Shown in pieces: positions 1 to 64,000 of a DNA stretch of 64,000 nucleotides; position 1 is the first letter of the stretch; each line of letters opens with the position of its first letter. Location: the NCBI RefSeq assembly GCF_000016125.1, contig NC_009135.1, positions 496,001 through 560,000 of the forward strand. Direction: 5' to 3'. Origin of the DNA: Methanococcus maripaludis C5. GTDB taxonomy: Archaea; AGJL01; Methanococci; Methanococcales; Methanococcaceae. Both the position numbers and the translations under genes were made by a program. The notes under the pieces were generated by a model that had not been told where the DNA came from, did no database searches, and was given only the letters and a program-made list of their open reading frames with translations.

Positions 1-2
1 TT

Positions 3-419
3 TTAAAACCAACTTCAGCAAAAGGTTTGGGTGGTGCTGAAAACCCAACCATGCTAGACGAACTCGTTGAAGCAACAGGTGCTAAATCAGTAGCTTACAA
101 AGACAAAATGATGTGTTGCGGTGCAGGTGGTGGTGTAAGGGCTAAAGAATTAGACCTTGCATTAAGCATGACACAAGAAAAAATCGAAAACATGTTGGCA
201 GTAGGTGCTGACGCTACAGTTAACGTATGCCCATTTTGCCAGTTACAATTTGACAGAGGGCAAGTTGAAATCAAAGAAAAATTGGGCAAAGAATATGGAT
301 TCCCTGTTGTACACTTATCACAACTTTTAGGTCTTGCAATGGGTATGGAGCCAAAAGATGTGGCTTTGGACGTAAACTTTATTTCCCCAGAACCATTACT
401 CCAAAAATTAGGATACTAA
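3..419 (+). CDS. hdrB: CoB-CoM heterodisulfide reductase subunit B, 3' part
   Basis: C-terminal part of HdrB, the subunit that binds the noncubane iron-sulfur clusters where the CoM-S-S-CoB heterodisulfide is reduced in the last step of methanogenesis. The reading frame is open to the window edge, so the start is missing; about 138 residues remain. The second CCG (cysteine-rich) domain is intact: CCGAGGG is encoded near 114-134 and CPFCQLQFD near 229-255. An internal TTG at 27 could be mistaken for a start, but the frame continues in family-like sequence upstream of it (LKPTSAKG). The partner hdrC is presumably upstream, outside the window. T-runs follow the stop. Confidence 0.95.
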
Positions 420-423
420 ATCC

Positions 424-445
424 TTTTTTGCATTTTCTTTTTTTT
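424..445 (+). terminator. T-rich terminator after hdrB
   Basis: Two runs of T (424-429 and 438-445) lie just after the hdrB stop and before the convergent regulator gene. Oligo-T tracts of this kind are the usual archaeal termination signal. Assigned by position and composition only. Confidence 0.5.
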
Positions 446-465
446 AAAAATGAACATATGGAAAT

Positions 466-1275
466 TTAAGAAAACATTGGCTGTTCATATGAATCAGTCG
501 TTTTTGATGCATTTAAAAGAGTGTAGCTTATTTTATTTTTGTCAACCGTTTTTATTATTTTTTCGGCCATTTTTCCAGTAATTATCGCAATAACATCACA
601 ACCCCTGTTGCATGCAGAAACAATTCCCTCAGAGACTGCAAATCTAATATCTGGATGGATTTCAAGTTTATTTACTATAACTGTTCCAACAGTTCCTGCA
701 GTTGCAACCACTGCATCAGGATATTCTTCAAAAGTACTTTTTACAATATCATAGTCGACGTTTCTAGATCCTCCCATCACTTCAGAAGGAATTTTTAAAA
801 AGATAACTTTCCCATTTTGAACGTCAATGTGGCCCTGAATTTCATGAATTGCAACATCTTCTCCCGAATTCCCACCGTAAAATACTTTTGCAGTTGCATC
901 AGATTCAATATTTTTTGAAACATATATAACTCCCTTTTTCATATATACTCCAACAGTTTCTCCAGGATTTACGTTTTCACTAGCAATTGCGGGCCATACG
1001 TCTTTATAACGGTATAAGTTTTGATTTACATCGTTTAAATAATTTTTAAAGTCTGAAATCCATGTTTTTAACGAAGCCATACCTTTTTCGGTTATTACGT
1101 ATTCCCCTCTTCCTCTATTTTTAATCTGTTCTTCTCTTATGAGGTTTCGCATATGTTCTGAAACTCCTTGAACAGTTATACCCAATATGTCTGCGATTTC
1201 TTTCTGTTTAATATGGGGCTGTTTTCTAACAACTTCTGAAAGTATTTGAAATTCTGTAATATTCCTTTTTTTCAT
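466..1275 (-). CDS. HTH transcriptional regulator, COG1497 type
   Basis: Protein of 269 residues with an N-terminal winged helix-turn-helix (about residues 8-62, with IKQKEIADILGITVQGVSEH as the likely recognition region). The C-terminal domain of about 200 residues, with FKNYLNDVNQNL and DVIAIITGKMAEKI, resembles the archaeal predicted-regulator family COG1497. The effector is unknown. The start ATG at 1275 has a GGTGG ribosome site four bases upstream. It is convergent with hdrB and divergent from surE. Family placement is from memory of conserved sequence; no target gene can be named. Confidence 0.75.
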   Translation of the reverse strand: MKKRNITEFQILSEVVRKQPHIKQKEIADILGITVQGVSEHMRNLIREEQIKNRGRGEYVITEKGMASLKTWISDFKNYLNDVNQNLYRYKDVWPAIASENVNPGETVGVYMKKGVIYVSKNIESDATAKVFYGGNSGEDVAIHEIQGHIDVQNGKVIFLKIPSEVMGGSRNVDYDIVKSTFEEYPDAVVATAGTVGTVIVNKLEIHPDIRFAVSEGIVSACNRGCDVIAIITGKMAEKIIKTVDKNKISYTLLNASKTTDSYEQPMFS

Positions 1276-1706
1276 AAATCCACCATAAAGCCCTTATCAA
1301 AATAACTTTAATAACTATATGAAATCGGCTAGTATATATACTTTTGACGTTAATCTTCAAAGATTAACTTTAATTTGAATCCCAAACAGAATTTTAAAAA
1401 TACTATAATTTAATATAATAATATAAGAAAACTTTAGCTTTAAATTAAATTTAGTAAATTAGAAAAAAGATGAATATCAAAACTTTATTCTATTTAAAAT
1501 AAAAGGAGTAGGTGTCGTTTACTCCCTTTAACCCACAAATTATAGATAGGCGTGCCAAAGGCACAATATATAAACAAGTAATTATAATATATATGGTTTT
1601 TGTGCGATTTTGGGCCTCCAAAGCTCAATTCATGCATCTTTAAGAAAAAATATGTAATTGTATAAATATTTGTGAGACAATAATATTGAATAACTGGTGA
1701 TTTATT
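1276..1706. other. Divergent intergenic region with two hairpins
   Basis: This 431-bp AT-rich spacer lies between the regulator (minus) and surE (plus). A TATA-like TATATATA near 1333-1341 suits the regulator, and TATAAATA at 1661-1668 suits surE. Between them lie two G+C-richer hairpins: GGAGTA 1505-1510 with TACTCC 1520-1525, and GTGCC 1552-1556 with GGCAC 1560-1564. Further TATA-like strings occur at 1565-1573 and 1585-1594. No open frame is supported. A small RNA is possible but unproven. Confidence 0.5.
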
Positions 1707-2501
1707 ATGACAATGGAAATATTGCTTGTAAACGATGATGGGATTTATTCAAATGGTCTTTTAGCACTTAAAAATGTAATAAGTGAAGAATTCGATGCAA
1801 ATATTACGGTTGTAGCACCCACTAATCAGCAAAGTGGTATTGGAAGAGCAATAAGTTTGTTTGAGCCACTGAGAATTACTAAAACAAAACTAGCTGACTG
1901 TTCTGAGGGCTACGCAGTATCCGGAACTCCAACTGACTGTGTTGTTTTAGGGGTACATCAGGTTTTAAAGAAAGTTCCCGATTATGTAATTTCTGGAATA
2001 AATATTGGTGAAAATCTTGGAACCGAAATTACAACTTCAGGAACACTTGGAGCTGCATTTGAGGGTGCACACCATGGTGCAAAGGCACTCGCATGTTCGC
2101 TTCAGGTTACAACAGACCATTTAAAATTTAAAGAAGGCGAAAGTCCGATTGATTTTATGAATACTGCTAGAATTGTCAGAAACGTCTTTAAAAAATTTAT
2201 AGATGATGAATTTCCGTGCGATGTAATTAATATAAACGTTCCAGATAATGCTACAGAAAATACGCCTGTAGAAATTACAAAACTTGCTAAAAAAATGTAT
2301 TCAATGCACGTTGAAGAAAGAATTGATCCAAGAAGCAGGAGTTATTACTGGCTAGATGGATATCCCATAATGGATGAAGAAGATGGTACTGATGTGTATG
2401 CAGTTCGAAATAAAAGAAATGTGTCAGTTACTCCACTTACTTTGGACAATACTGCTAAAAATCTAGATGAATTTAAAGAAAAATATGCTAAAAAGTTCTA
2501 G
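1707..2501 (+). CDS. surE: 5'/3'-nucleotidase SurE
   Basis: SurE-family, metal-dependent nucleoside monophosphate phosphatase of 264 residues, the usual length. The N-terminal metal-binding motif LLVNDDGIYSNG (residues 6-17), GTPTDCV and the SGINIGENLG loop with downstream SGTLGAAFEG are all present, so the active site looks complete. The start ATG at 1707 follows GGTGATTTATT, a good ribosome site. It appears to be transcribed alone from TATAAATA at 1661-1668. In cells it acts on nucleotides in housekeeping or stress roles; the natural substrate in methanogens is not evident from sequence. Confidence 0.95.
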   Translation: MTMEILLVNDDGIYSNGLLALKNVISEEFDANITVVAPTNQQSGIGRAISLFEPLRITKTKLADCSEGYAVSGTPTDCVVLGVHQVLKKVPDYVISGINIGENLGTEITTSGTLGAAFEGAHHGAKALACSLQVTTDHLKFKEGESPIDFMNTARIVRNVFKKFIDDEFPCDVININVPDNATENTPVEITKLAKKMYSMHVEERIDPRSRSYYWLDGYPIMDEEDGTDVYAVRNKRNVSVTPLTLDNTAKNLDEFKEKYAKKF

Positions 2502-2576
2502 ATTTAAATAGTTTAGATGCGAATAAGTTATTTACTTAATAATTTTTAATTTTGTTAATTTTTGGTCGTGAGATAG

Positions 2577-3224
2577 ATGTGGAAAAAACTGGGCAACTTA
2601 AAGAAATTTTACGTAAAAACCAGCAGAAAAGGGACTAATAGAATGGCTTTACTTATTGATGGACCAAACATGTTAAGAAAAGAATTCAATGTAGATCTTG
2701 ACAAAGTAAGGGATGCATTAGAGCAGTTTGGTGACATTGTTGTTGGTAGGGTTTATTTAAACCAGTATGCGTCAGATAAATTAATCGAAGCTATTGCAAA
2801 CCAAGGTTTTGAGCCAAGAATCTCTGCTGGAGATGTTGATGTTGAAATGGCAGTTGATGGAACTGAACTGATATTTAATAAAAATCTTGATACTCTTGTT
2901 TACATGACAAGAGACGCAGATTTTTTACCTGCAATCAGAAAAGCCAAAGAACGTGGAAAACAGATTATCGTTGTTGGGGCAGAACCTGGATTTAGTACTG
3001 CAATTCAAAACATTGCTGACCATGTAATTCGAGTAGAAGAAGACTTCGAACTCGACAAAGAAAAATTAGAGCAGAAAAAGCGAGAAAGAGAACACAGTAT
3101 TTCATCTTCAGAAAGTGCGTCCGAAGAAAATACCGAAGTTCAAAAAAATTCAGAGCCTAAAAAAAGTAGTACTGATTCTTTCAAAGATGGGATAAGCAAC
3201 AGTATTAACTGGCTCAAAAAATAA
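2577..3224 (+). CDS. NYN-domain protein, TIGR00288/LabA-like
   Basis: Protein of 215 residues. Residues about 23-155 form a NYN (PIN-like) nuclease fold, with acidic motifs LLIDGPNM (near 26-33), VDVEMAVDG and [11 protein letters not shown] that would place the metal-binding aspartates. The last 60 residues are Lys/Glu/Ser-rich, probably disordered. The family is conserved in archaea (LabA/DUF88, TIGR00288) and is thought to act on RNA, but no substrate is established. The start ATG at 2577 has GTGAGATAG in front of it. It has its own spacing of 75 bp after surE and is followed by a T-run. Confidence 0.8.
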
Positions 3225-3249
3225 AATTAAACTTAAAAAAATTAAATTC

Positions 3250-3257
3250 TTTTTTTT
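3250..3257 (+). terminator. T-run between convergent genes
   Basis: An eight-T run follows the NYN gene and lies just before the end of the convergent ATP synthase-linked cluster. It fits archaeal intrinsic termination of the plus-strand transcript. Confidence 0.45.
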
Positions 3258-3266
3258 ATATTTTAT

Positions 3267-3536
3267 TTATAAATCTGAAGAAGTTTCTTTTTTCATACAT
3301 TTTGAAAATGCAATTGTTCCAATTGGGCCGCATACTAAAAGTAAAAGAGCTACGGTTTCAACATATGCAATCGAGTAAATTTCTGCTAAAATTACTAAAA
3401 ATGTAGCAATTATTACAGCCATCAGGCCTTCTCCGATAAGCACATTTGAAGTTTCTTTTCTAAATGCTAATTTTAACGCAGAAAACGCACCAAATACTAA
3501 TGAAATCATGGTGAAGTATAATACATATTCATTCAT
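3267..3536 (-). CDS. MrpF/EhbB-like small membrane subunit
   Basis: Membrane protein of 89 residues with three predicted helices (about 2-20, 32-52 and 57-77). The stretch with LIGEGLMAVIIATFLVIL and a final LLLLVCGPIGTIAFSKCM matches the MrpF/MnhF type of antiporter subunit. In methanogens that type occurs as EhbB of the energy-converting hydrogenase Ehb. From memory, M. maripaludis scatters several ehb genes outside its main operon, which supports this call. The ATG at 3536 is preferred to the TTG at 3539 because it lies four bases after GGTGG. It sits 13 bp after the tiny gene upstream of it. Confidence 0.6.
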   Translation of the reverse strand: MNEYVLYFTMISLVFGAFSALKLAFRKETSNVLIGEGLMAVIIATFLVILAEIYSIAYVETVALLLLVCGPIGTIAFSKCMKKETSSDL

Positions 3537-3549
3537 CAAACCACCTGAA

Positions 3550-3726
3550 TTACGCTGATAGGAATTTGTAGGTCCATATTACAAAGATAACCGCACCAAT
3601 AAACATTGAGAACCAAACCCATATATTTACTAGGAAGAGTATCTTATAAATTTTTTCGCTTTTTTCTGGATCATTCATAAGCTTTTTTATCGGGTCTCTT
3701 CCATAATATTTTTTCTTTTTTAGCAT
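3550..3726 (-). CDS. 58-residue single-helix membrane protein
   Basis: A short reading frame of 58 residues fills the gap between the MrpF-like gene and DUF61. It starts with a basic head (MLKKKKYYGRDP), has a charged helix and then one hydrophobic span at about residues 28-52 rich in Trp, Phe and Ile, ending TYKFLSA. The frame is tightly packed: 7 bp to the gene before and 13 bp to the gene after. The hydrophobic segment is not low-complexity AT noise. It is probably a small subunit that works with the MrpF-like protein, perhaps in the Ehb complex, but I do not recognise a family. Confidence 0.6.
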   Translation of the reverse strand: MLKKKKYYGRDPIKKLMNDPEKSEKIYKILFLVNIWVWFSMFIGAVIFVIWTYKFLSA

Positions 3727-3733
3727 TTTATCA

Positions 3734-4123
3734 CTAGTTAAGGCCTATTCTAAATAAGTACTGTGTTGTAGTTGGTAATTTTCGTCTAACTTCTCTTAAT
3801 TCTGGTTTGTAGATATAAAGGATACTTTCTTCACTAAAAAGACTGACCCCTTTTCCTAAAATTTTAGATATCAATTTTACTTCTTCAATTCCTTCTATTT
3901 TTACAGTTCCTGAATCATAACTCGAATCAACTTCCAGTATTAGGGGAAGCCTTATATCGTTAGATATATTTTCTTTTATGAATTCGAGTTCCTTTTTCTT
4001 AATTCTATGTCTTTGTCCGTTTACTATTAAATACGGTTTATCTTCTTTTAAAAGTTCGTTTAATGTTTTTCTTTTAAAATTGGATTTTAAATTGTGCAGA
4101 AATTTATAAACTTCCTTATCCAT
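3734..4123 (-). CDS. UPF0216 (DUF61) family protein
   Basis: Soluble protein of 129 residues of the archaeal UPF0216/DUF61 family, recognised from the LPYLIVNGQRHRIKKKE-like segment (YLIVNGQRHRIKKKEL, residues 31-46) and the conserved end RRKLPTTTQYLFRIGL. Function unknown. The start ATG follows ACGTGAAACA. It lies 56 bp after the DUF22 gene at the tail of the ATP synthase operon; whether it shares the transcript is an inference from strand and spacing. Confidence 0.75.
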   Translation of the reverse strand: MDKEVYKFLHNLKSNFKRKTLNELLKEDKPYLIVNGQRHRIKKKELEFIKENISNDIRLPLILEVDSSYDSGTVKIEGIEEVKLISKILGKGVSLFSEESILYIYKPELREVRRKLPTTTQYLFRIGLN

Positions 4124-4179
4124 TGTTTCACGTAAATTTTATTGAAAAGTTAAAAAAAGTTAGTATTGATGGTATTTAA

Positions 4180-4545
4180 TTATTCAGCATGAAGTACTAC
4201 AATGGTTCCAATGAGTTCTCCTTCTTTAATTGTTCCTTCTTTTACTGCAACAAAGATTGCGTATTCGAGACATCGTTCGTGTTCGAAAGGAACAGGAGTT
4301 TCTTCCCCTAAGGATACCATGTTACCTAATTTGTGCTGAATGTATGCGGAAGGCATCAAAACTGTTTTTTTAGGCAGGCAAATTTTGTTGATATTTACTG
4401 CTTTAATTTCGCCTGCTTTAAGTTCAACAGTTTCTGCTGCAAAAACAGGAACTTTTTGGCCAACTATTTCTAGTTTAGCCCCTTCCTGTTTTTTGCCTTC
4501 AATTTTATCTTCAATTTCTTTAATTTTTCCAGTAATTCTGAACAT
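4180..4545 (-). CDS. DUF22-family protein
   Basis: Protein of 121 residues, beta-rich by appearance, with the segment GKIKEIEDKIEGKK at the start and EYAIFVAVKEGTIKEGELIGTIVVL at the end (read as several short pieces). It resembles the archaeal DUF22 family, whose function is unknown. It starts at an ATG nine bases after GGTGG and only 21 bp after atpD, so it is very probably co-transcribed with the ATP synthase genes. An accessory role for the synthase is possible but not shown. Confidence 0.7.
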   Translation of the reverse strand: MFRITGKIKEIEDKIEGKKQEGAKLEIVGQKVPVFAAETVELKAGEIKAVNINKICLPKKTVLMPSAYIQHKLGNMVSLGEETPVPFEHERCLEYAIFVAVKEGTIKEGELIGTIVVLHAE

Positions 4546-4566
4546 AAAACCACCAACGATGTTGAA

Positions 4567-5217
<651 letters not shown>

Positions 5218-5248
5218 TTAATAAAATGGGAATAATTCAGCTTCTGAA

Positions 5249-6637
<1,389 letters not shown>

Positions 6638-6671
6638 GATAACCCTCCTTACAGTTTAAAATTAAATTAGG

Positions 6672-8432
6672 TTATTTGATTAAAGCACCTAATTCGGATT
6701 CCATTTTGTTAATGATTTCAGGTACTTTCGTGTTTATGAATTCGTCATCAGTCAGGTATTTCATTCTTGCGATGTCTCCTTTTACAGTAACAGCTGAAAT
6801 GCCTGCTGGGTCAGCACCTTTAGCAACTGCATCCAATGCTTTTGTGTAGTAAGTCATGATGATTTTCAACATGTTGTACTGTTTTAATGGTGAACAGTAG
6901 CTGTCTACTTCGTGGTATGCATCTTGCTGTAAGAAATCTTCTCTTAACATTCTTGCAATTTCTAGGATAACTCTTTCTCTGTCCGGAAGTGCATCTGGAC
7001 CAACAAGTTGAACGATTTCTTGGAGTTCAGCTTCTTTTTGGAGTAAGGTCATTGCTTCATCTCTTAATGATCTCCAGTCTGCAGCGGTGTTTTCTTGCCA
7101 CCAGCCAGCGATGTCGTCAATATAGAGTGAGTAACTTGTTAACCAGTTGATTGCAGGGAAGTGTCTTCTTCTTGCAAGGTTCGCATCCAATGCCCAGAAC
7201 ACCTTAACGATTCTTAATGTGTTTGATGTAACTGGTTCTGAGAAGTCACCACCTGGTGGTGAAACTGCACCTACAATACATACGAATCCATGTTTGTCTT
7301 CCGAACCTAAACATTGAACTCTTCCTGCTCTTTCGTAGAACTGAGCGAGTTTTGATGAAAGGTATGCAGGGTATCCTTCTTCCCCTGGCATTTCTTCAAG
7401 TCTACCGGAGATCTCTCTCATTGCTTCTGCCCATCTTGATGTTGAGTCAGCAGTTAAGAGAACACCAAGTCCTTGGTCTCTGAAGTATTCTGCAATTGTA
7501 ATTCCAGTGTAAACTGAAGCTTCCCTAGCAGCTACCGGCATGTTTGATGTGTTTGCAATTAATACGGTCCTGTCCATTAATTTGTTTCCTGTTTTGATAT
7601 CATCCAAGTGTGGGAACTCTTCGATAACTTCTGTCATCTCGTTACCTCTTTCTCCACAACCGATGTATACCACAACATCCACGTCAGACCATTTAGCAAG
7701 CTGGTGTTGTGTAACAGTTTTACCACTTCCGAATGGACCTGGAATTGCTGCAGCACCACCTTTTGCAACACCGAAGAATGTATCTTCGACTCTTTGACCG
7801 GTGATTAATGGAATTACTGGAGGCTGTTTTCCTTTTGATGGTCTTGGCTTTCTTACAGGCCATTTTTGCATCATTTGTACTTCTTTTTCGCCTTCAGCGG
7901 TTTCAACAACTGCAACTGTTTCTTCAACAGTGAAGCTGCCTGATTTGATTTCTTTGATTTTACCACTAATTCCTAAAGGAATCATGATTTTGTGAACGAT
8001 TGATGCAGTTTCTTGAACTGTACCGATAACGTCTCCAGTTATAACTTCATCTCCAACTGCTGCAGTTGCTTCAAAGTCCCATTTAATATCTCTTGAGATT
8101 GATGGAACACTTACTCCTCTTGGGATGTAAATTGAATCTGTAGCATTTTCGATTTCGTTTAAAGGTCTTTGAATACCATCGTACATTGCTTTTAACATAC
8201 CAGGGCCGAGTTCTACTGATAATGGAGCACCAGTACCTTCTACGCCTTCTCCTGGTTTGATACCAGCAGTTTCTTCATAAACCTGAATGATTGCTTCGTC
8301 CTCAGTTAACTGAATGATTTCCCCGGTTAAACCTTCGTTTCCTACTTTAACCACTTCAAACATCTGGGAACCTTTCATGCCTTCGGCAACAACAACCGGA
8401 CCGGATATTTTGATAATTTTACCGACGACCAT
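6672..8432 (-). CDS. atpA: A1A0 ATP synthase catalytic subunit A
   Basis: Catalytic subunit of the ATP synthase, 586 residues, full length. Walker A GPFGSGKT is at about residues 232-239. [10 protein letters not shown] and the [20 protein letters not shown] segment, which includes the Walker B aspartate, follow. The large non-homologous insertion typical of A subunits (about 110-200) is present. No intein interrupts the P-loop region, unlike some archaeal homologues. It lies 15 bp after atpF and uses ion flow through A0 to make ATP at the membrane. Confidence 0.98.
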
Positions 8433-8447
8433 ATTTTCACCTCAGAA

Positions 8448-8747
8448 TTACTTAATGTCAACACCAACAGCGTTTCTTACTAATACTTTCACAGGATCAT
8501 TTTCTCTGACAATAGGACCGTTTTTGTCAGGTACTTCTACAACAACTTTTTTTACAGCTGAAATAGTATCTCTTACTTGTTCACCGATTCTTTCGGTAGT
8601 GATAATTAATCCTATTTCAGAGTTGCTGTTTAATTCTTCTATTGCCTTTGCAGCTTGTTCAGGGGATTTAACTTCGTAGACATCTGTAAGTCCAGCAAGT
8701 CTGAACCCAACTACTACATCAGGATCTCCAACTACACCGATTCTCAT
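8448..8747 (-). CDS. atpF: A1A0 ATP synthase subunit F
   Basis: Small stalk subunit of 99 residues, with the family start MRIGVVGDPDVVVGFRLAG and the ITTERIGEQVRD motif. The fold is a Rossmann-like CheY-type domain that sits on the central stalk and modulates activity. It lies 21 bp after atpC and 15 bp before atpA in the same operon. Confidence 0.95.
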   Translation of the reverse strand: MRIGVVGDPDVVVGFRLAGLTDVYEVKSPEQAAKAIEELNSNSEIGLIITTERIGEQVRDTISAVKKVVVEVPDKNGPIVRENDPVKVLVRNAVGVDIK

Positions 8748-8768
8748 AATATCACTTTACAATCGTTT

Positions 8769-9944
8769 TTAGGATACCAGTATCTCCCTGATTTCACTTG
8801 CAGACAGGCCTTCGATTTTACCTTTAATGATAATTTTCAAATTTCTTATCTCAAGTTCTTTCGAGGTAATGAGTCCAATTATCGGGCCTATTCCAAATGG
8901 CTGTCTGAGTGATAATTTTTTACCCATTTTAACCAAGTAACTGTCAAGAGCTTTTTCAAATACGTAAACGGATTTAACTTTTTCGAATTCTTCGAGGTTT
9001 TCAGTCATTAATGGGGCATATTTTGTGCCTTCAAGTGAGCTGATAACTCCTTCGATTGATTCTACATCAGCAAGCTCTTTTAATTTCCAAGAAGCAAGTT
9101 CGTATCCTTTGCTTGTTGTATAATTTGAAATAGCTTCGGATGATAATCCATCAGCTTTTCCTTTAAGGATGATTTTCAAGTTTTCAATGTCAATCATTGT
9201 TCCGATAAATTCTTTGAACAAGTCTTTTTCGGTACCATCAACACTCACGTTTTTCCAGAGGTTTTCAAGGATTAATTTATCGAGTGACATCTCAAGGGTA
9301 GTTAATTTGCCATTTTGCTCGTATTGAGTTAATCCTTCTGAAAGTACGCTTGAATAACCAGTTCCTTCTAAAGCACTTACAATTTCTTCAATTGCTTTAG
9401 TTTCACTTAATTCTCTTAATTTGCTTTCAGGAATTGTTCCAAGTGGAATCAATAATTTGAAAGTTTCTTCAGCATCCAAACCAACATATTTTGCTCTGAG
9501 AAGTGTTTTGATATTTTTAACATCGAATTTCTTTTCAAGCAATTTTAATATTTTTCTTGCTCCATCTGGGGAGATATTTGCAAGTGTTTGGTAAACGTGT
9601 GCTAAATGAATATCTAATGCCTTTTCAACAACTACTGGGTCTTCACTTTGTCCCATAACTTCGGATAAGTATGGCCCGTAATCAGTATCTTCTAAGAATC
9701 CAATTAACTCAGTAGTTCCTGCAGATTCGATTAATTCGTTTATTTTGTGGTCTTTTAATAATCTAGACTCCATACTTCTTACTCTTGCATTAACGTAAGC
9801 AAATGGAGCAGTTTCTGACAAGTATCTTATCAGGAAGATCATAATAACCAAGAATATAGCGATTCCTGCAAGTACAAATAAAGTCATGAATATGTCAGTA
9901 GGCATTCCTGCTATTTCCATTAACTGTGTTAAAGCATCTACCAT
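8769..9944 (-). CDS. atpC: A1A0 ATP synthase subunit C
   Basis: Subunit C (homologue of the yeast V-ATPase d subunit) couples the central stalk to the c-ring. It has 391 residues, mostly helical, with three pseudo-repeats each carrying an NLKIIIKGKxxGLS-type motif (for example near residues 257-268 and 371-382). An N-terminal hydrophobic helix at about 17-43 is present, as in methanogen homologues. It starts 10 bp after atpE. Confidence 0.93.
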   Translation of the reverse strand: MVDALTQLMEIAGMPTDIFMTLFVLAGIAIFLVIMIFLIRYLSETAPFAYVNARVRSMESRLLKDHKINELIESAGTTELIGFLEDTDYGPYLSEVMGQSEDPVVVEKALDIHLAHVYQTLANISPDGARKILKLLEKKFDVKNIKTLLRAKYVGLDAEETFKLLIPLGTIPESKLRELSETKAIEEIVSALEGTGYSSVLSEGLTQYEQNGKLTTLEMSLDKLILENLWKNVSVDGTEKDLFKEFIGTMIDIENLKIILKGKADGLSSEAISNYTTSKGYELASWKLKELADVESIEGVISSLEGTKYAPLMTENLEEFEKVKSVYVFEKALDSYLVKMGKKLSLRQPFGIGPIIGLITSKELEIRNLKIIIKGKIEGLSASEIREILVS

Positions 9945-9954
9945 CTAAATCACC

Positions 9955-10566
9955 TTAGAACAACATTTCAGCAATTTTAGCTCTGACTGAATCTAAATTT
10001 CTTTCAAATGTTGCTTCGAGGCTGTTGTCAGATACTTTTGTTTGATCTGCAGTTTTTATGATACAACCGCCAATGATCGATTTAGCTTCGCCTTTTTTCA
10101 ATACTGTGACTTTTTTGAGTCTGTCTTCCATTTCTTTTTCGAGAGCCCAAAGTGTTGAGTCATCGATTATTTCAAAGTCTTTTTTGTTGAGTAACAATTC
10201 TAATTCGCCGCCGCCTACTGAGTAAACTCCGGAAATTATCATTTTCAACAAAATGTCTTTGTATTCTTCTTTTTGAGGTAATTTTACTAAATCTTCCTCT
10301 AATTTTTCGAGAGTTAACTGGATTGTTTTCTCTCTTTCTTCAAGCAATTTTTTCTTTGCGGAGAGTCTTGCTTCAGCTAAAATTCTGTTTTTAGTCATTT
10401 CAGCATCTTTTTCTCCTTTTTTAGCTATTGCTTGCTCTTTTGTCGAAGCTTCTTCCTTAGCTTCTGTTAATATTGCTTCTTTTTCATTAAGAGCTTCAGC
10501 CAAAATTTTTTCGGCATTTTTATTTGCATCTTCTACGATTTTGGATGTTATCTTTTCCGCTCCCAT
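9955..10566 (-). CDS. atpE: A1A0 ATP synthase subunit E
   Basis: Peripheral-stalk subunit of 203 residues. The N-terminal half (about 1-105) is a long Lys/Glu/Ala-rich coiled coil that pairs with subunit H, and the C-terminal half is a globular head with the motif [20 protein letters not shown] near residues 164-183. The start ATG follows GGTGTTACG. It is in the middle of the operon, 61 bp after atpK. Confidence 0.93.
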
Positions 10567-10627
10567 CGTAACACCTTCGGAATTGGATTTAAAGTATTTA
10601 GAAACCCTGGGTTTCGTTATATTTTAA

Positions 10628-11296
10628 TTAAAACATGATACCGAGCATGATCAAGATTGCTATCAATAAACCGAAGATAGCGAAAGTTTCCGGCATAACT
10701 GCTAAAACTAAACCTTTACCCATTGCATCAGGATCTCTAGCTGTAGCTCCAATTGCACCTGCAGCTGTGATACCTTGACCGATACCTGAAAGACCAGCGA
10801 AACCAACAGCTAAACCAGCACCGAGAGCTGCAATTGTTGTAACACCTGGGCTTGCAAATACTCCAACTAAGAGAAGGATTGCAACTAATAAACCGTAAAT
10901 TGCCTGAGTTTCTGGAAGAACGGAGAAGACCATCGCTTTACCGAATATTCCATCATCTTCAGCAACAGCACCTAAACCAGCAGCTGAAGCGATACCTTGA
11001 CCGATTGCTGATAAACCAGCTAATCCTGTACCGATACCTGCAGCGAGCATTGCCCATTCAGGAGCGCTTTTGAATACGAATAAGATTAAGATTGCAACAA
11101 GGAAACCATAGAGACCTTGGGTTTGTGGTAATGCCTGGAACACAATTGCAGTACCGAATTTGTTTGGGTCTTCTGCAACGACACCAGCACCGCTAGCACC
11201 TGTGATACCAGCACCGATACCTGAACCGAGACCAGCAATACCTACTGCTAAACCAGCACCTATAGCTCCGAGTAATAATGGGTTTTCAAATACCAT
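10628..11296 (-). CDS. atpK: A1A0 ATP synthase proteolipid, triple hairpin
   Basis: Membrane rotor (c-ring) subunit of 222 residues: three tandem c-type hairpins, so six helices, as known in Methanocaldococcus. Hairpins 2 and 3 carry the ion-binding Glu (LPETQAIYG and MPETFAIFG) and the partner Gln in the first helix (GIGQG). Hairpin 1 has LPQTQGLYG and GIGAG, so both ligands are replaced. The ring would therefore have two ion sites per three hairpins. The ATG at 11296 is chosen over the one at 11299 and over the far upstream codon because it lies six bases after GAGGTG. The three repeats are also similar at the DNA level. Confidence 0.95.
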   Translation of the reverse strand: MVFENPLLLGAIGAGLAVGIAGLGSGIGAGITGASGAGVVAEDPNKFGTAIVFQALPQTQGLYGFLVAILILFVFKSAPEWAMLAAGIGTGLAGLSAIGQGIASAAGLGAVAEDDGIFGKAMVFSVLPETQAIYGLLVAILLLVGVFASPGVTTIAALGAGLAVGFAGLSGIGQGITAAGAIGATARDPDAMGKGLVLAVMPETFAIFGLLIAILIMLGIMF

Positions 11297-11351
11297 CATA
11301 AGCACCTCGTTTCGAATCATTCATATTAGAGATTATTTTTCATTTTTTTAA

Positions 11352-13421
11352 TTAATTTGAAGTGTATTCCCTTTTAGCTTTGAATGGGGAGAATTTCTTT
11401 CCTCCACCTTCATAGTATTGGCCAAAGAACTCTACGTAATGTAGCCTCAATGAGTGGATAAATGAACCAAGACCATTCATAACAAAGTTGAATGCGTGAC
11501 CAAATACGAGCATTACTACTGCAATTAAAATACCGATTACTGGAACTGCATCTCCTAATAATTTAGCCATAATGTTTACAGCCATTGCAAGACCCCCTGT
11601 AGCTAAACATAAAGCTAAAAGCCTTGCGTAAGAGAGAACGTTACCCAAAAATCCTGTAATATCCATTGCACCGAGTAAAGCATCGAGAATGCCGCCATTC
11701 ATGAATCCTTTAATCATACATAATGCGATTACCGCGATTACTGCACCGCCTGCAATCATCATGTTTCCGGTTACTACTGTAGCAACTATTGCAAGTATCA
11801 ATAATATCCACATACCTTGATTCAAGAATGCATCTAAAACTGATCCATTTGACAATGATTCCTTAAGACCAACTGTTAATCCAATGAATAGGTGAATAAT
11901 ACCTGCTACAATTGAGAATAACAAGATTGCCATAGGTCCATTGTTTACATCAATACCACCAAGACTGAGTAATGGTTTTGCTGCACTGATGTATGTGCTT
12001 TCACCGAGCGGGTTTACAAGCGCAAATCCTGTGGTATATATGTCCATTCCGAGGAACTGGTACATGAAGTCACCAAGGTAGCCACCTGTTAATATTCCAA
12101 AGAATACTGTTGAAAGACCTGAGAGTGTTAAGATATATCCCAAGTTGTATGCACCACTGCTTACCTTACCCATTCTTGTCCAGAGTACAAGACCAGCCAA
12201 GGTTAACAATAAACCGTAAACCGCATCAGTAAGCATAATACCGTAGAATATTAAAAAACCAGGCATTATCATCATTGTTGGGTCGATTTCGTTGTATTTT
12301 GGCGGTGCGTACATTTCTGTAAGCATTTCGAATGGTTTTACAGCTTTTGCATTGTCGAGCATAACTGGTATTCTTTCAACTGGTTCGTCAGGCTCTGAAA
12401 CTTCAACAACTGCGTATCCTTCTGAAGCGCTTTCGATAATTTCCTGAACCTTTTTAACATGTTTCTTAGGTGTCCAAGCTTCAATGAGGTGTGTCCTTTC
12501 GGTTTTACCCGTCATTGAGTATGCTTCAGCTCTTTCTTTTTCAATTTCAAGAACTTCATGCAAAACCAAGACTTCGTCAGTCCATTTTTGGGAAAGTGCG
12601 TTCAATTTTTCTAAAATAGCTTTTGTTTCGTTTTCGATACCTAAAAGTTCTTTTTCAGTATCATTGAAAATCTCTGATGGAGTTCCTTCAACATTTGCGA
12701 TGTCAAGTCTTTCAAAACCAGACTTTCTAAGTTCTGCGCCAACAACATCTGCACATTGTTTCAATGTAGCGACAATTACTGGAATTTTTTGTTCCTTCTC
12801 GCTTTTATTTACTGGATTTCCTTTTACAATTTCAACGTATCCTTCAGTAGCTTCTTCTAATGAAGATTCTAATTCAGACATATTTTCTTGTGAAACAAGT
12901 CCAGAAACAATATATGTGTAAGATCCTTCCCCGAGGAATTTCAAATCAAGATCAAAACCAGATAAATATTTAACACTGTCTTTTAACGTTTCAAGAATAG
13001 TTTTTCTATTTTCAAGTTCGGCCAGCTTACTAGCGGGTTCTGAGATTTCCCCTTCAACGCTCTCGAGAACGTTTTCAATGTATGAGGTAATTTCTTCAGA
13101 TGATGAAAATGAAAGTTTCTTCTTTGCCGGTACTTTTGGATTAAGTACGCCTGAAAGACCTGCTTTTTCTCCTACACTAACATTTGAAAATAAGTCCAAT
13201 ATTCTACTTACTTTAATTGTTAATGAGGCGACATTTCTACCATACTCGGCTGATGGAGCTGGCAACATAAGCGCGTTCCATTCAGGGTCTTCGAGTTTCG
13301 TAGATAAGTCGTATAACTCCACTAGCCCGCTTTCATGGAGTTGTCTAATGACAGGATCCACTTTTTCATCCAAGATGACCGCTCTAATTTTGTTCATTCT
13401 TGCGGGTCTCAATAAAACCAC
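11352..13421 (-). CDS. atpI: A1A0 ATP synthase subunit I (a-subunit)
   Basis: Stator membrane subunit of 689 residues that forms the ion half-channels against the c-ring. The first 370 residues are a cytoplasmic helical arm with coiled coils (about 90-150 and 240-300). The C-terminal part has seven or eight membrane helices and includes the conserved LSYARLLALCLATGG, whose Arg is the one expected to release the ion from c. The start ATG is at 13421, 24 bp after atpH. Full length for the family. Confidence 0.95.
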   Translation of the reverse strand: MVLLRPARMNKIRAVILDEKVDPVIRQLHESGLVELYDLSTKLEDPEWNALMLPAPSAEYGRNVASLTIKVSRILDLFSNVSVGEKAGLSGVLNPKVPAKKKLSFSSSEEITSYIENVLESVEGEISEPASKLAELENRKTILETLKDSVKYLSGFDLDLKFLGEGSYTYIVSGLVSQENMSELESSLEEATEGYVEIVKGNPVNKSEKEQKIPVIVATLKQCADVVGAELRKSGFERLDIANVEGTPSEIFNDTEKELLGIENETKAILEKLNALSQKWTDEVLVLHEVLEIEKERAEAYSMTGKTERTHLIEAWTPKKHVKKVQEIIESASEGYAVVEVSEPDEPVERIPVMLDNAKAVKPFEMLTEMYAPPKYNEIDPTMMIMPGFLIFYGIMLTDAVYGLLLTLAGLVLWTRMGKVSSGAYNLGYILTLSGLSTVFFGILTGGYLGDFMYQFLGMDIYTTGFALVNPLGESTYISAAKPLLSLGGIDVNNGPMAILLFSIVAGIIHLFIGLTVGLKESLSNGSVLDAFLNQGMWILLILAIVATVVTGNMMIAGGAVIAVIALCMIKGFMNGGILDALLGAMDITGFLGNVLSYARLLALCLATGGLAMAVNIMAKLLGDAVPVIGILIAVVMLVFGHAFNFVMNGLGSFIHSLRLHYVEFFGQYYEGGGKKFSPFKAKREYTSN

Positions 13422-13445
13422 CTTTCAAGTTTTCACAACGGGAAA

Positions 13446-13754
13446 TTAGAATTCTATTACATCTTCCAATTTGATGTTTAATATTTTGACTTTAGCAATG
13501 TTTGCCATTTCAGCAATCGCTTTGTCTTCTTTAGCCATTATTTCATCGGCTTGTTCTTTAGCTTCTTTTTCGTATTTAGAAACTAATTCTTTCGCAGATG
13601 CTTCTGCAGTAGTTTCAGCTTCAGAAATAATATTCTTACCTTCTTCTATAGCAGCAAGCTTTATTTCTGCTGCTTTTTTCTTAGCTTCTTCTATCGCATT
13701 CACAGCATTATTTTCTGCATGCTTTATTTCCCTAATGGTATCTATAGCACTCAC
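13446..13754 (-). CDS. atpH: A1A0 ATP synthase subunit H
   Basis: First gene of the synthase operon, 102 residues, almost entirely an Ala/Lys/Glu-rich coiled coil, the partner of subunit E in the peripheral stalk. The start is GTG at 13754, fixed by a strong GGAGGT site six bases upstream; the amino end is then MSAIDTIREIK. The predicted promoter lies just upstream. Confidence 0.9.
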   Translation of the reverse strand: MSAIDTIREIKHAENNAVNAIEEAKKKAAEIKLAAIEEGKNIISEAETTAEASAKELVSKYEKEAKEQADEIMAKEDKAIAEMANIAKVKILNIKLEDVIEF

Positions 13755-14245
13755 AGAATAACCTCCTTTGAAGAATAATTAGTATATCCCGTAGAATACA
13801 TATATATATTTTATTACTTCCGAGATTTTTAATTAGCGATTAATTTTACTGTTTAAAACCACTACTTGCAATATTTTAAAGCAGTCATCATAAATATATC
13901 AAGGTTATTTATGCCATTTTGGTTTTTCAAAGATTTTCCTACAAAAAATCTTATTATTTGAATATTTAATATAATTGATATACTTTTCGAAATGATTCTG
14001 TATTTTAAGGATTAGATTGGGGCCATAAGACTAGCCTATAGGTATAAATTTTATACGAACAATTTTGTAAATTCGATAGGAATGTTAAATAATTTTATTC
14101 TCGTTGATTTGGTATTTTTCGATTATATATTTTAATTAATAAAAATTGGAATCAAAAATAATTTTTTTAATCAAAAAAAGCCCATAACTTCTTGAAAATT
14201 CTAAATTATCAATAAAATTAAAGTTGGATATCTAAAATAGGTAGT
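13755..14245. other. Intergenic region between atpH and rlmH
   Basis: Spacer of 491 bp. Apart from the atp promoter it is AT-rich (very few G or C) and has no supportable reading frame. A palindrome reading GTATAAATTTTATAC is at 14041-14055. I see no tRNA or known RNA motif. The rlmH end at 14246 means most of this region may be the untranslated tail of the rlmH transcript. Confidence 0.5.
13798..13812 (-). promoter_or_regulatory. TATA box of the ATP synthase operon
   Basis: Read on the minus strand, an uninterrupted AAATATATATATG-like string lies about 50 bases ahead of the atpH start codon. That spacing leaves a transcript start near 13780 and a short 5' leader with the GGAGGT site. No other TATA-like element is nearer. 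Confidence 0.55.
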
Positions 14246-14725
14246 TTATTTATGATACGGCTCCCCATTAATGATTCTAAAACTTCGGTAGATCTGTTCT
14301 AAAAGAATTACTCTCATCAATTGATGTGGAAATGTCATTTTTGAAAAAGACAGTTTAAAATCTGAAATTTCTGAAATATTTTTTGATAAACCTAAAGATC
14401 CGCCAATAATAAATGTTATATCGCTTTTTCCAGAAATTGAAAGATCATTTATTTTTTTTGCAAGACTCTCAGAAGTTACTTCTTTTCCTAAAATTTCAAG
14501 AGTTATCACAAATGAGTCTTTTTTCAAATGTTTTAAAATTCGTTCAGCTTCCTTTTCGAGTATTTTTGATTTTTCAACGTCGCTTGGACTTTCTGGCGTT
14601 TTTTCATCAGCAACTTCGATTATATCGAGTTTTGAATACCTTGAAATTCTTTTTGAGTATTCATTAATTGCATCGCTCAGATATTTTTCTTTTATTTTTC
14701 CAACAGAAATAATCGTTATATTCAT
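14246..14725 (-). CDS. rlmH: 23S rRNA pseudouridine methyltransferase RlmH
   Basis: SPOUT-class methyltransferase of 159 residues. The family marks are all present: MNITIISVGKIKEKYL at the start, the SAM-binding knot FIIGGSLGLS, and the C-terminal HQLMRVILLEQIYRSFRI followed by NGEPYHK. RlmH methylates a pseudouridine in the decoding-site helix 69 of large-subunit rRNA in bacteria; archaeal members are annotated by similarity. The start ATG at 14725 follows GTGGAAAAATT. It appears to be a single gene. Confidence 0.93.
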   Translation of the reverse strand: MNITIISVGKIKEKYLSDAINEYSKRISRYSKLDIIEVADEKTPESPSDVEKSKILEKEAERILKHLKKDSFVITLEILGKEVTSESLAKKINDLSISGKSDITFIIGGSLGLSKNISEISDFKLSFSKMTFPHQLMRVILLEQIYRSFRIINGEPYHK

Positions 14726-14804
14726 AATTTTTCCACGTTAAAATTTTAAATTTTTATCAAAATTAAAAAAGAATATGAATTTGAAATATTTAAAAAATAG
14801 GAAT

Positions 14805-15611
14805 TTATTGTTTAATGAATTTTTTTGCAACATCCATAATATTCTCGGAAATTACAAACTTGGTATTATCTTTTAAGGTGTTTGTTGTTACATCAAGAGC
14901 CTTATAGAGCTGAGCTTCGTTTTTAAAGTAAGTTTGCGCAGATTCTGCAACGATCTGGATTGCTTTGGCCTGACCTTCTGCTTCAATTTTCATACTTTCT
15001 GCACTACCTTGAGCTTTCAAGATTTTGCTCTGTTTTTCCCCTTCTGCTTCTAAGATAGCTGCTCTTTTTAACCTTTCAGCTTTCATCTGTTGGGTCATTG
15101 CATTTTTAATGTCAGTTGGCGGTTCAATTTCTCTTAATTCAACTTTTTCAACTTTTACACCCCATGCATCTGTATCTCTATCGAGTGTTTCTAAAAGCTG
15201 TGAATTGATGTATTCTCTTTTATTTAATGCGTCATCGAGTTCAAGGCTACCGATTATTGCTCTAAGGGATGTTTGCGCAAGGTTTATAATTGCGTATTGG
15301 AAGTTTTGAACCTCTAAAATTGCCCTGTTTACATCCATTACTCTGTAATATATAACCGCATCGATTCTAACTCCTGCGTTATCTCTTGTAATCATTTCTT
15401 GTGGTGGAACATCGATTACCTTGGTTCTTACATCGACTTTTATTGGTACATCGATAAATGGAATTATGAAGTTAACTCCCGGATTTAGTCTTCCCCTAAC
15501 TTTTCCAAGTCTAAATACCAGCCCTAATTCAAACTGATTTACAATAATAACTGATTTTATGATTAAAACCAGTATAAATATACCAAATAACAAATTAAGC
15601 CAAAAAGACAT
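14805..15611 (-). CDS. SPFH/Band 7 protein (slipin)
   Basis: Stomatin-like slipin of 268 residues: one N-terminal membrane helix (about 3-22), the SPFH domain ([19 protein letters not shown] near 29-47, [15 protein letters not shown]-type strand) and a C-terminal coiled coil rich in Glu/Ala. ATG at 15611 is chosen because it follows GGAGGG by six bases; an in-frame ATG six codons upstream has no such site. The next gene upstream is NfeD, the usual partner that anchors slipins in membrane microdomains. Confidence 0.92.
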
Positions 15612-15660
15612 GAATATCCCTCCAGACATCCTAACTAAAAATCATTTTTAAATTTAATGT

Positions 15661-16074
15661 TTATTCAGATAATTCTTCAATGAGTAAAGATACTCCTTCA
15701 ATTCCCGTAACAATTACTTTTGAACCTTTTTTTATTGGTATTTCAGATTTTGCCTGCCATTTTTCCCCATGAATTATGACGTGGCCGTAATTATTTTCAC
15801 CAATTTCGTCAACAAGGTCACCATGTTCACCAATTAAGTTTTCAGCACCGATTTTTACATTTAAACCTGTTTTGTAAACAAATCTTTTCATGATGTATGC
15901 GGTGATCAATCCTGCAAGTATTGCTGATGGAAGTGCAAATTCTGGCGCATAAAGTAAGAATATACCATATATAAGCACTGCAACACCCGCTACAGGAAAA
16001 TTGAGTCCTGGAAGAAATGCCTCAAGGACGATTAATCCCATACCGATTATAATTGTTATATAACCTAATTCCAT
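15661..16074 (-). CDS. NfeD-family membrane protein
   Basis: Short-form NfeD of 137 residues. Two or three hydrophobic helices occupy about residues 5-70, and a C-terminal OB-fold starts near 78 with GAENLIGEHGDLVDEI and GHVIIHGEKWQAKS. The start ATG follows GGGTGCGTT. It lies 49 bp upstream of the slipin start, forming the standard NfeD-slipin pair for membrane quality control. No protease domain is fused. Confidence 0.9.
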   Translation of the reverse strand: MELGYITIIIGMGLIVLEAFLPGLNFPVAGVAVLIYGIFLLYAPEFALPSAILAGLITAYIMKRFVYKTGLNVKIGAENLIGEHGDLVDEIGENNYGHVIIHGEKWQAKSEIPIKKGSKVIVTGIEGVSLLIEELSE

Positions 16075-16147
16075 AACGCACCCTTAAAGATTAGATTATT
16101 TTATAGTAATATAACAAATAATGTATTTGAAAAGAACAATATATAGT

Positions 16148-16747
16148 TTATTGAATAATATCTGGAATTTTATCGATAATCGCGTTTAAAATTTCATCAA
16201 AAACTTGGTGTATCGATTTTGAAGTTGTGTTAACAATAATAAATCCATATTTTGGCATGAATTTTTTATCTTCTGAATTTATGAGATTGTAGTATCCTTC
16301 CTTTATTTTTTTCTGAATTTCTATTTTTTCAAATATTTCCTTTTCTCTAGATTCCATCCTCTTTAAAGCTTCATTTAAATCAACATCGAGCAAAACCACA
16401 AGGTCTGGAGTTTTTGCATAATCATTGATCGTATAAATGAAGTCTTTTGAAATTCCTTGGGATATTTGGTATATAATTGAAGAATAAACGTATCTATCTG
16501 AAACCACGTGGGATTTTTTTAAATCTTCCTCAATATTAAAAACATGTTCAACTCTATCTGCGGCAAAAAGTAATGCAAGAGTTTCTTTCTGGCATTGTGA
16601 ACCCGATAATATTTCACGGATCGACTTTCCAATTTTTCCGTCAGTTGGTTCAAATGTAAATTTTGCATTTAATTTTTCAGCGATGAGTTTAGCTTGCGTG
16701 GTTTTTCCACAGCCATCGATTCCTTCAAAAACGATAAATTTGTTCAT
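16148..16747 (-). CDS. tmk: Thymidylate kinase
   Basis: dTMP kinase of 199 residues that makes dTDP for DNA synthesis. P-loop [12 protein letters not shown] is at residues 8-19, the DRYVYSS motif near 92-98 and the lid-region RMESREKE near 130-137. The start ATG at 16747 is 23 bp after the HEAT-repeat gene on the same strand, so the two probably form an operon. Confidence 0.95.
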
Positions 16748-16770
16748 GATATTACCAAAAAAGAGATTAT

Positions 16771-19701
16771 TTAGTGTTTTTGTCTTAATTTATTATAGTA
16801 TGATAATTTTAATCTCATTATTTCTTCTTTTATGCTCCAAGTACCGTAATTTTCAAGTTTTTCAAGTATCGGCATGACTTTTTCAAGTAATTTACTATCC
16901 TTTTGACCGAATTTTTTCAGAGTAAGTAATGTTTTTAAAATTACGGATTCATCTCCATCATTTAAAAGGCTGATAATTTTTGGAATCGCAGGTTTTATTA
17001 AATCTGGATCAATATCTGCTAAAATTCCCAACGCCGCATTTTTAACTTTCCAGTGGGGATCATCTAATTTTTCCATTACGATATCTAAATACCCGTAATG
17101 ACCTTCGTTGATAAAATCTCGGACTGACTGAAGTGCTTCTACTTTTACAGTCCAATCTCCACTTTCGAGAAGATTTTCAATACGTCTAATTCTATCATAC
17201 GCAGTTTTTTGGGATGATGGCTGTACAGTACGTCCAAGTTTTTCCAAGATGTCTTTTGCTATTTTGGATATTATCGGATTTGGATCTTCAGTACACTCAA
17301 GACACCAGTTTATGATTTCATAATGGTAATGATCTGCTCTTGGATATTCAAGAAGATTTTCAAGTATTTTGTATGCATAAACCCGTCTATGCCAATTTTC
17401 ATCATTTTTGAATTTTGAAACAACTGTCATTAAGTTTTCAATATTATCTATTTCTTTTTTCCGAACACTGAGCGTATAGAATGCTTCATCAATTCCTGAT
17501 CCTCCATTTTTTATAATTTCCATTAATTCATCACTTTTTTTGAAGAAGTAATTTAAAGAAATTTCTTTATTGATTTCAGGGCCCCCATAATTAATCTTTT
17601 TAAGTAATTCTCCAGCATGTTCCCTTATCTCAAATATTTTATCAAATAATGCAATATCAATTAAATCTGTTAAGAAATACTCTATAAATTCGAGATTAAG
17701 TATGGATAATTTTTCAAGGATTGAAATCCCTTCCATTCTAACTTTCCAGTTATTTTCGGTTAAATGCATTTTTATAAGCATTTTTATTGAATTCTGACTT
17801 TCTTCATTGATGTATGTTGTGTACCCCTTTAAGTTTTCATAAACTTCTTCGGAAGATACATTAATATCGATTCCATAAAGAATGCAAAATATATCGCAAC
17901 CGTAACTGTAGTATTTCCTACAACGGTCAACGAGCATTGAAACAACTTTTTCACTGCCCTGATTTTTTCTTAAGAGGTATTTTATAATTCCAACTGCAGA
18001 ATATGGGAATGCTTCTAAGTAGTTTTCAAAATTGTCCAATGTAATATCTTTTTTATTTAATTCAGTATCAAAATCATATTTTAATATTAATTTCGCAACT
18101 TCAGAAACTATTTTTGTAGTATCATTCAACGCAATGTACAATAGGTAACCTGCAAGTTCTGAAAGTTTATCTTCACAACCTTCGATTCCTTTTAAATATT
18201 GTGAAAAACTTCTAAGTATCAATACGTAATTTAACCTTACAAAGACGTTTGGATCGTTTATTTTTAATAACGGTTCCAGATGGCCATCCAACGATTCTAA
18301 AATATGGAATGGGTCTTCGCTGTTGTGTAGTATTGCCCTAACGATCCATAGCCCCTGTGCACGAACCATTCCATAATGGTCTTCCATGGATTTTATTATA
18401 AGTTCAATGGAATTATCGATATATTCAGGATTATTTTTTGCTAGATTTCCAAGGTCATTCATTAAGTTAATTTTAGAAATCCAATGTTCAGAGTCCCACG
18501 AATGCACAATGTCGCCGACACTATCTTTTAATCTAGTGGCTGAATTTTCATCAATATTTTCGGTTACGTAGGGGTAATTATCGGGATTACTGATTTCGTT
18601 TAAAAATTTCAATTTTACATCGTCTGAAATATCTGATTTTATAAGTCGATCAATAACCGAAAGATACGTTGTAATATGGCTGTCACTAAAGCAGGATAAT
18701 ATCTGTTCAGAACTTCTCGAATCTATCAATTGAATTGCAATTGCACGAATCAAAGGGTTTGAATGATTTAATAATTCTGAATTTGTTATTTTTTCTCTAA
18801 TACAGTAAAAACCAACCAACGCAGAAAAAATCAAAAGCCAGTCTTTTTCATTATTAATTATCTTGTTTGCTTCATGTAAAAGTATATTTTTTAAATATGG
18901 CTTATTTTCTGAAAGTGACCCGATAGTATAAAACATTCTGGCCTTCACATAACGGTCCGTGTTTGGGGATGTAAACAGTTTTAATAAATCTTCCATTATC
19001 TCGTTATTAATGTTTTCAGGATTTTTTTCAATCAATGAAGTTCCAACTAATTTCATAACCCTGTCGGGATTATTTATTAGTTTTTTAATGTAACTTGGGG
19101 GGTACTGAGCGTTAAAATCAAGATGTAAATATACTTTATTTATTAAATCCACAATTTCATCAATTGTTTCATTATCTTCAGATTCCATTAGTATCCATGA
19201 GAATATGCCTATCTTCAGATGACTTTTGTCGGTAATTGATTCAATCAATTCCGGAAGTAATGTGTCGATTAGTTCGGGATCAACAGGTGCCATTTTCCAT
19301 ATATTTACAATAGCCCCTAATTTTTCATAATATTCTTCTGAATGCATGCTTTTCGAAAGTAGGGTACTGTATCTTGCAACTGCATATTTTATTAAAGGTT
19401 TACTCAAAAGTTCATTTGAAATTTCCTTAATTGCATTATTTTCGCAATTTGAAAGTCTTAAAAGATGAGGTATTATTTTGTAAGTTAATTGGGGATGTTG
19501 TTTTATGATATTATTTATTGCCCAAAGAGTTCGTGCCTGCATCACAGTTTTTGGAGATTCTAATTCAATGAGTAAATTTTTAAGTACGTAGTCCGCATCA
19601 TCCTGTGTTTCGTAAGTAATGTTTCCTAACCTATTTACGGCATCCAATTTTGTATACCAGCTTTCTTTTTTAAGGTCAGATACAATTCTTTTAATGTTCA
19701 T
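16771..19701 (-). CDS. Large HEAT-repeat protein
   Basis: Soluble protein of 976 residues built from helical repeats of 35-45 residues that run through the whole length. Clear examples are [14 protein letters not shown] near 15-28, [17 protein letters not shown] in the middle and [18 protein letters not shown] near 900. No catalytic motif, signal peptide or membrane span is visible. HEAT solenoids are protein-binding scaffolds. The gene stands between tmk, which it probably shares a transcript with, and divergent RPA, so a role near DNA replication or repair is conceivable but is only a guess from position. Confidence 0.8.
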
Positions 19702-19855
19702 GATTTCCCAAGTATTTTAAATCGTTAACTATATATTCTGAGTACTTTTGTCATATAATATATACAAACAAATATAAAAATGGATGTTCAACATTATTAT
19801 AGCTTTTATGTAGGTAGGGCTTAGGAAACTTCTGAAAAATTCGTCGGTGTGGTTT

Positions 19856-21784
19856 ATGAATATTGACAAGTTAAAACAAAAAATACTATCTAAAATCAAT
19901 CAGGAAGAACTGGAAAAAAAAGTAAAAGAAAAAATTGAAGAAAATTCGGGGCTTCTTGGGGAAGAAAGTGCAGTAATGCTTGTTGCACAGGAACTTGGAA
20001 TAGAAATAACTTATGAGGATGATGAAGAGGAATACGATTTTACAATTAAAGATATTGCTGACGGGCAGAAAAATGTCGAAGTCACTGGAAAAATTATTGA
20101 AATTTCACCTGAAAAGGAATTTAATCGAAAAGATGGCTCAACTGGAAAAATTGCATCAATTACTATTGGCGACAATACGGGAATTACAAGACTTACGCTC
20201 TGGAACGACAAAACAGATCTTATCGAAGGCCTAAAAAAAGGAGATGTTGTAAAAATTGAAAATGCATTCAGCAGAAAATGGAATGACAAAGTTGAGTTAA
20301 ACAGCGGTTCAGAACTTTCAATTGACAAACTTAAAAAGTACGATGAATCAAGATATCCCATTTTAAAAGAAAGTTATAAGATTTCAGAATTAATGCCTAA
20401 TTTTTCTGGGACAATTAATGCAGAAGTTGTTGCAGCATACCCTAAAAAGGAATTTAATCGAAAAGATGGAACGAAAGGCCAGCTAAAATCATTGATATTA
20501 AAAGATGACAGTGGGGGCATAAGGGGAACTCTCTGGAACGAACTTGCAGATTTTGAAGTTAAAAAAGGAGATATTGCAGAAGTAAGCGGATATGTAAAAC
20601 AGGGATATTCGGGACTTGAAATTTCCGTTGATAATATTGGAATAGTTGAAGAATCTGTCAAGGAAGAAAAACCTGTCGAAAAAATGAATATTTCGGAACT
20701 TACAAGTTTTGATGGAGAATATGTAACAATCTCTGGAAATATTACTAACATTTCTGGATCCAGAGAAGTTCAGTTTAGTGACAGGAATGCAGAAGTTCAG
20801 GATATGTATCTAAACGATGGAACTGGAATGGTAAAAATTGCATTTTGGGGCCCAAATAGAAATATTCTCAATGATTTAAAAGAAGGAGATTATTTAAACG
20901 TTTCAAATTGTAAATTAAGAACATATACTGACAATACTGGCGAAAAAAGAGCTGATTTAACTTACAACTATATGTCAGAACTTAAAAAAGACGAAAGCGC
21001 AAGCGAAAAAATAGTTGAAAAAATAACTGCTATTGGAGATATCTTAAGCGGAAGCGCAGATAGCTCCGATGTAACTGTTATTGGAATGGTTACAAATGCG
21101 TATCCTGTAAACGAGTTTTCGAGAAGTAATGGTGGAACCGGAAAAGTTAGAAATATTATGTTGGATGACAGTACTGGAAGCATAAGGATGGCTCTGTGGG
21201 ATGGCGATGCAGAAACCGAAATTTCAGAAGGTGATGTTGTAAAATTAATACATGGATACGCTAAAGAAAGTGGCGAATACATGGATTTGTCAACCGGAAG
21301 GTTTGGTAGAATCGAAGTAAATCCTGAAGGAATTTCAATAAAATCTCCAAGAAATTATATTGCTGACCTTGAAGAAGGTATTTCAACTGAAATTAGCGGA
21401 ACTGTTGTGGATTACCGAAAACAAGATGTAATTCTTAGTTTATGTCCAAACTGTAGAAAAAGAGTTAGTTTAGTTGATAATAAATATACCTGTGAAGTTT
21501 GTGGTGAAGTTACACCAAACGAACTTTTAGTTTCAAATTTAACGCTTGACGATGGAACTGGAGTTATTAACTGTAGAATATATGGAAACAACGTTGAAAA
21601 AATAACTGAACTTTCAAAAGACAAATTAAAAGAAATGAATTTAGATGCTCTTTCAAATGTACTCGGAAAAGACGTTTTATTCTATGGAACACCTTCATTT
21701 AGAAATGATGACTTAGAATTTGCAGTAAAAAGAGTTAATTTTGCAGATGCATCAAAAGAATTGGAAGTTTTAAAACAACTCTAA
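19856..21784 (+). CDS. Single-stranded DNA-binding protein RPA, multi-OB
   Basis: Replication protein A of 642 residues, similar in size to the single-polypeptide RPA of Methanocaldococcus. At least four OB-folds are visible from repeated segments such as NRKDGSTGKIASITIGD, NRKDGTKGQLKSLIL, DDGTGMVKIAFWG and SNGGTGKVRNIMLDD. A zinc finger with CPNC and CEVC (near residues 528-550) precedes the last OB-fold. It coats ssDNA in replication and repair. The ATG at 19856 follows GGTGTGGTTT; three upstream codons are in frame but have no site. Confidence 0.92.
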   Translation: MNIDKLKQKILSKINQEELEKKVKEKIEENSGLLGEESAVMLVAQELGIEITYEDDEEEYDFTIKDIADGQKNVEVTGKIIEISPEKEFNRKDGSTGKIASITIGDNTGITRLTLWNDKTDLIEGLKKGDVVKIENAFSRKWNDKVELNSGSELSIDKLKKYDESRYPILKESYKISELMPNFSGTINAEVVAAYPKKEFNRKDGTKGQLKSLILKDDSGGIRGTLWNELADFEVKKGDIAEVSGYVKQGYSGLEISVDNIGIVEESVKEEKPVEKMNISELTSFDGEYVTISGNITNISGSREVQFSDRNAEVQDMYLNDGTGMVKIAFWGPNRNILNDLKEGDYLNVSNCKLRTYTDNTGEKRADLTYNYMSELKKDESASEKIVEKITAIGDILSGSADSSDVTVIGMVTNAYPVNEFSRSNGGTGKVRNIMLDDSTGSIRMALWDGDAETEISEGDVVKLIHGYAKESGEYMDLSTGRFGRIEVNPEGISIKSPRNYIADLEEGISTEISGTVVDYRKQDVILSLCPNCRKRVSLVDNKYTCEVCGEVTPNELLVSNLTLDDGTGVINCRIYGNNVEKITELSKDKLKEMNLDALSNVLGKDVLFYGTPSFRNDDLEFAVKRVNFADASKELEVLKQL

Positions 21785-21806
21785 CTTTTTTATTTTTTTA
21801 TTTTTT
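21785..21806 (+). terminator. T-rich terminator after RPA
   Basis: Three closely spaced T-runs begin immediately after the RPA stop codon. This is the typical archaeal termination composition; a separate promoter for adkA is then expected in the 125-bp spacer, where TATATATCT occurs near 21822-21830. Confidence 0.5.
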
Positions 21807-21896
21807 AAATTTTGGATAACGTATATATATCTAGATTTAGATAGTAAATAGGGCGCATAACTCAAGTGTTTTTATTTTTATTCATTTTAACAGTAA

Positions 21897-22487
<591 letters not shown>

Positions 22488-22550
22488 TCTTATATATTTT
22501 AACTTTTTTAATTGTTTTAATATTTTATATTATGATAAAGGGGAAAAAAC

Positions 22551-23147
22551 ATGTTTGAATCTATTTACTCCGTATTTTACAATGCATTGGATGCGATTTT
22601 TTTACCTATGGTACAAACGATGCAACCTGCAATTTTTATATTCGTAACCGCTTTTTTAGTATCGTTTATTATTAATTTAGCGACTAAAATCCTGGTAAAT
22701 CAAGATAGGATGGCTGAATTGAAAGATGAACTTCAAGAATTTCAGGTAAAAGCGAAAAAAGCATCAAAAGATCCAGAATTAATGGCTGAACTCCAAAAAG
22801 AACAGCAAAAAATGATGACCATGCAAATGGAAATGATGAAAATGAGTTTCAAACCTATGATTTACACGTGGGTTCCAATCATCATCATATTCGCTTACTT
22901 AAGACATGTATATGACTTTGGCGGAATTTACCACACAATGATGCCAGCATGGGATGGAGCAATAGTCCAACTTCCAGTAATCATTTCAAAAATAATATTT
23001 ATTGGAATCTGGCACTGGATTGGTGGAATATTCTACCACGGTGGCTTTGGTGTAGTTTCAAACACAACTCTCGGATGGCTTGGATGGTACATCTTGTGTT
23101 CAATGGGAACATCAATGGTACTTAGAAAGTTAATGGGAATAAAATAA
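22551..23147 (+). CDS. EMC3/YidC-like (DUF106) membrane insertase protein
   Basis: Membrane protein of 198 residues of the archaeal DUF106 family, distant relatives of YidC, Oxa1 and EMC3 that insert membrane proteins. A first helix (about 25-45) is followed by a cytoplasmic coiled coil with Met- and Gln-rich residues 55-98 ([17 protein letters not shown]), then three helices in the last 90 residues. The Met-rich amphipathic segment is family-typical. It lies 63 bp after adkA with GGGG ahead of the ATG; the pair often sits by secY in archaea, but secY is not in this window. Confidence 0.85.
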
Positions 23148-23315
23148 TTAAATAATTTCCAAATACCCTTGTTTTTTTATATTCTGTTTAGCTCTTTAAA
23201 TCGATTTTTTTTTATAAATTACTATTAATTAGGACAAAAATACCTCAAAACATATATATTAGATTTACTGATTGGATTTTACTGATTAATAGATTATTTA
23301 TAATTGAGGTAAATT

Positions 23316-24047
23316 ATGTTAAAATTCAAAATCCCCATAATTTTAACAGCTTTTTTAGTTTTAATTTCAGGATGTCTTTCAAATTCAGAATCTCTCGAAA
23401 AAGAAACACTGGTGGTTGGAATAACTCCTGAAATTTATCCAATAAACTACATGAATTCTGGAGTACACAGTGGATTTGAAATTGAATATATCACTGAAAT
23501 TGTAAACAGAATGAATATGAAACCGGAATTTCGGGTTTACGAGTTTATGAACCTTTTAAACGCAGTAGAAACAGATCGTGTTGATTGTGCAATATCTTTA
23601 ATTACAATAACTCCTGAAAGAGAGGAACTTGTAATGTTTTCAAAATCATATCTGAATACAACGAGTGTTCATGTTGTCGATAAAAATACGGGGATTGAAA
23701 CTTTGGATAAATGCACTGTTGGAGTTATAAAAAGTACCGTACAGGATGAATGCGCAACAAAACTTAAGGAAAACTACGAATTTACACTTTATAAATACAG
23801 GACAACTGCAGAACTCGAACGGGCATTTGACCAAGGAAAAGTCAATGCAATGATTGTTGATAAATTGTACTTTGAATATGTACTTTATCCGAAAAATAAC
23901 AATTTAACGAGCATTTTCGAATGTCAAAATAGTGAAAATATATCAATTGCAGTAAATAACGAAAATACTGAATTATTAAATGATATTAATAACGTAATAA
24001 CTGAAATGGAAGAAGATGGAACTTACGATAATTTAAAAAACAAGTAG
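23316..24047 (+). CDS. Solute-binding lipoprotein, amino-acid type
   Basis: Extracytoplasmic binding protein of 243 residues, SBP_bac_3 family. A hydrophobic signal ends in LISGCLSN, a lipobox with Cys at residue 20, so it is probably lipid-anchored. The domain begins with LVVGITPEIYPINYMNSG and contains DCAISLITITPEREELVMFS, the family's ligand-loop region. No permease or ATPase gene accompanies it here. It could feed a transporter encoded elsewhere or act as a sensor. The start ATG follows TTGAGGTAAATT. Confidence 0.85.
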   Translation: MLKFKIPIILTAFLVLISGCLSNSESLEKETLVVGITPEIYPINYMNSGVHSGFEIEYITEIVNRMNMKPEFRVYEFMNLLNAVETDRVDCAISLITITPEREELVMFSKSYLNTTSVHVVDKNTGIETLDKCTVGVIKSTVQDECATKLKENYEFTLYKYRTTAELERAFDQGKVNAMIVDKLYFEYVLYPKNNNLTSIFECQNSENISIAVNNENTELLNDINNVITEMEEDGTYDNLKNK

Positions 24048-24065
24048 TTGTCGAATTAATCAAAT

Positions 24066-24425
24066 TTAGAGGTAATAATCGACTATAAAATAAAATAAAA
24101 CACTAATTTCATCCATTTCTTTAAATTCGAAATCAGGGATATTATTTTCAGTTGGATTGTAGCATCCATTACTTAGATTTTTGAACAAAACTTCAACTTT
24201 AATGTTTTTTGGAAGATTTTCTTTGAAATATTTGCTTTTTGAAATAATTTCTTCAACAGCGGATTTAACATCCATTGCACTGAATTTTCCGCCATTTTCA
24301 GGAATGTATGTAATTTTTGTTTTTAATTTTTCTTTAGTTTCAAAAGTCATCCAGAAATCTCCAAAGTCTGTTTTTGGAATTCTGTAATCTTTTATCTCAA
24401 AACTTCTTTGAATTGTATTTTTCAT
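24066..24425 (-). CDS. Conserved-looking protein of unknown function
   Basis: Protein of 119 residues (ATG at 24425, eight bases after GTTGGT; a longer start five codons upstream is possible). It has a balanced composition, with FGDFWMTFETKEKLKTKITY near the start and a Tyr/Phe-rich end (VLFYFIVDYYL). No signal, helix bundle or catalytic motif is apparent and I do not recognise a family. It is convergent with the binding protein and 73 bp ahead of it lies the rqcH start side, so it may be co-transcribed with neither. Confidence 0.6.
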   Translation of the reverse strand: MKNTIQRSFEIKDYRIPKTDFGDFWMTFETKEKLKTKITYIPENGGKFSAMDVKSAVEEIISKSKYFKENLPKNIKVEVLFKNLSNGCYNPTENNIPDFEFKEMDEISVLFYFIVDYYL

Positions 24426-24512
24426 GAAAACCAACTTCAATTATTTTTTACTTAATTTTATCTTTAATTCAGAATTAATATGCTTTATGATTTGAATTTT
24501 AAAAATTAAAAA

Positions 24513-26555
24513 TTATTTCAGTTTTATTTCACTCTCTCCAGGTGGAAGTGCCCTTAAAATATCTTCATCGTCAATCTCAAAGTCACTAAATTCTTTTAAA
24601 AGCTCTTTTACAAGGTCGCTCTTTTTCAATTTTCCAGGTTTTAATAAGATACATTTTTCAAAGGTTTCTTTTGCAACCGATTCAGGAGCAGTAGTTACTC
24701 TTAATTTTCCATCGTAAGTTAACATACCAATTCCAAGTTCGAGTGCAGCACTTCTTATGAAGTTTCTTTTTCCACGAATGACAAAAGCTCCTTTTTTTAA
24801 GTATTCTCCACTTTCAGCGGTTTTTGAAATCTGGTCTGGTCTAACCCAGTAAACATCTGCACTTCCAATCCCCAATTTCCAAGCTCTCGAATGTGACGAT
24901 GCAAATTTTGCAACTTCAAAGAGTACATTTTCATCAGGTATTTCTTCAGAGCCTTCTGTTCTAATTATTGTAAAAGGTGCCCCTTCCATGAGGGTGTGGA
25001 ATACTATATCGTTTTTTTCAACGTATCTTTTTATCAGCATCTCGTTAGTAGTTGCATCTTTTCCTGCAACAATTAAATATCCGCCAATAACCGTCCATTT
25101 TAATTTTTCGTACCATTTCAGTACTTTTCTTTCCTTCTTCTTAATTTTTTCTTCTTTTTCTTTTAATATTTCTGAATCGAGTTTTTCTTTATCTTTTAAT
25201 TCAGCAAGTTTTTTCTCAGAAATTTTTAAAGCTTCGATTACTCCTTGAACTTTATGTTTAAATTTCTTTGATTTTTGGTAAACTATGTCCGCATTTTCAA
25301 AAGCATTTTTTCTTAAATCTACAGGCACAGTATCTTCAATAAGCCCATTTCCATAGTCAGCAGATAGTTTCAATGTTAATTCTGCATTTTTCTCATTCAC
25401 GTTTATTATTTTACTTAAAATCGGATGGGTTTTATTTTCTTTAATGATTTTTTTAATGCCATTCCAGTCCATTTTTTCTCTAGCATCTTTAATTGTGCCC
25501 ACAATTTCATCCACGAGAGAATAATTTGCATAAATCAAATCTCCACGTTTATGGTTCGAAAGGGATTGTTTTTCGTATTTTTCTTTAGTTTCAAGCTGAC
25601 TTTTTAATATACGCTCCTGTTTTTTCACGAGTTTTTGTAATTTTGATTCAGCCTGCTTAATCTCCTTTTTCATGATAAATCTTGAGAAATATTCATCAAG
25701 TGCAGTTAAAAAGCTTTCATAATGTTTGATTTCATTTTCTTTTAGATTTTCATGCATTTTTAAATCAATTGGACTAATATCTACAAATTCTCCATTTTTA
25801 AGTGTAGATTTTGGTTTTATTTCATTAAATACCCTGTTAAAAAATACTTTCGAGCCTTCGAAAAGTTTTTCGATTTCTTCATTTTTTGGATTTTTCAAAT
25901 TTTTATCTATTTCTGAAATCAGGCAAATTTCTTCGGAATAAACTCCTGCAAGTCCAAAAGTCCTTGAAATTATTCTTACAACTTCGGTATCATTGTTTTC
26001 TTCTTTTTGGAATTCTTCGATAAATAATTCTTTAGCAAGGGAATAATCTAAATTTTTTGGATCAAGGTCCTTTTGAGGCGGGAACTTGTAAATTTCTTTT
26101 GGAACGATTTTTCTCGTACTCCACCTTTCAATTTTTAACGGGAGAATTATTTTATCTTCGCTATCAAGGAGTATCGCGTTTCCATCGCCAAATAATTCGA
26201 TAATTAGTTTATATTTTAATTCGTTCCATTCAAAATTGAAAATTACAATCCTGTCAAAGTTATGCTGGGCAACACTCGTTATTTTAATGTTTTTCAAGTG
26301 TTTTCTAAGAAGCATTACAAATGAATGGGGATTTCTCGGTTTTTCTCTTTCGTATTCTGTAATTGTTATGTATTTATATTTTCCAAGACCTATTGCAATC
26401 TCTCTTGAACCGATTTCAGGAATATGCACTTTTAAAATTAATTCCTTTCCATCCTGATTATTTACTAAAAAGGCTTTGTCTAATTTTCCGTTGATTACTT
26501 TTTGAAGTTCTGATACTGCGGCACTGATATCAACGTTCGTCATCTCTGTTTTCAT
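24513..26555 (-). CDS. RqcH/NEMF-type ribosome quality-control protein (NFACT)
   Basis: NFACT-family protein of 680 residues, archaeal counterpart of bacterial RqcH and eukaryotic Rqc2/NEMF, which bind stalled large ribosomal subunits with peptidyl-tRNA and add C-terminal tails. The order is an NFACT-N domain (MTNVDISAAVSELQ onward), helical region, a long coiled coil (about 300-350 and 430-480), then NFACT-R with WTVIGGYLIVAGKDATTNE and the SHSRAWKLGIGSADVYWV segment. ATG at 26555 is preferred to an upstream TTG at 26579 since it follows GGAAGAGAT. Confidence 0.88.
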   Translation of the reverse strand: MKTEMTNVDISAAVSELQKVINGKLDKAFLVNNQDGKELILKVHIPEIGSREIAIGLGKYKYITITEYEREKPRNPHSFVMLLRKHLKNIKITSVAQHNFDRIVIFNFEWNELKYKLIIELFGDGNAILLDSEDKIILPLKIERWSTRKIVPKEIYKFPPQKDLDPKNLDYSLAKELFIEEFQKEENNDTEVVRIISRTFGLAGVYSEEICLISEIDKNLKNPKNEEIEKLFEGSKVFFNRVFNEIKPKSTLKNGEFVDISPIDLKMHENLKENEIKHYESFLTALDEYFSRFIMKKEIKQAESKLQKLVKKQERILKSQLETKEKYEKQSLSNHKRGDLIYANYSLVDEIVGTIKDAREKMDWNGIKKIIKENKTHPILSKIINVNEKNAELTLKLSADYGNGLIEDTVPVDLRKNAFENADIVYQKSKKFKHKVQGVIEALKISEKKLAELKDKEKLDSEILKEKEEKIKKKERKVLKWYEKLKWTVIGGYLIVAGKDATTNEMLIKRYVEKNDIVFHTLMEGAPFTIIRTEGSEEIPDENVLFEVAKFASSHSRAWKLGIGSADVYWVRPDQISKTAESGEYLKKGAFVIRGKRNFIRSAALELGIGMLTYDGKLRVTTAPESVAKETFEKCILLKPGKLKKSDLVKELLKEFSDFEIDDEDILRALPPGESEIKLK

Positions 26556-26713
26556 ACGTATCTCTTCCAAATGTTCCAAATGATTTTAATGTTTTATCAA
26601 AGAATAATGATTATTTAAATTCCATATGTTTTATTATGGTAATATTACGTATATTTTGACGTTTACTATACTATATATGCTGTACTTATTAAAATATTCT
26701 TCAGGTGGTAACT

Positions 26714-27290
26714 TTGCAAAGAAGTGAAGAATTATTTTTTTTACTTCCAAGATGAAGAAAAACTAAAAATTTACAAAAAAGAATCGAATGAACTAGTGGT
26801 GGTAGTTTTAGCTACTTTATGGGGTTTTCAATAGTATTTAATCTCAAAGATTATAATAAAGAAAAAATCCAGATATAATTGATAAGTTAGGCCATATATG
26901 GGGCATTTTAAACACTTTGGGGCGAAAAACACAAAAACACAAGACAAAGTACTCAAATCGGTACGACGTATCGGGAGACTTACGTGAGAAGTTAAAATGA
27001 AAATAAATTATTTATCCTTAAAACAGGAGTTCGGATATTTGAAATTATAAACTTAAAAGTTCAGAATATGGATTTGGATTCAAAAGATGCATTTATAAGT
27101 TTTGAAAATGGTAAAAAATAGATATATGTTTTTCGATAAGGATTTAGCATTTCACTTAAAAGAATATCTAAAAAAAGTTATCTAATGTACATATTGCCGT
27201 ATAGAACTGACCACAAAAAAGATTTTTTAACCTCAAACGAAGCCCCATACATGCCATTATTTTTCTTTTTAACTTTTAAAAATACATATA
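26714..27290 (+). pseudogene. Tyrosine recombinase (Xer/integrase) relic
   Basis: Frameshifted remains of a tyrosine recombinase. The best segment is at 27014-27120: KTGVRIFEIINLKVQNMD and then DLDSKDAFISFENGKK. It matches the catalytic-Arg box (TGxRxxE...NL) and the beta-hairpin before the catalytic Lys. A stop follows and the match resumes in another frame at 27120-27184 (RYMFFDKDLAFHLKEYL). Near 27205-27260 DFLTSNEAPYMP resembles the next family segment. Upstream, GDLREKLK at 26970-26996 is in a third frame. No His-x-x-Arg box or catalytic Tyr remains. An AGGTGGT site near 26703 could mark the old start. Confidence 0.7.
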
Positions 27291-27377
27291 CGTTTTTAAC
27301 CTATTTTAAATAATTTAATACCTTTTAAAGTTTATATGATCCACAATATAAATACATATAACTATTTAAGCGTAAAC

Positions 27378-27385
27378 TATTAATA
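27378..27385 (+). promoter_or_regulatory. TATA box of candidate RNA gene copy A
   Basis: TATTAATA followed by TATG lies 30 bases ahead of the first hairpin of the RNA candidate. The same octamer stands 31 bases ahead of the first hairpin in copy B at 29593. The spacing suits an archaeal TATA box with transcription starting at the hairpin base. Confidence 0.5.
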
Positions 27386-27407
27386 TATGATCAATCAAAG
27401 ATCAACT

Positions 27408-27527
27408 CGGAACGTGTGTTCCGTTTAAGTTAGTTATTATGGGGATTTTAACTAACGTTAGGGATAGGATCAATGGAATAAATACCACTAATTTAGTAGT
27501 TTATTCCTTTTTCAAAAAATCTTTTTT
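27408..27527 (+). ncRNA. Candidate structured RNA, copy A
   Basis: Three consecutive hairpins then T-runs. Hairpin 1: CGGAAC 27408-27413 with GTTCCG 27418-27423, tetraloop GTGT. Hairpin 2: GTTAGTTA 27429-27436 with TAACTAAC 27449-27456, loop containing ATGGGGATTT. Hairpin 3: GGAATAAA 27475-27482 with TTTATTCC 27500-27507, with an inner ACTA/TAGT helix. T-runs at 27508-27512 and 27522-27527 would end the transcript. Copy B repeats this plan with a different hairpin 1 sequence. A 62-codon frame begins inside hairpin 2 (ATG 27439) but has no ribosome site. No known RNA family is recognised. Confidence 0.5.
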
Positions 27528-27651
27528 AATTTCATTTCAATTACAATTTAATGTAAAAAAAGTCAAATCTTTATGTAATGATGTTAACGTCCATGTTTCA
27601 CTCCTCTTAAATATATTTGAGGTTTAGGAGACATAAAATCTCAAAAAATAA

Positions 27652-27835
27652 TGTTACTACGATTTAACTATTTAATCGGACTACTCAATAATGTTTTTTC
27701 CACACATATGTTTTGCTAATTAATGTATAAAATGTTCATAATATAACAAAACATGAAAAAATATCCTGCCCCTCCAACGATTTTTTTTAAAATCAGGATA
27801 TTTTTAGGATAATACTCTACTTCGTACTGACACTC
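27652..27835. repeat. Repeat element, copy 1 (~185 bp)
   Basis: Diverged copy of the element at 28272-28460. Shared parts in the same order: TACGATTTAACTATTTAAT at 27658-27676, ATGAAAAAA with AAATATC, GGATAAT and the right end TCGTACTGACAC at 27822-27833. The left end GTTACTACGA is a degraded inverted partner of the right end. On the minus strand both copies share a protein-like stretch (about ILILKKIVGGAGYFF here), so it may be a relic of a coding sequence rather than a small mobile element. Confidence 0.55.
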
Positions 27836-27891
27836 TTGGATGGACCTAACAGATATGTTATTGGCCATTATATATCTATTTGTAGGCAATC

Positions 27892-27916
27892 GTTTAGTTA
27901 ATACCCCCAACTAAAC
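27892..27916 (-). repeat. Hairpin with G-rich loop, minus strand
   Basis: Perfect inverted repeat: GTTTAGTT 27892-27899 with AACTAAAC 27909-27916. On the minus strand the nine-base loop reads GGGGGTATT, recalling the ATGGGGATTTT loop of hairpin 2 in the RNA candidates. There is no preceding hairpin 1, so it is either a broken third copy or a chance similarity. A 64-codon minus-strand frame starts here but has no ribosome site. Confidence 0.4.
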
Positions 27917-27950
27917 CTAAATTTTAATAAATATTTAAATTTAAAATAAT

Positions 27951-28025
27951 GGCCCTGTTTAGATAAATGGGGATTTTAAATATATTATGATAACATCACA
28001 ATAAGTCAGATGCTAAAACAGGGCC
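27951..28025. repeat. GGCCCTGTTT inverted repeat
   Basis: GGCCCTGTTT at 27951-27960 is matched exactly by AAACAGGGCC at 28016-28025, 55 bases apart. A further direct copy of GGCCCTGTTT stands at 28560-28569; both direct copies are preceded by AAT and followed within 25 bases by ATGG(GG)ATTTTAAA. In a region this poor in G and C, a ten-base exact repeat present three times is unlikely to be chance. Confidence 0.5.
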
Positions 28026-28271
28026 AGTGTTAGATCAAAATCTATTTTATAAAAATGTTTTGTAATTGTTACAATATAATGTCTTTAAATTCACAACTGA
28101 ATTGTTTAGATGATCCATTTATTGATTGGGGGCCACAAACCTCCTAAATATATTAACTAGCTCAAAAAAGTAATATTTTAGCACAATCTATCAATATTGA
28201 AGATGGATGTCCCGCTTTCATCTCCATGTAAGTTATACTTTGAGGTCGTTTTGGTAACCAAATCCAAAAAG

Positions 28272-28460
28272 TGGTGTCAATACGATTTAACTATTTAATT
28301 AGGACATTTTAGCTAAAAGATTTTTTAAGTATATAAATTTTACTAAGTGGATTATGAAAAAAGCCATAAATTACTTTAAAAGTGAAAATATCTGGCTCCT
28401 TTAAAATTCCTAAGAATTTGGATAATATCACTATAATGATCTAATTTCGTACTGACACCA
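28272..28460. repeat. Repeat element with terminal inverted repeats, copy 2 (189 bp)
   Basis: Bounded by TGGTGTCAATACGA at 28272-28285 and TCGTACTGACACCA at 28447-28460, which are inverted complements with one mismatch in 14. It shares TACGATTTAACTATTTAAT (28281-28299) and other internal blocks with copy 1. Size and ends resemble a MITE. No target-site duplication is obvious. It encodes nothing intact. Confidence 0.55.
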
Positions 28461-28810
28461 AAATTTGTGTAAGTTTTTAGTTTTTTTAGATTAATTTCAA
28501 TCAAAAAGTATTTTAAAATCAAAAAAAATGAATAAAAAATCATTATACCTGTAAAAAATGGCCCTGTTTTTTTGGGAGAATATGGATTTTAAACATTTCA
28601 GATCTGTTTAAAATAATTCAAAAATGTTTGAAAAAGGCTGTTTTACAAATTAGGCCCCATTTTATAAAAATTTTTCGCAAATGCCTGTATATTATACATT
28701 TATATTCAAAAAAGGATAATCTGATCGATCCGTTTTTAAATTAGATCTAAAACACACAATATTCCATAAATATTTATTTTTATTAATAATTAAAACCTTC
28801 AAAAAGATTT

Positions 28811-29065
28811 TTAATCATCTTTTTTTAACTTTTTAATATGGAAATGGCGTTTATTTTGAAAACCAACGGTTAACAAAACACTTTTTCTAAATAACAACCA
28901 GTAAATTATTATAAAACTAAATAACACACTAAAAAATATCCCGATTATACTATGCCTTGTTACAAATAAACAGATTAGTAAAGGAACCCCTATAACAATA
29001 CTGGATACAAAAATAGTATCTAAAAGTAATTTTCTGAATTCATCTTCAGCATAACTCAAATTCAA
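28811..29065 (-). CDS. Small two-helix membrane protein (uncertain)
   Basis: Frame of 84 residues beginning at TTG 29065, right behind GGGAGGGG, the best ribosome site in the island though closer than usual to the start. Two hydrophobic spans (about 15-35 and 40-58) are followed by a basic tail ending KKLKKDD. No family is recognised. It could be a surviving gene of the inserted element. The AT-rich context favours hydrophobic codons by chance, so the call stays tentative. Confidence 0.45.
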   Translation of the reverse strand: MNLSYAEDEFRKLLLDTIFVSSIVIGVPLLICLFVTRHSIIGIFFSVLFSFIIIYWLLFRKSVLLTVGFQNKRHFHIKKLKKDD

Positions 29066-29592
29066 CCCCTCCCTTTTAAGTATAAATGAAAATATTCCAA
29101 ATAAACGTCATTTAATAGGCTTAATTAAAATTATGTATTCAATGACTATTTAATTTTATACATGGGGTCATAATTAAAAAAAGAAAAAATGTTTTTGGGG
29201 TAGAATTTTTAAATTTAAACTCTTTTGAGGTTTGGAGTTTAAAGTAGATTAATTTATCTAAATGTAAAACGAGGTAAATATTTTTTAATTAAGGTTAATG
29301 TAAGAATATTCATGGCTGTATATCACAACAACTTTATTTTTAAAAATATATGGGATTTATTATTTAATTTAAATAAGAATCCATAAAGATTTTTGACTTG
29401 TTGAACCGCCATAAAATGCTACTTTTTGTTATATTAAAATAATTTTATAATTGGGATTAATCTGCATTTTTTTATCTTTGTAGGCCCGGTTTTTTTAAAA
29501 AATTAAAGTTTTTTCAAGCTTCAATGCTTAAAAATAAAATAATCCATAATGTTGGAATTATATAGTTTTTTTTATTTAATCAAATAAAAAAA

Positions 29593-29600
29593 TATTAATA
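29593..29600 (+). promoter_or_regulatory. TATA box of candidate RNA gene copy B
   Basis: TATTAATA at 31 bases from the first hairpin of copy B, mirroring copy A at 27378. The sequence between box and hairpin is not conserved between the copies, while the distance is. Confidence 0.45.
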
Positions 29601-29623
29601 ATTATTAAGTCCTATTTATTGAC

Positions 29624-29746
29624 GGGTGGGACATCACCCTTAGTTAGTCTTTAAATGGGGATTTTCAGCTAACTATGGATATTTTGGTGATAATTACAAA
29701 AGTTTGATATAGACGTGAAATTTTTGTATTTTTCACCATTATTTTT
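29624..29746 (+). ncRNA. Candidate structured RNA, copy B
   Basis: Same architecture as copy A. Hairpin 1: GGGTG 29624-29628 with CACCC 29635-29639. Hairpin 2: TAGTTAG 29641-29647 with CTAACTA 29669-29675, loop carrying ATGGGGATTTT (29655-29665). Hairpin 3: GTGAAA 29715-29720 with TTTCAC 29731-29736. A T-run at 29742-29746 follows. Hairpin 1 has wholly different bases from copy A but keeps a helix, the kind of change expected of a conserved RNA structure. In this copy the ATGGGG frame stops after five codons, which argues against a peptide. Confidence 0.5.
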
Positions 29747-30156
29747 GCAGTATTTTAAATTCAATTTTACGACTTATAACTGAAAGATTTTTGGCCCCTG
29801 CTTTTTTTTAAATCAAACTTAAACGTGTTTACAAAATAAAATTTTAAATTACGTATCAACTAAAGATACAGATCTGGCGAAAAAGATAATTTTTTTGGAG
29901 AAAAAGTAAATTAAAATTAATAAAAATATTGAATTTAGAAATTATTATGATTTAGAAATTAATTCCTTACTTTCTTCCATTCTATTTTCATACTTGTTTT
30001 TGCAATCCATTTTTTAAAATATTCATCAGATCAATGATCATCTAAATGAACATAACAATTCATGTTTAATTATATATATTTAAAAGCCATGAATATATGT
30101 TATTGCATGAGATAAGACTTGAGAACTTAAAATAGAAACACAAGGCGAGGCAGATT

Positions 30157-31857
30157 ATGGACGTTGAAAATTTGATAATAACGACCTTAAAAGACAAGGT
30201 AAGGGAATTAACTGGAAATGAGATGGATATAAGACTTGACGAACCGCCTGCAATAAACATGGGAGATTACTCAACAAATATTTCATTTAGATTGGCAAAA
30301 GACCTGAAAAAAGCTCCAAAAATGATTGCAGAAGATATTGCAAATTCATTAAGTATTTTGGGAATTGAAAAAATCGAAGCTGTAAACGGATACATCAATT
30401 TTTTCATGAATTATTCAGACTTTTCAAAGGAAACAGTTTCAAAAATATCTGCTGAAAAAGAAAACTTTGGAAAACTCGAAAAAAGAGACGAAAAAGTTAT
30501 TTTGGAACACACTTCAGCAAATCCAAATGGACCTTTTCACATCGGTCACGGAAGAAACATGGTTATTGGGGACAGCTTAAAAAGAATATTAATTGCGTCA
30601 GGATACGATGTAGAAACACAATACTACGTAAATGATATGGGTAGACAAGAAGCAATTGTTGTTTTTGGAAATGAAAGATTTGAACTCGATAAATCCAAAA
30701 AAGCAGACCACGCAATTGGTGAAGTTTACGTTGAAACGAATAAATTGCTTGCCGAAAACGAAGAACTCGAACAGGAAATTCTAAATTTAATGAAAAATTA
30801 TGAAGAAGCTTGTGAAGCTGGAATTGAAAACGAATTAACTGAAAAATTTAAAAATGCAGTTGATTATTCATTAGGTGGATTTAAAGAAACACTCTCAACG
30901 TTAAATATATATCACGATAAATTCGTCTGGGAAAGCGAATTTGTAAAAAGCGGAATGGTTAGAGATGTAATAAAAAGATTAATGGATACCGGAAAGGTTG
31001 TTGAAGATGAAGTTTTCAGACTCGATCTTTCAGATTACGGACTTGAAAAAAAGCTTGTTTTAGCAAGATTAAATGGAACAAGTCTTTATTCAACAAGAGA
31101 TATTGTATACCACATTAATAAAATGGAAAACTGCGATTTTGCAGTAAATTTGCTTGGAGCAGATCACAAATTAACCGCAGTAATGGTTAACAAGACTTTA
31201 GCGCTTTTAGGATACAACGAAGCTGAAGTTGTATTTTACGAGTTTATTTCGCTTCCAGAGGGTTCAATGAGTACAAGAAGGGGCAGATTTATCAGTATGG
31301 ACGAACTCTTTGAAGAAGCAAAATCAAGAGCTGCTGAAGAAGTTAGAAAAAGAGGCGTTGCTGAAAACGAAGAAGAAATCGAAGAGATTGCGAAAAGAAT
31401 TGCAGTTGGTGCTGTAAGATACAATATCGTTAGAATTGCGCCAGAAAAACCAATGGTATTTAGGTGGGATGAAGCACTCGACTTTGAAAAAGTTGGATGT
31501 CCGGTTATTCAGTACGCTCATGCAAGATGTTCGAGAATTTTGGAAAATGTTGAAACTATTTCAAATGATAATTTATTTGCATATGAAATGAATGAAAATG
31601 AAAAAACAATTGTAAAATTGCTGTCAAAATTACCAAAAATCGTTGAAAAAGCAGCAGAAGTTAGAAAACCCCAGATTGTTGCAAACTATGTACTCGATGT
31701 TGCGCAAGGGTTCAACAAATTTTACGCAAACTGTCCTGTTTTAAAAGAAGAAAATGAAACTATCAAAAATTCAAGACTCGCAATTGTAAACACTACAAAA
31801 ACAGTCCTGGAAAATACTCTCGATCTTTTAGGTATTGAAATGCCTGGAAAGATGTAA
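30157..31857 (+). CDS. argS: Arginyl-tRNA synthetase
   Basis: Class I synthetase of 566 residues charging tRNA-Arg. The HIGH motif is in [20 protein letters not shown] (near residues 120-139) and the second signature is [14 protein letters not shown] (near 371-384), the usual ArgRS replacement for KMSKS. The N-terminal ArgRS additional domain and C-terminal anticodon-binding helices (starting near [14 protein letters not shown]) are present. It starts at ATG 30157 after AGGCGAGGCAGATT and is followed, 120 bp on, by the GINS-MCM pair. Confidence 0.97.
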
Positions 31858-31977
31858 ATTTTAACTTTACCTTTTTTCCCATTTTTAAATTCAAAACTGT
31901 TGTATTAATATTTATATTAAATAAAATAGATATTAAATTCTCATTTTATAATCATTACAATAATCGCTGTGAAAAAG

Positions 31978-32481
31978 ATGGACGTTTATGATATTTTATT
32001 TTTAAAATGCACTGAATACGAAGTAGTTGTAAACGAAAGGCACGTTCCACTCTGGATGTTGAACGAAGGGGACGAAGAGCGAATAAATTTTGATCTTCCG
32101 TGGACAAATTTACAGGATCTTGCAATATATCTCTATGAATTAAAGCGAGAACAGCAGAAGTCAAAAGAACTTTTAAAATGCAATCTCGAAGAAATAATTG
32201 TAGGAATTTCTTATTTAAAATCTAAAAAGTCAGGTTCTCTTTTGTCAGACGAATCAATGGCAATAAAAGCATGCATGGACTATTTATCCGAATTTATAAC
32301 TGCAAGGATTAATTGCATATACCGATATCACTATCCAATGAAAACGCCTACAAATAAATCTTTATTTGATGAAGTAATTCTTAAATTCCCTCAAAAAAAG
32401 GATATAAAGGCTAAAAACAGGCAGGATTTTGAAGAAGTGATTTCAAGACTTAAAAAATATGATTTTAATTTACAAAATTAA
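31978..32481 (+). CDS. GINS complex subunit
   Basis: Protein of 167 residues resembling the archaeal Gins51-type subunit, part of the CMG-like replicative helicase that connects MCM and GAN. It has an N-terminal small domain with VVVNERHVPLWMLNEGDEERINFDLP and a helical body with LLSDESMAIKACMDYLSEFITARI. The weak family similarity is backed by its position 12 bp before mcm, a common archaeal arrangement. ATG at 31978 is preferred to the GTG at 31969 because GTGA then forms the ribosome site, as for mcm. Confidence 0.75.
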   Translation: MDVYDILFLKCTEYEVVVNERHVPLWMLNEGDEERINFDLPWTNLQDLAIYLYELKREQQKSKELLKCNLEEIIVGISYLKSKKSGSLLSDESMAIKACMDYLSEFITARINCIYRYHYPMKTPTNKSLFDEVILKFPQKKDIKAKNRQDFEEVISRLKKYDFNLQN

Positions 32482-32493
32482 TTTTGTGATAAA

Positions 32494-34626
32494 ATGGAAT
32501 TTGATGAAGAAGTTTTTTTAACTTTTTACGGCGATAAATTAAAGAAATACATGAAAGACCAGATTTCACAAAAGATGGTTAAAAATAACGTTTTTGAATT
32601 TGATATATGCGATTTTTTAAAAAATTATTCTGATTCTTGTGATATAAACGATCAAATAATTGAAAATCCAAAATTAGTCGAAGATCCTCTTTTATATATT
32701 TTTAAAGATGCTTACATGGAGCTTTTTGGTGAAGATGAGCATATAAAAAAGGAACTAGAAAAAACACAGATCGCATTTAAAAATCCGCTTGGATGCGACA
32801 AAAAAATTGACGAAATAACTTCTTCAGAAATGAACAGGCTCGTTAAATTTGAAGGAAATATCATAAAAGCGGCAAAAGTCTGTGCATTATTAAAAAAAGC
32901 ATGTTTTGTCTGCCGAGCTTGTGGTGAAATTTCATACAAAACAGTTCACGACTATTTTGAGCAACCAAGAAGTTACTGCAAAAATCAAAACTGTAGAAGC
33001 GAAATGTCAATTGATTACGACAGCTCTGCTTATGTAAATATTCAGGAACTTGAAATACAGCAGCCAATTGATTTGATGAGAAATCCTGACGATCCTCCAA
33101 GGAGTATCCGTGTTTTTTTAGAAAATTCAGATGGAATTTATTCTGGAAGGGTTGATGTTGTCGGAACAGTTATGAAAAAACTTACTCGACCAAACATGCC
33201 AGTTTTTGAAATTTATGCAAAAAGTAACTATGTAAAACTTGGAGAAAGCTTCCAAAAAATCGAAGTAAAGGACATTATAAACAACTACGATTTAATAAAC
33301 ACGTTAGATGAGCTTGGAAAAAAAGAAAATATAATTGATATTCTTTCAAATTATTTAATCCCGCAAATTAAAGGTTACGATCTTGTAAAAAAATCGATAT
33401 TTTTACAGCAGGTAAAAGCATGTACTAAATTTTTACCAGATGGATCAGAACTTAGAAAAGACAGCCACATTTTATTAATTACTGATCCAGGAATTGGAAA
33501 ATCTACAATGCTTAGAAAAATTTCAAGACTTTTCCCTCAAAATTCCTATGCATCAGTTACTACTGCAACTGGTGGCGGATTAACTGCAAACGTTGTAAGG
33601 GAAGCTACTGAAATTGGTGATGGCTGGGTTGTAAAGCCCGGGGTATTTGTTCGTGCAAATGAGGGAACTGCATGTATTGATGAATTAACGGTTGATAAAA
33701 ACGTCATGAAATACATTTTAGAGGCAATGGAATCCCAAACAATACACGTGAATAAGGGTGGAATTAACGTAAAACTTCCTGCAAGATGCGCAGTTCTTGC
33801 AGCATGTAATCCAAAACGAGGAAGATTTGATAGAAATATGGGCGTAGTCGAACAGATTGGAATTCCTGCTCCATTATTAAGCCGTTTTGATTTAATATTC
33901 CCTTTAAAAGATTCGCCAGATAAACGAAGGGATGCAGAAATTGCAGAGCACATACTTGATACCCACATTGAAACTGCAACGAAAAACTATTCAAAAGTTC
34001 TCGGTTCAATTGAAATCGATGGAATAACCGTTGACGAGAATTTAATTAAAAATTATATAATTTATGCGAGAACTTGCGCATATTTCGATGAGAATCACCA
34101 TTTGTATTCTGGAGAAGTTGATGAGCGAAAAATAAAAAGTCCTCCTCTTTCAAAAGATGCTAAAAAATTAATTCGCGATTATTATGTTGATATGAGGAAA
34201 CTTGGAGAAGGGGATAATCCAGTTCCTGTTACTGCAAGACAGCTCGAAGCTGCAATAAGGATTTCAGAAATGCACGCAAAAGCAAGGCTTTCGAGAGAAG
34301 TCGAAGAAAAAGATGCAAAAATTGCAATCGATATAATTGAAGAATGCTTAAGACAGGTTGCATATGATCCAGAAACTGGAAAATTTGACATAGATAAGGG
34401 AATGGGTGAAATTCCAAAATCCAAACTGGATAAAATGGATAAAATCGTGGACATTATTCGAGAACTCTCGGTTTTAAGCAGCAGTGGCCTTGCAGATGAA
34501 GATGATATAGTAGAAAAAGCTTCAGAATTTCAAATTTCCGAAAAGGAAGTATCTGACCTTCTTTCAAAATTAAAAAAGAGTGCAGATGTATTCAGTCCAA
34601 AATATGGATATTACAGGTTAACCTAA
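32494..34626 (+). CDS. mcm: MCM replicative helicase
   Basis: MCM-family AAA+ helicase of 710 residues that unwinds DNA at the replication fork. The N-terminal part holds a zinc finger (CFVCRACG with CKNQNC). Walker A is TDPGIGKSTMLRK, Walker B is ACIDELTVD (most MCMs have CIDEFDKM, so the residues after the catalytic Glu differ), and the Arg finger is LSRFDLIF. A winged helix ends the protein. The start ATG follows TTGTGAT. M. maripaludis strains are known to carry several MCM copies; its pairing with GINS suggests that this is the ancestral one. Confidence 0.95.
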   Translation: MEFDEEVFLTFYGDKLKKYMKDQISQKMVKNNVFEFDICDFLKNYSDSCDINDQIIENPKLVEDPLLYIFKDAYMELFGEDEHIKKELEKTQIAFKNPLGCDKKIDEITSSEMNRLVKFEGNIIKAAKVCALLKKACFVCRACGEISYKTVHDYFEQPRSYCKNQNCRSEMSIDYDSSAYVNIQELEIQQPIDLMRNPDDPPRSIRVFLENSDGIYSGRVDVVGTVMKKLTRPNMPVFEIYAKSNYVKLGESFQKIEVKDIINNYDLINTLDELGKKENIIDILSNYLIPQIKGYDLVKKSIFLQQVKACTKFLPDGSELRKDSHILLITDPGIGKSTMLRKISRLFPQNSYASVTTATGGGLTANVVREATEIGDGWVVKPGVFVRANEGTACIDELTVDKNVMKYILEAMESQTIHVNKGGINVKLPARCAVLAACNPKRGRFDRNMGVVEQIGIPAPLLSRFDLIFPLKDSPDKRRDAEIAEHILDTHIETATKNYSKVLGSIEIDGITVDENLIKNYIIYARTCAYFDENHHLYSGEVDERKIKSPPLSKDAKKLIRDYYVDMRKLGEGDNPVPVTARQLEAAIRISEMHAKARLSREVEEKDAKIAIDIIEECLRQVAYDPETGKFDIDKGMGEIPKSKLDKMDKIVDIIRELSVLSSSGLADEDDIVEKASEFQISEKEVSDLLSKLKKSADVFSPKYGYYRLT

Positions 34627-34683
34627 AATTATTTCTAAAATTAAATCTTTTTTAAATTTTATTTTGTCATTTTTTCAGATAAG

Positions 34684-34698
34684 TTTATATATATAAAC
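34684..34698 (+). promoter_or_regulatory. TATA box of the TetR gene
   Basis: TTTATATATATAAAC is centred about 27 bases upstream of the start of the palindromic operator, placing the transcription start inside the operator and about 23 bases before the tetR ATG. Confidence 0.6.
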
Positions 34699-34713
34699 GT
34701 CGATGTAAAGTAC

Positions 34714-34731
34714 ATACCTTCTGGTAGGTAT
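34714..34731. promoter_or_regulatory. TetR operator 1
   Basis: An 18-base site reading ATACC-TTCTGGTA-GGTAT, with ATACC/GGTAT inverted arms. It overlaps the expected transcription start of the tetR gene and ends six bases before its start codon. The same arms and spacing occur at 35384-35401. Autoregulation by the TetR protein is inferred from this. Confidence 0.7.
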
Positions 34732-34737
34732 GGTATC

Positions 34738-35340
34738 ATGAGTACAAAAGAAAAAATAGTGCAAAATGCAGCAAAGCTTTTTCTTACAAAAGGCTACAAT
34801 CAAACGTCTTTAAACGAAATAGCCGAAAAAACGGGTATTACGAAGGGTGGTATTTACCATCATTTTAAAGACAAAAATGAACTTTTTGTAGAAATGGCTG
34901 AAGCTTTCAAATCTAAATTTATGACACTTGTGTCAAAAATGGAGCAAGAAACTTCTTTAGAAAATTTATTGAAGAATTATTTTGAAAATTCTGAAATATT
35001 GATACATGAAATGGCTGAATATCTTGAATTTAATATGGAAGATATTAAGTATTTTTCAGAATTTCAATCGAGATTTACATTAGACGCAATCCAATACGGT
35101 CCAAAAGACATGGATTTTACAATGACTACTAAAATGATGTATTCAATTCTGAAAAAAAAGATAGAACTCGCCAAAAAAAATGGGGAGATATTGGAAGATA
35201 TCGATTCAAAAGAACTTTCATTAGAGATTATTGCAATCATTGAAGGTTATTCAAATTTAAGACGATTAAAATTAATGAATGACTCTTATGACTACGGAAA
35301 TAGGTGTCTTGAACGATTGTGGAATCGAATAAAAAAATAA
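34738..35340 (+). CDS. TetR-family repressor
   Basis: Regulator of 200 residues with a canonical TetR N-terminal helix-turn-helix (residues about 5-50: NAAKLFLTKGYNQTSLNEIA, GITKGGIYHHFKDKNELF) and a helical ligand domain with no recognisable ligand motif. Matched operators lie in front of its own gene and of the RND exporter downstream, so it very probably represses both and is released by an unknown small, perhaps toxic or membrane-active, molecule. The start ATG is at 34738; the GGTAT operator arm overlaps the ribosome-site region. Confidence 0.93.
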   Translation: MSTKEKIVQNAAKLFLTKGYNQTSLNEIAEKTGITKGGIYHHFKDKNELFVEMAEAFKSKFMTLVSKMEQETSLENLLKNYFENSEILIHEMAEYLEFNMEDIKYFSEFQSRFTLDAIQYGPKDMDFTMTTKMMYSILKKKIELAKKNGEILEDIDSKELSLEIIAIIEGYSNLRRLKLMNDSYDYGNRCLERLWNRIKK

Positions 35341-35383
35341 ACACAGTGAAAAATAGAAAAAAATGTTTTTCATAGTGGAGTAA

Positions 35384-35401
35384 ATACCGTCCGGTAGGTA
35401 T
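35384..35401. promoter_or_regulatory. TetR operator 2
   Basis: ATACC-GTCCGGTA-GGTAT, identical arms and spacing to operator 1, 21 bases before the RND gene. Thirteen of the eighteen or more positions agree between the two sites, whereas the flanking sequence does not. Confidence 0.7.
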
Positions 35402-35421
35402 TTTTAAATACTGGTGATTTG

Positions 35422-36579
35422 ATGAAAGCCGAAAAAATCTTACAGAAAATAGCTGAGGCATCAGAAAAACGGCCATTTGTGGTTGTTGCAGTTGTTATTG
35501 TCCTCACGATATTCATGGCTTTCATGGCTACTGGTGTTGAGTCTCAGACAGATTATGAAAAGATGGTTCCGCAAGATGATCCTGTAATCGTATCTATGAA
35601 CGAAATAAGGGATGAATTTGGCGGTACAGAGACTGTAATGCTCGGGATAAAACTTGTAGCCTCCGATAGCTCTGAAAAAGTAACGGATATCCGAGATCCT
35701 CGAGTTTTAGAACTGGTTGATTTTTTAGAACAGGATATTGGAAGCATGGATATGGTAACGTCTGTTAGTTCAAAAGTGGACATTTTAAGAGCATATAACA
35801 ACAATGTTATTCCAAATGATATTGCAACGGTAAAGACGATTTATCAAAATTTACCTGAAAGTTCTCAAGATGGCATATTTAACGACGATTATTCAATGGT
35901 CGTAGTTTATGCAACAACTGATGCCGGAACTGAAGATAAAAAGAAACTCGTTAAGGAAATAAATGCAAGATTGGAAGAATCTCCAATTCCCACTGGAGTT
36001 GAAGTAGTTACAACAGGTACGCCTGCATTAAGTGAGCTTATTCGAAGAATGATGGACGAAAGCCAGGCAGTAACTGGGGCAGCATCACTTTTAGCGATAT
36101 TTACAATATTATTATTGTACTTTAGAAATTTTGTAAAATCAATACTGCCTTTAATTCCAGTTATAGTTGCAGTTATATGGGCTGCAGGTGCAATGGCGAT
36201 ATTTGGTATCCCAATGGATACTGCAACATCTGTTATGGGTTCACTGCTTCTGGGGCTCGGTATTGATTATGGAGTTCACCTGTATCACAGGTATGAAGAA
36301 GAACTTCGGGAAGGAAAAACTCTAGAAGAAGCGATAAATATTGCAGTGGTAAGTACTGGAAGTGCAGTTTTAGTAACTACTGTAACTACAATGGCAGGTT
36401 TCGCTGCATTAACGATTGCGCCATTATCAATGATGTCAAATATGGGTAAAGTCTGTACACTAGGTATATTCTTCTGTATGGCTGCAGTTATCTGTTTATT
36501 GCCCCCATTAATCGTAATTGAAGAAAGATACACAAGACCATTCCTCAATAAACTTACCTTAAAATTAAAAGGTGAATAA
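35422..36579 (+). CDS. RND-superfamily exporter, half-size
   Basis: MMPL/RND-type membrane protein of 385 residues. One helix (about 18-38) precedes an extracellular domain of about 170 residues, followed by five helices with LLLGLGIDYGVHLYHRYEEE, the conserved RND helix-4 acidic motif. Usual RND proteins are about twice as long with two such halves; here only one half is encoded, so it would work as a higher oligomer or with a second half elsewhere. ATG at 35422 follows GGTGATTTG. It is under TetR operator 2 and its stop is next to the secreted-protein gene. Confidence 0.88.
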   Translation: MKAEKILQKIAEASEKRPFVVVAVVIVLTIFMAFMATGVESQTDYEKMVPQDDPVIVSMNEIRDEFGGTETVMLGIKLVASDSSEKVTDIRDPRVLELVDFLEQDIGSMDMVTSVSSKVDILRAYNNNVIPNDIATVKTIYQNLPESSQDGIFNDDYSMVVVYATTDAGTEDKKKLVKEINARLEESPIPTGVEVVTTGTPALSELIRRMMDESQAVTGAASLLAIFTILLLYFRNFVKSILPLIPVIVAVIWAAGAMAIFGIPMDTATSVMGSLLLGLGIDYGVHLYHRYEEELREGKTLEEAINIAVVSTGSAVLVTTVTTMAGFAALTIAPLSMMSNMGKVCTLGIFFCMAAVICLLPPLIVIEERYTRPFLNKLTLKLKGE

Positions 36580-36580
36580 A

Positions 36581-38146
36581 ATGAGTAAATTATCAAAAAT
36601 AATTTTAGCAATTGGGCTCTTGTCAATTCTTGCAACTGCAGTTTCAGCACTCGAAATTGACGAGCCACAGTATAACCCAAATGTTATACACCCTGGAGAC
36701 GACGTTGATGTATGGATTGATGTTGCAAATGATGAAGGTTCTGATGAAACAATTGAAGATTTAAGAATTACTGTAACTTCAAAATACCCCTTCGAAGTAA
36801 AACAAGTAAATCCCACAAAAGGGGTTTATACAATATCTAGTTTGTCAGAAGGGGGAAGTGATACAGCATACTTTAAATTACATATAAATGAAGATGCATC
36901 ATCAAGAGACTACCGACTCGACGTAAAAGTTTCTTACGACATTGTAGAATATAAAAACGGAGACCGGGTAGTAACTAGCAGGTCATTCACAAAAGTTTAC
37001 TATATTCCAGTATATGGTCTTGCAAACTTTGAAATTAATTCAGATGGGGTTACATTAACTCCTGCAAAAACCGAAAGTGTTCAGCTAAAAGTAATGAACA
37101 AAGGAACTGGAACCGCAAAAGATGCAACGTTGACTATCGGATCAAACGATTTAATAAATCCAGTCGATTCAACCAAATTTTACCTTGGAAGTTTGAGTCC
37201 TGATGTTACAAAATTACTTTCGATTAATTTACACGCAAGTGGGGACACAACAGAAGGCTCATATTTAATCCCTGCAACATTGTCATGGATTGATGAAGAT
37301 GGAACAGAAAACTCTGAAATAATAAACATTGGGTTTATTGTCGAAGGAGATATTAATTTAGGAATTTCAAATGTCATAACTGATCCAACTGAAATAAAAG
37401 CTCAGGAAACTTACGTAAAAATTGACGTTGATATAACAAACAACGGTCATGGTGAAACTAAAAATGTTGAAATTGATTTACTTTCAGAAGATCCATTTAC
37501 TGACTCATGGAGTAATTCAAACTTCAAAAATATTGGAATATTAAATTCAGGTGACACAAAAACAGCAGTATTCTATATCGACGTAGATAAGGATGCAAAA
37601 TCGGGACACTACGCAGTTCCATTAAATATTACTTACATGGATGTATTTGACGAAGAATACTCCGAAATCGAGTACATTGATTTATACATCAAACCAAAAC
37701 CCGTACTTGAAATCCTTCCAGAAACCTATACTTTGAAAGCAGGAGACGAAAACACTATTACATTAACTCTTCAAAACACGGGTTCAGAAAAGGCCCAAAG
37801 TGTAAAAATAAGTGCAATTAAAAACTCAGCTCAACCATTTGAGTTCACACAAAAAACCGATTCAATTGGAACACTTGACCTCAATGAAACTGGTGAAGGA
37901 CAGTTAATAATTGATGTGGATTCAGATGCAGCAAATAAGGAGTATTTAATTACCGTGGAAGTTAGAAGCGTTGGAGACTCTGAAAAAGGGGACGACAATG
38001 TATACCTTTCACAAAAAACCGTAAGAGTAAATGTTGAAGGCGGAGGTAACTCAACAGTAGTTTATCTGGCCGTATTATTACTTGTTGGTGGTTTAGGATA
38101 CTATATGTACCTTAAAAGAAAAAAAGAAAAGGAACAAACTGAATAA
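36581..38146 (+). CDS. Secreted COG1361-type protein with C-terminal membrane anchor
   Basis: Protein of 521 residues. It has a signal peptide (ILAIGLLSILATAVSALE, residues about 8-25), three or four beta-sandwich repeats of the NEW3/CARDB kind (segments such as ESVQLKVMNKGTGTAKDA and NTITLTLQNTGSEKAQSV) and a last helix with basic tail (VVYLAVLLLVGGLGYYMYLKRKKEKE). It begins one base after the RND stop, with GGTGA inside the RND end, so translation is coupled. In archaea such proteins often accompany RND or ABC exporters as surface partners. Confidence 0.85.
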   Translation: MSKLSKIILAIGLLSILATAVSALEIDEPQYNPNVIHPGDDVDVWIDVANDEGSDETIEDLRITVTSKYPFEVKQVNPTKGVYTISSLSEGGSDTAYFKLHINEDASSRDYRLDVKVSYDIVEYKNGDRVVTSRSFTKVYYIPVYGLANFEINSDGVTLTPAKTESVQLKVMNKGTGTAKDATLTIGSNDLINPVDSTKFYLGSLSPDVTKLLSINLHASGDTTEGSYLIPATLSWIDEDGTENSEIINIGFIVEGDINLGISNVITDPTEIKAQETYVKIDVDITNNGHGETKNVEIDLLSEDPFTDSWSNSNFKNIGILNSGDTKTAVFYIDVDKDAKSGHYAVPLNITYMDVFDEEYSEIEYIDLYIKPKPVLEILPETYTLKAGDENTITLTLQNTGSEKAQSVKISAIKNSAQPFEFTQKTDSIGTLDLNETGEGQLIIDVDSDAANKEYLITVEVRSVGDSEKGDDNVYLSQKTVRVNVEGGGNSTVVYLAVLLLVGGLGYYMYLKRKKEKEQTE

Positions 38147-38270
38147 TCTTTTCTAAATTTTTTAATTTTCTATTTTTTAATTTTTAAATGTTTTATCAAT
38201 TAGGTTTATTTAATTGTAAACTAATTGAATATTAACGAGTAATTTTGAAATTTTTTGAGGACTGATAATC

Positions 38271-39275
38271 TTGAACAATAAAGAATATGATATATTGGCC
38301 CGAGGATTTATGATATTTTCATTTTTTGCACTTAGTTACATGTTATGGCCATTTATTGGTATTATTGCTCTTGCAGTTGCAGTTGCATACATGACAAAAC
38401 CATTATATGATGTTTTAAAACCAAAATTGGGTAGAAGTTATGGTGCAATATTTTGTCTTCTCGGAATTGTGATTCCATCGTTACTTTTGGTTACCTTGGT
38501 TGCAGAGGATGTTATAACGTTTTTACTTTCACTCGATATTGACAGTATTATGTTACAAGTTACTCCAATTTTAAGTGATATGGGCTATTTAGGGGTACCT
38601 CCATCAGACGTTTCACAACCAGTTTCCGATATTTGGGGTGTTTCAAAACCACTGCTCAATAACTTAGCAACGCAAATTTCTGCAGTACCCTCACTATTAA
38701 TGAGGCTTTTATTCTTATCTTTCATGACGTTTTACTTTTTAAAAGATGGGGATAAAATAAAAGATAGTTTTCTGCTTTACATTCCAAAGGAGAAAAAAAG
38801 AAATACGCTTCTATTTGTAAATGAGATACACAAGGCATTAAAGACATTATTTATTGGAAATGTCGTTACATCACTAATTGTTGGATTTATTTCAATAATT
38901 GGGTACTGGCTTATTGGACTTCCAAACCCGATTACACTAGGTGCTCTTTCAGGAATACTAAATATCTTGCCCGTTGTGGGCGGTTGGACGATATATGTTC
39001 CACTTACAGTATATTATCTGTTAACTGGAGAATTTACTAAAGGGATACTCTTAGGATTTTTTGGGATTGTTTTCCTTTCATTAGCGCCAGATTTTGCAAT
39101 AAGACCACGTGTGATTTCAAAAGATGGAGATTTACACCCTGCACTTGTTTTAATTGCATTTTTAATTGGGCCACTTGTATTTGGGATACCCGGACTTGCA
39201 ATCGGTCCAATAATTGTAGCGCTTGTGTATGCGATCCATAAGGTTAGAAAAATTGTTGAAAGTGGGGAAAATTAA
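38271..39275 (+). CDS. AI-2E family (PerM) transporter
   Basis: Polytopic membrane protein of 334 residues in the AI-2E exporter/PerM family, with about seven to eight helices and the family motifs FLFLSFMTFYFLKDG-like (residues near 147-160) and GLPNPITLGALSGILNILPVVGGW (as shorter consecutive pieces near 218-241). The transported solute is unknown; members export signals or couple ions. It starts at TTG 38271 after GAGG. A 124-bp spacer separates it from the exporter operon, so it likely has its own promoter. Confidence 0.88.
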   Translation: MNNKEYDILARGFMIFSFFALSYMLWPFIGIIALAVAVAYMTKPLYDVLKPKLGRSYGAIFCLLGIVIPSLLLVTLVAEDVITFLLSLDIDSIMLQVTPILSDMGYLGVPPSDVSQPVSDIWGVSKPLLNNLATQISAVPSLLMRLLFLSFMTFYFLKDGDKIKDSFLLYIPKEKKRNTLLFVNEIHKALKTLFIGNVVTSLIVGFISIIGYWLIGLPNPITLGALSGILNILPVVGGWTIYVPLTVYYLLTGEFTKGILLGFFGIVFLSLAPDFAIRPRVISKDGDLHPALVLIAFLIGPLVFGIPGLAIGPIIVALVYAIHKVRKIVESGEN

Positions 39276-39280
39276 TATTT

Positions 39281-40090
39281 TTAATATTTATTTTTTGTAA
39301 CAGTAAATATTATGAATAATGCAGCTAAAAGGAATCCAAAATAAACTAAAATACCTTCAAAACCAATATTTTTTGAAACTTCAGAAAAGTCAGAACTACT
39401 TTCTGAGGTATTTTCTGAAATAAAAATATTTTCAGAAACATTATCTAAATTTTCTATTTTTTCAGCTTCTTTAAAATTTTTAAAAATACTGCCACTTTCG
39501 CCTGCATTTACCGTGATTTTTTCCGAATAGTTTCCAAAAGTTTCAGAAGAAAGCCTTAAAAAGTGGTTTCCTTCTTTAACGGATGCGTTTAAAGGTGTGT
39601 TTCCAATATAATTTCCATCCAAATATATGGAAATATTTTCGGGGTTTGAATTTATCGAATAAGTTCCATAACCTTCGATAATTTCGCATGTAAACTCTTT
39701 TTGAATTGTTTTTGGACCAAGATACACGTCATTTTCTGAATCATAATCATAATATTCTATAATAATTTTTCCAGATTTTTCGCCGAGTTCAGTATCTTTT
39801 GAAGTATTGATTTTAAATGATACTTTGATTATTGTTCCATCGCCAATAATCGGAATTTCAATATTTTCGGGACTGATTTTTACATTATCACCATAAATTT
39901 CGGGAATTACGGTTATTTTATGTGCATTGGAAGTTCCGCTTATTTCTTTAACTTCGACATAAATCCTGTCCGTAGTTCCCCTTTCAATTTTTAAATCAGA
40001 TATTTCTGCATCAAGATAAGGAACGGCGGAAACTGAAATGATATTTAAAATTATACATAATAAAAGAATAAATACGGATTTTTTAAACAT
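39281..40090 (-). CDS. PEGA-domain secreted protein
   Basis: Protein of 269 residues: signal peptide (SVFILLLCIILNIISVSAVP), a NEW3-like beta-domain of about 100 residues, a PEGA domain near 135-205 (YSINSNPENISIYLDGNYIG, TPLNASVKEGNHFLRL) and a final membrane helix (VYFGFLLAALFIIF) with a short basic tail. PEGA domains are surface modules of unknown binding. ATG at 40090 is chosen as it follows GTGATAACC. It ends six bases from the AI-2E gene on the other strand. Confidence 0.82.
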   Translation of the reverse strand: MFKKSVFILLLCIILNIISVSAVPYLDAEISDLKIERGTTDRIYVEVKEISGTSNAHKITVIPEIYGDNVKISPENIEIPIIGDGTIIKVSFKINTSKDTELGEKSGKIIIEYYDYDSENDVYLGPKTIQKEFTCEIIEGYGTYSINSNPENISIYLDGNYIGNTPLNASVKEGNHFLRLSSETFGNYSEKITVNAGESGSIFKNFKEAEKIENLDNVSENIFISENTSESSSDFSEVSKNIGFEGILVYFGFLLAALFIIFTVTKNKY

Positions 40091-40145
40091 GGTTATCACG
40101 TTCAGATATATGATTTTAAAAGTTTAAAAAAAGTAAGGGTTTATT

Positions 40146-41624
40146 TTAAATCAATAAATTGATTCCATCCATCATAGCTTCAACTGATGCCATGACAACG
40201 TCTCCATGCGCTTTTTTGACTTCCACAACTTCATTTCCTTTTCTTAAGTGAACTACTACTTCAATTAAAGCATCAGTACCGCCCGTCATCGCACGAACGC
40301 TGTAATCCTCAAGTTCAATGTCAGCAACACCGGTAAGTGCTTTTTTAACTGCATTTATTGCAGCGTCAACTGGACCAAGACCGTATGCAGCTTCTCGGAT
40401 ATTGTCTTTGATATTGCAGTCGTTTGCAAACTTCAAGTTTATGGATGCAAGAGGTGATACCTTATTTCCAGACATTACGGTAATTTCATCGAGAATTACT
40501 TTTCTTTCAAGTTCAACGCCCTGAACCTGGCTTATAACTGTTTTTAAATCTATATCGCTGATGTATTTTCCAAGGTCACCGAATGATTTAATTTTTGAAT
40601 AAACTTCTTCAAATTCTTCATGGCTTAATCCAATGTTCATCAATTCGAGTTTGTATTTTAAAGCAGCTTTTCCACTGTGTTTTCCAAGAATAATTTTCCT
40701 TCTGTTACCTACAGCTTCTGGACCGATTGGCTCATAAGTTTCGGTGCTTTTCATGAGGCCATCAACGTGAATTCCAGCTTCATGGGCAAATGCATTGTCA
40801 CCAACAAGCGCTTTGTTTGCAGGAACTGATAGTTTCATGTATTTTGAAACGATTCTCGAGATTTTATATAGTTTTTCAGATTGAATGGTGGTGTCGATAT
40901 TATAAAGTGATTTTAAGCTCATAACCACTTCTTCTAATGATGCGTTTCCTGCTCTTTCACCGATACCGTTGATTGTAACGTGGCACTGGTCTGCACCCGC
41001 ACTTATTGCAGAAAGTGTATTTGCAGTAGCCATTCCAAAATCGTTATGGCAGTGGATTGAAATTGGAATTTTTATTGCGTTTTTCATTGTTTTTATAAGT
41101 TCTATGGATTTTACGGGAGTTAAAATACCAACAGTATCACATATACAAATTCTATCAGCTTTTAATTCTTCTCCTTTTTTGAAAAGTTCTTTTAAGAATT
41201 CTACATCACTTCTTGTAGCATCTTCTGCTGAAAGTTCAACGATTAAACCGTGGTCTTTGGCATACTCTACAGCGTGCATTGCACCTGCTAAATTTTCTTC
41301 ACGGGTTTTTCTAAGTTTGTATTCCATATGGATATCTGATGTTGGAACAACCAGATGAACGCTATCTACATTACAAGAAAGCGCAGCATCAATATCTACG
41401 GGAAGGGCCCTTACAAATGATGATATCTCAGCATTTAATTTCTGTTCAGCAACAAGTTTTATGGCTTCTCTTTCGCCCTTTGAGGTTATAGCACTACCTG
41501 CCTCGATAATATTTGCACCAAGTTCATCGAGTTTTATTGCCAGTTCGAGTTTTTCACTCGGAGATAGCGAAACTCCGGGAGTCTGTTCTCCATCCCTTAA
41601 TGTAGTATCGAATATGTTAACCAT
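40146..41624 (-). CDS. cimA: (R)-citramalate synthase
   Basis: HMGL-family carboligase of 492 residues that condenses pyruvate with acetyl-CoA in the isoleucine pathway of methanogens. It starts MVNIFDTTLRDGEQTPGVSL, and SVHLVVPTSDIH, HCHNDFGMATANT and GIGERAGNASLEEV follow, plus a C-terminal regulatory domain (GPVDAAINAVKKALTGVADI). It closely matches the remembered Methanocaldococcus CimA sequence and length (491), better than LeuA or AksA. ATG at 41624 follows GAGAGGATAAA; the frame could open 15 codons earlier but without a site. Confidence 0.88.
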   Translation of the reverse strand: MVNIFDTTLRDGEQTPGVSLSPSEKLELAIKLDELGANIIEAGSAITSKGEREAIKLVAEQKLNAEISSFVRALPVDIDAALSCNVDSVHLVVPTSDIHMEYKLRKTREENLAGAMHAVEYAKDHGLIVELSAEDATRSDVEFLKELFKKGEELKADRICICDTVGILTPVKSIELIKTMKNAIKIPISIHCHNDFGMATANTLSAISAGADQCHVTINGIGERAGNASLEEVVMSLKSLYNIDTTIQSEKLYKISRIVSKYMKLSVPANKALVGDNAFAHEAGIHVDGLMKSTETYEPIGPEAVGNRRKIILGKHSGKAALKYKLELMNIGLSHEEFEEVYSKIKSFGDLGKYISDIDLKTVISQVQGVELERKVILDEITVMSGNKVSPLASINLKFANDCNIKDNIREAAYGLGPVDAAINAVKKALTGVADIELEDYSVRAMTGGTDALIEVVVHLRKGNEVVEVKKAHGDVVMASVEAMMDGINLLI

Positions 41625-41701
41625 TTTATCCTCTCGCACCATTAGTTTCAATATTTTTGCCAAATTCAAATGATAAGTTTAAATAATATTCCATTGATTA
41701 A

Positions 41702-43183
<1,482 letters not shown>

Positions 43184-43226
43184 AAAACTTTCAAATTTTT
43201 TTTAATTAAAAATAAAAAAAGAGAAT

Positions 43227-44468
43227 TTACTCCTCGTTTTCAGTAGGAGTTTCGGAAAATTCTTCAGCCATTATTTCTTTTTTACCACTGTTTAATGCTT
43301 TAGACTGTCTTTTTTCCCTATCAATACTGATCTGTTTTTTTACTGAATCAAGGGCATCTTTTAGTACTTCTATAAAGTCCCATCTTTGTTTTTCGGAGAT
43401 TAATTCCATTTCTTCGCCGTCCCAGTCTATTCTTTTAGTTGAAGAAAGTTTTGGTTTTCCTTCCGCAACGTAAAGTTTTCTTGGAGTTTTTACGTATGTT
43501 TTTACACTGTAATTTGGAACTCCGCCTTTATCTCTTTCTTTTTTAACCGCCAGTTTAATCCAGTGGATTTTTTTCGAATAAATGGCAATTTTTTTAATTT
43601 CGTTAAATAAAATCCTTTCTGCAAGCTCTCTCTGATCTTCGTCGAAATCACCTTGAATTTCAACTTCAACCATTGATTCAGCTCTTAAATCCCTTAAATA
43701 TTTTAAAATGTCGAGCCTTGTAACGATACCTCTTAAGATATCGTTTTTAAATATTGGGATTCCCCTAATATCTTGTTTTTCCATTAGATCTGCTACTGCA
43801 GCAATTGAATCGTCTTCATCTGCAGTAATAAGTGGTTTATTTATGATCATTGATACAGGCTGTGCCATTCTCGGCATTTTGTCGCCAGTAAGTTCTCCAA
43901 CTGTCATTTTGGTTTTTGGTTTGAAGACTTTTTTAACTATATCGTCTTCAGTAACCATTCCAATTGGTTTTCCATCTGCATCGAGCACTACTAATCTTCC
44001 GATATTGTATTTCATCATCAAACTTCGTGCTTTACCGATACTTTCATCGATATCAATTGTGACGGGGCTTTTCGTCATTATTTTATCGATTTTAACGTCT
44101 TTCAAAAGCTCTGACTGTGATGCACACCTCATGACGTCATAATCAGTAATAATTCCAATTAATTCGTCATTTTCATTGATAACTGGAGCTACTCTTTGAC
44201 CACTGTTTATCATTTCAAACGCGGCATCGATTACTTGCGTATTCATTCTTACGCAAAATGGTTTGAACATCAGATCTTCGACCTGTTGATGCACAGAGTT
44301 TCCAAGTAGCAAATCATGCATTGTCACGAGATAGATATCATCATCCTTCTCGATTATCAAATTATGGAACTTTCTATTTTCCATGATTCCAACAGCTTTA
44401 GATATTGGCGTATCTGGATTTACTGTGACAACGTCTTTTGTGGCTATGTCAATTGCTTGCTCTTTCAA
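43227..44468 (-). CDS. Four-CBS protein with possible HPF-like domain
   Basis: Protein of 413 residues. Residues about 1-275 hold four CBS repeats (for example TVNPDTPISKAVGIMENRKF, ITIDIDESIGKARSLMMKYN-like), the adenosine-nucleotide sensing modules. The rest (VEVEIQGDFDEDQRELAERI, IHWIKLAVKKERDKGG, NYSVKTYVKTPRKLYVA, then WDFIEVLKDALDSVKKQI) follows the beta-alpha-beta-beta-beta-alpha order of ribosome hibernation factors. That suggests an energy-controlled ribosome-binding protein, an inference only. TTG at 44468 lies five bases after GGTGA; the GTG at 44477 is inside that site. Confidence 0.75.
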   Translation of the reverse strand: MKEQAIDIATKDVVTVNPDTPISKAVGIMENRKFHNLIIEKDDDIYLVTMHDLLLGNSVHQQVEDLMFKPFCVRMNTQVIDAAFEMINSGQRVAPVINENDELIGIITDYDVMRCASQSELLKDVKIDKIMTKSPVTIDIDESIGKARSLMMKYNIGRLVVLDADGKPIGMVTEDDIVKKVFKPKTKMTVGELTGDKMPRMAQPVSMIINKPLITADEDDSIAAVADLMEKQDIRGIPIFKNDILRGIVTRLDILKYLRDLRAESMVEVEIQGDFDEDQRELAERILFNEIKKIAIYSKKIHWIKLAVKKERDKGGVPNYSVKTYVKTPRKLYVAEGKPKLSSTKRIDWDGEEMELISEKQRWDFIEVLKDALDSVKKQISIDREKRQSKALNSGKKEIMAEEFSETPTENEE

Positions 44469-44674
44469 GACCTTCACCCCTTTTCGAGTCCATGGTATAA
44501 TTATGATTTTGAGATTTTATATTGTTTCCTATATGATTTCGAAAAGTAATGACAAATTCTCCGATTTAACGGGTTAAGAAGAATATTTGGATAATTATAT
44601 AATATTAAATGTTTAAGTTAAAATTTATATTTTGAGGGGATAAATTCCATTTTTAAAGGTCAAACGTACCAAAA

Positions 44675-44974
44675 TTAGTATCTTTCGAGTTCGTTTGCAA
44701 TAACGTTTAAAATTTCGTTTGTAAGCATATTGACTTTTTCAGTTCTTTCTGAAACTTCAACTACTTTTTTTCTCAATCTTTCAGCATCGCACTGTTCGAT
44801 ATCTCTTGCTTTCAATGTTTTTCTTTTATCATTTGCAGCATTTTCTTCTGCAATTTTTGTAGTGGTTACGACCATTTCCTGTAAAATTTCAACCAATGCA
44901 GCAACTGATTCAGCTGATACATTCATTTCGGTATTTTCTTTCATAATTCTTTTAACGGTTCCTTTTGGTATCAT
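44675..44974 (-). CDS. Archaeal histone with C-terminal extension
   Basis: Histone-fold DNA-binding protein of 99 residues. The fold (residues 1-68) starts MIPKGTVKRIMKENTEMNVS and contains AVALVEILQ-type helix 2 and KRKTLKARDIEQC before helix 3. A helical extension of about 30 residues follows (VVEVSERTEKVNMLTNEILN), as in the longer MJ1647-type histones, which form tetramers that bridge DNA. The start ATG at 44974 follows GAGGTCTTATT. A TATA box is well placed upstream. Confidence 0.92.
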   Translation of the reverse strand: MIPKGTVKRIMKENTEMNVSAESVAALVEILQEMVVTTTKIAEENAANDKRKTLKARDIEQCDAERLRKKVVEVSERTEKVNMLTNEILNVIANELERY

Positions 44975-45030
44975 AATAAGACCTCTTATATTATCTTTAG
45001 AATTATATGGGATTTAAATTATTTAAACCT

Positions 45031-45038
45031 TATATAAA
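45031..45038 (-). promoter_or_regulatory. TATA box of the histone gene
   Basis: On the minus strand TTTATATAAGG lies about 60 bases before the start codon, giving a transcript start near 45008 and a leader of about 34 bases with the GAGGT ribosome site. Confidence 0.55.
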
Positions 45039-45090
45039 CAGTAAATCAAAAATGGGAAAATAACACAAAATTATATTTAAAAAAATGAAA

Positions 45091-46158
45091 TTAGATTAAT
45101 TTTTCATCGCCAAGTGGCACGATATTTTTCTGTTCGTATTCCATGTACTCAATCCACTGTTTTTTACATTCACAGTCAAGATCCAGTTTTTCAATTTTTT
45201 GAGTAATGGTAAATTCATTGAAAATATCTTTTATCTTGTCGTTACAGGTGCAATCAATAGCATTGTGGGCTCCTCTTTTTGAAGAAACGCCTGCAGTGTC
45301 GCACATTACAAGTGCATTAGGATTTTTAGACTTTACTTCATTTAAAATTTCTAAAATACTCCATAAAAATGGCGGCCTGTACTGATTTTTTTTCCAGAGT
45401 GTTTCAATTAACGTTCCTTTATGAATTGATGCAGGACAGAAAGAAATTCTGCTGCAACCCATTTCGATACATCTGTTTGCAGTATCTATTGCATCAGCGA
45501 CTGCTTCTTTTTCAGAAATAAATGGCGGTTTTATCAAAATATATGCTTTTATTCCGACATCGTATTCTTTTGCAACAGAAAACGCGTTTTCAATTGCTTT
45601 TGTTGGGGCACCTTTATGGATTGCAACATTTCTTATTTTTTCATTTAAACTTTCGATTCCAACACCGATTTCAATATTGCAGGAAAGAATGTTTTTTATC
45701 GATTCCATGTTTTCAGGAGTTACAAATTCAGCTCTTGATTCAATTGCAACTTCTTTTGCACCCATTTCTTCGATTCTTTTGAAGATGTATTCTCTCGTTT
45801 CAAGCGGGATTTCAAAAGTATCCAAAAAACTGCCAGATGTGAAGAGTTTTATTGACATATTTTTATTGAGTTGATCTTTATATTTTTCAACTGCAGAATC
45901 GAACTGGTTTTTCAAGTTTTCCGAAGTAATTTCTGCAGGGGATGCATCCATTAGGTAGCTACACATCGTACAGCCGCCGCTTTCATACGCCCATTTACAG
46001 CCCTTTGTTCTTAAAATTATTGTAAAACTTTTTCCAAATGTTTTATCACGAAAGACATCGTCCTGAATCCATACTGCAATTGGATAATCAGGATTTCTTT
46101 CTTTTCGTTTTTTAAGATGTTTTTCACGAATATTTTTTAAATAATCAGTCATCGACAT
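45091..46158 (-). CDS. Archaeosine synthase radical SAM subunit (RaSEA)
   Basis: Radical SAM protein of 355 residues of the COG1244 family, shown in other archaea to convert the ArcS lysine adduct to archaeosine at tRNA position 15. The iron-sulfur motif lies in TKGCKWAYESGGCTMCSYLM (near residues 51-70), where three cysteines are spaced in the family's unusual manner. A second Cys cluster (DCTCNDKI, DLDCECKKQW) is near the C-terminus. The start ATG follows GGAGATATT. The partner arcS is not in the window. Confidence 0.85.
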   Translation of the reverse strand: MSMTDYLKNIREKHLKKRKERNPDYPIAVWIQDDVFRDKTFGKSFTIILRTKGCKWAYESGGCTMCSYLMDASPAEITSENLKNQFDSAVEKYKDQLNKNMSIKLFTSGSFLDTFEIPLETREYIFKRIEEMGAKEVAIESRAEFVTPENMESIKNILSCNIEIGVGIESLNEKIRNVAIHKGAPTKAIENAFSVAKEYDVGIKAYILIKPPFISEKEAVADAIDTANRCIEMGCSRISFCPASIHKGTLIETLWKKNQYRPPFLWSILEILNEVKSKNPNALVMCDTAGVSSKRGAHNAIDCTCNDKIKDIFNEFTITQKIEKLDLDCECKKQWIEYMEYEQKNIVPLGDEKLI

Positions 46159-46223
46159 AATATCTCCTCAAAATAAGAAAATAAAGTAATAAAAAATTTA
46201 AAATAAAATAATTAAGTTTTAAA

Positions 46224-49200
46224 TTAATTTTCAAGTTCATTTAATGAATAAACTCCAAGTTCTCCAGATTTAATTGCTTCAATAGCTTTAATTGCAGCAT
46301 ACGCCCCTTGTAATGTAGTCATACACGGAATGTTTAATTCTACTGCAGCCCTTCTGATATAATATCCGTCAGTTTTAGCTTTATCTCCCGAAGAAGTGTT
46401 TATTAATAAATCAACTTCTCCTTTCTGCATTAAATCAAGAACACTGTTTTGCATACTTTCTGAGATTTTTCTAACTTCCCTTACAGGAATGTCGAATAAC
46501 CGAAGTTCTCTTGCAGTTCCTCTTGTAGCAACGATTTCAAAGCCTAAATTATGGTATTTTTTAGCGATTTTTGTAATGTTGTCTTTATCCCTGTTTCTTA
46601 CGCTGATAAATACAGTTCCAGATGTTGGAAGTTCCATGTTTGCTGAAAGCTGGGATTTGTAAAACGCTTTTCCAAAGTCCTGGTCAATTCCAATTGCTTC
46701 ACCGGTTGACTTCATTTCCGGGCTTAATACAGGATCTACTCCTGGAAGTTTTAAGAATGGAAATACTGCTTCTTTTACGCTTACATATTTTGCTTTTGCA
46801 AGTCCCGAGTATCCCATTTCCTTTAATTTTTTGCCCATTATTGCATTTGTTGCAATTTTTGCAAGTGGCACACCAACTGATTTACTTACATATGGGATGG
46901 TTCTTGAAGCTCTCGGGTTTGCTTCAATAATATACACAACACCGTCTTTTACGGCGTACTGAATGTTTAACAAACCAATTACTCCAAGTTCAAGAGCAAG
47001 TTTGGTTGTATGTTCCGCAATTTTTTCGATTACTTCTTTTGAAAGCGTTTGAGGTGGAATTACACAAGCGCTGTCTCCACTGTGAATTCCCGCTTCTTCA
47101 ATGTGTTCCATGATTGCGCCAATAAATACGCTTTCTCCATCGCACACTGCATCAACATCTACTTCAACAGCTTCTTCTAAGAATTTATCAATTAATATCG
47201 GGTGATCGGATGAAACTTTAACTGCTTCTCTCATGTAGTCTTTTAAATCTTCTGTGTTGTAGACGATCTGCATTGCACGACCCCCTAACACGTATGAAGG
47301 TCTAACAAGTGCAGGGTATCCAATTTTTTCAACAACCTTAAGAGCCTGTTCTTCACTAACTGCAGTTGCACCATCTGCTTGAGGTATTTTTAATTTTTCA
47401 AGCACGTGTATGAACTGGTCCCTATCTTCTGCAAGGTCGATTGATTGAGGGGAAGTTCCTAAAATGTTTACTCCAGAATTGTAGAGTTTCATTGCAAGGT
47501 TAATCGCAGTCTGTCCACCAAACTGAACGATAACTCCAAGCAACTGTCCGTTTTTATTTTCATTTTCAATTATATTCATTATTTCTTCGTAGACTAATGG
47601 TTCGAAGTATAGTTTATCCGAAGTATCGTAGTCAGTACTTACGGTTTCAGGGTTGTTGTTTACAATAATTGCTTCGATTCCAAGTTCTTTTAATGCAAAA
47701 ATTGCGTGAACTGTCGAGTAATCAAATTCAACACCTTGCCCGATTCTAATTGGTCCAGAACCTAATATTATTACCTTTTTCCTATCTGAAGAGATGCTTT
47801 CGTTCTGTTCTTCATCGAAGTATCTTTCGTATGCTGAGTAGTAATATGGCGTTTTTGCTTCAAATTCCGCTGCACAGGTGTCTACCATCTTGTAAACTGG
47901 AATTACTTCGAGTCTTTTTCTAAGGTCTCTTATTTCATTTTCAGTTTTTGAAAATATTTTTGAAACTTGAACATCTGAAAAGCCCAATGATTTTGCTTTT
48001 AAAAGGATTTCTTTTAATTTTTCGTCAGCTACAGGAAGTCTTGAAATTACTTCGAGTTCTTTTTTACAGTCGATAATTTTTTTGATTTTTTCAATGAAGA
48101 ATGGATTTATTCCTGTTCTTTCACAAATTCCATCAACACTCCACCCTTTATCGAGTGCGTAAGCAATTACAAAGAGTCTTTCATCTGTCGCATGTTCTAA
48201 AATATCAACAATTTCAGAATTTGAGTATTCTTTGTCTTTTCCGTCTGCAATTATTCCAAATCTTCCAATATCTAAACTTCTAACTGCTTTTTGAAGGGCT
48301 TCTTCAAGATTCCTTCCAATCGCCATGATTTCCCCAGTGGACTTCATGGAAGTTCCAAGTTTTTTGCCAACAGTTCTGAATTTATCAAACGGCCATCTTG
48401 GAATTTTTACAACAACATAGTCGATCGTCGGTTCAAAACTTGCAGGTGTTTCTTTTGTAACATCATTTTGTATTTCATCGAGTGTTCTTCCAATTGCAAT
48501 TTTTGCAGCGATTTTTGCAATAGGGTATCCTGTTGCTTTACTTGCAAGTGCAGAACTTCTTGAAACTCTAGGGTTTACTTCAATTACTACGTAATCCGTC
48601 ATTTCAGGGTTTACTGCAAACTGAACGTTACAGCCACCTTCGATTTTCAAGTGTCTGATGATTTGTAACGAAGCGTCTCTTAATCTTTGGTGGAATTCAT
48701 CGCTTAAGGTCTGTGAAGGCGCAGTTACGATACTTTCACCCGTGTGTATTCCCATTGGATCGATATTTTCCATGTTACATACCACAATACAGGTATCGTT
48801 TTTATCCCTCATTACTTCGTATTCGTATTCTTTCCAGCCTAAAAGACTCTGATCAATTAAAACTTGCTTGATCATTGAGTATTTCAATCCTTTTTTCGTA
48901 ATTTCGATTAATTCTTCTTCGTTATTCGCAACTCCACCGCCTGTTCCTCCAAGGGTGAATGCGGGCCTTACAATTGCAGGGTATCCAAGTTCTTTGGTAG
49001 CTTCAATTGCTTCTTCAACACTGTGAACGGCTGCAGATTTTGCTATAGGCTGGTTAATTTCTTTCATTGCTTTATTGAATAAATCTCTATCTTCTGAAGT
49101 TTCAATTACGCTTTCTGTTGAACCCAAAAGTTCAACACCGTGTTTTTCCAAGATTCCGCGTTTTGAAAGTTCCATTGCAAGATTTAAACCAGTCTGACCA

Positions 49201-49469
49201 CCCATTGTTGGGAGAATTGCATCAGGCTGTTCTTTTTCAATAATTTTTTCCAATATTTTTGGGGTCAATGGTTCCAAATAAACCTTGTCCGCAATGTTTG
49301 TGTCGGTTTGAATGGTTGCAGGGTTTGAATTTACTAAAATTGTATAAATGCCCTCTTCCTTTAAAGATTTACAAGCTTGAGAGCCAGAAAAGTCAAACTC
49401 CGCAGCTTGTCCGATAACAATGGGGCCCGAACCCAAAATCATTACCTTTTTTATATCCTCTCTTTTCAA
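46224..49469 (-). CDS. carB: Carbamoyl phosphate synthase large subunit
   Basis: Single polypeptide of 1081 residues, full bacterial-type length, with two ATP-grasp halves ([20 protein letters not shown] and [20 protein letters not shown] mark their starts, about residues 9 and 560) and a C-terminal MGS-like allosteric domain from about 940. It makes carbamoyl phosphate for pyrimidines and arginine. In Methanocaldococcus the gene is split in two; here it is intact. The start is TTG 49469 with GGTGG four bases upstream. carA is not adjacent. Confidence 0.97.
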
Positions 49470-49747
49470 AATTCCACCTTAGGATACCTTTTCCATATAA
49501 TATGGTATTCTCGTTTTTAAACTCTATGATAATATAAAATTCAAATTGTCAAAGTATATCATAAGACCAATATTTAAATTATCCGCTCAAACCAATTTCA
49601 AATATTTTGAATCGATTAAAAATGAAGATTTGTATCATTCTAAAAAATAGAATTTAAGCAAAAAAATGTTATTCATTTAGTTGCGATTTTTTAATGTAAT
49701 TTTAAAGATATTATGCTATTTTATAGTTTTTTAACATAAATATTTTT

Positions 49748-50497
49748 ATGAAAATGTTATCGTGGAATGTAAATGGGATTCGTGCATGTTTGAAAAATGG
49801 TTTCATGGATTTTTTAAAACGTGAAAGTCCGGACGTCATGTGCATACAGGAGACAAAAGTGCAAAGCGGACAGGTCCAGCTGGGGCTTGATGGGTATTTT
49901 CAGTACTGGAATTACGCAGAAAGGAAAGGTTATTCTGGAACTGCGGTTTTTACTAAAATAAAGCCAAATGAAGTTATTTATGGAATAAAAAACAGTGAAC
50001 ACAATGGTGAAGGAAGAGTAATTACTCTTAAATTTGACGAATATTATTTAGTAAATGTTTACACTCCAAATTCCCAAAGGGGCCTTACAAGACTTAAATA
50101 CCGGCAAAAATGGGATCAGGACTTTTTGAATTATGTAAAAACGCTTGAAAATAAAAAACCCGTAATATTTTGTGGGGATTTAAATGTCGCACACAAAGAA
50201 ATTGATTTAAAAAATCCAAAAACTAATGTAAAAAATGCAGGATTCACACCTGAAGAAAGAAAAGGGTTTGATAATATTGTAAATTCTGGATTTTTAGATA
50301 CTTTTAGGGAGTTTAACAAAGAACCTGATAATTATTCTTGGTGGAGCTACAGGTTCAACGCGAGAGCAAGAAATATTGGATGGAGAATCGATTACTTCTG
50401 TATTTCTGAGAGTTTACGAAATAATCTGAAAGATGCATTTATAATGTCTGAAATAATGGGTTCTGACCACTGTCCTGTTGGAATTATATTTGACTAG
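49748..50497 (+). CDS. xth: Exodeoxyribonuclease III / AP endonuclease
   Basis: ExoIII-family enzyme of 249 residues that cuts DNA at abasic sites and trims 3' ends. The motifs are intact: [21 protein letters not shown] (metal Glu), [25 protein letters not shown], the [19 protein letters not shown] substrate loop and a final [10 protein letters not shown] with the catalytic His. The start ATG at 49748 has no strong ribosome site, consistent with a short or leaderless mRNA. It stands alone, divergent from carB. Confidence 0.95.
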
Positions 50498-50647
50498 TTC
50501 TTTTTATTTTCAAGTATTCTCATTATTTTTTAACTTTAGATTATTTTTAGATTTATTTTTAATTTTCATAATCGATAAGCTTTTTAAGCGAGACGGCATT
50601 ACATTTAAGAGAACATTTTGAAAAGGATTTTAGAAACAGTGATAATT

Positions 50648-52315
50648 ATGAAAGATACTGTAATGGCATATTTACTTGAAAATTCGATTAAATTCAAAGG
50701 AAAACCAAATCCAAAGGCTGCAATGGGTAAAATACTTGGAGAAAACCCCGATTTAAGAAGCAAAGTTAAAGAAGTAAATCAAGTTATTTCTGAAGTTGTA
50801 AAAGAAATTGAAACAATGTCTCTTGAAGAACAGCAGGCAAAATTAGACGAACTTGCTCCAGAAGGGCTAGGACAAAAAACGGAAAGAAAAAGAAAAGAAA
50901 TTGAACTGAAAAACGTTAAAGGAAATGTTGTAATGAGATTTGCACCAAATCCTTCAGGACCCCTCCATATTGGACACGCAAGAGCATCCGTACTAAACGA
51001 CTTTTTCACAAAAAAATACAATGGAAAACTTGTTCTAAGGCTTGAAGATACTGATGCTAAAAGGGTTCTTCCGGAAGCTTACGAAATGATTCAAGAAGAC
51101 TTAAAATGGCTTGGAGTAAAAGTTGACGAAGTAATTGTTCAATCAGAAAGGCTTGAAACATACTATGAATACGGTAGAAAATTAATTGAAATGGGACAAG
51201 CTTACGTCTGCGACTGTGATGCGGATGAATTTAGAACATTAAGAGAACAGGGAACCCTTTGTAAATGTAGGGATACCATTCCAGAAGAAAACTTGAAATT
51301 ATGGGAAAAAATGCTCGCTGGAGAACTTGATAATGTTGCAGTCAGGTTAAAAACAGATATTGCACACAAAAACCCATCAATCAGAGATTTTCCAATATTT
51401 AGGATTGAAAGAACCCCTCACCCAAAAAATGGAATAAAATATCACGTATATCCATTAATGAATCTTTCAGTAACGGTTGACGACCATCTGCTTGGCATGA
51501 CGCATGTTTTAAGAGGAAAAGACCACATTGTAAACACCGAAAAACAAGAATATATCTACAACTACTTTGGATGGGAAATTCCAGAATATGTTCACTACGG
51601 AATTTTAAAAATAGAAGGGCCTGTTTTAAGTACCTCAAAAATGCATGCAGGAATTTTGAGTGGTGAATACTCAGGCTGGGATGATGCAAGGCTTGGAACT
51701 TTAAGGGCACTTAGAAAAAGAGGAATAAGGCCAGAAGCACTCTATAAATTAATGGTTGAAATTGGAATAAAACAGGCAGACGTTAGATTTGCATGGGAAA
51801 ACCTCTACGCCGCAAACAAAGACATAATCGATAAAGATGCGAGAAGATTCTTCTTTGTAGAAAGTCCTAAAAAATTAGTAATTTCTGGTGCAGATAGTAG
51901 AAAAATCGATCTTAGAATGCATCCTGATAGAAGTGAACTTGGAAACAGAGAATTATTATTTGACGGTGAAATATACGTTTCAGACGATCTTGAAGCTGGA
52001 AAAATGTATAGATTAATGGAATTATTCAATATTGTTGTTGAAAAAGTAGAAAATGATATTCTCTATGCAAAATACGATAGTGATGATTTTGCAATTGCAA
52101 AAAGCAACAAAGCAAGTATTATTCACTGGATTCCAGTAAAAGACAGTGTTCCTGTAACCGTTATCGATGAAAATGCTGAAAAAATTGAAGGATTTGCAGA
52201 AAAAGACTTTGCAGTTGTAAAAGAAGATGATTTTGTCCAGTTTGAAAGATTTGGATTTGTAAGAATTGATGAAAAAGTAGACAATGGGTATACCTGCTAC
52301 CTAACTCATAAATAA
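50648..52315 (+). CDS. gltX: Glutamyl-tRNA synthetase, archaeal type
   Basis: Class I synthetase of 555 residues, of the archaeal/eukaryotic GlnRS-like type with a beta-barrel C-terminus. HIGH is in [20 protein letters not shown] (about 99-118) and the KMSKS counterpart is [11 protein letters not shown]. An N-terminal extension of about 90 residues precedes the catalytic fold as in archaeal enzymes. ATG at 50648 is chosen since GTGATAATT precedes it; a TTG ten codons upstream has no site. In methanogens it charges tRNA-Glu, and tRNA-Gln is made by amidation. Confidence 0.95.
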
Positions 52316-52428
52316 ATTTACAATTTTTTTAGATTTTTATTTATTTTTAAAATTCACGAGTTTTTATAACAAATTTATAATTAGTCTAAAGATGATAATC
52401 CATAATTTAAAGGAATAAGTGATTTCAA

Positions 52429-53325
52429 ATGGAAAGCCAAAAAAAGATTTTAAAAGTAACAATTGATTCAAAAATTGCTGGAAACAAGTTAATCGATGTT
52501 TTAAAGGACGATTTTGAACTTTCCAATAAAATGATAAAAAAGTTCGATAAAGAAAAGAAAATCTTTGTAAATTCTAAAAATATTTCCTTAAAATCAAAAT
52601 TAAAAGAAAACGAAACCGTTTCTGTTGAAATCGATTGCGGAATTAATAATATTGATCCTGAAAAACTGCTATTATGCGTAATTTACGAAGACGACGATTT
52701 ATTGATTGTTGATAAACCAAAAAACATGGTTGTCCACCCAACTAAAAATGTACTATCTGGAACACTTGCAAATGCAATTTCAAATCACCAGAAAATAAAT
52801 AATCAAAACTACAAAATAAGATTTGTAAACCGTCTTGATATGGATACCACGGGACTTTTAATCATTGCAAAAAATTCTTATTCTCATCAACAGTTAGCAA
52901 AACAGATGGATGAAGGAATTTTAGAAAAAATATATATTGTGGTAGTAAATGGCCATCTGGATTCAAAAGAAGGGGTTATTGAAGATTCAATCGATTTAAA
53001 TGACGATGGTATAAAGAGAGAATTATCTACTTTTGGAAAAATTTCTAAAACTAAATACAAAGTAATTGAAGAATTCAATAATGTATCAGTTCTTGAAATA
53101 AAATTGTTAACAGGTAGAACACACCAGATACGGGTTCATTTATCAAGTTTTGGAAATAATATAATTGGAGATACTCTTTATGGAAAAACTGCTGATTTAA
53201 TCGAGAGACAAGCTCTTCATTCGCATATTTTAAGATTTATTCATCCAATAACAAAAGAAAATATGGAAATTAGATCAAAACTGCCAGATGATATGGAAAA
53301 TCTCATAAAAAACTTGAAAAACTAA
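52429..53325 (+). CDS. RluA-family pseudouridine synthase
   Basis: Pseudouridine synthase of 298 residues with an N-terminal S4 RNA-binding domain (about 15-75, SNKMIKKFDKEKKIFVNSK) and the RluA catalytic box VNRLDMDTTGLLIIAKN (near residues 133-149) with its Asp. LTGRTHQIRVHLSSFG and GDTLYGK complete the fold. RluA/RluD enzymes modify rRNA or tRNA in bacteria and are uncommon in archaea, so acquisition from a bacterium, perhaps a Firmicute, is likely. The AT-rich, Lys-rich composition matches its neighbours, so any transfer is old. Confidence 0.92.
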   Translation: MESQKKILKVTIDSKIAGNKLIDVLKDDFELSNKMIKKFDKEKKIFVNSKNISLKSKLKENETVSVEIDCGINNIDPEKLLLCVIYEDDDLLIVDKPKNMVVHPTKNVLSGTLANAISNHQKINNQNYKIRFVNRLDMDTTGLLIIAKNSYSHQQLAKQMDEGILEKIYIVVVNGHLDSKEGVIEDSIDLNDDGIKRELSTFGKISKTKYKVIEEFNNVSVLEIKLLTGRTHQIRVHLSSFGNNIIGDTLYGKTADLIERQALHSHILRFIHPITKENMEIRSKLPDDMENLIKNLKN

Positions 53326-53346
53326 AAATCGTGTGTTGTGGGAAAA

Positions 53347-54603
53347 ATGGTACTTTTAAAAAATGGAAAAATTGTATCTGACGATAATATGATGGAATCA
53401 GATATTTTAATTGAAGATGGGATAATTCAAAAAATTGAAAAAAATATTGATTATTCTGGTGAAACAATTGATTTAAAAGGAAATTATGTTTTTCCCGGGT
53501 TTATCGATTCTCACGTTCATTTTCGTTGGGGAAATCCCGAAAAAGAAGATTTTGTGTCCGGAAGCGAAGCTGCAATTGCAGGCGGGGTTGTTTATGCAAT
53601 AGATATGCCAAATAACACGCCTCCTGTGACTACAAAAGAAATATTTTACAAAAAAATGAAAGAAGGAAACGAAAAAAGCAAGATAAACTTGTATTTTGCT
53701 TACGGGGTTACTGAAAATAACTATTTAGAAAATGTCGAAGAAGCGAAATTTTATAAAATTTTTATGGTAAAATCAGTCGGCGACCTGTTTATAAGCGATT
53801 ATTCAAAATTAAGGGTAATTCTTGACCAAAATAAGATTTTTGCAATTCACGCAGAACACAAAAATATAATTTCAGAATGTTCGGAAAAATACGAATTAAA
53901 TAGTTTCGAAAATCACTGTAAAATTAGAAGTCGAGAAAGCGAGATTGAAGCAGTTAAAGAAGTTTTAAATGTTTTACAAAAAATTGATAAAGAAAGTAAA
54001 AATAAACCTCACGTTCATTTCTGCCACATTTCAGTTAAAGAAGCGCTTGAATTAATAAAAAATGCCAAAAAAACTCTTAAAAATGTAAAAGTAACTGTTG
54101 AAGTTAGTCCTCACCATTTATTTTTAAATTCAAAAATGGCTGAAGATCTGAAAGGTTGTGGAAAATTCAACCCTCCATTAAGGGAAGAATTAGACAATTT
54201 GGCATTATTAAATGGAATTATCGATGGAAATGTTGACGTTGTTGCAACTGATCACGCACCGCATTTACTTAACGAAAAATTAAATCCTGTGGAAAAATGC
54301 CCTTCAGGAATTCCCGGGATTGAAACACTTGTGCCATTGATTATGGATTTGGTAAACGAAGGAAAAATTTCAATTTTTGATGCGTACCGAGTTTTATCAA
54401 AAAATCCTTCAGAAATTTTTAAAATAAATAATAAGATTGAAATTGGAAATAGCGCAAATATGACTGTTGTCGATATGGGCAAAGAATACAAAATATCTGC
54501 CAAAGATTTTAAGTCAAAGGCTAAATTCACGCCTTTTGAAGGAAAAACTGTTAAAGGAAAGCCTGTTGCAACATTGGTTAATGGGAAGATATATATATTA
54601 TAA
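53347..54603 (+). CDS. pyrC: Dihydroorotase
   Basis: Amidohydrolase of 418 residues closing carbamoyl aspartate to dihydroorotate in pyrimidine synthesis. Metal ligands are visible: DSHVHFRWG (HxH), IHAEHK, HFCHIS and ATDHAPHL (the last Asp). [15 protein letters not shown]-like KFNPPLREE is also family-typical. ATG at 53347 is preferred over GTG at 53338, as TGTGGG then serves as ribosome site, though this is a weak decision. It begins 21 bp after the pseudouridine synthase gene, so co-transcription is likely. Its end overlaps the trp promoter. Confidence 0.93.
54588..54600 (+). promoter_or_regulatory. Probable trp operon TATA box
   Basis: AGATATATATATTA overlaps the last codons of pyrC. A start about 26 bases on (near 54620) would give a leader transcript of about 30 bases before the leader-peptide ATG. 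A second TATA-like string (ATATATAA, 54625-54632) is too close to the leader peptide unless that message is leaderless. Confidence 0.5.
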
Positions 54604-54652
54604 TCTTTCTAAAACATACTATAATATATAAAATTTAGAACGGTGGTAAAAA

Positions 54653-54748
54653 ATGACGTATCGGTTGGAACAGTCGGAAATAAATGTCGAATCATTCTGT
54701 AAATTAAGTTCATTTGAAAGTGTTGTTTTATTCCAGTGGTGGCAGTAA
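54653..54748 (+). CDS. Candidate trp leader peptide
   Basis: Short frame of 31 codons upstream of trpC. It begins MTYRLEQSEINVE and ends VVLFQWWQ-stop; the tandem Trp codons are at 54737-54742, two codons before the stop at 54746. The ribosome site GGTGGT (54642-54647) has the ideal spacing of five to six bases. Trp is the rarest residue, so two adjacent Trp codons in a 31-codon frame directly ahead of the whole tryptophan operon strongly suggests a translated sensor of Trp-tRNA supply. This is inferred from sequence; no homologue was compared. Confidence 0.7.
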   Translation: MTYRLEQSEINVESFCKLSSFESVVLFQWWQ

Positions 54749-54799
54749 TCACTGTGTAATTTGTTAGTGGACGCTATAGTCCGGTTAATTAGTATTTTT
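54734..54799 (+). promoter_or_regulatory. Candidate trp attenuator helices and T-run
   Basis: Three mutually exclusive short helices can be drawn. 1:2 pairs CAGTG 54734-54738 (overlapping the Trp codons) with CACTG 54750-54754. 2:3 pairs CACT 54750-54753 with AGTG 54766-54769, extended by wobble pairs. 3:4 pairs GGAC 54769-54772 with GTCC 54779-54782. A TTTTT run at 54795-54799 follows. The order matches regions 1-4 of a classical attenuator, but helices are only four to six pairs and region 2 lies close enough to the Trp codons to be covered by a stalled ribosome, so the exact mechanism may differ. Confidence 0.5.
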
Positions 54800-54936
54800 G
54801 CAGTTGTTATCAAGAATTTAAAGATATCAGTATAGTTAATATCAATATATCTAACAATACGGATGAATATAAAAATTCTAAGTATCGACTACACGGTTTA
54901 TCAATTTAATTAAGATTTAAATTTTAGAGGGCAATT

Positions 54937-55626
54937 ATGACCATAAATTTTAAAAAGCAGGCAAATGCCATAAAAAATTTTGACAAAAACCCAATCATTG
55001 CGGAAATCAAAGTTCATTCTCCAAAATATGGCGATTTGTTGAAAGGAAGATCTGAAATGGATATTTTAAGAATATACGAAGAAGCAGGGGCAGTTGGAAT
55101 TTCATATATTACAGATAAGCAGCATTTCAATGGAAACTTTGACGTTTTTAGAAAAATCTGTGAAAATACCGAACTTCCAGTTTTAAGAAAAGATTTTCTA
55201 ACAACAAAAGACGAAATCGAAAAAACAGCAAGTGCTGGTGGAAGCACAGTTTTGATTATTACAAGATTATTGAAAGAAAAAACAGCAGAATTTGTAGATT
55301 TTGCACTTGAATGCGGGCTCGATACTCTTGTTGAAGTTCATAACACAGAAGAAATTGAAATTGCGAAATCTACGAACACAACAATGATCGGAATAAACAA
55401 TAGGGATATTTCAAAATTGGAACTCGATGACGGAACTGTTTCATTAACTGAACAACTTGCAGATTTAATTCCAAAAGACAGAATTCTTGTCAGCGAAAGT
55501 GGAATTGCTAATTTAACTGATTTAAAAACCGCATTAAAATATGCAGATGCCGCACTAATTGGAACATCATTCATGACGGCCGAAAACCAAAAAGAGTTCG
55601 TAAAAAGTTTTGTTGGGGGAAAATAA
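54937..55626 (+). CDS. trpC: Indole-3-glycerol phosphate synthase
   Basis: TIM-barrel enzyme of 229 residues closing the indole ring in tryptophan synthesis. PIIAEIKVHSPKYGDL near residues 19-34 replaces the usual EIKxxSPSxG, VLRKDFLT is the catalytic Lys segment (near 85-92), and VSESGIANLTDL with DAALIGTSFM binds phosphate. It is a little shorter than the usual 245-260 residues, lacking part of the N-terminal helix. First structural gene of the operon; its stop overlaps the trpD start by one base or so. Confidence 0.95.
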   Translation: MTINFKKQANAIKNFDKNPIIAEIKVHSPKYGDLLKGRSEMDILRIYEEAGAVGISYITDKQHFNGNFDVFRKICENTELPVLRKDFLTTKDEIEKTASAGGSTVLIITRLLKEKTAEFVDFALECGLDTLVEVHNTEEIEIAKSTNTTMIGINNRDISKLELDDGTVSLTEQLADLIPKDRILVSESGIANLTDLKTALKYADAALIGTSFMTAENQKEFVKSFVGGK

Positions 55627-56591
55627 TGTTAAACAAACTAATTGAACGCGAAAATCTATCATTTAAAGAATCATACGAATTATTCAATATGCTTTTAAAT
55701 GAAAGTGAAATGAGAATAGCAGCTTATTTGGTAGCTTTACAGACAAAAGGGGTTACTGCTGATGAAATTGCAGGATTTGCAAAAGCAATGAGGGATAATG
55801 CAGTAAAAATCGACCTTGGGGAAGTTACTGACACGTGCGGAACTGGTGGGGATGGTTCAAAAACAATAAATGTGAGCACTGCAGTTTCGATAATTCTTGC
55901 ATGTTTTACAAAAGTTGCAAAACACGGAAACGTTTCAATTACTTCAAACAGTGGTTCGGCAAATGTTTATGAAGCACTGGGCTGTAAAATTCCTGAAACT
56001 CCCGAAGATGCAAAAAAATCAATGGATAAAACTAACTTTGTATTCTTGTTTGCTCAAAAATACCACCCTGCACTTAAAAAAATAATGCCTGTTAGAAACG
56101 AACTGAAAGTAAAAACGATATTTAATATTTTAGGGCCTCTTGCAAATCCTGCAAACCCAAAATACCAGATACTCGGAGTAAACTCTGCAGAATTGTGTGA
56201 AAATGTTGCATTCGCGTTATCAAAAGTTGGAGGCATTAAAAAAGCGCTTTTGGTATATGGCAATGGCCTTGATGAGTTAACTCCAAATGGTACTTCAAAG
56301 ATAACTGAATATGATGGAAAATTTGACACTTACGAAGTAACTCCAAAAGACTTTGGATTGGATTACTCAAAAATAATTCCTTGTGAAAGCCCTGATGAAA
56401 GTGCAAAAAGATTAATCGATGTATTTTCTGGAAAAATCAATGAAGATAGGAATTTTATATTAATGAACGCTGCAGCTGCACTTTATACTTCAGAAATAGC
56501 ATCAGACTTCTTAGATGGTGTTGAAATTGCAAAAGAAGCAATCGAATCTGGAAAAGTCCTTAAAAAACTTGAGGAGATAAGAAATGTATAA
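55626..56591 (+). CDS. trpD: Anthranilate phosphoribosyltransferase
   Basis: Enzyme of 321 residues attaching phosphoribose to anthranilate. The glycine-rich PRPP site DTCGTGGDGSKTINVSTA is at about residues 76-93, KHGNVSITSNSGSANVYEALG follows and FNILGPLANPANP is present. No fused glutamine amidotransferase. It overlaps trpC by the stop codon and overlaps the trpE start by eight bases, so the operon is translationally coupled. Confidence 0.97.
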   Translation: MLNKLIERENLSFKESYELFNMLLNESEMRIAAYLVALQTKGVTADEIAGFAKAMRDNAVKIDLGEVTDTCGTGGDGSKTINVSTAVSIILACFTKVAKHGNVSITSNSGSANVYEALGCKIPETPEDAKKSMDKTNFVFLFAQKYHPALKKIMPVRNELKVKTIFNILGPLANPANPKYQILGVNSAELCENVAFALSKVGGIKKALLVYGNGLDELTPNGTSKITEYDGKFDTYEVTPKDFGLDYSKIIPCESPDESAKRLIDVFSGKINEDRNFILMNAAAALYTSEIASDFLDGVEIAKEAIESGKVLKKLEEIRNV

Positions 56592-57903
56592 ATTGGATTA
56601 TGTAAATCCTCTAAAACTTTACGGGGTTTTACGGGATGAAGGAAAATATCCAGTAATGCTTGAATCAAGAGCTAAAGGACAGATTAATGCAAGGTACACA
56701 TACATTTCCTCAAATCCTGAATATATGCTTAGAATCGGAAATAAAACCAAAATGGACAATGAAACGATTTCAAAAGAAAGCAACCCTTTCAAAGCTTTGA
56801 AAGAAAATTTTAAAATTACTCAAAAAGGAGACAGGTTTACTGGTGGATACGTTGGATATATTGCATATGACTGCATCCATAACTACATCGGCGGAAAAAT
56901 CGAGGAACCTTCAGTATTTGGGTATTACGACCACATGTATGTTTACGATCATGAAACAAGGAATTTTTACTATCATTCTGAAACTAATAATTCAGAAGAA
57001 TTAAGAAATGCTGAAGCAACTGTTGAAAAAGCAAAAAATTTCAAAATCGAAGAAGAAGATGGCGGAATTGAAGTTTTAGGGTGCGATGCAGACTTGGATG
57101 ACTACGTAAAAATGGTTGAAAAAACTAAAGAGTATATCTATTCAGGCGATGCTTTTCAGGTCGTTCCTTCAAGAGAATATCGCTTGAAAAATAAATTTTC
57201 TGCATTTCAACTTTATCGGAATCTTAGAAATGTAAATCCAAGTCCTTACATGTTTTTGCTTGAATTTGATAAGGATGTAGTTGGAGCATCTCCAGAAACA
57301 ATGGCTTCAGTTCAAAATAATATTTTAAAAGTAAATCCAATTGCAGGAACTGCTCCAATTGGAAAAACTGAAAACGAAACTCAAAAGTTGGCAGAAATGC
57401 TTTTAAAAGATGAAAAAGAGCGAGCAGAACACATGATGCTTGTTGACCTTGCAAGAAATGATGTTAGAAAAGTTTCAAAATCTGGAAGCATTGTTCTTGA
57501 AAGGTTTTTTGATGTTGTAAGATACAGCCATGTTCAGCATATCGAAAGTGAAGTGTTAGGAACATTAAAAGATAATTCAACAATATTTGATGCAATAGAA
57601 GCTGCATTCCCTGCAGGAACCTTAACAGGGGCTCCAAAATTCAGGGCAATGGAAATTATTGATGAAGTTGAAAAATCAAGAAGAAAAATTTACGGTGGAG
57701 CTGTCGGTTATTTTTCAAACAGCGGCAATGCGGACCTCGCGATTGGAATCAGGATGGCAGAAATCGACAGCGTTTGCAGGGTAAGGGCAGGCGGAGGAGT
57801 TGTAGCTGATTCTGTACCTGAAAATGAATACTACGAAACAGAGCGAAAAATGGCCGCAATGATGAAAGCACTGGGTGTTCAAAATGATAGTGATAATAGA
57901 TAA
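56584..57903 (+). CDS. trpE: Anthranilate synthase component I
   Basis: Chorismate-using subunit of 439 residues. The C-terminal chorismate-binding domain has GDAFQVVPSREY, NPSPYMFLLEF, PIAGTAPIGKT, LVDLARNDVRKVS and FPAGTLTGAPKFRAMEIID. The N-terminal feedback site for tryptophan includes LESRAKGQINARYTYISSNP near residues 23-42 (a LES-type motif), so feedback inhibition is likely. The end overlaps the trpG start by 20 bases, in another frame. Confidence 0.97.
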   Translation: MYKLDYVNPLKLYGVLRDEGKYPVMLESRAKGQINARYTYISSNPEYMLRIGNKTKMDNETISKESNPFKALKENFKITQKGDRFTGGYVGYIAYDCIHNYIGGKIEEPSVFGYYDHMYVYDHETRNFYYHSETNNSEELRNAEATVEKAKNFKIEEEDGGIEVLGCDADLDDYVKMVEKTKEYIYSGDAFQVVPSREYRLKNKFSAFQLYRNLRNVNPSPYMFLLEFDKDVVGASPETMASVQNNILKVNPIAGTAPIGKTENETQKLAEMLLKDEKERAEHMMLVDLARNDVRKVSKSGSIVLERFFDVVRYSHVQHIESEVLGTLKDNSTIFDAIEAAFPAGTLTGAPKFRAMEIIDEVEKSRRKIYGGAVGYFSNSGNADLAIGIRMAEIDSVCRVRAGGGVVADSVPENEYYETERKMAAMMKALGVQNDSDNR

Positions 57904-58474
57904 TAAAGATTCGTTTGTATGGAATTTGGCAGACTATGCATCGATTTATGATTCTGTAAAGGTTGTTCCAAACACGATTTCAATTGGGGATTTAAAAAAA
58001 TTAAATCCTGATGGAATAATTATTTCACCAGGTCCTGGAGCTCCAGAAAATAAAAGGGACGTTGAAAACTGTCCCGAAATTATAAAAACTATGGATGTAC
58101 CTGTTCTTGGAGTATGTCTTGGACACCAGACAATTGCGCATATATTTGGTGGAAAAGTTGGAAGAATTCCTCCGGTTCATGGAAAATCGAGTTCTGTAAC
58201 GCATGATTCAAAAGGAATCTTTAAAGATATAAAAAATCCATTCACTGCGGGAAGATACCACTCTTTAGCGGTTTTAGAAGTTCCTGAAAATTTCACTGTT
58301 ACTGCAACAACTGAAGATGGGACTGTCATGGGAATAAGGCATAATGATATGCCGATCGAAGGATTTCAATTCCACCCTGAAAGTGTATTAACAGAATTTG
58401 AAGAAAAAGAAGGGCTAAAAATTATTGAAAATTTTGTGAAATTCGCAAAAAATTATAAATCTTCGAAAAAATAA
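57884..58474 (+). CDS. trpG: Anthranilate synthase component II
   Basis: Glutamine amidotransferase subunit of 196 residues supplying ammonia to TrpE. IIDNKDSFVWNLADY opens the protein, ISPGPGAPE holds the oxyanion loop, the nucleophile Cys is in LGVCLGHQTIAHIFGG (near residues 75-90) and the His-Glu pair is in FQFHPESVLTE. ATG at 57884 is preferred to GTG at 57875, because GGGTG lies six bases before the ATG, within the trpE coding end. Confidence 0.95.
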   Translation: MIVIIDNKDSFVWNLADYASIYDSVKVVPNTISIGDLKKLNPDGIIISPGPGAPENKRDVENCPEIIKTMDVPVLGVCLGHQTIAHIFGGKVGRIPPVHGKSSSVTHDSKGIFKDIKNPFTAGRYHSLAVLEVPENFTVTATTEDGTVMGIRHNDMPIEGFQFHPESVLTEFEEKEGLKIIENFVKFAKNYKSSKK

Positions 58475-58487
58475 TAAGTGAAAAATC

Positions 58488-59114
58488 ATGTTCATAAAAA
58501 TTTGCGGAATAAAAACACCAGAAGAACTCGAAATTGTTGAAAATTATGGCAACGCTACCGGAGTAATTTTGGAATGTGTTTCAAAAAGAAGAATTGGCTT
58601 CGAAACAGCAAAAAATCTTGTAAATTTAGCAAATATTCCTGTATTTGCAGTTTCAACAACATCTGATGTTTCAGTATGGGAAAATATTATTGAATTGACA
58701 GGTACAAATTATTTACAGATGCATTCCGATATTGACCAAAAAGCAATAGATTTCATAAAAAATGAGTACGGATGTTTCATAATGAAATCGTTTAAAATTC
58801 CGGAAAAAAGCGAATCACCTGAAAATGATGCCCAAAAAATTATCTCAGATATTGAATCTTATGAAGTTGATAGAATTTTATTAGATACTGGAAAAGGATG
58901 TGGGCAGACTCACGACCACAGGATAAGCCAAATACTTGCAAAAAAGTTTGACATTGTTCTTGCAGGCGGTCTTGATCCAGATAACGTATTGAAAATTGTA
59001 AAAACTGTAAAACCGTTTGGAGTTGACGTTTCAAGTGGAGTCGAGAATAATAATTCAAAGGATGAAGAATTGATAAAAAGATTTTGTGAAAATGTAAAAT
59101 CGGTGAAATTATGA
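58488..59114 (+). CDS. trpF: Phosphoribosylanthranilate isomerase
   Basis: TIM-barrel isomerase of 208 residues. It starts [14 protein letters not shown] with the catalytic Cys, includes [16 protein letters not shown] with the catalytic Asp, and ends with [13 protein letters not shown] and [10 protein letters not shown] for phosphate binding. It lies 13 bp after trpG and overlaps the trpB start by four bases, including the stop codon. Confidence 0.95.
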
Positions 59115-60295
59115 AATGTGAAGGATACTTTGGAGAATTTGGTGGGCAGTTTATCCCTGAAGTTTTGATGCCTGCAATTGATGAGCTCAAAGAAGCATAT
59201 TTTGAGTTAAAAGATGACGAAGACTTTCAAAACGAGCTTTCTTACTATTTGAAAAATTATGCAGGACGTGAAACACCGCTTTACTATGCTGAAAATTTAA
59301 CCAATAAACTCGGCGGTGCAAAAATTTACTTAAAAAGAGAAGATTTACTTCACGGTGGAGCTCACAAAACTAACAATACTATCGGTCAGGCGTTACTTGC
59401 TAAAAGAATGGGTAAAACAAGAATAATTGCAGAAACAGGTGCAGGACAGCACGGTGTTGGAACTTCAATGGCGGGAGCATTGTTTGGACTCGAAACTGAA
59501 ATTTTCATGGGAAGGCTTGATACCGAAAGACAGCAACCAAACGTATTTAGAATGAAACTTCTTGGTGCAAAGGTTACACCAGTTGATACAGGTTCAAAAG
59601 TTTTAAAAGATGCGGTAAACGAAGCAATGAGGAATTGGACTGCAACATTTGAAAATACACATTATTTAATCGGAACTGTAATGGGGCCACACCCATTCCC
59701 AACGATTGTTAGGGATTTCCAGTCCGTAATTGGAAAAGAAGTTAAAAAACAAATTATGGAACAGGAAGGAAGACTTCCAGACCACCTAATTGCATGCATT
59801 GGTGGTGGAAGCAATGCGCTTGGTTTATTCCACGCATTTATTCAATATAAAGACGTTAGGATGGTTGGAATCGAAGCTGCAGGAAAAGGACTTAATACAA
59901 GTCTTCACGGAGCATCCATTTCAAAAGGAAAGAAAGGAGTTCTTCATGGAATGCTTTCATACTTTTTACAGGATGAAGACGGCCAAATTGAAGAAGCATA
60001 CAGTATTTCAGCAGGATTAGACTATCCTGGAATCGGTCCAGAACACGCATATTTACACGATTCTGGAAGAGCAGAGTATGCATCTGCAACTGATGATCAG
60101 GCATTAAGCGCATTTATGGAACTTACAAGAAGTGAAGGAATAATTCCAGCTTTAGAATCTTCACACGCGGTAGCTTATGCGATTGAAAATGCAGGAAACA
60201 TGGATAAAGATGAAATAATGGTCATAAACCTTTCAGGAAGGGGCGACAAAGATTTAAACACCGTAATCGACATCATGCAAAAAAGAGGGATGTAA
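59111..60295 (+). CDS. trpB: Tryptophan synthase beta chain
   Basis: PLP enzyme of 394 residues joining indole and serine; TrpB1 type with the alpha-binding region. The PLP lysine is in [20 protein letters not shown] (about 82-101), the phosphate loop is [12 protein letters not shown] and the substrate loop is [10 protein letters not shown]. The start ATG at 59111 follows CGGTGAAATT located in the trpF end. Followed without gap by trpA. Confidence 0.98.
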
Positions 60296-61075
60296 ATGAA
60301 TAAACCTGTGTTAGTCAGTTTTTTAGTTTCTGGAGATCCAAATCCGGATGCAACATTGAAATTTATGAAAACACTCGATAAATATTCGGGAGTAATCGAG
60401 CTTGGAATTCCATTCAGCGATCCTGTTGCAGACGGACCAACGATTCAAGCGGCAGATGTAAGGGCACTTTCAAACGGATTTAAAATTGCAAAATCCTTTG
60501 AAGTATTGAAAGAATTTAGAAAAGAGTCTGATACCCCTGTAATTTTGATGACATATTACAATCCAGTATTTAAAAGAGGAATCGAAAACTTCGTAATTAG
60601 TGCCAAAGAAGCAGGTGCAAAAGGGCTTATTATTGTTGATTTGCCACTTCAAGAAGCAACTGAATATAGAGAAATCTGCAAAAAACACGAAATGGGAACG
60701 GTATTTCTTGCAGCACCAAACACTCCCGAAGAACGTTTAAAAATATCTGATGAAGCAAGTACTGAATTTTTATATCTTATTTCAACTTTTGGGATAACTG
60801 GTGCAAGGGATACCTTTGAACAGATGACTTTTGATTTTATTAAACGAGCAAGGACAACATGCAAAGGAAAAATCTGTGTTGGATTTGGAATTTCAAAAGG
60901 AAGTCATGCAGAAAGTTTAATCGAGCAAGGTGCTGATGGAGTAATTGTTGGAAGTGCTTTTGTAGACATTATTAAAAATTACGGAGATTCAGAAGAAGCG
61001 CTTGTTAAATTAGAAGAATTCGCAAAAGAATTAAGCGAAGGAATTGATAAAGGATACGAAAAAAGAAATAAATAA
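60296..61075 (+). CDS. trpA: Tryptophan synthase alpha chain
   Basis: TIM-barrel subunit of 259 residues cleaving indole glycerol phosphate. [20 protein letters not shown] carries the catalytic Glu and Asp (near residues 34-53). [26 protein letters not shown] and [14 protein letters not shown] with [10 protein letters not shown] follow. The ATG begins one base after the trpB stop. Last gene of the operon, convergent with nreA 21 bp away. Confidence 0.97.
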
Positions 61076-61096
61076 CTAAAAAAATTAATTAAAAAA

Positions 61097-62317
61097 TTAG
61101 AAGAACTTATCAAGGGTAACTTGCCTTTGATTGCTTTTTAATATTTTACTTTTTGTTTCATAGTCTTTCATTGGCACATCAAGGTATTTTTTTATTTCTT
61201 CAAGTGCTGATTTTAAGTTATTAAATTTACCAAGTCTATTTTCCATTGCAAGTTTTACGCCGGTTCTAATCTGCCAGACTCCAACTGGGGCATAATATTC
61301 TGGAGTAATTTCTCTAAATACAAGTATTTTCGCTTGTTTTTTTCTTTTTTTAAGATATTCTAAAATGCTGAGTCGGCTTGCATAAAATGCACCAGTTATT
61401 TCATCAGCATAGCCTTTCATTCCAGTAATATCTTCAAAGTCTCCCAAAATCTGGTAATTTTCGCCACTGAATAATGAACCTTTAAGCCATACCTCAAGCA
61501 TCTCAAATGCGTACATATCTGGAATTAAAAGCACAGCATACCTATTCCCGAGGAAATTTTTATAATATACCTCATAATCGTTGATTTGATTATTTTCCAC
61601 TATTTTTTTCTTTACGTACTTTCCAAGCAGATCCTGTGCAGCAGTTATGCTCCATTTTGTCGGAACCAGCTTTTTATTTATTCCAAGGAGGCCTGTTGAA
61701 AGGAGTTTTATTATATAATATTCATCAAATCCTGAATCGTAAAGTGAAATCATCCCTTCATTCGCCTTTAATTCATCATTTACTATATAATCGGATTTTC
61801 GAGGGATTTTCGGGTTTTCTGCAAGTCTGAATTTTAACATGCTTTCTCGTGGGCCGACAGGGGGCGTAAATCCACCAGTTATTAATTCAAGTTTTGGAGC
61901 TTTTTTAAGTTCGATTTCACTGTCAACGGGTTTATTCGCCATTGCAAGTTCCTGAATATTATTCAATAAATTTGAATTTTTGTTTACCTGAACATTCGCA
62001 TTAGTTTCGCCCATAACCAGCATTGAACGAAATTCCATGATCTCTGGAATTGAAATATTATCCCATCGACTTGGATCATCCATAAAAGACGTATCCCCTT
62101 CTACCGGTGGAACCATTGGCCCAATCCTGACATTCGGGTATCCAAATTCTCCAACAAAAACAGAAGGGGGGGATGCTCCAAAAATCTCTTTTTTATTTAT
62201 TTTGGATTCAACTGCTTTTGCAACTCTGAATTTTTCAAGTATCGGGCATCGGGGCCTTCCACAAAGCAGTTTTCTACCTTTACAAAGAGCACATGTTTTT
62301 GACCGGAAAAGTTCCAT
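61097..62317 (-). CDS. nreA: DNA repair protein NreA
   Basis: Archaeal Nre-family protein of 406 residues. An N-terminal zinc finger reads CALCKGRKLLCGRPRCPIL (residues 8-26). The conserved core follows with FVGEFGYPNVRIGPMVPP and GGFTPPVGPRESMLKFRL. The end QRQVTLDKFF is a PCNA-interacting (PIP-like) motif, as reported for NreA, which takes part in repair of DNA damage such as that by mitomycin C. The start ATG is at 62317 with AAAGGGAT ahead of it. Confidence 0.92.
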   Translation of the reverse strand: MELFRSKTCALCKGRKLLCGRPRCPILEKFRVAKAVESKINKKEIFGASPPSVFVGEFGYPNVRIGPMVPPVEGDTSFMDDPSRWDNISIPEIMEFRSMLVMGETNANVQVNKNSNLLNNIQELAMANKPVDSEIELKKAPKLELITGGFTPPVGPRESMLKFRLAENPKIPRKSDYIVNDELKANEGMISLYDSGFDEYYIIKLLSTGLLGINKKLVPTKWSITAAQDLLGKYVKKKIVENNQINDYEVYYKNFLGNRYAVLLIPDMYAFEMLEVWLKGSLFSGENYQILGDFEDITGMKGYADEITGAFYASRLSILEYLKKRKKQAKILVFREITPEYYAPVGVWQIRTGVKLAMENRLGKFNNLKSALEEIKKYLDVPMKDYETKSKILKSNQRQVTLDKFF

Positions 62318-62470
62318 AAAATCCCTTTGAAATTTTTAAATTACAATTTTAAATTTATCCATTATTAAGGCTTTTTTTATAAATAATCTTTAGGCATTCA
62401 CCTAATTTAAACTTTTTTTAGATTTTTCGTAAACTTTGAAAGATTTAAATGTATTTAGTTGGTTTTACAA

Positions 62471-62480
62471 AGATATATAA
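62471..62480 (+). promoter_or_regulatory. TATA box of the LysO-type pair
   Basis: AGATATATAA stands about 55 bases before the first gene of the transporter pair, giving an expected start near 62506 and a short leader with the AAGGCGAT ribosome site. Confidence 0.5.
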
Positions 62481-62531
62481 GCTAATCTGACTAAATGTAT
62501 AGTCTTAACTTCAAAACAGAAGGCGATTCTA

Positions 62532-62780
62532 ATGAATATAATTTATATTTTGATAGTCGGTTTAATTATCGGCTATTTATTTAAGAGCAAGATTGAAAAA
62601 ATCGATTTATCAAAACCAATAAATTTCGCACTCCTTCTCTTGATATTTTTTATGGGCGTGGAGGCCGGAAAAGTTGATTTAAACGCATTTTCAACGTTTG
62701 TAGTTTCAATGGAATTTTCAATTATTGTAATGGTTACAAGCCTCCTTACAGCGGTATTTTTGGGAGGTAGATTTAGATGA
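62532..62780 (+). CDS. LysO (DUF340) transporter, N-terminal part
   Basis: Membrane protein of 82 residues with three hydrophobic helices, corresponding to the N-terminal part of the LysO/YbjE (DUF340) family. FFMGVEAGKVDL near residues 39-50 is the family's repeated motif. The start ATG follows AAGGCGATTCTA. Its TGA overlaps the ATG of the next gene (ATGA), so the two chains are made together and likely form one transporter. Confidence 0.8.
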   Translation: MNIIYILIVGLIIGYLFKSKIEKIDLSKPINFALLLLIFFMGVEAGKVDLNAFSTFVVSMEFSIIVMVTSLLTAVFLGGRFR

Positions 62781-63364
62781 ATTTTACAGTTTTGGTATTA
62801 ATCGCCCTAATTTTGGGATTTATCGTTGGAAAAATATTTGGAATAGATTTTGGAAACATGTATGAAATAATGCTCTATATCCAGATTTTGTTAATTGGAA
62901 TCGACCTTGGAAAAAGTAGTGGTCTTAGGGGAGTTAAAAAAGTTGGAAAATTTGGGATATTACTTCCTTTATTTACGATTATCGGGTCATTGATCGGCGG
63001 AATAATTTCATCAATCGTTTTAGACATCCCTTTAAAATATGCACTCGCAATTGCATCTGGAATGGGGTGGTACAGTCTTTGTGGGCCAATTTTAGCAGAA
63101 TATTCTGCAATTTATGGAGTAATGGGATTTTTGGTAAATCTTGCAAGAGAAGTTTTGACAATTGTTTGTTATTCATTTGTGGTAAAAAAGTTTCCAAAAG
63201 ATATGGCAATTACGCTTGGTGGTGGAACCAGCATGGATTCAACACTTCCAATAATTGTTAAATTTGGTGGAAAAGACATAATGATTCTTTCATTCGTCCA
63301 CGGGTTTATATTGACACTTCTAATTCCATTTATAACGCCGTTTATATTGATGCTTCCATTGTAA
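62777..63364 (+). CDS. LysO (DUF340) transporter, C-terminal part
   Basis: Membrane protein of 195 residues with about five or six helices, the larger part of a LysO-type exporter. IQILLIGIDLGKSSGLRG repeats the motif of the first chain. SGMGWYSLCGPILAEYS and GGGTSMDSTLPIIVKFGG are the signatures of the family. E. coli LysO exports lysine and thialysine; substrate here is by analogy. Together with the first chain the length (277) approximates the single-chain form (about 300). Confidence 0.85.
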   Translation: MNFTVLVLIALILGFIVGKIFGIDFGNMYEIMLYIQILLIGIDLGKSSGLRGVKKVGKFGILLPLFTIIGSLIGGIISSIVLDIPLKYALAIASGMGWYSLCGPILAEYSAIYGVMGFLVNLAREVLTIVCYSFVVKKFPKDMAITLGGGTSMDSTLPIIVKFGGKDIMILSFVHGFILTLLIPFITPFILMLPL

Positions 63365-63429
63365 TATCCTAATAATCTATTTTAAAAGGAATTACCAACT
63401 AAATTATTTTTAAAAATTTAAAAAGTTAT

Positions 63430-64000
63430 TTAGATTATATTTGAGTCGTTGTATTTATTTCCAGATTCTTTGAAATCTGTGTTATTTAAAATTTCTAAAT
63501 CAATACCGTAACTCGAAATTTTATTTCCATGAATGTCGCAGTCGTTTGAATCGTAAATACCCATGCCCAGAATCATAGCGTCTACTATGTCATTTGAAGT
63601 TATTTTAGCATTTGTAGCCATATATAAGTATATGCCTTGATAAGCATCCACTATATCATTTGAAGTTATTTTTAAATCCGTGGCTATATATGCACATATA
63701 CCTCGAGAATTATTTATTATGTCATTTGAAGTTATTTTGGCATTTGCGGAGTTACCGCTAAGAGTAATTCCCAATCCAGAATCAATAATTTCATTATTTA
63801 CTATTTCAACATTTGTTATCGGTATTGTGTATGGGTATGCGGTGGAAATATACAGCGGAAACATGCATTCAGAAATGCTGTTTTGTTCTACCCTAATATT
63901 TTCACATCCTTCATATATTCCAATACCATCTTCATCACTGTTTGGAATGTTATTTTTAAATATGGTACTGTCTGATACGCCCATAAAGCATATTCCGGAT
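63430..64000 (-). CDS. Parallel beta-helix repeat protein, 3' part
   Basis: Carboxy-terminal 189 residues of a protein built from right-handed beta-helix (PbH1/NosD-type) repeats of 20-24 residues. Examples are NAKITSNDIINNSRGICAYI, DLKITSNDIVDAYQGIYLYM and NAKITSNDIVDAMILGMGIY. The frame runs off the window edge (SGICFMGVSDST upstream of an internal ATG at 63984), so the start is missing. Such proteins are usually secreted and bind or cleave polysaccharides in other organisms; in methanogens they are often surface proteins. Three near-identical repeats suggest recent internal duplication. Confidence 0.85.
   Translation of the reverse strand, partial: SGICFMGVSDSTIFKNNIPNSDEDGIGIYEGCENIRVEQNSISECMFPLYISTAYPYTIPITNVEIVNNEIIDSGLGITLSGNSANAKITSNDIINNSRGICAYIATDLKITSNDIVDAYQGIYLYMATNAKITSNDIVDAMILGMGIYDSNDCDIHGNKISSYGIDLEILNNTDFKESGNKYNDSNII

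Follow-up and report, generated by a model that had tools for sequence, protein, structure and literature searches.

Genomic context of the locus

We analyzed a 64,000-nucleotide stretch of the genome of Methanococcus maripaludis C5 (G000:C1:496001-560000), here called the window, alongside stretches from two relatives of the M. maripaludis group, among them L070 from genome G001 and L067 and L068 from genome G002. Two copies of a small structured RNA, termed RNA A, are both located within a 3.6-kb gap that lacks large genes in the ORF listing of the window and is bordered by an NFACT/RqcH-like gene and an arginyl-tRNA synthetase gene (Table 1). In G002 the same two flanking genes are separated by an insertion of roughly 11 kb. 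This insertion encodes a tyrosine integrase (Pfam Phage_integrase, E 1.8e-36) and a Rep-like protein of 412 aa that weakly matches the rolling-circle initiator family Phage_CRI (E 0.0023, under the Pfam cut-off). It also encodes a winged-helix protein, DUF2283 and DUF4258 proteins (both under the cut-off) and small or large hydrophobic proteins. An integrase and replication-type genes at the same site identify the G002 insertion as an integrated mobile element. Since remnants of the integrase and of a 181-aa gene of the element were found in the window, the RNA genes of C5 sit in a decayed integrated element.

Table 1. Positions of the RNA genes and neighboring features in the window.
Feature	Position	Strand	Basis or remarks
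688-aa NFACT/RqcH-like gene, left neighbor of the gap	24513-26579	minus	Name read from sequence
Remains of a 181-aa gene of the element (without Pfam match) and of the tyrosine integrase	26700..27182	+	Match L067 12090-12635 and 11226-12074
RNA A1 promoter: BRE-like CGTAAAC and TATTAATA (27378-27385)	27371..27385	+	30 nt upstream of RNA start
RNA A1 (copy 1)	27408..27512	+	Model 89.1 bits; fold z -2.97
RNA A1, hairpins 1 and 2	27408-27423; 27424-27462 (GGGG loop)	+	Sequence, fold
RNA A1, 3' portion: linker with GGATAGGATC, terminator-like hairpin, T5	Hairpin 27475-27507; T5 27508-27512	+	Sequence, fold
RNA B1'	27937..28026	-	75.7 bits; z -4.11
RNA B1' parts: stem TGGCCCTGTTT/AAACAGGGCCA; internal AAAATCCCCAT, complementary to A loop; weak T-rich 3' end		-	Sequence, fold
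B1' TATA box TTTATAAA	28046..28053	-	27 nt upstream of RNA
B2, degenerate second B' copy	28558..28665	-	Sequence, alignment; z -0.62
84-aa hydrophobic small ORF of the element	28811..29065	-	In G001, similar DNA directly upstream of RNA A (L070 about 7850-8097, minus)
Segment U	29100..29392		Matches L067 10360-10072 (72%) and L070 7916-8205 (67%)
RNA A2 box TATTAATA	29593..29600	+	30 nt upstream of RNA
RNA A2 (copy 2), diverged A	29623..29747	+	z -5.32; 13.5 bits; follows segment U as in relatives
RNA A2 parts	Hairpin 1 29624-29639; hairpin 2 29641-29675; third hairpin about 29685-29738; T5 29742-29746	+	
Arginyl-tRNA synthetase gene, right neighbor of the gap	30157-31857	plus	Name read from sequence

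Segment U precedes RNA A in G002, and an overlapping stretch (28883-29183) precedes RNA A in G001. A further hairpin-like stretch, TTTAAACTCTTTTGAGGTTTGGAGTTTAAA, was seen within segment U at 29216-29245, with a similar one in L067 near 10240. No Pfam match was found for the 84-aa hydrophobic ORF. The gap also holds a transposon-like repeat of ~195 bp with inverted ends GGTGTCAATACGA, located at 28268-28462 and also at 27650-27840; G002 has an 85% identical copy between the RNA genes A and B, and a further copy of 70% is found at G000:C1:1759082. The Rep-like protein (L067 3875-5113) matched four sites in C5 at E <= 0.001 (215105, 732762, 913950, and 1231071), which suggests that this genome carries several more integrated elements.

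RNA A is a new family of structured RNAs

Five clear members of RNA A were identified in three genomes, one in C5, one in G001 and three in G002 (G002a, G002b, and G002c). A plain DNA search with copy 1 of C5 returned its homologues at 74-75% identity (E 4e-14 to 4e-24). The same plan was found in every clear member: a TATTA[A/G]TA box lies 29-31 nt upstream of a hairpin GGAAC-N4-GTTCC, which is followed by hairpin 2 with the loop TTATGGGGATT[T/A]. The lower stem of hairpin 2 is altered between copies yet still pairs in each. Downstream of it lie an AGGATA-type segment and a terminator-like third hairpin, which begins with GGAAT and has a T-rich end. The RNA is predicted to be about 105-125 nt long. 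Copy 1 has the box, the GGAAC hairpin, the TTATGGGGATT[T/A] loop hairpin and the T-ended third hairpin, and thus belongs to the family. The distance from box to RNA at six loci was 29, 30, 30, 30, 31, and 31 nt, two of these being counted by hand from the sequence. A CGTAAACTATTA(A/G)TA box is kept in G002a and G001, with close variants in G002b and G002c. The G002b member (L068 8513-8631) stands by itself: it has its promoter, and its surroundings are ordinary chromosome and hold no other element genes.

A preliminary description of the window had noted two RNA copies of the same plan, each with its own TATA box, and no resemblance to a known family. Both copies are present, with fold z-scores against dinucleotide shuffles of -3.0 (copy 1) and -5.3 (copy 2), and TATTAATA is found 30 nt before each RNA; however, the positions given for the two copies, 27408 and 29624, are the starts of hairpin 1 rather than of the TATA boxes. 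The lack of a known family was borne out by Rfam 15, which at gathering thresholds assigned none to the window or the relatives and gave only sub-threshold, implausible matches. ARAGORN found no tRNA or tmRNA match to the RNAs in the same sequences (its sole match in the relatives, a tRNA-Leu in L125, lies apart from the RNAs), and plasmid and phage collections yielded no useful match. Matches from a pattern scan of viral and genome contigs were dropped for want of model support.

A covariance model was built from the five copies and searched against 36 Methanococcales genomes. The copies scored 79-99 bits, as expected for the sequences that made the model, and the best unrelated score was 28.9 bits, in what by eye is coding sequence. 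A match to the model in genome G025 (E 0.0065) was set aside as protein-coding by eye. The preliminary description had proposed such a search across Methanococcales; here members turned up in the M. maripaludis group only.

Fold z-scores of the A copies ranged from -1.4 (G001) to -5.3 relative to shuffles, and in the minimum-energy fold of the G001 copy hairpin 1 is swapped for a rival pairing. In the A alignment (A4) 91.8% of cells were paired, compared to 14-50% in controls with slid partners. Only one pair was altered on both sides; with so few and such similar copies, this did not exceed shuffles. The compensatory change that had been read from the two C5 copies is therefore visible but statistically thin. 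Two other features of RNA A were considered and rejected: a short peptide (MGILTNSR...), whose frame is lost in both C5 copies and in G002c, and a conserved stem GATC/GGAT closing off hairpins 1 and 2, which would lie upstream of the predicted start and is absent in G001. Altogether, the structure of RNA A and its standing as a family are well supported.

Copy 2 differs strongly from the other members. Left out of the A model, it scored 13.5 bits (E 0.53 window-wide), and its hairpin 1 pairs, yet without clear sequence in common with the other copies. Because of this low score its membership rests on plan, spacing and gene order, and together with the fold these led us to treat it as a probable, strongly diverged RNA A.

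A second predicted RNA gene is convergent with RNA A

The motif ATGGGGATTTT was found in a third exact copy on the plus strand at 27967-27977, and this copy led to a second conserved unit, termed B. The unit occurs in C5, in G001 and at two G002 loci, lying 225-600 bp downstream of A. The RNA predicted from the minus strand of B is referred to as B'. It is present at four of the five A loci, the exception being G002b, where no B' was found near A. A model built from the four B copies gave no further significant copies in Methanococcales. Mean pairwise identity reached 0.91 within the A core and 0.77 where B begins, compared to 0.2-0.5 across much of the flanks. The preliminary description had covered neither this convergent and complementary RNA gene nor the mobile-element context or the strong divergence of copy 2.

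In all four B' copies TTTATAAA is located exactly 27 nt before a 14-bp stem, though the spacer differs. Right behind the stem a run of six or seven T was found in three of the four (G001 and both G002 loci); in C5 the stem is kept, the T-rich end is weakly kept with loss of the U-tract, and most of repeat 2 is lost. Termination at U-tracts is established in M. maripaludis, non-coding RNAs included (PMC8716108). Since TTTATAAA is palindromic, the direction of B' was read from its A-rich upstream side and the T-tract. A plus-strand reading of B was rejected: the stem there is preceded by an A-tract and lacks a following T-tract, while the minus strand has both a TATA box and a T-tract. A peptide in B' was likewise rejected, as start codons vary and the frame is broken in C5.

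The fold z-scores of B' were -4.1 to -6.1 relative to shuffles. Pairing of the outer stem is kept through G-C/A-U and U-A/C-G swaps, with 94.3% of cells paired compared to 30-53% with slid partners. Two pairs were altered on both sides, and 39 of 500 shuffles reached the observed score; with so few sequences, the covariation of B is weak as well.

Roughly 110 bp beyond B (28030-28145) are also conserved between elements, with a possible hairpin TTTGTGG..CCACAAA in G001. It may represent one more unit, or else a bidirectional promoter region built around the palindromic TATA box. In two G002 elements B' is adjoined by a 100-aa membrane protein family (L067 8665-8967), which has relatives elsewhere in C5, G001, and G003.

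RNA A and B' are complementary

On the plus strand A and B have GGGGATTT(T)AAC and TC[G/A]AGGAT in common. With this core present as direct repeats and B' read from the other strand, A and B' become complementary. The number of shuffles out of 1000 that were as high as the observed similarity of the A and B cores was 3 for C5, 0 for G002a, 1 for G002c and 93 for G001, which is clearly above shuffles in three of the four elements and not clearly so in G001. The energy of the A:B' duplex beat 92-100 of 100 shuffles in all pairings; cognate pairs were not stronger than non-cognate ones. In predicted ensembles the GGGG of A was 94-100% unpaired and the CCCC of B' 59-97% unpaired. Since the two cores have a common origin, they are complementary in any case, whether or not the cell makes use of it.

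A probable two-RNA unit and its alternatives

We hold it to be rather probable that A and B' are a convergent antisense small-RNA pair regulating the element. Copies 1 and 2 would then both represent a small-RNA gene carried by an integrated element resembling a plasmid or virus, of which a decayed form is left at this locus, and the complete unit would consist of two convergent small-RNA genes. RNA A would be read from its own TATA box; its 5' hairpin would be protective, the next hairpin would present GGGG for recognition, and a U-rich hairpin would serve as terminator. B', encoded on the other strand, would form a single long stem with AAAUCCCCA left single-stranded inside it; intact copies would also have a U-tract. 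The two would meet via their GGGG and CCCC segments, with pairing extending through the second repeat (UCGAGGAU / AUCCUCGA), and would inactivate each other like the antisense control pairs of bacterial plasmids. One of them may act as an effector controlling the element's expression or replication, with the other as antagonist. The transcription of both RNAs is predicted from promoter and terminator sequences, and their pairing in the cell, mutual inactivation and role in element control are likewise presumed.

A target search inside the element gave no convincing target: only the start site of a 552-aa protein and a GGGGATTTAA located ~10 nt before another ORF were found, within chance expectation. 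The start region of the 552-aa gene (AAATGGGGATTA, L067 from 6786) matches the core, and the gene adjoins the RNAs only in G002a.

This search also bears on a reading of RNA A as a stand-alone trans-acting sRNA, which would use its GGGG loop and AGGAUAGGAU segment to regulate an mRNA of the chromosome or the element, like the archaeal sRNA162, B' being a degenerate or unrelated hairpin gene of shared ancestry only. The G002b copy, which has no B' and ordinary chromosomal surroundings, fits such a role, as does C5, where A is intact while the protein genes and most of repeat 2 of B' are eroded. However, the other four loci always have B about 225-600 bp after A in the same arrangement, B retains its own promoter spacing, its stem and (in three) its T-tract, and the trans target looked for in the element was not found. 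We regard this reading as unlikely.

The antisense pair also has a more far-reaching version, in which an archaeal integrative element is governed by two mutually regulating non-coding RNAs, one of them an antisense sponge of the other, and A persists in decaying elements since it shields the host from renewed entry by the element, as an RNA-based incompatibility or immunity. This is speculative and, in our judgment, quite unlikely.

The hairpins may instead act as DNA, forming the origin or the Rep-binding structures of an element that replicates by rolling circle, in which case the shared core would supply the iterons. The weak, below cut-off match of the Rep-like protein to Phage_CRI points in this direction, and methanogen plasmid origins are expected to hold hairpins (PMC9569500). 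We find this very doubtful, as the constant distance of the TATA boxes and the strand specificity of the T-tracts accord with transcription, and the other sites with relatives of the Rep, some of them in A-bearing genomes, have no significant A or B matches.

Little credence was given to a type I toxin-antitoxin system, in which B' or A would repress a small membrane protein of the element (the 84-aa ORF or the 100-aa family) or the 552-aa protein, which has a match to the core in its start region (AAAUGGGGAUUA). Small hydrophobic ORFs do flank the RNAs, and the convergent antisense layout resembles par of pAD1. Against this, neither A nor B' has a conserved ORF, the flanking ORFs vary between elements, and the 552-aa gene is found in one element only, its relatives elsewhere having just a part of it in common.

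Chance hairpins in decayed AT-rich DNA, which the preliminary description named as the outcome if transcripts and further homologues with conserved pairing were lacking, are scarcely credible: the decay of the element and the degenerate state of copy 2 and B2 speak for them, but homologues of the same plan with pairing kept were found in two other genomes, which already contradicts this reading, and the fold scores are mostly well beyond shuffles.

Relation to known systems

Antisense-RNA control of mobile elements is textbook knowledge for bacterial plasmids. We know of no worked-out archaeal, element-borne pair of mutually complementary non-coding RNAs. In par of pAD1 (Fst, RNA I/RNA II) two RNAs are convergent across direct repeats and complementary in trans (PMC7472228). 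The A/B' unit likewise has convergent promoters (as predicted from sequence), direct repeats that give rise to complementarity and a location in a mobile element. In contrast to par, it has no shared bidirectional terminator, the 3' ends in C5 being ~425 bp apart (27512 and 27937), and no short hydrophobic toxin ORF, as the frames are short and not conserved; furthermore, the starts of the A and B units are about 225-600 bp apart, and the host is an archaeon. With toxin frame and shared terminator missing, A/B' is not a member of the par(pAD1) family, but it may work partly alike. The plasmid copy-control RNAs CopA/CopT and RNAI/RNAII are transcribed from overlapping DNA and are fully complementary. 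A and B' share with them hairpin loops with G-rich or C-rich recognition segments and an element-borne location, whereas their genes are separate and only the core is complementary.

Among methanogens, Methanosarcina sRNA162 is a chromosomal trans-acting sRNA with known mRNA targets (PMC3510493). It resembles the proposed role of A and B' as a small regulatory RNA acting by base pairing, but differs in its chromosomal location and known targets, and a sequence relation to A/B' is not apparent. The pURB500-type plasmid of the same strain (8,285-bp contig) is a Methanococcus element that carries, by eye, a relative of the 107-aa protein near G002c; a relationship to this 8.3-kb plasmid was rejected, as neither A nor B was found on it. 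Antisense RNAs directed at transposons appear in a review of archaeal small RNAs, where a word-start search for plasmid and toxin was unmatched except for "toxic protein" (PMC5867862).

RNA A is better seen as half of a two-RNA unit belonging to a mobile element. Richter et al. (2012) is given as the source of an M. maripaludis C5 RNA-seq set in PMC4644070. With such published data and a genetically tractable host group, transcription of A and B' is checkable at once, and the circuit is testable in a laboratory strain. If true, it would be an archaeal counterpart of the antisense-RNA control circuits of bacterial plasmids.

Follow-up and report, generated by a model that had tools for sequence, protein, structure and literature searches.

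How does a methanogen control tryptophan synthesis when its trp operon is preceded by a short reading frame that carries two adjacent Trp codons near its end? Textbooks describe ribosome-mediated attenuation as a mechanism of bacteria. Here, we analyze such a frame ahead of trpC in a window of 64,000 nucleotides from Methanococcus maripaludis C5 (a genome of 1.789 Mb plus an 8.3-kb second contig). We suggest that tryptophan is probably sensed by translation of this leader, a reading that is well supported by sequence and in which translation itself and the sensing of charged tRNA-Trp are inferred. The leader and the operon comprise the following features, with coordinates given within the window.

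54642..54647, + strand: GGTGGT ribosome-binding site of the leader, 5 bases upstream of the ATG
54653..54748, + strand: leader open reading frame ending in ...VVLFQWWQ-stop; frame kept, insertions and deletions being whole codons
54737..54742, + strand: TGG TGG, the pair of adjacent Trp codons proposed as the sensor; unchanged in 7/7 congeners, with W-x-W in 4/4 genomes of other genera
54937..55626, + strand: trpC (indole-3-glycerol phosphate synthase), first gene of the operon; PF00218
55626..61075, + strand: trpD-trpE-trpG-trpF-trpB-trpA; PF00591, PF00425/PF04715, PF00117, PF00697, PF00291 and PF00290

The leader has 31 codons, runs from ATG to TAA and encodes MTYRLEQSEINVESFCKLSSFESVVLFQWWQ. 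Its stop codon (54746-54748) lies 188 bases upstream of the trpC ATG at 54937. The preliminary description, which reported a 31-codon frame with a GGTGGT site and an FQWWQ end about 190 bases before trpC, is exact in each of these respects. It also reported a complete trpCDEGFBA operon, and Pfam matches back trpC, trpD, trpE, trpG, trpF and trpA; for the trpB frame, the match is to the general PALP family, which is consistent with TrpB.

Comparative evidence supports selection on the leader frame, conservation of the Trp codons, an association with Trp genes and putative hairpins. First, the leader is present before trpC in all seven genomes of the genus, with the start site, the open frame and the ending VVL[F/S]QWW[Q/H]-stop all kept. 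The ribosome site reads GGTGGT in the four nearest genomes and GGTGTT in three, and in other genera GGTG or GTG(T/G) is found at similar spacing. Three zones can be distinguished in the alignment: a conserved translation start (GGTGGTAAAAAATG or GGTGTTTAAAATG, with an in-frame GTG used in one genome); a leader middle in near-neutral drift, where pN/pS is mostly 0.6-1.2 and length shifts only by whole codons; and a nearly invariant block, GTTGTTTTATYCCAGTGGTGGCASTAATCRCTGTGTAATTTGTTAGYGRACGCYATAGT, made up of the last eight codons, the stop codon and the following 30 bases. The leader middle is open in its own frame and has stops in both other frames. As a product over the seven leaders, the chance of this openness is ~6e-9, a figure that is overstated because the leaders share ancestry. 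Judged from the alignment, the three-zone pattern is that of a leader in which both ends are important and the middle would need only to be translated.

Second, the leader is not confined to the genus. In two further genera, four genomes (G008, G009, G015 and G019) carry a leader in the equivalent position that is poorly alignable with the genus leader and ends in AWRW, AWRWW, SWRWCGFL and KWGWCF, respectively, each before the stop; the common feature across genera is the Trp codons. Within the family as a whole (22 genomes), the leader is found in 11/11 genomes with an intact trpCDEGFBA operon, its frame and ribosome site lying 113-273 bases upstream of trpC, versus 0/11 of the remaining genomes, in which no such leader was found ahead of trpC, trpE or trpB. 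The leaderless genomes have no intact operon: trpC is separated from trpE or trpB, or the contig is truncated. For the association of leader and intact operon, Fisher's p is ~3e-6 (computed with 10 leaderless genomes); phylogeny lowers the number of independent events behind this value. Because the leader occurs in exactly the genomes with an intact operon, sensing of tryptophan via ribosome stalling is probable. By a condition named in advance, a leader function would have been refuted had close relatives lost the frame or the Trp codons; this refutation failed, both being kept in 7/7 congeners and in 4/4 more distant genomes with an intact operon.

As a separate observation, the same genus may hold an intact trpCDEGFBA operon in some genomes and scattered trp genes in others, the leader being present only with the intact operon. 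Short frames with WW upstream of trpB or trpE were also considered in genomes with split trp genes and rejected, as the matches checked sit within other genes. Among ~80 trpC loci outside the family, mostly archaeal (Archaeoglobi, Methanomicrobiales and others), no convincing leader was detected, and only the known Methanothermococcus copy was found again.

Third, an RNAalifold consensus built on the seven genus sequences predicts two hairpins, which are followed by a U-tract.

54728..54759, + strand: hairpin A, TTAT..CAGTGGT-[GGCAGTA]-ATCACTG.GTAA; 11 pairs kept in 7/7, one pair varying (U-A/U-G)
54768..54783, + strand: hairpin B, TGGAC-[GCTATA]-GTCCG; five pairs, with GC/AU, GC/GU and CG/UG/UA
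54795..54799, + strand: U5 tract after hairpin B, candidate termination/aCPSF1 site; TATTTT invariant in 7/7

In hairpin A as predicted, the Trp codons lie in the 5' arm and the loop, and the stop codon spans the loop and the 3' arm. Hairpin B has both-sided changes in two pairs (GC/AU; CG/UG/UA) and 100% of cells paired, a signal that is lost when the partner is slid; 11 of 500 shuffles reach the observed score, and seven sequences are few. The TATTTT (a U4-U5 tract) lies 46-61 bases past the leader stop in all seven genomes, amid an otherwise variable stretch. Given their composition, the stability of the leader hairpins is unremarkable (z from -0.3 to -1.3). For the four genomes from other genera, folding predicts a hairpin of 7-10 bp that carries the Trp codons in its 3' arm and has U5-U6 alongside, an arrangement that in these modelled folds is closer to an intrinsic terminator.

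The 2:3/3:4 switch of bacterial attenuators was considered as well and rejected. A 2:3 helix, formed by the 3' arm of hairpin A and the 5' arm of hairpin B, is possible on paper, with a both-sided change at one pair and one broken cell. When the ribosome is modelled on either of the Trp codons or on the stop codon, 3:4 is dominant, and P23 is 0-0.04 in six genomes and 0.36 in one. Because hairpin B is dominant in folding at every modelled ribosome position, we do not claim a bacterial switch.

Altogether, we consider it likely that the leader senses charged tRNA-Trp by ribosome stalling and thereby gates early termination at a U-tract via aCPSF1/FttA. Stalling at the Trp codons is preferred because it is the only explanation we found for conserved codons within unlike peptides, for the drifting leader middle and for the exclusive association with Trp genes. 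That transcription termination is the read-out and aCPSF1/FttA its agent is inferred, and termination has not been demonstrated. According to published work, termination in M. maripaludis relies on U4-tracts and on aCPSF1, which binds them (PMC8716108), and a coupled ribosome has been proposed to exclude FttA (PMC11616081). In the model, transcription would begin a short way before the ribosome site, with translation of the leader following. With Trp-tRNA plentiful, the ribosome would read past TGG TGG, stop two codons later and depart; the hairpin that contains the Trp codons would then fold, nearby U-tract RNA would be exposed and transcription would end early, probably at U-tracts recognised by aCPSF1/FttA. 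With Trp-tRNA scarce, the ribosome would stall on the Trp codons, block hairpin A and shield or outcompete the termination signal, and trpCDEGFBA would be transcribed. The side on which the U-tract lies relative to the Trp codons differs between genera, which counts against this explanation, as do the unremarkable hairpin stability, the lack of a competing 2:3 helix and the different fold of a second copy of the leader (described below).

Trp-tRNA could instead be sensed by the leader with a post-transcriptional outcome, the stalled or departing ribosome altering trpC translation or trp mRNA stability and not termination. The lack, in the genus, of a strong bacterial-type terminator directly past the hairpins would fit such a scheme, as would the long gap of 188-273 bases between leader and trpC, which could house other RNA signals. 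However, the trpC ribosome site is distant, no leader segment was seen to pair with it on inspection of the alignment, and the gap is poorly conserved except for the hairpins and the U-tract. We regard this outcome as unlikely without setting it aside, and retain gated termination as the preferred read-out.

It is also conceivable that free tryptophan causes the nascent peptide VVL[F/S]QWW to arrest the ribosome, in a TnaC-like manner, and that charged tRNA is not sensed through the codons. TnaC is likewise a short leader with functionally important Trp, and the final residues of the leader studied here are nearly invariant within the genus. However, RNA pairing accounts for that conservation, and a change from F to S is tolerated where the RNA model has no pairing. 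Moreover, the residues flanking Trp are wholly different in other genera (NV[A/S]WRW, ILKWGWC); the peptide context, unlike that of TnaC, is not conserved between genera, and the criterion for an arrest peptide is not met. The downstream genes also differ from those of TnaC in being biosynthetic, and induction by Trp of the TnaC type fits degradation, not synthesis. Peptide arrest is thus highly improbable in our estimation, and codon-based sensing of charged tRNA-Trp remains the better account.

We give little credence to the idea that a structured RNA, either a riboswitch or a protein-binding element, regulates the operon and that the reading frame is incidental. Conservation of the 60-base block at nearly every base, synonymous positions included, and the covariation in hairpin B would be in keeping with a structured element, but the frame upstream of the block drifts and yet keeps its start, ribosome site and openness, and the Trp codons occupy a different structural place in other genera. 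In addition, an Rfam covariance-model search that covered T-box, trp riboswitch-like and other families returned only chance-level matches, far below gathering scores.

One promoter element is predicted upstream of the leader.

54590..54603, + strand: predicted TATA element TATATATATTATAA, overlapping the end of pyrC; in 5/7 genus members

The transcription start is predicted at ~54620, upstream of the leader ribosome site, by inference only and without 5'-end data. Among short open reading frames ahead of genes over the whole chromosome (n = 2456, counts that rest on crude gene calls), 11 contain WW, and WW lies within the last six residues in five. A Shine-Dalgarno match is present for 466 of the 2456, two of which contain WW, and only the trp leader has it near the C terminus. 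That the leader is a chance frame, given that WW occurs in ~0.4% of such short frames, or is left out of the mRNA by a downstream start, with which TATATAAA at 54625 is compatible in that it would place the start near the leader ATG, can for practical purposes be discounted, because the Trp pair recurs at the same place in all relatives with an intact operon, frame and ribosome site are conserved, the association with intact trp operons is perfect and TATATAAA is not conserved among congeners. The other Shine-Dalgarno-bearing short frame with WW (G000 chromosome, 418250-418450) coincides with TGATGA/CTGA-like boxes and is possibly a guide RNA of the C/D-box type.

The leader can be compared with known systems of trp control. 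In none of the 11 leader-bearing genomes do the 200 bases preceding the leader contain TGTACA, the TRP-box motif of TrpY, and the TRP-box criterion for TrpY control is not fulfilled. TrpY of Methanothermobacter also controls the trp operon of an archaeal methanogen but is a DNA-binding repressor that acts at TRP boxes (PMC6737238). The preliminary description was right to name TrpY as a studied case of archaeal trp control and slightly out of date in treating it as the only one: Tar/TK0271, an activator of operons for aromatic amino acids in Thermococcus kodakarensis, has also been described, and it too is an archaeal regulator of such operons but an activator protein and not an RNA leader (PMC6737238). 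Like E. coli trpL and other bacterial trp attenuators, the leader is short and translated-looking, has tandem Trp codons near its stop and lies directly before the trp operon, and hairpins overlap its control codons and follow them. Unlike these attenuators, it belongs to an archaeal host, its sequence is unrelated, no competitive antiterminator helix is predicted, no hairpin immediately adjoins a U-run in the studied genus and the termination machinery, as inferred, is a different one (aCPSF1/FttA and U-tracts). Membership among trp attenuators is incomplete because the 2:3/3:4 switch is not met and termination is not demonstrated. By its sequence features, the leader is one that would work like a trp attenuator, as a variant without the bacterial switch, its function being inferred.

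Our search of the open-access literature brought up no account of archaeal ribosome-mediated attenuation; subscription journals were outside the scope of this search, and priority is not assured. If confirmed, the mechanism would show that transcription and translation are functionally coupled in an archaeon amenable to genetics and would account for trp control in methanogens whose trp promoter is without TrpY boxes. It would also provide a natural reporter for ribosome control of aCPSF1/FttA termination, an open question (PMC11616081). More tentatively, and with somewhat more doubt than conviction, we suggest that archaea have an attenuation design of their own, in which a ribosome stalled on hairpin-embedded Trp codons by U-tracts blocks aCPSF1/FttA without a bacterial switch, and that this design predates the genera of the family and was re-used once for a trpBA-transporter operon.

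Other amino acid genes gave no comparable case. No such leader was found in the regions upstream of hisG and pheA in the seven genomes, and a genome-wide scan of short frames in G000 for other amino acid leaders yielded no convincing second case. A His-rich frame of 26 codons at 819980-820060 (HSKLHPYEHHW, with a ribosome site) was rejected as a his leader, since it lies 158 bases before an elongation-factor-like gene and not before a his gene.

A second copy of the trp leader is present in G004 and G005, as a 60-residue leader that ends in NAFLFQWWH-stop and lies ~500 bases ahead of a second trpB.

L247 (G005:C2) and L248 (G004:C2), reverse strand: second-copy cluster

The leader is followed by trpB2, trpA2 (divergent, trpA-like) and a gene for a Na+-dependent symporter (SNF) of PF00209, a family that we take to include tryptophan transporters. 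The cluster is perhaps an operon for Trp uptake and indole salvage. Both the Trp codons and the loop sequence GGCACTA are retained in the second copy, but at the RNA level it has diverged and is predicted to fold differently. The sequence TTTTTGCAGTTGTTA after the trp leader (54795-54810) resembles TTTTTTGCAATTATTA after the second-copy leader (L247, ~base 1225, reverse complement), and the two may represent a shared U-tract motif, to which we assign no role. The symporter gene of G006 is accompanied by neither trpB2-trpA2 nor a leader. In G009, the PF00209 symporter gene (G009:C2:855102-855442) has in-frame stops and is pseudogene-like.

Follow-up and report, generated by a model that had tools for sequence, protein, structure and literature searches.

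The region ahead of the trp operon of Methanococcus maripaludis C5 carries a short ORF that ends in tandem Trp codons and which, as judged from sequence comparisons, is a real leader ORF with control codons for Trp, conserved in the Methanococcaceae and specific to trp. We consider it very probable that this ORF is translated and serves as a Trp-sensing leader. The whole region is probably the trp operon leader and a Trp-sensing leader-peptide attenuator that acts by premature termination, and the output is also more probably termination than translation or RNA stability. We infer that the ORF is translated, that ribosomes stall on it and that transcription ends prematurely, as well as the direction of this response. 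The element appears to work like a leader-peptide attenuator and is not assigned to the bacterial trpL family; the kind of Trp sensor present at this locus looks like one so far known from bacteria.

The leader ORF ahead of trpC

The window analysed was the whole stretch of 64,000 nt, in which the leader and the genes behind it are arranged as follows.

54583 to 54600, plus strand: box A (BRE/TATA), proposed leader promoter, GGGAAGATATATATATTA, matrix score 13.3
54642 to 54647, plus strand: GGTGGT, Shine-Dalgarno (SD)-like site of the leader ORF, from the sequence
54653 to 54748, plus strand: leader ORF of 31 codons, translation MTYRLEQSEINVESFCKLSSFESVVLFQWWQ, with the tail VVLFQWWQ before the stop codon
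54737 to 54742, plus strand: tandem Trp codons 29 and 30 (TGG TGG), proposed control codons, kept in 7/7 same-genus leaders
54927 to 54931, plus strand: GAGGG, SD-like site of trpC, from the sequence
54937 to 55626, plus strand: trpC, first gene of trpCDEGFBA, matching NF001376 (indole-3-glycerol phosphate synthase) with 368 bits
55626 to 61075, plus strand: trpD, trpE, trpG, trpF, trpB and trpA, from the ORF order (trpE assigned by NCBIfam, the rest recognised from their translations)

The leader ORF lies between a dihydroorotase-like gene, which ends at 54603, and trpC, and the distance from the leader stop to trpC is 188 nt here (G000) and 135-273 nt in the other genomes. The box A matrix was built on 15 sites that precede tRNA genes in this genome, one mis-registered site (score -12.8) included, and by this matrix 54583-54600 is among the best 0.002% of all positions in the window. 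The start of leader transcription predicted from box A falls near 54617-54623. An attenuator is expected to have a short ORF with start signals between the promoter and the first structural gene, and this is the arrangement found here. The Trp-rich end of the ORF is rare: WW or WxW was present in the last six residues of 2 of the 926 window ORFs of 15-70 codons, the leader included, and two of the last three codons of the leader ORF encode Trp versus 3 of the 2,056 codons in the seven trp genes downstream. The strongest signal at the locus is this ORF around the helices, rather than the helices and the T-run on which the earlier note had centred.

A second promoter between the leader and trpC is a doubtful candidate: the best box A-type site there scored only 3.0 in G000, though 8.0 in the relatives G018 and G019. 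A TATATAT-rich motif at 54843-54851, TATA-like and lacking a BRE, is located in the same spacer and appeared by eye to be conserved in several genera; it is possibly a weak internal promoter. The trp gene order reported for M. maripaludis is trpCDEGFB1A1, and the same order is reported for Thermococcus kodakarensis (PMC1854888).

Conservation, trp specificity and a second copy

Both trpC and trpE were present in 36/36 Methanococcales genomes and the two genes adjoin in 11 of them. A Trp-rich leader was found before trpC in 11/11 genomes with this adjacency, which represent three genera (7/7 genomes of the same genus, 3/12 of genus g2 and 1/1 of g3). Control codons for the pathway's own amino acid, which are expected of an attenuator, are thus conserved in 11/11 leaders. 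No credible leader was detected at any of the 19 loci scanned among the 25 genomes in which trpC is not next to trpE, or before trpE at 20 loci, one of which (L046) came from the 11 adjacency genomes. In nine g2 genomes (L013-L021) trpC is separated from trpE, follows unrelated genes and is without a Trp leader.

The same-genus leaders end, immediately before the stop codon, in VVLFQWWQ, VVLFQWWH or VVLSQWWH, the segment VVLFQWW being identical in six of seven and VVLSQWW in the seventh. The corresponding tails are SNVAWRW, SNVAWRWW and SNVSWRWCGFL in g2 and ILKWGWCF in g3, and the Trp codons persist between genera despite the divergence of both nucleotide and peptide sequences. The frame is open in all seven same-genus leaders, leader indels keep it, and a GGTG is present a short way ahead of the start in 9/11 leaders, with AGTG in the remaining two. 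In L003 (G016) the start codon of the leader is GTG, not ATG. Outside the tail, the differences were distributed over the codon positions as 35/37/36, without third-position bias, and 53 non-synonymous versus 12 synonymous pairwise codon differences were counted in four sequences (the M. maripaludis-like ones and G017). The peptide body seems free to vary, as that of a leader would, which is no independent proof of translation. As no amino-acid constraint was evident outside the tail, the claim of translation rests on the open frame, the start signals and the Trp codons.

The regions upstream of hisG, pheA and ilvB (up to 500 nt, seven genomes each) contained no His-, Phe/Tyr- or Ile/Leu/Val-rich ORF that reached the thresholds. 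Of 80 trpC-like loci from named genomes, mostly Archaeoglobales and Methanomicrobiales and not all with trpC as the first operon gene, only Methanothermococcus L087 had a credible leader, and this is the leader of G029. Taken together, the negative results with the other operons and the scan of the 80 loci suggest that the leader is trp-specific and confined to Methanococcaceae as examined. In addition, several candidates were discarded. The ORFs ending in WW near trpC in Archaeoglobaceae (L096, L098 and L099) owe their end to the SD/start region of a divergent RNA-polymerase-subunit-like gene, and the W-rich short ORFs at the remaining loci, inspected by eye, were inside other genes, lacked start signals or were single cases. 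A W-rich ORF of five codons, MLWYW, was observed at L023. The Rfam families Trp leader and T-box, which we take to be the relevant family names, had no match at E<=10 in 54500-55100, and TGTACA, presumably the TRP box of TrpY, was absent from 54550-54940.

When a 101-nt core of the leader was searched against the DNA of the seven same-genus genomes, the operon leader was recovered in 7/7, and G018 and G019 each had a second site (L074, G018:C2 near 392634, and L075, G019:C2 near 276903, both on the minus strand). The putative leader ORF at this second locus, which lacks an obvious start codon, ends in FLFQWWH and is followed by CGCTATAGT and then by a second trpB and a trpA-like gene. The TrpB encoded there is 74% identical to TrpB of the window operon and scored 627 bits to TIGR00263, and the TrpA has diverged (90.6 bits, under the family cut-off of 102.35). 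The CGCTATAGT element is common to the trp-operon and second-locus leaders, at unequal distances from the stop, and the second-locus leaders are devoid of the arms of the helix designated 2:3 below. The Trp-codon leader ORF that the earlier note had placed before the trp operon is borne out across three genera and is duplicated together with trpB. A transporter gene of the NSS family is located beside the second leader; it was rejected as a leader-linked gene, because G020 has the transporter without the leader, trpB and the trpA-like gene.

The pattern CARTGGTGGCANTAR occurred nine times in the seven same-genus genomes, every time in a leader before trp genes. Elsewhere in the order it occurred twice, both times inside other genes, and the reversed control pattern was not encountered at all; the matches in G004 and G023 were set aside as they are located inside other coding genes. 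The g2-type sequence was found without mismatch in three trp operons only, with one two-mismatch match elsewhere and one control match. A covariance model retrieved the seven operon leaders with E <= 7.2e-21, the second copies with E of 0.00175 and 0.054, and seven weaker matches. Five of these weak matches, outside the trp loci, were inspected and are no leaders: none of the five had TGGTGG, and two were in other genes. The sequence GCTATA (54773-54778), within CGCTATAG, recurs as a loop at two trp loci (L069/L070) whose stems are unlike, and from this recurrence a protein-binding role or a tertiary contact would be possible.

RNA helices and U-tracts of the leader

The arms of the helices described in the earlier note are present at the positions it gave (CAGTG at 54734-54738, CACTG at 54750-54754, AGTG at 54766-54769, GGAC at 54769-54772 and GTCC at 54779-54782), as is the run TTTTT, and the first arm does overlap the Trp codons 29-30 of the leader ORF. 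The helices exceed that first description (7, 5 and 5 pairs for 1:2, 2:3 and 3:4, respectively).

54734 to 54740 with 54748 to 54754, plus strand: hairpin 1:2, 7 pairs in 7/7 sequences, -7.5 to -7.9 kcal/mol
54749 to 54753 with 54766 to 54770, plus strand: weak alternative helix 2:3, 96.7% of cells paired
54768 to 54772 with 54779 to 54783, plus strand: hairpin 3:4 with the loop GCTATA, 5 pairs in 7/7 sequences
54795 to 54799, plus strand: T5 run, candidate archaeal U-tract terminator, from the sequence

In hairpin 1:2 the 5' arm extends across the Trp codons, and the stop codon lies within the loop and the 3' arm. The mutual exclusion proposed for the helices was confirmed for helix 2:3 at its full length, which excludes both 1:2 and 3:4, but 2:3 and 3:4 shortened by 1-2 pairs can coexist. 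Mutually exclusive helices, one of them across the control codons, are a feature of attenuators that is found here in geometry alone.

Covariation was assessed in an alignment (A2) of seven same-genus sequences, six of them distinct, which represent essentially two clades. The covariation that had been expected of the helices was detected for hairpin 3:4, where two pairs have changes on both sides, all cells are paired (six distinct sequences), three pairs vary (C-G/U-G/U-A, G-C/G-U and A-U/G-C) and the loop is nearly fixed. It was not detected for hairpin 1:2, in which 6/7 pairs are invariant. In helix 2:3 one A-U/G-C pair has changed on both sides, with a score equalled in 113/500 shuffles, and an A-C mismatch breaks this helix in G020. 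The covariation score of 1:2 and 3:4 was reached in 10/500 shuffles of these few and related sequences. As the alignment consists essentially of two clades, the covariation rests on few events. The folding energy was near chance, with z of -0.96 for 54722-54812, 22/500 shuffles equally stable for 54734-54783 and z of -0.9 to -1.9 across the seven species, and the stability of the 331-nt leader was not above that of shuffles (z 0.45), which reveals no obvious sequestering structure. The energy of hairpin 3:4 ranged from -3.9 to -6.5 kcal/mol. For helix 2:3 the value was -1.3 kcal/mol in G017 and the M. maripaludis-like clade, two relatives reached -4.2, and G020 gave +1.3.

A ribosome footprint of 13 nt past the first A-site base, a value known from bacterial toeprints, was assumed in the folding calculations, in which both probabilities and energies are equilibrium values. 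In 7/7 sequences the probability of helix 2:3 was 0-0.01 without a ribosome. When the ribosome was placed on the first Trp codon and the RNA reached 45 nt from arm 1, so that arm 4 was still missing, it was 0.76-0.88 in 6/7. At 50 nt the same six sequences gave 0.42-0.90 for 2:3 and 0.75-0.97 for 3:4, and at 62 nt helix 2:3 was down to 0-0.34 in 7/7. Once arm 4 was out, with the ribosome still at the first Trp codon, the probability of 3:4 was 0.60-1.0, the exception being the long forms of G017 (0.35-0.54), and 3:4 formed either alongside 2:3 or in its place. According to these predictions helix 2:3 may form in passing without keeping 3:4 from folding, which leans against the antiterminator role that such a helix would have in an attenuator. 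Thus, a switch of the E. coli type is not supported, because 2:3 is weak and transient, early at best and broken in G020, and 3:4 is predicted to form regardless; the alternation of 1:2, 2:3 and 3:4 could not be upheld as the working part of the leader. The caveat that a stalled ribosome would also cover arm 2 applies to a wait at the second Trp codon; if the A site is occupied by the first, the assumed footprint ends at about the start of arm 2. Pairing of arm 2 with GCAGU just past the T-run was also considered and rejected, as it turned up in the predicted folds from three M. maripaludis-like genomes and G020 and not in those from G017, G018 and G019.

Termination at U-tracts by aCPSF1 is reported as established for M. 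maripaludis (PMC8716108, PMC7515710); in Methanococcus, tracts of 4-7 U are described as terminators, and a hairpin is not strictly needed at archaeal terminators (PMC8716108). A U-tract of terminator length, U5, is indeed present in the leader. It is separated from the end of hairpin 3:4 by about 12 nt, whereas in a bacterial intrinsic terminator the U run comes right after the hairpin. The first run of T4 or longer after the first Trp codon lies at +58/+59 in four genomes, at +73 in two, and at +23 and then +72 in G020; a T4-T5 run between +58 and +73 is thus common to all seven same-genus genomes. In the relatives a T-run is located at +15 in the three g2 leaders and at +11 in g3, where, with the assumed footprint, a ribosome that had reached the stop or the later Trp codons would cover it wholly or mostly. 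As a background value, T5 was present within -2 to +15 at 219 of the 3,712 window stop triplets in any frame. In the g2 and g3 leaders L007, L009, L010 and L012 the first Trp codon is preceded by a T6-T7 run at 25-28 nt and followed by a T5-T6 run at 11-15 nt. Exposure of the U-rich RNA had been suggested in the earlier note as the controlling event; in our predictions, however, it did not respond consistently to ribosome position, and a U-tract exposure gated by folding was rejected because the pattern differed between sequences. Since there is no common response of exposure to ribosome position, the output step is one that we infer. In M. maripaludis, hairpins in 5'UTRs are reported to reduce transcription, an effect that an RNA chaperone relieves (TRAM0076 paper, PMC6705878).

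Proposed mode of action and rival explanations

The trpL leader of E. coli is a ribosome-mediated transcription attenuator. The leader studied here resembles it in several respects: a short leader ORF precedes the trp operon, its tandem Trp codons form part of the 5' arm in the first hairpin, and a further hairpin and a T-run follow downstream. It differs from trpL in its archaeal host and RNA polymerase, in the position of the Trp codons almost at the stop, in the weakness of the antiterminator-like helix 2:3, in the gap of about 12 nt between 3:4 and the T-run, and in that there is no Rfam match in 54500-55100 and no sequence kinship shown. The principle of trpL-type attenuation has been described in PMC1183508.

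We propose that a ribosome on the 31-codon ORF would report the supply of Trp-tRNA through its wait at the Trp codons before the stop. With ample Trp, the ribosome would finish and leave, hairpins 1:2 and 3:4 would form, and the untranslated 188-nt spacer with its U-tract would be free; RNA polymerase would then mostly terminate at the free U-tract with the help of aCPSF1 (FttA). Under Trp shortage, the ribosome would pause over the Trp codons, with the polymerase a short way ahead, holding hairpin 1:2 open, and would hinder hairpin folding or the loading of aCPSF1, and transcription would continue into trpC. A simple model with aCPSF1 attacking the RNA uncovered by a stalled ribosome would make starvation raise termination, which is the wrong sign for a biosynthetic operon. 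With a little less than even confidence, we suggest that the locus might be a case of archaeal amino-acid-specific, ribosome-controlled attenuation, in which, within the Methanococcaceae, the ribosome waiting at Trp codons gates the access of aCPSF1/FttA to the untranslated, U-rich part of the leader RNA, transcription-translation coupling and not an E. coli-type hairpin switch is the sensor, and a copy of the element has arisen at a second trp locus.

The mutual exclusion of aCPSF1/FttA and the ribosome has been stated as a hypothesis (PMC11616081), and coupling is the subject of a review (PMC8116511). An untranslated leader RNA with U5 of terminator length resembles the aCPSF1 (FttA) U-tract termination of M. 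maripaludis (PMC8716108, PMC7515710, PMC11616081), which differs in being known at 3' ends and intra-operon sites (PMC10450193). An amino-acid-controlled use of this termination was not found in the available portions of these four papers. Archaeal trp operons are regulated by Trp through TrpY and its TRP boxes in Methanothermobacter, and trp operon control is also known for TK0271 (Tar) in T. kodakarensis (PMC6737238). Unlike the leader, however, TrpY is a DNA-binding repressor, whose TGTACA box is missing here, and TK0271 is a DNA-binding activator, without a leader peptide in the available description (PMC6737238). Searches of the open-licence literature, subscription papers and preprints being outside this scope, turned up no archaeal amino-acid operon for which a leader-peptide attenuator is described. 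The uORF4u paper notes in general terms that uORFs regulate genes in archaea too (PMC10219788), and ribosome profiling of M. mazei is reported to have revealed small ORFs that had not been annotated, of which 10% lie in 5'UTRs (PMC11456600). If the proposed attenuation is true, codon-based attenuation extends beyond bacteria, and a native leader with Trp codons, in a methanogen amenable to genetics, would be a natural coupling reporter that reveals whether archaeal ribosome-polymerase coupling is close enough for gene regulation and whether aCPSF1/FttA and the ribosome are mutually exclusive.

The ribosome stalled at the Trp codons could instead alter the translation of trpC or the access of ribonucleases. 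The same leader evidence applies to such a translational or RNA-stability output, the SD-like site of trpC is short, and the spacer has no single terminator geometry across genera. However, the distance from the leader stop to trpC is far for direct coupling and the z value of the 331-nt leader (0.45) also speaks against this output, which we regard as unlikely. It is highly improbable that hairpin 3:4 with the CGCTATAGT loop region is the site of an RNA-binding protein and the leader peptide is secondary: although CGCTATAGT is shared by the two kinds of leader at differing distances from the stop, and stem 3:4 covaries around a nearly constant loop, the motif is missing from relatives that retain the Trp codons, and the Trp codons are left unexplained.

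The 20-bp dyad CACT-N4-AATT-N4-AGTG at 54750-54769, whose half-sites have changed together to CGCT/AGCG in G018 and G019, might be read as an operator bound by a Trp-responsive DNA-binding protein. Yet in G020 a base is inserted and only one half has changed, the second-locus leaders and the other genera lack the dyad, and TGTACA does not occur in 54550-54940; we find this operator more improbable still than the protein site in the RNA. About as improbable as that protein site is an arrest peptide of the TnaC type, in which the VVLFQWW tail would stall the ribosome on free Trp. The constancy of this tail within the genus, together with FLFQWWH at the second locus, would fit nascent-chain arrest, but other genera retain the Trp residues only (NVAWRW, ILKWGWCF). 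Moreover, the conservation of the VVLFQWW tail can be explained at the RNA level, because the tail overlaps hairpin 1:2.
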